DNA of 23,192 nt from IMG/VR virus record IMGVR_UViG_3300037843_000708, positions 1-23,192 of that record. One strand, given 5' to 3'. The notes beneath the pieces were generated by a model. That model made no database searches. It saw only the letters and a program-made list of their open reading frames with translations, and was not told the origin of the DNA. The position numbers and the translations under genes were made by a program. This DNA comes from a virus. This document shows, one piece after another, positions 1 to 23,192 of this stretch (position 1 is its first letter; each line of letters opens with the position of its first letter).

Positions 1-261
1 GCCGGCAACTGTAAGCGTGGTGACGCCGAGCGCCGCCAGCGCCGGCGTAACGCCCGTTCTCAGACGATTCTCGAATTTCTCGGTTTCTTTGCCGAGTATG
101 CCGACGGCTTCCTGGTGCTTCTTAGCATACAGCGTGCCTTGCGCATGCGTGCCCTTGACCTCATCCGAGATCTTGCGCAGCGCCTTCTGCATCTCGCGCA
201 GCGGCCCGCTATATTTGTCAACGACCTCCGCTGCGAGGCGCAACGTCTCTTGATCTGCCAA
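1..261 (-). CDS. Tail tape measure protein, N-terminal part (runs off left edge)
   Basis: First 87 codons of a gene that continues beyond base 1. The product should be the tape measure protein, which sets tail length and is held in the tube lumen before ejection. Support: it is polar, helical and rich in K/E/R at the start (ETLRLAAEVVDKYSG, LREMQKALRKISDEVK), then turns hydrophobic and Ala/Thr-rich at the cut end, as in tape measure N-termini. It also sits directly after the tail assembly chaperone and its frameshift extension, the conserved position for this gene. The start is TTG at 261-259, chosen because AAAGGA lies 7 bp upstream (269-274) and the preceding frame stops at 267-265. No ATG is available near this ribosome site. 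The family call rests mainly on synteny, because only the N-terminus is visible. Confidence 0.75.
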   Translation of the reverse strand, partial: MADQETLRLAAEVVDKYSGPLREMQKALRKISDEVKGTHAQGTLYAKKHQEAVGILGKETEKFENRLRTGVTPALAALGVTTLTVAG

Positions 262-264
262 GAT

Positions 265-1133
265 CTATTCCTTTTGCATCTTTTCCACGCGGGCTACTGT
301 TCGGCTATAGACTTCGGCAATTGCCTCCGGAGAGCGATCAAACAGATCGAATGGATTGATCCGATAGAAGAATGCTAGATCGATACAATCGTCGATAAAG
401 TCGTCTAGCCTTTCTTCCCCAGAAAAAAAGGGAGGATCGCCCACGCCAGACCGATAAGTTCGGCAGCCTGGAGCGTTCCGAGAGAATCGGCCGGCACGTC
501 CGCGAGAAGCCCGATGACTTTTGCGACCTTTGCGTAATCGTGTTCGATGCGAATTGGATCGACGTTGCGATAGATCGTCACCGGACTACCGATTTTGAGA
601 AAGTCGGCCGTGGTGAGGTCACGCAAGCGCAATTCGGCGATTTCGCCCTTCGGCGTCTGCAACGGCTTGGCCGGCGTGAACGCCTTGGCATCCAAAAAAT
701 CCGGCAGAAAGTAATCCTCGAGCTTCTCAAATATTCCGACCAGCTCGTTGGTGCTCAACGTCTCGATCGACGGCGACGGCACCCGCGCCAAGGCGGCGAT
801 GATGGGAATGAATTTCGCCGGGTCATGTTCGGTTTTCGCCGGCGTTACAAAGGGATAGAAAATAACCGGATTGCCGTATCTGATCAAATCCGCGCCGGTC
901 GGCAATCGCATGCTCAGTTTGTCGGTTTTCTTGCCATAGGACAAGATCGGCTTCGCCAACGTGTATTCGATAACGTCCGGTGTCGCCGGCGCGGTTGCGC
1001 TTTCCGCGGGCGCATCGCCGCCGGCATCGGCAATCAACGGTGACGTATCGCCGCTCACAACAGTAGCCGGCGCCTCGAGGCTCGCTGATACATCGGCAGG
1101 CGCCGGGCTCACTTGTTGTTCCACGACTTCCAT
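265..1133 (-). CDS. Tail assembly chaperone, long frameshifted form (Mu gp41'/lambda gpGT type)
   Basis: Predicted fusion made by -1 ribosomal slippage at T-TTT-TTT (429-423). Translation uses the frame of the short chaperone for 237 residues, then continues in the -1 frame from base 423 for 52 codons to TAG at 267-265, giving about 289 residues. The extension is protein-like: acidic near the start (EERLDDFIDDCIDL), a hydrophobic/aromatic centre (AFFYRINPFDLF), then an amphipathic basic helix. It has no start codon context of its own, yet it stays open exactly between the slip site and 3 bp before the tape measure start. In the family, the long form binds the tape measure protein and recruits tube subunits through the short form. 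The open frame, slip site and synteny are seen directly; slippage itself is inferred from the conserved lambda/Mu arrangement. Confidence 0.8.
269..274 (-). promoter_or_regulatory. Ribosome binding site deciding the TTG start of the tape measure gene
   Basis: AAAGGA on the minus strand, 7 bp before TTG (261-259). It lies inside the last codons of the -1 frame extension of the chaperone gene, so translation of the extension runs across it. It supports a rare TTG start for the tape measure gene. Confidence 0.6.
405..1133 (-). CDS. Tail assembly chaperone, short form, with duplicated domain (Mu gp41-like)
   Basis: 242 residues in the zero frame. A Pro/Ala-rich, low-complexity N-terminus (residues 1-54) precedes two tandem copies of the same domain, residues 55-148 and 153-238. 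Shared landmarks are AKPxxxxxx near the start of each copy, L-R-L-T-AD, G-PV-IY/FY, EHD-AK, I-xLA-VP and a closing ELIG/ELVG helix. This matches the Mu gp41-type chaperone (PF10109-like), but doubled. The product acts in the cytoplasm on tape measure and tube proteins during tail assembly and is not in the finished virion. The ATG at 1133-1131 was chosen because GAGGGA (1141-1146) lies 7 bp upstream; a GTG at 1148 is possible but has no clear site. It lies between the tube and tape measure genes. Confidence 0.85.
   Translation of the reverse strand: MEVVEQQVSPAPADVSASLEAPATVVSGDTSPLIADAGGDAPAESATAPATPDVIEYTLAKPILSYGKKTDKLSMRLPTGADLIRYGNPVIFYPFVTPAKTEHDPAKFIPIIAALARVPSPSIETLSTNELVGIFEKLEDYFLPDFLDAKAFTPAKPLQTPKGEIAELRLRDLTTADFLKIGSPVTIYRNVDPIRIEHDYAKVAKVIGLLADVPADSLGTLQAAELIGLAWAILPFFLGKKG
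423..429 (-). promoter_or_regulatory. Programmed -1 ribosomal frameshift site (T TTT TTT)
   Basis: Seven T in a row on the minus strand, read CCT TTT TTT CTG in the chaperone frame. This fits the X XXY YYZ rule, with both P- and A-site tRNA-Phe able to re-pair after a one-base backward slip. The zero frame ends only six codons later (TAG 407-405), and the -1 frame is open for 52 codons. Tail chaperone genes of lambda, Mu and many other phages use such sites. Confidence 0.8.
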
Positions 1134-1175
1134 TTTATTTTCCCTCACGCCGTCACATTACAATGGCGGCGGCGT

Positions 1176-1562
1176 TTAGATTGCCGTCGACGCGGCGTTG
1201 AGTTCCTGAATCGACATCCCTTCGAAGGTGACCTCGAGCTTGCCCTCGACGGTATCGACGTCGAAATCGGAATCGACCCAGGCTTGCTGCAGGACGTAAG
1301 TCACGCCGTTGGCGAGCGTGACCTGCGCGGTGGAAGCTGTGATACCCTCGATATCCTGCACGGACAATTGATTGCCGATCGAGATATCACCCTTGATGAA
1401 GGGTACGATTGGCATTTCCGTGTAGCCGTGCACACCGTCCTGGCCGGCGACGCCGGTCCGTTTGACGGTCGAGGGCTTGACGTGGAAGTTGCCGCGCGCC
1501 TCGAATTGATTGCCGTCGACAAGCAGCGACAACACGCCGCCGATTCTTTTGGTGGTCGCCAT
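1176..1562 (-). CDS. Tail tube protein (Mu gp40-like, PF10618 family)
   Basis: 128 residues, the usual size for tube proteins of Mu-like contractile tails. It should form the hexameric inner tube inside the sheath. The sequence begins MATTKRIGGVLSLLVDGNQ and holds the expected beta-rich pattern: ARGNFHVKPS, then a GYTEMPIVPFIKGDIS strand pair, then a tail that includes WVDSDFDVDTVEGKLEV and ends FEGMSIQELN. The start ATG (1562-1560) has GGAGATC a few bases upstream. It lies directly after the sheath gene and before the chaperone, the standard order in Mu-like tails. Function is firm from sequence type plus synteny. Confidence 0.88.
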   Translation of the reverse strand: MATTKRIGGVLSLLVDGNQFEARGNFHVKPSTVKRTGVAGQDGVHGYTEMPIVPFIKGDISIGNQLSVQDIEGITASTAQVTLANGVTYVLQQAWVDSDFDVDTVEGKLEVTFEGMSIQELNAASTAI

Positions 1563-1622
1563 GTTGATCTCCGATCAGAGAAAGAAAGCGTTGATGTTTT
1601 TCGGTTTGGACGGCTAGCCGCG

Positions 1623-3155
1623 TCAGCCGGCTGGTATTGCCGCCAAGAGTCGGAACTGAGCCAAAACAGTCATCTGCCGCAACTGCTCGGCGAGAGTTGG
1701 ATCCCACAACACGTCGAGGCGATTGGGATTCTGGTCGTTGATCTCGACCAATAACCCGGCCTTGAAGGCCGCCATATTCGAAACGAGCCCGTCATACATC
1801 GCGGAGCTGTATTCCGAGACCAGCTCGCCGGCAATGATGGTCGGCGTCACCGCCGCCTGGCCGGGGCCCAATGCGGTGCCGTCCGGGAACAACTTGACCC
1901 GCGGATATTTTGTGGTGATCGATGACTTCATTCGCTGCAATAGCGCCTGCAACGTCGACGGGGTTGTCAATAATGCAAACGCCGTGTCGGATTGGCCATA
2001 GACGTTGAACTGATATTGCAACTGCTCGCGTTCGATCGCCATGTTGCCGGATGGATTGACATATTGGGTGGCGATGCCGGAATTGACCAAGGCTGCGCGC
2101 TGTTGTGTCGTAAAGCGATTCTGCAGCGAAGCCGGGAGGATCCCGAGCAGCTCGAGCGTCTGTAATGGCCGCGCTGGATCGTCGGAGAAACCAAGCGCCG
2201 CCGACGCACAATAGGCAGCGGAAGCTTCCCAAACCGGCGAGGGGACCTGTTGTTCCATTCCTATCGTCGACATGACGGGAGAATTTTGCGCCAGACCCCA
2301 TTCCAACAAGTCGGCATAATCGCCGCGATAGAAGTTGACGATGAAACCGTATTGCTGACGGGTATAGTTCCAGCGCCCCGTGGGACCGAAGCCATACTCC
2401 GTGTTCCACGCCGTCATTGAGCCGGTGTCGGTGTACGGCATCGCAACGTAATCGAATTCCTGCGTCTGGATCGCGGAGATCGCTGCGGTGAAATTCGGCT
2501 CGCCGGTGCCGCCGGTTAATTGCGCCGGCATGGTGACGACCAAGCCCGTAGGTGTCGCCTCGCCGCCATAGACGCCGAGATAGTTGAGCTGCAACGTGAT
2601 GTCGTTGCAGATCCCGCCTTTGTTCTTTGATGTCAGCGTGACGTTGGGACCGCCGCTCGTAGTAAGCGCGGCAGTGACCGGCAATTCCGGAAAGGCATTG
2701 ATGGCGGTGACGGTATTGGCCGCGACGCTGTCCGGCGTATCCGTCGACGCGACGCCGACCGAAACCAGTTGCCCGGCGATATAAAGCGACAGCACGCCGG
2801 AGCCGGTAATGGTGCCGGACAAATCTATTGTGCCGGTCGCAGCGGTGCCGACACCATCGAGCACCGGTAATGCCCACAGTTCGTTCGTCGTGTTGTTGTT
2901 GAGGAAGGCCTGCACCATGCGCTCGAGGATCGAGCCGGCGCCGAACATATTCTGCGCCAAGGCGTCGGAGCCAACGGGAACCTGAACGTTAGGCGTTGCC
3001 GTGCCGGCATTTGAAGGTCCATGTGCCGAGCCCAGCATTTGCCCGACCAACAAGACAGTCCCGTTCTCATTGAGATTGCCGGCCATGCTGCCGTCGACGG
3101 TCGCCCAGAAAAGCGGGAGCTTAAATGAGGCCGGCACGCCTGTGTCGATCGCCAT
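1623..3155 (-). CDS. Contractile tail sheath protein (Mu gp39-like)
   Basis: 510 residues, normal for Mu-type sheath proteins. It should polymerise round the tube and contract on infection. Visible marks: an N-terminus of the type IDTGVPASFKLP with a following VLLVGQMLGSA strand; VPVGSDALAQNMFGAGS; a Gly/Thr-rich central insertion (about residues 105-215) containing GGPNVTLTSKNKGGICND; the FDYVAMPYTDTGSM stretch of the sheath core; and a C-terminal DVLWDPTLAEQLRQMTVL segment used in sheath-tube contacts. The start ATG at 3155 follows GGAGATC at good spacing. The gene is upstream of the tube gene and downstream of the DUF2635 gene. A short stem-loop sits in the 80-bp gap before it. It makes the virion a myovirus. 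Confidence 0.93.
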   Translation of the reverse strand: MAIDTGVPASFKLPLFWATVDGSMAGNLNENGTVLLVGQMLGSAHGPSNAGTATPNVQVPVGSDALAQNMFGAGSILERMVQAFLNNNTTNELWALPVLDGVGTAATGTIDLSGTITGSGVLSLYIAGQLVSVGVASTDTPDSVAANTVTAINAFPELPVTAALTTSGGPNVTLTSKNKGGICNDITLQLNYLGVYGGEATPTGLVVTMPAQLTGGTGEPNFTAAISAIQTQEFDYVAMPYTDTGSMTAWNTEYGFGPTGRWNYTRQQYGFIVNFYRGDYADLLEWGLAQNSPVMSTIGMEQQVPSPVWEASAAYCASAALGFSDDPARPLQTLELLGILPASLQNRFTTQQRAALVNSGIATQYVNPSGNMAIEREQLQYQFNVYGQSDTAFALLTTPSTLQALLQRMKSSITTKYPRVKLFPDGTALGPGQAAVTPTIIAGELVSEYSSAMYDGLVSNMAAFKAGLLVEINDQNPNRLDVLWDPTLAEQLRQMTVLAQFRLLAAIPAG

Positions 3156-3181
3156 CTTCGGATCTCCAAATAAGGAAGGAT

Positions 3182-3203
3182 TCCGGGCGCGAGAAGCGCC
3201 GGA
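3182..3203 (-). other. Stem-loop in the gap before the sheath gene
   Basis: Minus-strand RNA can pair TCCGG/CCGGA plus CGC/GCG with one bulged base and a five-base loop (TTCTC). It lies in the largest gap (3156-3235) within the tail module. No good U-run follows on the minus strand (TCCTTCCTTATTT), so it is more likely an mRNA-stability or attenuating element than a strong terminator. On the plus strand it would be followed by CTTTTC, but no plus-strand gene is supported here. Confidence 0.4.
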
Positions 3204-3235
3204 CTTTTCAGATCAGATGAAAGAAGAAGGACCGA

Positions 3236-3481
3236 TCAGGCTTTGCGTTTTTTCGCTGGGCGCGCCGGCGGCGGCGTCAACGTCGGACGCTGCGGCAGTG
3301 GATTGGGCTGACCTCGATAGGCCTTGCTCGCATCCTCGGTGACCAGGCCGTCCGACAGCATGCGCATGGTAAAACCATCGTTGATCCAGCTCGTGCCCTG
3401 GCCTTCCTTCAACGGACCATGGCTCGGATGAACGATGCGCAGTGCCGACGCCTTGGTCGGGTAGACGGTGATATTTGCCAT
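3236..3481 (-). CDS. DUF2635 family protein (Mu gp38-like)
   Basis: 81 residues. The N-terminal half has the DUF2635 pattern: a short beta start (NITVYPTK), RIVHPSHGPLKEG, then WINDGFTMRMLSDGLV. The C-terminus is a Pro/Arg/Lys-rich tail (PPPARPAKKRKA). The family is found next to the sheath gene in Mu-like phages, and its function is not known. The ATG at 3481-3479 was chosen because the preceding gene stops at 3486-3484, leaving 2 bp, and because residues before this ATG do not fit the family. A strong ribosome site is not obvious, so expression may depend on coupling to the upstream gene. Confidence 0.75.
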   Translation of the reverse strand: MANITVYPTKASALRIVHPSHGPLKEGQGTSWINDGFTMRMLSDGLVTEDASKAYRGQPNPLPQRPTLTPPPARPAKKRKA

Positions 3482-3483
3482 GA

Positions 3484-4062
3484 TCAGGATCCGCTGGTTG
3501 AGAATTCGTTTTCGAAGGTTGTGCCAGCCTCGCCGAACGGCTGCGCTGTGACGGCGACGGTCTGCAGTATGTTCGACGTCGACGGCGGATAGTCCTCGTT
3601 CCATCGAACGGTCAGTCCGAGCCGGGCGTCGCAATAGTAAGTCTCGCCGTCTTTTGGAAAGGCAATCGTCTGTCGGTAACGGGGAAACGCTTCGATGAAC
3701 GGCTCCCCGCTCACCACATCAGGCAAAGCCTTGAACGTCGCGTCCGACAGCAGCGTGTTCTTGATGGTGAACATCAAGGCGGCCACCTTGCCGTTGAGCA
3801 CGACCGGATCTTCCATCGCATAGACGACCATGATGCCGAACATTGCATCGCAGACGAATTTCGGCGGCGCGACATCGGCATCACCGCGAGCGGGCGCCTC
3901 AGTCCCCATGAAGTAGACGCCGAGCGCCGGCAACTTATCCGGCTGCAGCGGCGGGATCGGGACGTGACGGATATCCTTGAACTTCGCCAGCCCCTTGATG
4001 CGCGAGATGATCGCCTCGACGATCTGTACTTCGGGAGCGTTCCCCCAATCGGCCGGCGTCAT
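3484..4062 (-). CDS. Putative tail terminator / neck protein (Mu gp37-like position)
   Basis: 192 residues. It begins with an acidic-amphipathic helix (PEVQIVEAIISRIKGL) and follows with PALGVYFMGTE, MFGIMVVYAMEDPVVLNGKV, then a helical stretch with FPRYRQTIAFPKDGETYYCDARLGLTVRW. This alpha-beta pattern, ending in strands containing ARLGLTVRW, resembles tail terminator proteins that cap the tube and join it to the neck. Its place upstream of DUF2635 and sheath is where Mu encodes gp37. The start ATG (4062) overlaps the stop of the preceding gene by 4 bp, indicating translational coupling. The role is inferred from shape and order; a minor neck protein is the alternative. Confidence 0.55.
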   Translation of the reverse strand: MTPADWGNAPEVQIVEAIISRIKGLAKFKDIRHVPIPPLQPDKLPALGVYFMGTEAPARGDADVAPPKFVCDAMFGIMVVYAMEDPVVLNGKVAALMFTIKNTLLSDATFKALPDVVSGEPFIEAFPRYRQTIAFPKDGETYYCDARLGLTVRWNEDYPPSTSNILQTVAVTAQPFGEAGTTFENEFSTSGS

Positions 4063-4466
4063 CGCACCGCCTTGGTCAATTGTGTCACCTGCGTCACCCT
4101 GGTCATGATCAACGTGGCGCCGCCCTGGCCGTCGGGCTGAAAATCGGTGATTTCCAGATCGATATTACTATGCGGCTCGAAAGTGCCTTGCCAATAGCCG
4201 AGCGGCAGATCACACACCCGCGACATGATCAAATCACCCTGCTTCGGTGGCACCGGGAAATCTTCGAGCCGAATGCCAAATTTCAATGATCGGTTGGACA
4301 GTATGCCGCCATCTTCGGTCACGATATCGACCTGCGTGATGGTCCAAATGCCGTGAGCGTCATAAGGCTCGGCGAACGGCTGAGATTCCTTCGGCAGCAC
4401 CCTGACCGGCTTGCCGAAAGTGCGGACGGCAGGTTTCAACACCAGTCGCGAGAAATCAATCGACAC
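4059..4466 (-). CDS. Putative head-tail joining protein (lambda FII-like)
   Basis: 135 residues, beta-rich, with alternating hydrophobic strands: HGIWTITQVDIVTEDGG, SLKFGIRLEDF, then PPKQGDLIMS, a turn that in FII-type proteins precedes the domain boundary, and ITDFQPDGQGGATLIMTRV. In FII-like and related neck proteins, a PxxGDxL turn followed by W/F-V-x-D-V-x-P-D-G-x-G is typical, which matches here. Such proteins attach to the head connector and receive the tail. It overlaps the next gene by 4 bp. The fold call is by pattern only and could be wrong; a general neck or tail role is likely from its neighbours. Confidence 0.55.
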   Translation of the reverse strand: MSIDFSRLVLKPAVRTFGKPVRVLPKESQPFAEPYDAHGIWTITQVDIVTEDGGILSNRSLKFGIRLEDFPVPPKQGDLIMSRVCDLPLGYWQGTFEPHSNIDLEITDFQPDGQGGATLIMTRVTQVTQLTKAVR

Positions 4467-4469
4467 GAT

Positions 4470-4937
4470 TCACGGCGCCTTCTTGACGTCGACAACATCA
4501 TCGGCTGGAGCCATGTTCGACATTCGTTGGTTGAACTGCTCGACAGTCTCAATCGACTTCTCGACTCGCTCGACATGAGACTTCATCCGGCCCATGTGCT
4601 CGCGCCCCTTCTGCATCGCATTAGCAAACCGCGGCATCAGCTCATCAGCAGTTTTCTCCAATTCGTTGGTGCCGGATTCCACCATATCAACCAACTCGGT
4701 CAGCTTGCTCACTGGTGCTGCCTCCGATGCCACTCCTCCAGCCAGCCCGACTTGAACAACTCGATCCTCTGGCCGGGAAACAATACTGTTATCCGCCGCG
4801 GCGGATTGCTGAAGCTCTTTGTTTGCTGCCCGCGACGCCGCGCGAAGATTGTCCGCAGCTGCCTCCACAGGCGTTCGACGAAAGGGCGGCCAGGAATCAT
4901 CGTCCCACGGCGCTCCGGTTGAATGCGGCCTTGCCAT
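4470..4937 (-). CDS. Hypothetical coiled-coil protein
   Basis: 155 residues, function not recognised. The N-terminus is polar (RPHSTGAPWDDDSWPPFRR), the middle is Ala-rich helical (AAADNLRAASRAANKEL), and residues about 80-140 form a probable coiled coil (KLTELVDMVESGTNEL, then KSHVERVEKSIETVEQF). There is no signal peptide or membrane segment. The start at 4937 was chosen because the preceding FkbM gene stops at 4941-4939, one base away, and because upstream residues in this frame are shadow sequence. It lies between the glycan cassette and the neck genes, so it may be a small structural or assembly helper of the neck, or the last gene of the cassette. No homology supports either. Confidence 0.6.
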   Translation of the reverse strand: MARPHSTGAPWDDDSWPPFRRTPVEAAADNLRAASRAANKELQQSAAADNSIVSRPEDRVVQVGLAGGVASEAAPVSKLTELVDMVESGTNELEKTADELMPRFANAMQKGREHMGRMKSHVERVEKSIETVEQFNQRMSNMAPADDVVDVKKAP

Positions 4938-4938
4938 C

Positions 4939-5751
4939 TCATCTCGCGATAACCTCGCGATCCTCAGATACCAGCCTCGCGCCAGTCGGCTCCGTGTCGA
5001 TTTGCGCATTGCACCTGGCAAAAACGATCGCCGAATCGACTTCACAGTTATCGAACATATTTTGCAAAACGCTCAAAAAGTCCGCTTTGGTGCAGCCGCC
5101 GTTCTTGCTTGGTATGCAAAGATGATCGAAGCCCGAAAGCGGTTCGATAAACTGTTCAACCGTAATGCCGGCGACGCGCGATAAGTGGTGCGGTAGGAAT
5201 TCCACCATCAGCGTTCTCGCCTGTCTCAATATCTTCGGCATGCCGAGAAAGGCAAAATACTCCGAGCCCTCGCAGTCCATGAAAACCATATCGAACGCTG
5301 GAAAGTCGGCAAGGTAGTCATCAAGCCGAACTCCCGGCACCGTCACGATGGCTGGATCGTCGCTAAAGTAACCCGCATCCTGAAACTTCGGCATGCGCTT
5401 GGATCCGCCGCTGTTTTCGGTGTTGGCCAAGAACTCTATTGCTCTGCTCTCGTCATTAGCTGCGACGTTGAAGGCGCGTATGTTGTCGCAACCGTTATGA
5501 GCGATGTTACGCTCGAGCAAGACGAATGTTTCCGGATTGGCTTCAATCGCCACCAATTCCCGGCATGCCCTCGATAGCGGAATGGCGACAGTGCCGACAT
5601 GCGCCCCGACAACGAGGATTGTCGATTGTGGATTCGATAGCAGGCTTCTAGCGAGATCGATCTCTGCCAGACTCAGGTTATCGCCGAGGAACCGATCTCT
5701 TGCGTCAACGCAGAACTCGCCGTGCGGCGTTTTCAGCAACTTGTTTGTCAC
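4939..5751 (-). CDS. FkbM family SAM-dependent methyltransferase
   Basis: 270 residues. The Rossmann SAM-binding site is seen as ILVVGAHVGTVAIP (residues 45-58), followed by the acidic residue after strand 2 in VAIEANPE (E70). The FkbM hallmark strand DMVFMDCEGSEYF (154-166) matches the family's D-x-x-x-x-D-x-E-G-x-E motif. FkbM-type enzymes O-methylate sugars or other small acceptors, so this protein probably caps a glycan made by the neighbouring enzymes. I chose the GTG at 5751, which overlaps the previous stop as GTGA. A GTG at 5766 would add five residues and is also possible. It is the last enzyme of the cassette in reading order. The acceptor is unknown. Confidence 0.82.
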   Translation of the reverse strand: MTNKLLKTPHGEFCVDARDRFLGDNLSLAEIDLARSLLSNPQSTILVVGAHVGTVAIPLSRACRELVAIEANPETFVLLERNIAHNGCDNIRAFNVAANDESRAIEFLANTENSGGSKRMPKFQDAGYFSDDPAIVTVPGVRLDDYLADFPAFDMVFMDCEGSEYFAFLGMPKILRQARTLMVEFLPHHLSRVAGITVEQFIEPLSGFDHLCIPSKNGGCTKADFLSVLQNMFDNCEVDSAIVFARCNAQIDTEPTGARLVSEDREVIAR

Positions 5752-6437
5752 GATAAAGCACCACACAGCAGCCGCTCGAGCATCAACTGATATTGCGGCG
5801 AAGCCAGCACGTAGGGCGGCGCGGCCGATATTCTCTCCGCGATCTGATCCTCAGACAACACGTGTGGCCAATTAAACATGCCGTGGAAGCCGAAAGTTGC
5901 ATGCGGTGGCGTATGCTCAAACGAAAAGCTGCTTGCTACCTCATCGGGCGCCCAGCGGAACCCGCAAGATTCAAGAAAGCGGCGATGCGTTCGACATAGC
6001 GCGCTGTCTTCCGGCCAGGTCAGATCTATCTCATTCTTATGCTCTGCAACGAATCGCGTGAGCCTGGCGCTGCGCAAACTGAACCCGCCGTTACCGACGG
6101 CGAGCTCCTGGTGGAACGGCCACGGGGCGCCAATGTAATCGTAGGTCAACCATTCGTCCCGCCACAGTTCCGGATGAGTGATCCAGGAGTCCCACTGCGC
6201 GATGAGAAAATGCGTGCTGCGCACCTCCCGCGGCACGGCGTACCACATCAACTCCTGCACCTGCGCCATGGTCCGCGCTTCGCATGGCATATGCCGGCCA
6301 ATGCCGATATCTCGATCAGATAAGATCACCACGTCGGCGAATTCAGCGCAGCTCAGACATTGCTCGAGCGAAAGTCGCAGCAGATCGTGGCAGACGGCAT
6401 CGACGGCGACCAGTGTGACGTCAGGCAACCGCAGCAT
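5748..6437 (-). CDS. DUF5672 family protein, probable glycosyltransferase
   Basis: 229 residues. Marks of DUF5672 are seen in order: an N-terminal beta strand with VTLVAVD, the acidic metal-site-like IAQWDSWI (79-86), YDYIGAPWP (99-107) and VGNGGFSLRS (114-123), then a Trp/His-rich C-terminal half with FGFHGMFNWP. The family has a GT-A-like fold and is found in polysaccharide and surface-glycan clusters; a transferase activity is likely but not proven for the family. It overlaps the upstream methyltransferase gene by 17 bp and the downstream FkbM gene by 4 bp, so all are probably co-translated. The soluble protein has no signal peptide. Confidence 0.8.
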   Translation of the reverse strand: MLRLPDVTLVAVDAVCHDLLRLSLEQCLSCAEFADVVILSDRDIGIGRHMPCEARTMAQVQELMWYAVPREVRSTHFLIAQWDSWITHPELWRDEWLTYDYIGAPWPFHQELAVGNGGFSLRSARLTRFVAEHKNEIDLTWPEDSALCRTHRRFLESCGFRWAPDEVASSFSFEHTPPHATFGFHGMFNWPHVLSEDQIAERISAAPPYVLASPQYQLMLERLLCGALS

Positions 6438-7659
6438 CGGCGAAGTCCTGCGCCGAGATCATTTGGATGAAACGGCCGCGGAAACCCATGCCGCGCCATC
6501 GCGCCTCGATCTCGTCGCGGATGTGCCAGGCCATGTTCAAGAGTGGAGTGTCTGGTATGGATCTCTCAAACGGATAATTAGCATCCGACAGGATCGGGAT
6601 GCGCGTTCCTGGCACGTAATGACCGATCTTCTTCGATCCATCGATCTGATAGACGGCGGAGATGTGGTTGTGGTCAAGGCCCAGCATACTAATTAGGAGC
6701 GGCGCCCGCGCCGGCAGCGCCACGGCGCCGATCGGTGCGATGATGAAACCGTGGAACTCGGTTTCAGCTAGAATCTGTGCACGTTTGTTTTTCTTCCATT
6801 CCTTGATTTGCCGATTGAGGCCGGCCAGCGCGAATGCGAAGTCTTTTTCCTTGTCGATGAACGGCTGATAACCCGAGTGCGATCCGTGCTTCAGGAACAC
6901 CCGAATATTGCCGCCATAGCGCTTCGGAAACATTGCCCAGCTCACGTACATTCCGAGCGTGCGCGACATGTGCAAGAAAGATGTATAGCTGTAGGTGCGC
7001 AGATGCTCGTGAAAGAACGTATCGAATTGCTGCCGCTCGATTACCGAACCGAGATAATGGTTCTCGATGATGACCATCGTATCCGGCTTGAGAAGGACGC
7101 GAACTGCCTCAATCAAGGCCGGCAGATCCTCGATGTGGGCAAACACGTTGGTGAAGGTGATCAGATCCGGAAACCCAAACTCGGAAAGAAACTTTTCGGC
7201 GGTAGACTTAGCAAAGAACCGCTGCCACACCGTATGTCCCTTGCTGCAGGCCTCGGTAGCCGCCTCAGTCGGCTCGATGCCAAACGTCGCAGCGCCACGG
7301 CGCGCAAACACCGAGAGAAGGCTGCCGTCGTTGCAGCCGATATCGAGGACCTTGCGACCTTTGACCAGGCCATAATGCAGCTCAGCGGCATTCACCAGAT
7401 CTTCCATGCCGTCGAGTACATCTTTGGTCTGATGCGATCGGTGCGTATAGCCCGGTTGAAACAATCTCTCCTTATCGAGCTGCCAGCGCAGATGCGCGGT
7501 CTTGCACCTATCGCAAAACAGAACTTCCAACGCATACTTCTGACACGAACGCTTATCGCCGATAGGAACCAAATCGTCCTGCAGCGGATGCTCGCCGAGA
7601 TTCAGCGCATTGATCAGATTGCCGGCACCACAGACCTCGCAACTGCTGATCTCGCGCAT
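6421..7659 (-). CDS. Sugar C-methyltransferase-like SAM enzyme (Methyltransf_13/14 type)
   Basis: 412 residues in the three-part layout of NDP-sugar C-methyltransferases (TylCIII/NovU-like). The N-terminal zinc site has Cys7, Cys10, Cys49 and Cys52 (CEVC, CDRC). The central SAM domain has VLDIGCNDGSLL (104-115), GIEPT and LITFTNVFAHIED. The conserved HEH signature is in FDTFFHEHLRTYSY (212-225). The C-terminal region holds an additional alpha-beta domain (GAVALPARAPLLISMLGL). These enzymes add a methyl group to a carbon of a nucleotide-linked keto-deoxysugar. The start ATG (7659) lies 2 bp after the previous stop; the longer upstream frame is shadow. No gene making the keto-sugar substrate is present, so the host would have to supply it. 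The exact position methylated cannot be read from sequence. Confidence 0.85.
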   Translation of the reverse strand: MREISSCEVCGAGNLINALNLGEHPLQDDLVPIGDKRSCQKYALEVLFCDRCKTAHLRWQLDKERLFQPGYTHRSHQTKDVLDGMEDLVNAAELHYGLVKGRKVLDIGCNDGSLLSVFARRGAATFGIEPTEAATEACSKGHTVWQRFFAKSTAEKFLSEFGFPDLITFTNVFAHIEDLPALIEAVRVLLKPDTMVIIENHYLGSVIERQQFDTFFHEHLRTYSYTSFLHMSRTLGMYVSWAMFPKRYGGNIRVFLKHGSHSGYQPFIDKEKDFAFALAGLNRQIKEWKKNKRAQILAETEFHGFIIAPIGAVALPARAPLLISMLGLDHNHISAVYQIDGSKKIGHYVPGTRIPILSDANYPFERSIPDTPLLNMAWHIRDEIEARWRGMGFRGRFIQMISAQDFADAAVA

Positions 7660-7661
7660 GA

Positions 7662-9977
7662 TCACGATACCACGGTGCCCTCGATGATCACGGTCTCGAT
7701 GTCGTTGAACTTCTTGCCGATCACCTTGTGGTGACCTTCGACGCCGCGCAGTGCTTGGTGCTCGGATTCCCCGGGTCGCGCCGCTGCGAGCTGATCGAAA
7801 CCAGCGTAGAACAGCGTCGTCTCGAGCAGCGATTGCGTCCACGCCATCTTGTGGCCATGGGCATAGAGGATCGCGTGCATGGCGCCGCGCGCCGTGGCAC
7901 CGACCTTCTGCCATTTGGTGGTAAAGCCAAAATACTCGGCATCACCTTTGTTGCGAATACTCTCCAGCGACGGCACGGCGATGCGCACGACACCGCACGG
8001 CTTAATCACGCGATGACATTCCTTGAAGAATGCGATTGCCCCGTAATAATCGACATGCTCGACGACGTGCTCGGCGAAAATGTAATCCGCCGAGTTTTCC
8101 GGAAACGGCAACGGCTTTGATATGTCGATCTGGCTGTCGAAGTTCTGCCAGCCATCGAGCTTATTGCTGCCGCAGCCCAGATTGATTTTCAAGCCTGGCG
8201 ATTTCAAGGGCGCAGCGATGGCTACGACCCGACGCGGCGAATTAGCTTCATTCAGACTGACCTCGAGAAAGCGATCATAGACCGGATCGTTGTCCCAGCA
8301 ATGCGTCACCCAATCCAGATTTAGCTCTGCGATATTGTCCGCAGTGATCTGATTCTTGTCTCCCCGCCATGCCTTCCACGAAGCCATCTGCAGCTTGTCG
8401 CCGCAAAGTCCGCGCACGACCGCCTCTGGCGACGGGCTCTCTCTGCGGTTGGGCCAATCGTAGCGTTGAGTGAGCTTGCTCTCGACCAAGAACTCGGTCG
8501 AGAAGAACATCAATCCGGTTTCGACCCAACCGCGCATTTCGTATTTGGTGCCGAGCACCGGGATCGACTGCACCGCGATTTTCTGCCGCCGCATCTGCCG
8601 CACGATCGGTAGTACCGGCAGGCGGAACAGTGAATCGCCTTCGATATGCACGACGTAGTCGTAGCCGGCCTGGACTGCGGCATCGAGACCATAACAGAAC
8701 GCTCGGCCCCAACCGTCACGACCTTTACGTGACAGATGCCCGACATTGTCGGGGAACGAATAAACCATCTGCCGCGCGGGCGTGCCTGAGTATGGCAGGA
8801 ATGCGCCGTGCTTGTCAGCAATCAGCTTGGCGACACCGGGACACAGCGGCGAATGTGAATCGACCACCAGCAGATCGCAATCTGCATTGCGTTTTCGCGT
8901 CAGCGTCAAGCAATGGTCGAACAATCGCGCGCGATGTGCTGAATCCACATAGCAGGTGACGACGATCAGCGTCCGCAGTAATGGCCGAACATTGGCAGCA
9001 ACAAAATCGCGGATCCGCGCCTTCGCCGGCTCGAGGCTGATGGTCTTGTCACAAGCATGATCGAACGCGTGACAATCGCACGGCTGGTCGGGCTCGATGA
9101 ACAGCGACGGTGCCAAGTGTCGAGCCGGTGCCTGCGTGGTCTTCGAACTTTCGTGACCGCCGTAAACCGTGATCGCTGGGGTGCCGACGGCAAGCGCCAT
9201 GACCGGAAAGAAGCCGGCATTGCCGAAGGCCAGATCGGCCTCGGCAAACAGGGCTGCCATGGTTTCGAAGTCGAGCTCGCCACTGTGCAGCTTGACATCG
9301 GCATCCTGTTCCGGCCCGACGATCCATTCCTTTCCCGGCTTCAGATCGGCGATGCTGGCAACGAAGAACTGCGGTCGAATGCTTTGAAACAAGGCAGCGT
9401 AAGCCGCTGGATCGGGGCTCCGTGACGGACAGCTCCAACCGGTATTAAGAATGATCGGGCGATAGACCATCAACGGCCGCTCGCCGATATTCCATGATCG
9501 GATCAATGCCAGCGCCTTGTCCCGCCAGGCCGGCAAGATTGGTAGGGAAAAATCCGGCTTCGCCGGCATCTGCAGCCCGACCGAAGAGAACTGCGCCGCC
9601 AAGATGGATCCATGACGGGCTATTTCGGGGTGCCGATAATCGATCCTTTTTGTCGCAGCGTTGGACGGTGCGGCGCTGGTGGGGCATTGAAAGCCCTCGC
9701 GGATCCGCGCCCCGCCATGAGTTATGATATTAACGCCATCTCCGATCAGGTCGTGGAACATCGCCACGTTGCGGGCTTTGAGCCAAATGCTGTTGGTCTT
9801 TTTCAGTTCGCGAAAGACGGCACGGCATTGCAGATTATCGCCAATTCCCCACGGACATTCGATGATGATCGGCGGGCGGACAGACGCCGGCACTGGCTGG
9901 ACAGATACCGCCACTGGCCGCGCCGGAGGCGGATGCAGTAGATGCGGCGGAAAATGAACTCGACCCGGGCCGGGCAT
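7662..9977 (-). CDS. Three-domain fusion: GT9-like transferase, GT-A-like transferase, SAM methyltransferase
   Basis: About 771 residues. Residues ~36-325 resemble the GT9/ADP-heptosyltransferase fold (GIGDNLQCRAVFRELKKT; ADLAFGNAGFFPVMALAVG; TPAITVYGGHES; a Cys cluster PCDCHAFDHACDK). Residues ~336-580 look like a GT-A domain (TLIVVTCYVDSAHRARLF, DLLVVDSHSP, and VVHIEGDSLF with a DxD-like acidic site at 446-449). Residues ~597-771 form a class I methyltransferase (INLGCGSNKLDGW, DYIFAEHVVEHV, CHRVIKPCGVVRIAVPS). It should extend and methylate a glycan on an unknown acceptor. The start is uncertain: ATG at 9977, or GTG at 10004 (GTGA overlap) or 10013. The N-terminus is Pro-rich and without signal peptide. 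It is by far the longest cassette gene. Confidence 0.8.
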   Translation of the reverse strand: MPGPGRVHFPPHLLHPPPARPVAVSVQPVPASVRPPIIIECPWGIGDNLQCRAVFRELKKTNSIWLKARNVAMFHDLIGDGVNIITHGGARIREGFQCPTSAAPSNAATKRIDYRHPEIARHGSILAAQFSSVGLQMPAKPDFSLPILPAWRDKALALIRSWNIGERPLMVYRPIILNTGWSCPSRSPDPAAYAALFQSIRPQFFVASIADLKPGKEWIVGPEQDADVKLHSGELDFETMAALFAEADLAFGNAGFFPVMALAVGTPAITVYGGHESSKTTQAPARHLAPSLFIEPDQPCDCHAFDHACDKTISLEPAKARIRDFVAANVRPLLRTLIVVTCYVDSAHRARLFDHCLTLTRKRNADCDLLVVDSHSPLCPGVAKLIADKHGAFLPYSGTPARQMVYSFPDNVGHLSRKGRDGWGRAFCYGLDAAVQAGYDYVVHIEGDSLFRLPVLPIVRQMRRQKIAVQSIPVLGTKYEMRGWVETGLMFFSTEFLVESKLTQRYDWPNRRESPSPEAVVRGLCGDKLQMASWKAWRGDKNQITADNIAELNLDWVTHCWDNDPVYDRFLEVSLNEANSPRRVVAIAAPLKSPGLKINLGCGSNKLDGWQNFDSQIDISKPLPFPENSADYIFAEHVVEHVDYYGAIAFFKECHRVIKPCGVVRIAVPSLESIRNKGDAEYFGFTTKWQKVGATARGAMHAILYAHGHKMAWTQSLLETTLFYAGFDQLAAARPGESEHQALRGVEGHHKVIGKKFNDIETVIIEGTVVS

Positions 9978-10000
9978 CGGTCTTTTTTCTCTAGCTCTGT

Positions 10001-10657
10001 TCACTGCGCCCACGTCAACGCATCCTCGATCGACATTTTCGCAAAGCAGCTGATCGCGCTCGAGGGCGAAGCATTCACAACGTCAACGCCAAGTTCTTTG
10101 AGCGATGGCGCCATGGCATCGAATTGTTTCGCCCACGACGGCCAACTTTGATCATTGGCTTGATGGTGCCAGGGATAGGCATCGTGATAGTGATGCTGCC
10201 CATCGATCAGACCATAATCATAACCGAGCAATACGATGCGCTTGGCGCCCTTCAGCACCGCGAGATTAAGCGCCGCATAACCGGACGTGCCTCCGGTCGC
10301 GAGCGTTGCCGGATCGTCGGACAATCCGTCCGGAATGTTTTTCAGATAGATCGCGCCGGCGACGGGTCCGATCTGTTTCCACCAGGTATTGCCCGGCGCC
10401 AGATAGAGTTCGCGATGTTTTGCGAAGGCCTCGAGCGGCGCAGTCGTATTCTGGACGAATAATCGATCGATGGAAATGCCGGCGCTGCAATCGACATGAA
10501 AGATCGATTGATTGACACCGAGCACGTAACCGAGAAATGGCAGTTCGCCGAAATCAAAGCCCTTGAGCGAAGCGCCGCCTCCGACCAGGAAGGCGGGGCG
10601 GTCGGACCATGATGGCGGTCCGACCGCGCCGAAGGCGACCGGCGGCTGCTCGTCCAT
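10001..10657 (-). CDS. MptE-like / DUF115-type glycan-related protein
   Basis: 218 residues. FLVGGGASLKGFDF (23-36) and TGGTSGYAALNLAVLKGAK plus RIVLLGYDYG (121-149) are the two glycine-rich motifs of the DUF115/6-hydroxymethylpterin diphosphokinase MptE-like fold. That fold also occurs in Maf flagellin glycosylation proteins and sialyltransferase-like enzymes. Proteins of this type occur in many phages, often beside glycosyltransferases. It probably binds or transfers a nucleotide-activated group such as a nonulosonate; this is inference. It is the first gene of the cassette in reading order, 10 bp after the stop of the preceding small gene, and its end overlaps or abuts the start of the large fusion enzyme. 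Exact activity is not assignable. Confidence 0.72.
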   Translation of the reverse strand: MDEQPPVAFGAVGPPSWSDRPAFLVGGGASLKGFDFGELPFLGYVLGVNQSIFHVDCSAGISIDRLFVQNTTAPLEAFAKHRELYLAPGNTWWKQIGPVAGAIYLKNIPDGLSDDPATLATGGTSGYAALNLAVLKGAKRIVLLGYDYGLIDGQHHYHDAYPWHHQANDQSWPSWAKQFDAMAPSLKELGVDVVNASPSSAISCFAKMSIEDALTWAQ

Positions 10658-10667
10658 TTACGCGATA

Positions 10668-10979
10668 TCAGGCGACTTTGCGGCCCTCTGCGCTGAAACT
10701 CGGTCCCTCTCCGCGCGGTATCGGCTTGACATTCGGATCGACCAGAAAGCCGATCTTGCGGAGCCGTTTGACTTCGTCGGGCGGCAATTCGATCTCGTTG
10801 CCTTCCTGCAAATATACAGGCTGCGCCCGTTTGATTGGTTTACCGTCGACGTCATGACCGATGATCATCTGATTGGCCGGATCGGCAAACATAATGGTGC
10901 GACCTTGCGCAATGGTAGCGCGCATCTTCTGATCCCTCAGATCGAGATTGTTCGTCTTCTGGTCGTTTGGATTCGCCAT
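10668..10979 (-). CDS. Small conserved phage protein downstream of the capsid gene
   Basis: 103 residues, function not recognised. The sequence is hydrophilic: an Asn/Gln-rich start (ANPNDQKTNNLDLRD), then a compact segment with GRTIMFADPANQMIIGHD and KRAQPVYLQEGNEIELP, then PPDEVKRLRKIGFLVDPN, which reads like a small SH3-like or beta-hairpin fold followed by a helix. The start ATG at 10979 is fixed by AAAGGAG 9 bp upstream; a start 13 codons earlier lacks one. It sits between the major capsid and glycan genes, where lambda-type phages place head-completion genes, so a head-completion or connector role is possible but unproven. Confidence 0.65.
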   Translation of the reverse strand: MANPNDQKTNNLDLRDQKMRATIAQGRTIMFADPANQMIIGHDVDGKPIKRAQPVYLQEGNEIELPPDEVKRLRKIGFLVDPNVKPIPRGEGPSFSAEGRKVA

Positions 10980-11052
10980 AACGGATAACTCCTTTGTTGT
11001 CCTAAATGCCGAGGCCACCGCATTGCGGCCCCGCGCCGTTTAAAGCCTCAGC

Positions 11053-12123
11053 TCACCAGAGCTGCGGCGGGCAGACGTTGGCCGCCAGCGCGGCATTGAC
11101 GCGCGACGGAATCACGATCGGCGACGATTGCATCATGATGTAGCGTTGCGCCGGGTCTTCCGACAGCCAGGTCTTCGGCGCAAACGGCATCGGCCCATAG
11201 TTGAACGCTGGGTCCATGATCTGCCCGAAGGCGCGGGTGCCCATCATCATCTCGCCGGACATGATGACGGTGCCATCCATCAGCATCGGCTGTTCGACGT
11301 TGTCGTCATCGACAAACCATTCGTTGTAGATCCAGCAATCGTATTGGCCCCATCGCCCCTTGTAGATCGCCCCCTTCATGATGCGGGCGCCGGGATCGAT
11401 GGCGTTGCCGAAATCACCCAGCTTCGGATAGTAGAGGGCTCCCTTGACCAACGGATCGGCCATAAAGCCCTGGAACGGCGTCGTGGTGAACACGATATCG
11501 GTCACCACGGCGCCGGACTTCTTCAGGATCGTGCGCTGCCAGGTCTCGATGTCGGTGGTCGGCGAGGCATTGCCGTCGGCGATATTCGCCAGGGTCCATT
11601 GCGCAGTGCCGGTCTTGGCCACGGTCAACGCCGGGTCGCGGCCGAAGTTGACTACGACGGTCTCGAAACCCTCGCCGGCGATGGTGACCGTGCCTGTCGT
11701 GAGCGCCGAGGCGGCCATCCATTCCAGGCGCCGGGTCAGCACGTCGATCTGATCCGTCATCTCGAATGCGATGTTGGCCATCTCACGTTCGGCGCCGGTC
11801 AATTCGCCGCCGATCCGCTCGCCGATCATGCGCCGGACCGGCTTGCGCAGATCCGGAGCCCGCTTGTCTTTGATGTAGGCGGGCTTGAAGGTGTTGGTCT
11901 GAACGCGGCGCTGTTCGACCAGCTTGCCCTCGACCAGCGGCGACACGAATGGCGCCATGCGGCGTTTGCCGACGTCGACGTCGATCGACACGAATTCGCT
12001 GTCCGCGCCGACGATGTTGGGAAAGAACTTGTCCAACAGATACGTCACCGGACGTTTCAGGTTCGGCACCACCTGCACCAGCGTGTTGGTGTCGTAAATC
12101 AGATTCCCGCCTGGGGTCGCCAT
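11053..12123 (-). CDS. Major capsid protein, lambda gpE family (PF03864)
   Basis: 356 residues, close to lambda gpE (341). This is the HK97-fold shell protein. Family marks: an N-arm with YDTNTLVQVVPNLKRP and FLDKFFP-like YLLDKFFPN, IDVDVGKRRMAPFVSP, the KPAYIKDKRAPD and RMIGERIGGELTGAERE segments, the FGRDPALTV strand, WYNEW-like WIYNEWFVDDD near the C-terminal third, and FGQIMDPAFNYGPM. The start at 12123 (ATG GCG ACC) follows AGGAGCTAAT-like sequence. Decoration genes precede it, as in lambda. It is a likely acceptor of any virion glycosylation by the cassette downstream, but no sequence evidence shows this. Confidence 0.94.
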   Translation of the reverse strand: MATPGGNLIYDTNTLVQVVPNLKRPVTYLLDKFFPNIVGADSEFVSIDVDVGKRRMAPFVSPLVEGKLVEQRRVQTNTFKPAYIKDKRAPDLRKPVRRMIGERIGGELTGAEREMANIAFEMTDQIDVLTRRLEWMAASALTTGTVTIAGEGFETVVVNFGRDPALTVAKTGTAQWTLANIADGNASPTTDIETWQRTILKKSGAVVTDIVFTTTPFQGFMADPLVKGALYYPKLGDFGNAIDPGARIMKGAIYKGRWGQYDCWIYNEWFVDDDNVEQPMLMDGTVIMSGEMMMGTRAFGQIMDPAFNYGPMPFAPKTWLSEDPAQRYIMMQSSPIVIPSRVNAALAANVCPPQLW

Positions 12124-12152
12124 GACGATTAGCTCCTGTGCTCAGAGTGAAT

Positions 12153-12581
12153 TTAGGCCGTCAGATTGACGCCCTTGACGAAAATTCCGAATGGCCGCAG
12201 CGCGGCCTGTGCCGTAAGAAGCGAAATGCTCGGATCGAGCGTTAAGCACTCGGCGTTAAATTCGCCGTCGAGATAGACGCCGGCGCGGACGTCGCCTTCC
12301 GTTGCATCGGTCAGCGCAACGAGGATGGCGATGCATTGCTGACTGCCGTCGGTCGCGGTCAAAACAGCGGGGCGATAGAGCCCGGCGCTGGTCTTGCCCA
12401 TCACTGTGCCGCGTCGATACAGGCCGCCGCCGGTCACAGTGACGGTATCGCTGACCGGATCGGTCATGCTCGCGATCAGATCATCGGGCCGAAAGACGTC
12501 CCGCAACAGCGGCCATTGCTGAAACGGATCATCTACCGTGCTCGGCGGCGCCGGACCCGGACGTATATCGTAATCGGACAT
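12153..12581 (-). CDS. Head decoration protein, lambda gpD-like, short paralogue
   Basis: 142 residues. The C-terminal half carries the gpD-family pattern: ATDGSQQCIAILVAL, DVRAGVYLDGEFNAECL, then a helix and RPFGIFVKGV. The N-terminus is Pro/Asp-rich, as expected for the flexible arm that binds capsid threefold sites in lambda. The ATG at 12581 has GAGGAG 10 bp upstream; a start six codons earlier is less likely. It is clearly paralogous to the neighbouring larger protein over its last 65 residues but lacks that protein's ~90-residue insertion. Trimers of such proteins stabilise the expanded head against DNA pressure. Confidence 0.85.
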   Translation of the reverse strand: MSDYDIRPGPAPPSTVDDPFQQWPLLRDVFRPDDLIASMTDPVSDTVTVTGGGLYRRGTVMGKTSAGLYRPAVLTATDGSQQCIAILVALTDATEGDVRAGVYLDGEFNAECLTLDPSISLLTAQAALRPFGIFVKGVNLTA

Positions 12582-12628
12582 GTGCCGGGCGCTCCTCAAT
12601 CGATTAAGAGAAACGTCGGCGGCAATTA

Positions 12629-13369
12629 TCAGGGATTGGTTGCGGTCGGATCGGTCGGATCGGCCGCCGACACTGCGCCCTTGAGATAGATCGCAATCGA
12701 GCGCAATGCCGATCTCATCTGATCGGGCGTGAAGTTCGAATCGTAGATGATCGCCTTTTCGTTGAACTCGCCGGACAGATATATGCCGGCGCGCACGCCG
12801 CAGGCCGCTCCGGACAACGTGCCTCCTTGCGTCGGATCGGCGACGTCGACCAGGATCGCAATCGCCGTCTGGCTGCCGTCGCTGGTACCTTCGGCGACCG
12901 CGACGTATGGGCCCGTGCCAGCCGCGATCTGGATCGTGAAGCTATCGCCCGCCGCCATGGCGTTGGTATGCGCCGTAAAGGTGAAGTTGATGTCGCTCGA
13001 CGTGAACGCACCGGCTGTGGTCTTCGCAGCGATGACTTCGCCCTCCGGATCGAACACCTCATAGGCGGTCGGACCAGAGAATACGACCGAGTAGGTGCCA
13101 GGCTTGTAGGCCGAGCCCTTCGAGATCGCGCTGAAGGTGCCATCGCCGACGTTGCCGGAGGCGGCAGCAGCCGATCCGACATCGCCGGACGTCAACTGCC
13201 CAAGCACCTGGCCGCGCTGCAGGATGGCAGTGCCGCCGATCAAGACTTCCGCGGTAACCGGAGGCCTGTTTCCGGCTGCGATCAATTGATCGGGAAGATA
13301 GGCCTGCGAAGTCGCCGACGGATTCTGCGGATTGTCGGAGACGTTGGTCACGGTAGTAGGAGCGGCCAT
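12629..13369 (-). CDS. Head decoration protein, lambda gpD-like, with inserted beta domain
   Basis: 246 residues, about twice lambda gpD (110). The gpD core is split. Residues ~35-62 give VTAEVLIGGTAILQRGQVLG, and residues ~153-232 give SDGSQTAIAILVDV, GVRAGIYLSGEFNEKA and SALRSIAIYLKGA. Between them, residues ~63-152 form an extra, Gly/Ser/Thr-rich beta domain (YKPGTYSVVFSGPTAYEV, FDPEGEVIA, AAGDSFTIQIAAG). Similar insertions occur in decoration proteins of other phages and should project from the capsid surface. The start ATG at 13369 has a purine-rich AGAAGGACCATTCCC leader. It precedes the short paralogue and capsid genes, in lambda-like order. Confidence 0.87.
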   Translation of the reverse strand: MAAPTTVTNVSDNPQNPSATSQAYLPDQLIAAGNRPPVTAEVLIGGTAILQRGQVLGQLTSGDVGSAAAASGNVGDGTFSAISKGSAYKPGTYSVVFSGPTAYEVFDPEGEVIAAKTTAGAFTSSDINFTFTAHTNAMAAGDSFTIQIAAGTGPYVAVAEGTSDGSQTAIAILVDVADPTQGGTLSGAACGVRAGIYLSGEFNEKAIIYDSNFTPDQMRSALRSIAIYLKGAVSAADPTDPTATNP

Positions 13370-13428
13370 GGGAATGGTCCTTCTGCTAAACGATTAAGAG
13401 GGGAGATGGGTGACGGCGAAAATGCTTT

Positions 13429-13995
13429 TTAGGTTTCGCCGCGAGCCTTCTTGTCGGCGACCACGATCATCTGGGCGAGGTTCGCCGCCGGCCGCTCCTC
13501 GCCGGCGCCAATGTCCGGCCGGGGCGTGCTGGCCATGCGCTCGCGCAGCGGATCGCCGCGCGGCGCCGGCTCTGCCGCCGGACCCATGGCGTGCACCATT
13601 TCGATCGCCTGACTTCGCGGTATTGACGTGCCGGTGGCGATATGCGCTGCGGCGATCGGATTGGCGTTGCCGGCTTCCGACGATAAGATAGCGGCAATGC
13701 GGCCGCGTTCCCGAGCTCGCGCAGCGCGAGCTTCCGGTTCCTCGTCGTCCTCGCGATCGCTCTCGTCGTCGCCATCGCCCTTTTTCTTCGCGTCTTCCTT
13801 TTTCTTGTCTTCCTCGGCCTTCTTCTTGGCAGCCGCCTCGTCCTCTTCCTTTTTCTTGTCTTCCTCGGCCTTCTTCTTGGCAGCCGCCTCGTCCTCTTCG
13901 CGCTTCTTCTTTTCCTCTTCGGTCTCCGCCTTCACGGAAGGCGCGGGGCGGCCGAGATGCGCGAAGCGAGATGCAGCCGTGGCAAAAGTCGACAT
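13429..13995 (-). CDS. Scaffold-like, highly charged head assembly protein
   Basis: 188 residues. Residues ~22-90 are almost only E, K, D and A, a probable long single helix or coiled coil, built on a tandem 17-residue repeat (EEDEAAAKKKAEEDKKK). The C-terminal half is less biased: ARERGRIAAILSSEAGNAN, then AIEMVHAMG and a short helix (NLAQMIVVADKKA). Position and composition fit an internal scaffold: lambda encodes its scaffold Nu3 within and after the S49 protease gene C, and here the gene follows the protease by 26 bp. GGAGGA lies just upstream of the ATG at 13995. In related phages the C-terminal RIAAILSSEA-type helix occurs in the scaffold part fused to or next to S49 proteases. Function is inferred. 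Confidence 0.65.
   Translation of the reverse strand: MSTFATAASRFAHLGRPAPSVKAETEEEKKKREEDEAAAKKKAEEDKKKEEDEAAAKKKAEEDKKKEDAKKKGDGDDESDREDDEEPEARAARARERGRIAAILSSEAGNANPIAAAHIATGTSIPRSQAIEMVHAMGPAAEPAPRGDPLRERMASTPRPDIGAGEERPAANLAQMIVVADKKARGET
13793..13899 (-). repeat. Tandem 51-bp repeat inside the scaffold-like gene
   Basis: Two exact copies of a 51-bp unit (13793-13843 and 13844-13894), with the identity continuing 5 bp into a third. The unit is 17 codons, so copy number can change without frameshift. The identity at synonymous positions points to recent duplication or slippage. Confidence 0.9.
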
Positions 13996-14021
13996 TTGCA
14001 GTCCTCCAGAAAAAAAGGGGT

Positions 14022-14837
14022 TTAGGCTATTTCTTGCACCAGACTGAGAAACGCTTCATCAGCTGAGAGCACTTCATCAGCCAGATCTTCGGCCGCGCCG
14101 GCGGCACCGAGAAAACAGCCGGCCTCAGTGGCACGCACCTTTGACGCCGCGATGCCGCGATTGCGCGCGACCAGATCAACAAACATCTCGCCAAGCGTGT
14201 CGATCTCGGCCTGGAAACGCACTCGCGCTTCCTCAGTCATCGGCGTCGTCGGATAAGCATCCGTCTTGCGGGCGCCATATTGGAACGTCGTCACCGCGAT
14301 GCCGAGTTCATCGAGCGCCTTGGTGATGTCCACGTGCATGGCGACGACGCCGATCGAGCCGGTGCCGCCAGTCCGCGGCACAGTCACCGCCTCGGCTGCA
14401 CAAGCCAGTGCATAGGCCGCCGAATAGGCACATTCGTCGAGAATAGCGCAGATCGGTTTTTCGCCGCGTGCCTCGAAAATCCGCTCGGCTAGGTCGAAAC
14501 ATCCGGCGAGAATACCGCCCGGCGAATTCACATGCAGCGCGATCGCTTTGGCTTCCGGATCGGCCAGCGCATGATCAAATACGGCCCGAATGCGATCGTA
14601 TCCCATCTCCCCGATGAAAGGTGAAAACCACTCCTCCTCATGAACGAGGATACCGTTGATTGGGATAACGGCGATGCCCTTGGTCAATTCGTATGGTGGA
14701 TAAGCACGGTTTTCCGATTCGATGACCAGGCTTTGCGGCGCCGTCTCCGCGCGCAGTTCGAGCGCGCGCAGGATCTTTTCCGTCTCACCCGGCAGTAAGG
14801 CCAGCGGAACATTGAGAAAACGATCAGCGCGGATCAT
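14022..14837 (-). CDS. S49 family head maturation protease (lambda gpC-like)
   Basis: 271 residues. The SppA/S49 core is visible: GIAVIPINGILV (54-65), the oxyanion-side ALHVNSPGG (100-108), the nucleophile Ser139 in ECAYSAAYALA, the GGTGSIGVVAMHVD block (157-170) and the Lys general base, probably Lys191 in FQYGARKTD. The C-terminus (GIAASKVRATEAGCFLGAAGAAEDLADEV) is the usual S49 end with the LGAxxAxxxGLADE-like motif. It should cleave the scaffold and/or portal inside the prohead. The ATG at 14837 overlaps the portal stop (ATGA), giving translational coupling; longer upstream frame is shadow. Unlike lambda gpC, the scaffold appears as a separate gene just downstream. Confidence 0.92.
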   Translation of the reverse strand: MIRADRFLNVPLALLPGETEKILRALELRAETAPQSLVIESENRAYPPYELTKGIAVIPINGILVHEEEWFSPFIGEMGYDRIRAVFDHALADPEAKAIALHVNSPGGILAGCFDLAERIFEARGEKPICAILDECAYSAAYALACAAEAVTVPRTGGTGSIGVVAMHVDITKALDELGIAVTTFQYGARKTDAYPTTPMTEEARVRFQAEIDTLGEMFVDLVARNRGIAASKVRATEAGCFLGAAGAAEDLADEVLSADEAFLSLVQEIA

Positions 14838-16507
14838 TGGGCTTCCGGTTTCTTGGCAACTTCCGTCGCCGTGAATTGACCGGCCCATTCGGGCCGCGGG
14901 ATGCCGAGTTCGTCGAGCCGCTCGAGTTCGTATCTGCGTTGCTCGAGCACCTCCTCCCATTCGAGGCCTTGCTCGGCGCATTCCTGCTCCAGCGTCGACA
15001 ATGCGCCATCCATGGCCATGACGGCGCCTTGACGTTCGGCGACGGGGTCGACCCAACCTCTGCCGGGTCCCATCCAGCGGCAGCGCGCATATGCCGTGCG
15101 ATATTTGACAAACTCTTCGAAACGTGACGCGCGACTTGAGCCGATGCCTTTCGGCAAAGGCAGGTCGTCATTGACCATCGACTCTTCCAGCCAGCCGGCA
15201 CGGATCTGACTGGCGAAAGCGAAAGCAAAATTGTCCCGCCGGCGCCCCAGCGTCTTCCAGGCCTCGAGCATCGCGCCGCGCGCGCTCGAATAATTCACAT
15301 TGGTCCAATTGTTGCTTACTTGTTGATCCGAGAGCCCAAGCCCGGAGGCGACATTGCGCAATGCTGCGCCTTCAAAGGCCTCGAAATTGCCGCTCGGCCG
15401 CTCCGCGCGCACCGTGTTGATCTTCTCACCGGGGAACAGGATCGGCAGCCTGGCATTACCAAGCATGATCTTTTTTTTGTCGTGAGCTGCGATTCGTTGT
15501 TCCTGATAGAAATTCAACTTCTCGCCGTCATCCAGCGCCTCAGTGACCATCTCGCGATCGAACGGCGACTCGATGTAAGCCGCGAAGATCGCGTTGATGA
15601 TCGCCGCGTTGAGTTCGACGCCGTCGTATTTCACCAGCATCTTCAAACGCTGTAGCACGGGTGCAAAGATGCCGGCTCCGCCGCGATGCTGGCCGGAGCG
15701 ATCGCTGTCGAAATAATGCACGACGGCGGGACGACCCCACTCCGTCTCGCGCGGCACCCGTTCCCAGGTCATCGACTCGACGGCGCTGAACCAATCGCCG
15801 GCGTGGGCCTTGCGGATGTGATAGGCGATCGCCGCGCCGTATTTGTCGATCTCGACGCCACCCCGTAGCACCTGTTGATCGAAGCGAAGCTGCGGATTCG
15901 ACAAACGGTCCGGATCGACCATCTGCACGGCCGTCGAGTAACGCGCCTTCCCAAACCCGACGCGTTCCGGGATCCACATCATCACTGCAAGCGCATCGCC
16001 ATCGACAAGTAGATGACGGAAGCCGAGAAAACACATCTGGCTGAAAGTCAGATTGCGCGCGGCGTCGCAGTATCGTCCTAGATCATGTGCCCAGCTGCGC
16101 CAATTTCCGTCGACCGCGCGGGCAAATTCCTTGGACCAAACATGATCAAAGGCCTTGATGCCGGTCTCGTTGGCGAGAAACTGATAATCCGGCCTGGTGA
16201 TCGGTCGCAAGTGAGCACCAATCGCATTGTCGAGAATCCGCGTGACGGCACCGGAGGCCCAGCCATCGTTGCGCACCATGTCGCGCACGCGCGAGACGAT
16301 GCGATCGCGATAGATATTGAGCTCGGCGTCCGGCGACCAGAGATATGGCTGCCATGCAGCCATATGTTGCCCGTAAAGGTCCGCGGCATCATACGCCGGG
16401 CCGCCGTAACCGCCTTCGCCTCCCGACAACGCACGCGAACGCATCGGGCGGCGCGGTGGCAGCGGCCTTTCGTCTGGCCCGTAAAGAACAACTCCCTTCT
16501 CAGTCAT
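14834..16507 (-). CDS. Portal protein, lambda gpB family (PF05136)
   Basis: 557 residues, close to lambda gpB (533). It forms the dodecameric portal vertex through which DNA is packaged and to which gpW and FII-type proteins attach. Family marks: RDRIVSRVRDMVRNDGWASGAVTRI, LRPITRPDY, the FLGFRHLLVDGDALAVMMW block, VQMVDPDRLSNP, HYFDSDRSGQHRG, the long LKMLVKYDGVELNAAIINAIFAAYIESP helix region cut here as separate motifs, and LSDQQVSNNWTNVNYSS near residue 410. The start at 16507 lies 9 bp after the gpW stop. The final codons overlap the protease start. Confidence 0.93.
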   Translation of the reverse strand: MTEKGVVLYGPDERPLPPRRPMRSRALSGGEGGYGGPAYDAADLYGQHMAAWQPYLWSPDAELNIYRDRIVSRVRDMVRNDGWASGAVTRILDNAIGAHLRPITRPDYQFLANETGIKAFDHVWSKEFARAVDGNWRSWAHDLGRYCDAARNLTFSQMCFLGFRHLLVDGDALAVMMWIPERVGFGKARYSTAVQMVDPDRLSNPQLRFDQQVLRGGVEIDKYGAAIAYHIRKAHAGDWFSAVESMTWERVPRETEWGRPAVVHYFDSDRSGQHRGGAGIFAPVLQRLKMLVKYDGVELNAAIINAIFAAYIESPFDREMVTEALDDGEKLNFYQEQRIAAHDKKKIMLGNARLPILFPGEKINTVRAERPSGNFEAFEGAALRNVASGLGLSDQQVSNNWTNVNYSSARGAMLEAWKTLGRRRDNFAFAFASQIRAGWLEESMVNDDLPLPKGIGSSRASRFEEFVKYRTAYARCRWMGPGRGWVDPVAERQGAVMAMDGALSTLEQECAEQGLEWEEVLEQRRYELERLDELGIPRPEWAGQFTATEVAKKPEAQ

Positions 16508-16516
16508 GGAAGCCTA

Positions 16517-16765
16517 TCACCGGAAATAAGGCCGTATTGCCCGGCGCCCGGAATTGATGCCGAGTTGCCGTTGCAACAATCCGATCCAATTCTGAAGCGC
16601 AGCCTCATTCGTCCGTTCATAGGTCACGGATTTCCCGTCATAGGAGACGGTGACCGGCCTGCCCTCAGTGACAAGTTGCTTGTATGCGAGCTGCGCCTCG
16701 GTCAGCCACTTCTGCAGTTCTGCCTGCGGCGTGCCCGCGAGAATAGTGTTGTTCGGATTGAACAT
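16517..16765 (-). CDS. W: Head-tail joining protein gpW
   Basis: 82 residues against 68 in lambda gpW. The alpha-helical hairpin with a central beta turn is visible: QAELQKWLTEAQLAYKQLV, then GRPVTVSYDGKSVTYER, then NEAALQNWIGLLQRQLG and a basic tail. gpW plugs the portal and allows FII and tail to attach. Its position between large terminase and portal is exactly that of lambda W. GAGGG lies 6-7 bp before ATG at 16765. Confidence 0.9.
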   Translation of the reverse strand: MFNPNNTILAGTPQAELQKWLTEAQLAYKQLVTEGRPVTVSYDGKSVTYERTNEAALQNWIGLLQRQLGINSGRRAIRPYFR

Positions 16766-16782
16766 CGGGCGCCCTCACTCAT

Positions 16783-18795
16783 CTAAGGCAGCCTATCCGC
16801 AAGCGAACGACGTGGCGGCGGCGCGGCTTGGCCGGCAACGACCGTGACCGTCTCCCGCGGCGGTCTTTCCGAGACCGCCGAGTATTGCAGAGCGACTTCG
16901 ATCCGCCGCGGCAGTGAGCGGCGCACAGCGAGCGCGCCGACAAAGGTATCAAGCGCCTCGTTGCGCTTACCCTCAGGAAGATCCCAGACCGTATATGGCT
17001 GGCCCATCCGCTTGCGCGTAATCCGATGTTCCGATGTCAACTGCTCAAAATAACCCGGACCGAAATTATCGCTGGCGGGAAAATGGATGAAGCCCGGCTT
17101 TCGTTCTCCCGCCTCCGGCGGCTGAATCTTCAAACGGCCATAGATCGCATCCTTGGCGCTATCGACGCCGATCAGCCAAAGCGGATCGTTCAACTTCGAA
17201 CGCGTTGCGTTGCCCGACCAGATCGGCCGCTTGCCGCCAATACCTTTGCAGGCGAAGATCCGGCGACCGCGGCGAGCTTTGGCAAAGGCGTAGACCTGTG
17301 AGCCGTGATGGCCGCCGGTATCGATGCCGAAGGCCGCAACACGTAACAAGCGGCCAGATCTGGTCGTGAACTTCTGCATCAAGAGCGAATTAAGTTCCGA
17401 CCATGCCATCGGCTGCGACGGATCCTGATTGATGACCGTGTATTGGAACGGCCACGCCTCTTCATCCTTGCCCCAGCCGATCAGCTGCACCTCGAGGCGA
17501 TCGCCCTGCACGTCGCAGAAGCCGGTAATTATCAGCACCTCGTCCGGTAGGTCGTCGGGACCATATTGCTCCGCGCGGCCGGCGATATCTCCTTCAAAGA
17601 TTTCGGAGACAGTCGATTTCCAAAGCTCGGCAAGACCGCTGTTGGTGAACTTTTGCAACAATTCCGGATGCCCTTGAGCATCCAAAAACTCGCGTACCAG
17701 TTCTGAAAGACGTTGACGTTTGGAATAAAGTTTTGAGACCTGGAATCCGGCATGGCCGGCATACTGCGCTCTTCCTCCACAGAGGATGCATCGCGCTCGT
17801 CCCTTATTATCCCATTTTTCCGGCATCTGATTCTCACCGCAGCACGAAAAGGATTTAGTCTGGCGCCAACCATAGTTCGGTGAAGATGCCAATCGATCGA
17901 GCACAGAGACGCGCTCGCGATCCGACCAGACCGCGCCACAAGCCTCACAAGCGATCGCCGCGGTCGCCGGCAGATGAATGCCAGCCTCATCACGATCCCA
18001 ACGTACATGCGACCAGCCCAATACCTGCTCGAAATCGCAGTGCGGACAAGCGACAAAACATTTGCGCTGATCGCTGGCGGCATATTCTCGCGCGATGCGC
18101 GAGACGCCTTCCACCGTCGGCGAACAGGCCCGGACAAACTTGGCACGACCCAGCGCCTTGAAAGTCGAAGCGCGCTCTTCGGCGAGCGCCAGTGGATCGC
18201 CTTCGGCGCCAGCCGACGGCGGATACTTGTCGATCTCATCGCACAGGATGACACGCTTAGGCCGGCTGGCCAGGTCGGTCGGCGAATTGGCGCCAACAAA
18301 GTCGAGCGTTCCGCCGGGAAAGGCTTTGTGCGTAATCGTATTGTCAGAATCACGCGAGCGCGGCGGTTGCACGAGCGCACGCAGCACGGGCATCATCGCA
18401 ATGATCGGTGCAAACCGATCTTTGGAAAAATCTCGAGCGGCTCCTTGCGACGGTTGCACAAACAGGATCGGCGATGGATCCTGGTGGATGAAATAGCAGG
18501 CGGTGTTCAGTAGAAATTCCGTCTTCAGGATCTGGGTGCCAGCCATGACCGTGATGGTGTGAGTGTCGGGCTCGCTGAAGGCAGCCATCGGCCCATAGGC
18601 GATCGGTTCAGCCGATGTGCGCCATTGGCCTGGATTGGCTGAGGTCTCCGCGACGCGGCGATAAGTATCGGCCCACTCAATGAGGCTGAGACGGGGCGGC
18701 GGCTTCAGCGCCCGGCGCGTCAGGTGCAGGCGATCCGCCAGCTCCATCCGTCCGATCGGCGCCACCGCCGGCGACGGCGGGGTCATGAAGTTCAT
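16783..18795 (-). CDS. Terminase large subunit, lambda GpA family (PF05876)
   Basis: 670 residues against 641 in lambda gpA. It is the packaging ATPase and cos/packaging nuclease. Seen: LSLIEWADTYRRVAE (37-50), with PGQWRTSAEPIAYGP following; the Walker-A-like GTQILKTE (86-93); Walker B VILCDEID (182-189); CSPTVEG (224-230, motor motif III region); a zinc ribbon with CPHC (250-253) and CEAC (283-286); and the nuclease domain with acidic Asp428 (FCDVQGD) and Asp492 (FGIDTGG). An extra cysteine set (318, 319, 336, 339) lies between ATPase and nuclease. The ATG at 18795 (GAGG upstream) makes it overlap the small subunit by 119 bp; Met17 at 18747 is an alternative. GpA-type terminases cut at cos sites. 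Confidence 0.94.
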   Translation of the reverse strand: MNFMTPPSPAVAPIGRMELADRLHLTRRALKPPPRLSLIEWADTYRRVAETSANPGQWRTSAEPIAYGPMAAFSEPDTHTITVMAGTQILKTEFLLNTACYFIHQDPSPILFVQPSQGAARDFSKDRFAPIIAMMPVLRALVQPPRSRDSDNTITHKAFPGGTLDFVGANSPTDLASRPKRVILCDEIDKYPPSAGAEGDPLALAEERASTFKALGRAKFVRACSPTVEGVSRIAREYAASDQRKCFVACPHCDFEQVLGWSHVRWDRDEAGIHLPATAAIACEACGAVWSDRERVSVLDRLASSPNYGWRQTKSFSCCGENQMPEKWDNKGRARCILCGGRAQYAGHAGFQVSKLYSKRQRLSELVREFLDAQGHPELLQKFTNSGLAELWKSTVSEIFEGDIAGRAEQYGPDDLPDEVLIITGFCDVQGDRLEVQLIGWGKDEEAWPFQYTVINQDPSQPMAWSELNSLLMQKFTTRSGRLLRVAAFGIDTGGHHGSQVYAFAKARRGRRIFACKGIGGKRPIWSGNATRSKLNDPLWLIGVDSAKDAIYGRLKIQPPEAGERKPGFIHFPASDNFGPGYFEQLTSEHRITRKRMGQPYTVWDLPEGKRNEALDTFVGALAVRRSLPRRIEVALQYSAVSERPPRETVTVVAGQAAPPPRRSLADRLP

Positions 18796-19219
18796 TCAGG
18801 GCCTCGGTGATCTCGCCCGCAATTGCGACCTCACGCTCCTCACGGTTCATGCCATCAAGTGCATCCGCGAGTTTGCCAGGAATGGCGAGCAAGCGTTGGC
18901 GCACCACGCCGTATTCCGTTTCGACCTGGCGGGCGACTTCCTCGATCACGACGAGCTGACCGCGAGCGACGGCGTTGTTGCGCTCGGCCGCAGAACGCTG
19001 CTCGCGGGTGAGGAGGGCGCGTTCGGTCGATAGGTCGGCATCGGTCTTAGTACCGCGGCCGGCGGCAACCTTGCGCAGATGGCGGATGTAACTCACGCGC
19101 ACTTGCTCGAGGTAATACTCGCTGGGCGGCCTTCGCTCGATCACGCCGTCGTCGATGAGCTCGCGAAAGCGGCGGTCGCCTAGATCGATGTGAGCGGCGG
19201 CCTCATTCTGCGTTGCCAT
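18677..19219 (-). CDS. Terminase small subunit, Nu1-like
   Basis: 180 residues, as lambda Nu1 (181). The N-terminal winged-helix HTH is visible: NEAAAHIDLGDRRFRELID then GVIERRPPSEYYLEQVRVSY, which would bind cosB-type DNA. A charged helical middle follows (LTREQRSAAERNNAVARGQ, VIEEVARQVETEYGVV, RQRLLAIPGKLADAL), the common Nu1-type dimerisation region. The C-terminus is Ala/Gly/Pro-rich. It directly precedes, and overlaps, the large subunit gene. The ATG at 19219 was chosen over an upstream GTG (19246) because the family fold starts there and a G-rich run lies upstream. It recognises the packaging site and stimulates the large subunit. Confidence 0.82.
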   Translation of the reverse strand: MATQNEAAAHIDLGDRRFRELIDDGVIERRPPSEYYLEQVRVSYIRHLRKVAAGRGTKTDADLSTERALLTREQRSAAERNNAVARGQLVVIEEVARQVETEYGVVRQRLLAIPGKLADALDGMNREEREVAIAGEITEALNELHDPAVAGGGADRTDGAGGSPAPDAPGAEAAAPSQPH

Positions 19220-19513
19220 CGGAAGCGGAATCCCCCCCTGGCCCACTCCGCCGGAGCGGAGTCCCCTCCGAGAGTCACGATTTGGTCGCTGATGCGTTTT
19301 TCGCGGCTACCACGGCGCAAAAGGACCGAGCAGATTTTACGGGCCAGCGAGTCACCTGGCGGCGGCGGAAGGCCTTTGTGGCGCCGAGTAAACATTTGCG
19401 GCCGGAAGTGGAGTCCCCTCGGCGCCGACTGGCCCTAGATATGGCGAACGGTCGTGCGGTCCCCGCGGTCCCCGGACCCCTCCGGAAGGACCCATGAACT
19501 TCGCGGGGCTTGA
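19220..19513. other. Gene-poor stretch upstream of terminase; candidate cos region
   Basis: 294 bp without a gene I can support. In lambda, cos lies just upstream of Nu1, and a GpA-type terminase is present here, so this is the expected place for a packaging site. Visible structure: a tandem repeat of GCGGTCCCC (19456-19464, 19465-19473), then GGACCCC and another GGACCC (19474-19493), giving inverted GGTCC/GGACC pairs around 19467-19478. An 80-codon minus frame (19275-19517) exists but has an Arg/Ser/Ala composition like non-coding GC-rich DNA. The cos assignment is inference from location. Confidence 0.35.
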
Positions 19514-20116
19514 TCACCGTGGTCTACGCGTCTTCATCGCACGCGCCATGGCAGCTGGGAACGACTCCCGCAACTCTCTCAACATCATCTCCGCAAAAGT
19601 TTCGCGGAAAGGAACGTCCTTTTGAACTCCGACCGCCGAGCGAAGCGTGTACATAAGCCTCAGTCGCCTGCCCTTGCGCGCGTAACGAACCCACAGTGCC
19701 GGACCTTTCCCATGGAGATCGGCAACGAAAGAATTCGCGAGCGAACGCGGCCACTTTGAGCGGGACACGCCTCGCGCACCGCGCTTGACGTTGCTTTCAA
19801 CGGGGATAGCAAACTTCCCTTTGGCTTGCTTTGTTCCCCCGTCGGCGTGCAGTGCCAAATGTGCGCGGCCGAGACTGTCGTAAATCTCGACGCGTAGATT
19901 GTGCTTGGTCGCCGGCTTAACCTGCAAGGCCCTCTTGATGAAGCCAGGATTGCGCTGGGTAACATGCTGAGGCCACTCGTCCACCAAGGCTTGCTTGGTA
20001 ATATTCGCAGCCTCGGTCAAAGCGAGAGCAAGTGCGAACGGCACCTGGTCGAGCGCGCCGTCGAGTTCCACCGCGCGCTTCTCGAATTCGCTGAGATTGA
20101 ACTGCAGGTCGATCAT
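19514..20116 (-). CDS. gpZ-like tail completion / minor tail protein
   Basis: 200 residues, near lambda gpZ (192). Common marks with the gpZ family (PF06763-like): an N-terminal helix (FEKRAVELDGALDQVPFA), then an Ala-rich helix around ALALALTEAANITKQAL, a strand-turn region (VKPATKHNLRVEIYDS), a basic centre, VRYARKGRRLRLMYTLRS, and a final helix (ETFAEMMLREL). Such proteins act at the tail-neck junction late in tail assembly. The ATG at 20116 overlaps the previous stop as ATGA. It is out of the usual order: normally gpZ lies among the neck genes, but here it is upstream of the terminase. The assignment is by pattern, and an HK97-gp10-like protein is the alternative. Confidence 0.6.
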   Translation of the reverse strand: MIDLQFNLSEFEKRAVELDGALDQVPFALALALTEAANITKQALVDEWPQHVTQRNPGFIKRALQVKPATKHNLRVEIYDSLGRAHLALHADGGTKQAKGKFAIPVESNVKRGARGVSRSKWPRSLANSFVADLHGKGPALWVRYARKGRRLRLMYTLRSAVGVQKDVPFRETFAEMMLRELRESFPAAMARAMKTRRPR

Positions 20117-20301
20117 ACCGCGCGCTCCTCGAGCACTGCGCGGCGACGTTCCGTGATCTTTCCGTCCGATGTGAACAAGCCCGCCTCGACGAGCTGTTGC
20201 CGAGCTTTTGGCAACAGTTCTCGCCATAGATCGCTTTGATGGCGCGCACCGAACGGCGAAAGGCCGCAGCGGGCGGAGCGTGCGGGTGAAGATTGTATCA
20301 T
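20113..20301 (-). CDS. Small hypothetical protein coupled to the gpZ-like gene
   Basis: 62 residues, not recognised. It is basic, with a compact helical part (RHQSDLWRELLPKARQQLVE) and a C-terminal helix (ITERRRAVLEERA). The stop overlaps the next start as ATGA, which is the main argument that it is real. No Shine-Dalgarno-like sequence is seen before ATG at 20301, and an in-frame stop lies a short distance upstream, so no longer form is available. Confidence 0.5.
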   Translation of the reverse strand: MIQSSPARSARCGLSPFGARHQSDLWRELLPKARQQLVEAGLFTSDGKITERRRAVLEERAV

Positions 20302-20347
20302 TTTGGGAGGTCCAGGGTGTGCGACTCACACTCGCTAGACATGACGA

Positions 20348-20378
20348 TTTAGTGCCCTGGAAGCTGACAGCATGTCAA
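20348..20378 (-). promoter_or_regulatory. Weak candidate sigma70-type promoter before the packaging genes
   Basis: Minus-strand TTGACA (20378-20373) followed after 18-19 bp by CACTAA/ACTAAA (20354-20348). The -35 match is exact; the -10 match is poor. It lies in the 73-bp gap (20302-20374) between the regulator-like gene and the packaging/tail-completion genes, and just downstream is a small inverted repeat GTGTG/CACAC (20317-20331). Treat as a guess. Confidence 0.22.
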
Positions 20379-21448
20379 GTCCCCCTCCTGGCCCGATGGA
20401 TAGCCCTATGTAATTCGGGGTTATCTCCCGCGCGAGCCATGATGGCGTGTTCGTCGCGCAGCGGTCGGCGCCCCTTGGCTTCGACCTTGTAGCCCAATTC
20501 GCCGGCGAGAGTATCGAGACACTCGACCAGGCGCCGGCCGTAGTAATTGACGTCGCGAGCGCTGGTAAAGCCGAACATAGCGGCAATCTCTTTCAGTTCC
20601 ATGTTCTCGCCGAGCACACGCCGCAACAGATTTTCGCCCTCGAGGCCGAGTACTTTCGCCAATCGTGCGAGCATCTGTTCGGCGTCGAGACGGCCGTCGG
20701 TATCCGGCGTCTGAAAGCCGCCGCCATCGACATGATCGCGGGTTGGATCGATGCCCTTGGCGCCGCCGATCTCTGCACGCTCATAAAAGCGCTGCCAGTG
20801 CCGGGCGACCTGCAAGCGAATGTCGCGGTCTTCATCGCGACCGAGATGACCGCGCTTGGCCATACGGCCGATCGGATCGTTGCGCAGCGAGACGACGCGC
20901 TCGCGCAATGGCGCGTTCTTTTTCTTGGTCGTGAAGTGGCCGCGGCCGGCGCGGATGATCTCTTGCTCTTCCAGGGGATCAGCCACCTTGAGCGTGCCAA
21001 GATTTTCAACGCCGTTGATGTAGGGAACGTGGTTAGCCGCCACAGACTTTAGCGCGGCATCGAGAACATCCTCGGTCCGTTTTGCTTCCTTGCGTTGGCG
21101 CTTCTTGATGTCCGCCTCTTTGGCGTGGCGCGTCTCTATGACCGTCATGCGTTCGACGATCAGATCGATGCTGCCTTCGGGTGCTGATGCATGCACTGCC
21201 GGCGGCGCCCAGATTGGCTGCTTTATCTTTCGCGGTGCGTTTTCAGGCTTCGGCGCGTCTGGTGGAAACTTTGAGCGGGCAAGCCATGACCGCGGCGGGA
21301 TGATGTCGCCGGTTTTGGTCTTGCCGCCGAGGCACAGCAGCATGCGCGTCTCGGTCTTGGTGCCGCGATGATAAACGAGCCAAGTCTGCCATTCCGGCGA
21401 GCCGGGATGGATCTCCACCATCGCGGCCGGTTTCTTTGCTTCGCTCAT
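20375..21448 (-). CDS. Putative DNA-binding regulator with C-terminal helix-turn-helix
   Basis: 357 residues, family not firmly recognised. The N-terminal ~60 residues are compact (SPEWQTWLVYHRGTKTETRM); residues ~90-135 are highly charged and helical. The middle has KSVAANHVPYINGVENLGTL, then RNDPIGRMAKRGHLGRDEDRD. Residues ~206-320 look like a DNA-binding unit: RLQVARHWQRFYERAEIGG, DAEQMLARLAKVLG, and a likely HTH at 284-314 (LKEIAAMFGFTSARDVNYY) of sigma region 4 or DUF6456-like type. AGAGG lies 8-9 bp before ATG at 21448. Being just upstream of packaging genes, it may be a late-gene activator or packaging-site binder. That is inference. Confidence 0.6.
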   Translation of the reverse strand: MSEAKKPAAMVEIHPGSPEWQTWLVYHRGTKTETRMLLCLGGKTKTGDIIPPRSWLARSKFPPDAPKPENAPRKIKQPIWAPPAVHASAPEGSIDLIVERMTVIETRHAKEADIKKRQRKEAKRTEDVLDAALKSVAANHVPYINGVENLGTLKVADPLEEQEIIRAGRGHFTTKKKNAPLRERVVSLRNDPIGRMAKRGHLGRDEDRDIRLQVARHWQRFYERAEIGGAKGIDPTRDHVDGGGFQTPDTDGRLDAEQMLARLAKVLGLEGENLLRRVLGENMELKEIAAMFGFTSARDVNYYGRRLVECLDTLAGELGYKVEAKGRRPLRDEHAIMARAGDNPELHRAIHRARRGT

Positions 21449-21507
21449 TCGCCGTTTCCTCTTTGGTTTTGCTGTTGCGGCCGAACGCTTTTCTCAGAGA
21501 CGCACGC

Positions 21508-21534
21508 AAGCTTGTGGCAAGTTGCCACCAGCTT
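21508..21534. repeat. Near-perfect 27-bp inverted repeat (possible operator or hairpin)
   Basis: Two 13-bp arms round a central G pair at 12 of 13 positions; the inner seven pairs (GTGGCAA-G-TTGCCAC, 21514-21528) are perfect. It lies in the 88-bp gap between the GIY-YIG-like gene and the regulator-like gene. No U-run follows on either strand, so an operator or RNA-processing hairpin fits better than a terminator. Confidence 0.6.
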
Positions 21535-21536
21535 CG

Positions 21537-21803
21537 CTAGGGCGGATCGGTTTTATGCTCAGTGATGAAACTGCGAATAGCGTCCGACAATCGGAACCAT
21601 TCGCCGCGGATGCGATCGACCGCGAAGCGTTGATGAAGCTCGCGCTCCTCAAGGACAGAGCCCTTGAGCAACAGGTGAGCGCGCGGTTGCGTTGGGCAGG
21701 CCGTGCGCAGCGACCTCAGTCGCGATCGAATGCTGGTCGTGAAGCCGATCTTGACGACTTCCGCATCCCAGGTGCTGATCAAATAGATGGGAATTATATA
21801 CAT
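21537..21803 (-). CDS. Minimal GIY-YIG-like protein (T5orf172/MUG113 type)
   Basis: 88 residues, the whole domain and nothing more. Marks: IYLIS (6-10) in place of GIY, EVVKIGFTTSIRSRL (15-29) in place of YIG with the following Arg positions, LKGSVLEERELHQRF (46-60) with the metal-binding Glu and the conserved His, and GEWFRLSD (67-74), a signature of the T5orf172/MUG113 subgroup. These proteins are predicted nucleases, but several are uncharacterised. It may nick or cut DNA during phage growth or act as a homing-like element. GAGG lies 10 bp before ATG at 21803. It follows the DNA methyltransferase by 12 bp. Confidence 0.75.
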   Translation of the reverse strand: MYIIPIYLISTWDAEVVKIGFTTSIRSRLRSLRTACPTQPRAHLLLKGSVLEERELHQRFAVDRIRGEWFRLSDAIRSFITEHKTDPP

Positions 21804-21815
21804 GACTCCCGTGCC

Positions 21816-22940
21816 TCATTTTGCTATTGAGAACAAGGGAGAATCGGTGCCCGAAACATGAGCAATCCGGCGCTCAATATCCGCGACATACTCGGCTTCG
21901 CGCTCAATCAGGATGCAGTCAAAGCCTTCGCGCAGGCACGCCATGCCGGTCGTGCCGGAACCAGCGAAGGGGTCGAGCACGAGGCCCTTGGGCGGCGTTA
22001 TGAGGCGGCAGAGGTAGGCGATCAGGTCAACGGGCTTCACTGTGGGATGCTTGGAACTCAGGCGATCCTCTTTGTCGGCTTTGGCGGAATAAAAGAAACG
22101 GGCAGCGGAGCCGCCATCGTCGCGTGGCGGGTTGGGCGGCCTTGGCCCAAAATCGCCATAGATGCCGCGCGACAGCCGATCTCCATGCTCAGGGCCGAAA
22201 TAGAACTGTTGCCCCGGCGCGTCGGGAAAAGCATTGACTACTTCATCGCTGCCATCGTGGACGACATTGGCGGGAAAGCGGCCAAGGGAGCTAGATCGTG
22301 TTCCGCCGATTTGCGTATTGTCACCAAGGCCAGCCGCGCCGCAGAATTTTCCGGTCTTAAATCCAGCGCCAGAGTCCCCGTCTGCCTTCGACCACGGCGG
22401 CGCTTCGATTCTACATGCGTCGATATTGAGTGCCCCAGTGCCCCACTTTGCGACGTTCTCTGCCACGGTCCCGATCAACGGCTTGCGGGCCAACACGACG
22501 GGCTCATGTGCCGGCTTCAACGCAGTATTGCGGGATTTCGGAAAGCCTTGACCGTAAATCCAATAGATTTGGTCGCGGATTTCAAAGCCCGCGTCCTCAA
22601 CGGCACAGGCCATGCGGTGATAAGTGCGCGTGCCACCGAAGACGAGCAGATGAGCGCCGGGTTTGAGGACATAGAAACACTCGCTCGCCCATTTCTCACA
22701 CCATGCCTGATAGACATTATCGGCGCGATACTCGGGCGCGCGGGCGCTTGTACGTCCGAAAGCGTTATCGCGGCCAACGTCAGCCTTATTGAGCGAGCGG
22801 CGGAAGCCATCGGAGCCGTCCCACTCCTTGCCCATGAACTCAAGGCCATATGGCGGGTCGGTCACGACGGCATCAATGGTGTTCGCCTCCATCAGAAACA
22901 GGAGTTCCAGAGCGTCGCCGTGGAGTATTTTGACGCTCAT
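21816..22940 (-). CDS. Solitary site-specific DNA methyltransferase (N6-adenine or N4-cytosine, beta class)
   Basis: 374 residues. Catalytic DPPY is at 28-31 (VVTDPPYGLEFMG) and the SAM-binding motif LDPFAGSGTTGMA lies near residue 322, so the order DPPY before FxGxG is of the beta class (PF01555). HPTVKPVDLIAYL precedes the SAM motif as usual. The long middle part (residues ~150-290) is Gly/Asp/Arg-rich and probably contains the target recognition domain. The ATG at 22940 follows directly on the stop of the small TM gene (TAA ATG). No restriction nuclease gene is seen beside it, so it probably modifies phage DNA against host enzymes or alters gene expression. The target site cannot be read from sequence. 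Confidence 0.9.
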   Translation of the reverse strand: MSVKILHGDALELLFLMEANTIDAVVTDPPYGLEFMGKEWDGSDGFRRSLNKADVGRDNAFGRTSARAPEYRADNVYQAWCEKWASECFYVLKPGAHLLVFGGTRTYHRMACAVEDAGFEIRDQIYWIYGQGFPKSRNTALKPAHEPVVLARKPLIGTVAENVAKWGTGALNIDACRIEAPPWSKADGDSGAGFKTGKFCGAAGLGDNTQIGGTRSSSLGRFPANVVHDGSDEVVNAFPDAPGQQFYFGPEHGDRLSRGIYGDFGPRPPNPPRDDGGSAARFFYSAKADKEDRLSSKHPTVKPVDLIAYLCRLITPPKGLVLDPFAGSGTTGMACLREGFDCILIEREAEYVADIERRIAHVSGTDSPLFSIAK

Positions 22941-23147
22941 TTAGCCCCGCAAAATGATTACGGAGGCGAGCGCCAAGCCGAGCGCAAGGAATGTGCCGCC
23001 CATCACAAGAGCAACGAGCCACGGAGGCGGCCCAATGCGGAACGGCTCCGATGGCGGCGGCTCGCCCCGCTTGCGTCTCAATCGGGCTTCCAGAGACTCG
23101 CCGCCTTTGTAGGTGGCTGGCGGCCGGTAATAATAATCGCGTTCCAT
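22941..23147 (-). CDS. Small single-pass membrane protein
   Basis: 68 residues, not recognised. The N-terminal ~40 residues are polar, rich in Arg/Pro/Glu (ERDYYYRPPATYKGGE, RLRRKRGEPPP). One clear transmembrane helix (WLVALVMGGTFLALGLALA, then SVIIL) ends two residues before the C-terminus. The positive N-terminal part suggests an N-in orientation. GGAGA lies 10 bp before ATG at 23147. A holin or other membrane role is possible, but there is no lysis gene next to it, so no function is proposed. Confidence 0.7.
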   Translation of the reverse strand: MERDYYYRPPATYKGGESLEARLRRKRGEPPPSEPFRIGPPPWLVALVMGGTFLALGLALASVIILRG

Positions 23148-23161
23148 TTTTGAACAATCTC

Positions 23162-23192
23162 CTAGCGCGGCTTTTGAACGCCAGTTCCCGTC
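23162..23192 (-). CDS. C-terminal end of an upstream gene (runs off right edge)
   Basis: Nine codons (TGTGVQKPR) and a TAG stop at 23164-23162 remain in one minus-strand frame, ending 14 bp before the start of the small membrane protein gene and overlapping its ribosome site. The close spacing suggests the operon continues to the right. Too short to name; another minus frame is also open to the edge. Confidence 0.3.
   Translation of the reverse strand, partial: TGTGVQKPR

Follow-up and report, generated by a model that had tools for sequence, protein, structure and literature searches.

A candidate glycosylation cassette between the head and neck genes of a soil phage enlarges a three-gene module recurring near structural genes of tailed phages

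INTRODUCTION

What are five genes predicted to transfer and methylate sugars doing between the head and neck genes of a tailed phage? Few cases of glycosylated phage particles are known. Mycobacteriophages Che8, Corndog, and Myrna glycosylate their virions with phage-encoded glycosyltransferases, the capsid and the tail tube being the proven glycan acceptors (Freeman et al. 2023, as described in PMC12363180 and PMC12619734), and DNA, too, can be a substrate of phage glycosyltransferases (reviewed in PMC12619734). The five genes lie in a soil-phage sequence of 23192 bases, the complete IMG/VR record IMGVR_UViG_3300037843_000708, analyzed here in full and referred to as the window. An initial annotation of this sequence had proposed that they form one unit building a methylated glycan on the virion, and a candidate for an undescribed system; the glycan, in that proposal, might help the phage evade defences or alter its adsorption. 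Virion glycosylation by phages is already known; the window cassette is a variant, built around a core that is widespread and uncharacterized.

RESULTS

Nearly all genes of the window are on the minus strand, and one end of the record breaks inside the tape-measure gene. The head-side order is DNA methyltransferase, small genes, Neck1-like, TerS, TerL, Ad1, portal, protease, two decoration proteins, MCP (11053..12123, minus strand; phrog_29, E 2.6e-76), and g10668 (10668..10982, minus strand). Then come the five-gene cassette, g4470, the head closure gene Hc1 (4059..4466, minus strand; phrog_82, E 7.5e-4), neck, sheath, tube, chaperone, and tape measure, part of the gene labels in the window being assigned by position. 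We took g10668, which has only a weak head-tail connector match (phrog_2322, E 0.049), as the head-side boundary of the slot and Hc1 as its tail-side boundary. Also within the insert is g4470 (4470..4937, minus strand), which encodes a small coiled-coil-like protein, is coupled to the FkbM gene (1 nt) and to Hc1 (3 nt), and had no PHROG match and no recognized relative.

As the initial annotation had described, five ORFs at 4939-10657 on the minus strand are tightly coupled and form a single insert in the structural operon, with MCP, decoration, protease, portal, and TerL genes on the head side and Hc1, sheath, and tube on the neck and tail side. The MptE-like gene is spaced from the fusion gene by -13 nt, the fusion from the C-methyltransferase by +2 nt (or by a 4-nt GTGA overlap if the latter starts at 7665), the C-methyltransferase from the DUF5672 gene by -17 nt, and the DUF5672 gene from the FkbM gene by -19 nt (or a 4-nt overlap with the start at 5751). 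The cassette lies 10 nt from g10668 and 1 nt from g4470, and its G+C content (about 54-60%) is similar to that of its flanks (56-65%).

Database matches show the ORFs to be coding, and the family names proposed for three of the five genes hold at curated cut-offs. The sugar 3-C-methyltransferase-like protein (6421..7665, minus strand; start at 7665 GTG or 7659 ATG) matches PF08421, PF13489, and PF08484 above their cut-offs, thus combining in a single chain the zinc-binding, SAM, and C-terminal domains of sugar 3-C-methyltransferases of the TcaB9/MtmC type. It aligns over its full length with the D-mycarose 3-C-methyltransferase 4rv9 (E 5.7e-39), the HEH stretch included, and likewise with TcaB9, making it a putative enzyme for C-3 methylation of an NDP-4-keto sugar. 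TcaB9 and MtmC are enzymes of antibiotic pathways, whereas no NDP-sugar dehydratase is visible within the window. The DUF5672 protein (5748..6437, minus strand) scores 73.1 bits against PF18922 (cut-off, 24.4) and is probably a glycosyltransferase. The FkbM-family methyltransferase (4939..5766, minus strand; start at 5766 or 5751) exceeds the cut-offs of both PF05050 (49 versus 22.7 bits) and TIGR01444 (80 versus 37.7 bits).

The remaining two names stand at the level of PHROGs, the MptE-like and GT9-like matches scoring below the Pfam cut-offs. The 783-aa fusion protein (7662..10013, minus strand) comprises a GT9-like domain (about 46-340), a second transferase-like domain (about 343-600), and a Methyltransf_11 domain (about 605-780). 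The proposed triple fusion is borne out for the first domain by phrog_6804 (E 9e-27 over 51-326) and for the third by PF08241 (E 3.7e-7), while Pfam, PHROGs, and PDB sequences gave no match to the middle domain, homologues of which nevertheless exist as stand-alone ORFs in loci L003/L004. With 13.9 bits against PF01075 (cut-off, 22), the first domain is named GT9-like only. Full-length homologues of the fusion, at 51-55% identity, occur in L003, L004, and L253. An AlphaFold2 model of the fusion was set aside (pLDDT 38), and the sole PDB match of the GT9 profile, a 35-residue stretch of SAKe6BE-L2, was disregarded.

The 218-aa MptE-like protein (10001..10657, minus strand), proposed to transfer the first sugar, matches phrog_4603 (E 1.8e-27), a family that carries the name alpha-2,3-sialyltransferase; by the matches to phrog_4603, phrog_6804, and DUF5672, the window encodes predicted phage glycosyltransferases. 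Against the Maf family PF01973, the MptE-like protein scores only 19.5 bits (cut-off, 34.6) and was not filed as Maf. Its AlphaFold2 model is of moderate confidence (pLDDT 67, pTM 0.72), and the top seven Foldseek matches of this model are all sialyltransferases. A second structural alignment placed Maf (5mu5) first, with Z 11.8, rmsd 4.7, and 192 of 218 residues aligned, nearly tied with the archaeal HPPK 8sd5 (Z 11.5) and followed by thiamine pyrophosphokinases (Z about 10) and the Campylobacter sialyltransferases CstI/CstII (Z 9.6). The modeled protein therefore has the fold of the Maf catalytic domain, with HPPK close behind, and the PF01973 domain of Maf itself resembles Cst-II (PMC11339370). 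Maf O-glycosylates flagellin in the cytoplasm prior to export (PMC4065374), and we propose here, by analogy, a direct transfer to Ser/Thr in the cytoplasm. In contrast to the three-domain Maf, however, the window protein has a single domain and no flagellin context.

The model thus appears clear as to the kind of fold and leaves two candidate reactions, sugar transfer and pyrophosphokinase chemistry. If the second applied, the cassette would make or modify a small molecule or nucleotide instead of a protein-linked glycan, as the near tie of the kinases with Maf would allow. We consider this improbable, given that the best Foldseek matches and the PHROG name agree on sialyltransferases and that in most of the loci described below the MptE-like gene has GT9-like and methyltransferase genes as partners.

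Relatives of the phage were found by using the MCP as an anchor (L007-L086, viral; L087-L166, from genomes), and a g10668 homologue comes next after the MCP in them. The distance from MCP to sheath has a median of 1401 nt in the relatives, compared with 7898 nt here and 5687 nt in L009, the only one of 131 relatives in which it exceeds 3000 nt. Similarly, 16 of 25 relatives have no more than 46 nt between g10668 and Hc1, compared with 6202 nt in the window. The slot of L009 contains an MptE gene (57% identity), a separate GT9 gene, and a Methyltransf_24 gene, and those of L007 and L023 also contain MptE. Because the slot is usually empty in relatives and near relatives hold other glycosyl cassettes, the cassette is an exchangeable accessory insert in a fixed slot. 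In the MCP tree, the carriers (the window, L007/L009, and L023) are dispersed through a 22-row clade among phages without slot transferases, and in the rows closest to the window (L008, L014, and L015) only 4 to 11 nt separate g10668 from Hc1; the clade includes contigs ending inside the region, and the tree gives no counts of gains or losses. A ParA-like gene occupies the slot in four relatives (in L009, PF01656 at E 1.9e-5, just under the cut-off).

The claim that the five genes are a conserved unit was not supported, since the complete set was seen in no locus besides the window and its components mix freely. What L009, L168, and L169 have in common is an MptE-like, a GT9-like, and a Methyltransf_24 gene in tandem, the trio of L169 being located between sheath and tube. 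Single-protein scans of viral contigs returned only one locus for the MptE-like protein and two for the fusion, so alignments were needed. An alignment of the GT9 domain matched 152 viral contigs, of which 80 were kept, and core profiles built from the GT9 loci plus members from D3, S20, and P1 were applied to 81 loci. An MptE-like ORF was present in 71 of these 81 GT9-domain loci (fused to GT9 in one ORF in 13 of the 71), and a Methyltransf_24 ORF was found at most 1.3 kb away in 66 of the 81; these counts are of contigs and not of independent events, with near-copies included and three of the counted loci in the profile training set. The conserved unit is therefore a smaller module, MptE-like plus GT9-like plus SAM methyltransferase. 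The GT9 domain had no match among 385 genomes from the class of the Bradyrhizobium prophage locus, a search in which at most five candidates per genome were scored without a positive control.

Cassettes of the same kind, from families that build and methylate glycans, recur beside structural genes in other phages and on their strand. Across the 81 loci, all 265 of 265 recognized structural ORFs share the strand of the module, with no recognized structural gene in 21 loci. In 38 loci the contig extends 5 kb or more ahead of the module and 3 kb or more beyond it; among these, a head gene lies upstream in 29, of which 20 also have neck or tail genes downstream, and nine loci have no recognized structural gene. 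The isolates D3, PAJU2, and Psp6 contain a form of the core in the same gene order between head and tail genes (D3 orf7, orf12, and orf13). Unlike the window cassette, these sets comprise just three short, unfused genes, with identities of about 28-33%, and are without C-methyltransferase, DUF5672, and FkbM genes. In Tetraselmis virus S20, the stretch between the head genes and Hc1 holds a pair of sialyltransferase-family genes, two glycosyltransferases, and one methyltransferase, and in CcrColossus sialyltransferase-like and GT9 genes are close to tail and lysis genes. The window cassette is thus a larger version of a module found repeatedly, in this position or close to it, across many tailed phages that otherwise differ.

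The other components are combined differently elsewhere, as judged from loci in which genes without a window homologue were labeled by reading sequences and not by database scans. The relatives in L003/L004 adjoin tail-fibre-like genes, C-methyltransferase relatives (60%) are found near capsid-like and collagen-like genes in L262/L263, both L266 and the uncultured phage LR756502 combine a DUF5672 gene with a distant C-methyltransferase, and L270/L271 combine DUF5672 with MptE. In L253, an MptE and fusion pair (52% and 55% identity) is outside the structural operon, next to DnaB-like and DNA methyltransferase genes. This neighborhood, together with the precedent of phage DNA glycosylation (PMC12619734), would suit a set that modifies phage DNA by placing sugars on hypermodified bases. 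Nevertheless, we regard this role as very improbable: head and neck genes surround most loci, and no base-hydroxylating enzyme was recognized within the 23192-base window, which is part of the phage genome.

DISCUSSION

The explanation that we favor, with modest confidence, is that the cassette serves as an accessory module for glycosylation, produced together with the virion proteins, which would place on the virion a glycan that is extended and methylated. Enzyme activities, step order, the virion acceptor, and any benefit to the phage are what we infer from gene content and position. In the proposed scheme, the MptE-like enzyme, with its Maf/sialyltransferase fold, would act in the cytoplasm, attaching a first sugar directly to a virion protein. 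Lengthening of the sugar chain would then fall to the GT9-like, middle-domain, and DUF5672 transferases, the C-methyltransferase would turn a host NDP-keto-sugar into a branched sugar, and the Methyltransf_11 and FkbM enzymes would add methyl groups as a cap. That a virion protein is decorated in the cytoplasm is favored by the late, same-strand position of the genes, the Maf-like fold, and a hydropathy scan in which none of the five cassette genes encodes a clear membrane-spanning protein. The MCP and decoration proteins show no distinguishing feature tied to the cassette, and a comparison of the decoration proteins of carriers and non-carriers revealed no obvious acceptor. Counting against this explanation are the similar Z-scores of the MptE fold and pyrophosphokinases and the relatives placed away from head genes (L253, L003/L004, and L169).

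The same enzymes could instead alter LPS, capsule, or exopolysaccharide on the host surface, for example so that released virions are not trapped by debris or so that other phages are kept out. The LPS core is where GT9-type enzymes are best known, the GT9 protein of L009 weakly matches RfaQ/heptosyltransferase III, and FkbM and sugar C-methyltransferases are found in surface-polysaccharide pathways. However, Gtr-type seroconversion sets require a flippase, and the hydropathy scan of the five genes revealed neither a membrane flippase nor a polytopic transferase like those of a Gtr-type cassette. Since the strand and position of the module also track the structural genes, we hold remodeling of the host surface to be unlikely.

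Modification of the virion, our preferred reading, would resemble the mycobacteriophage systems in its use of phage-encoded glycosyltransferases, a likeness drawn from the citing accounts (PMC12363180 and PMC12619734). The window differs in having predicted Maf-fold and GT9-like enzymes and methyltransferases between head and neck. Proteomics of XacN1, which has MptE-like relatives, identified two or more glycoproteins (PMC5852040). In P1, pmgO of the late gene set pmgO-pmgP-ppp-pmgQ is an MptE-like relative (28.9% over 92%), and three genes further along lies an annotated glycosyltransferase; unlike in the window, GT9 or C-methyltransferase genes were not noted in this set. All four genes are nonessential for lytic growth (PMC10695390), and the dispensability of pmgO and pmgQ fits what would be expected of a decoration.

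More tentatively, and with rather less confidence than for the window itself, the module may reflect a widespread system for O-glycosylating a virion protein in the cytoplasm while particles assemble: a stand-alone Maf-fold transferase would carry out this step, GT9-like and methyltransferase enzymes would finish the glycan, and the window version would add a C-methylated sugar. We found no paper on the three-gene module in the open-access literature, which misses most subscription journals. Such a system would assign a function to genes now labeled hypothetical or sialyltransferase, and the module, which lies near structural genes in many unrelated tailed phages and even in isolates sequenced long ago, such as D3 and PAJU2, would make it testable whether particle glycosylation is common among phages that infect Gram-negative bacteria. 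The label "structural protein" of PAJU2 ORF010 is the depositors' annotation.

Variants of the module and its neighbouring slots

The MptE-like (sialyltransferase/Maf-fold) and GT9-like domains form a single fused ORF in 13 loci, including L176, L186 and L193. A single phage, L254, carries two MptE-like genes (7983-8585 and 16158-16549), one copy lying directly after a capsid-like gene and the other after neck-like genes. Bigger sugar cassettes follow tail-fibre-like genes in L003 and L004, at positions of roughly 6.8-15.2 kb; these contain the triple fusion and duplicates of fusion domains, together with TylF-type or radical SAM genes, a GHMP kinase, an epimerase and FkbM.

In four near relatives (L007, L009, L010 and L023), the head-neck slot that holds the cassette in the window contains a gene for a ParA/MinD-like ATPase of 277-285 aa. 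This gene, which is part of the structural operon, lies between the homologue of g10668, the head-side edge gene, and MptE or the head-closure gene Hc1, and was found both with and without an MptE-like gene alongside. The adjoining slot, between the Hc1 and neck homologues, has an extra gene inserted in the viral relatives L022 and L028, encoding a protein of 140-143 aa that appears to carry a signal sequence and is rich in His at one end.

The window encodes two decoration proteins (12153-13369; 246 and 148 aa, both phrog_49), compared with one in most near relatives within the region examined. Its tail-completion/Neck1-like gene (19514-20329; matching phrog_1924 and phrog_27) is located upstream of the terminase genes, apart from the remaining neck genes.
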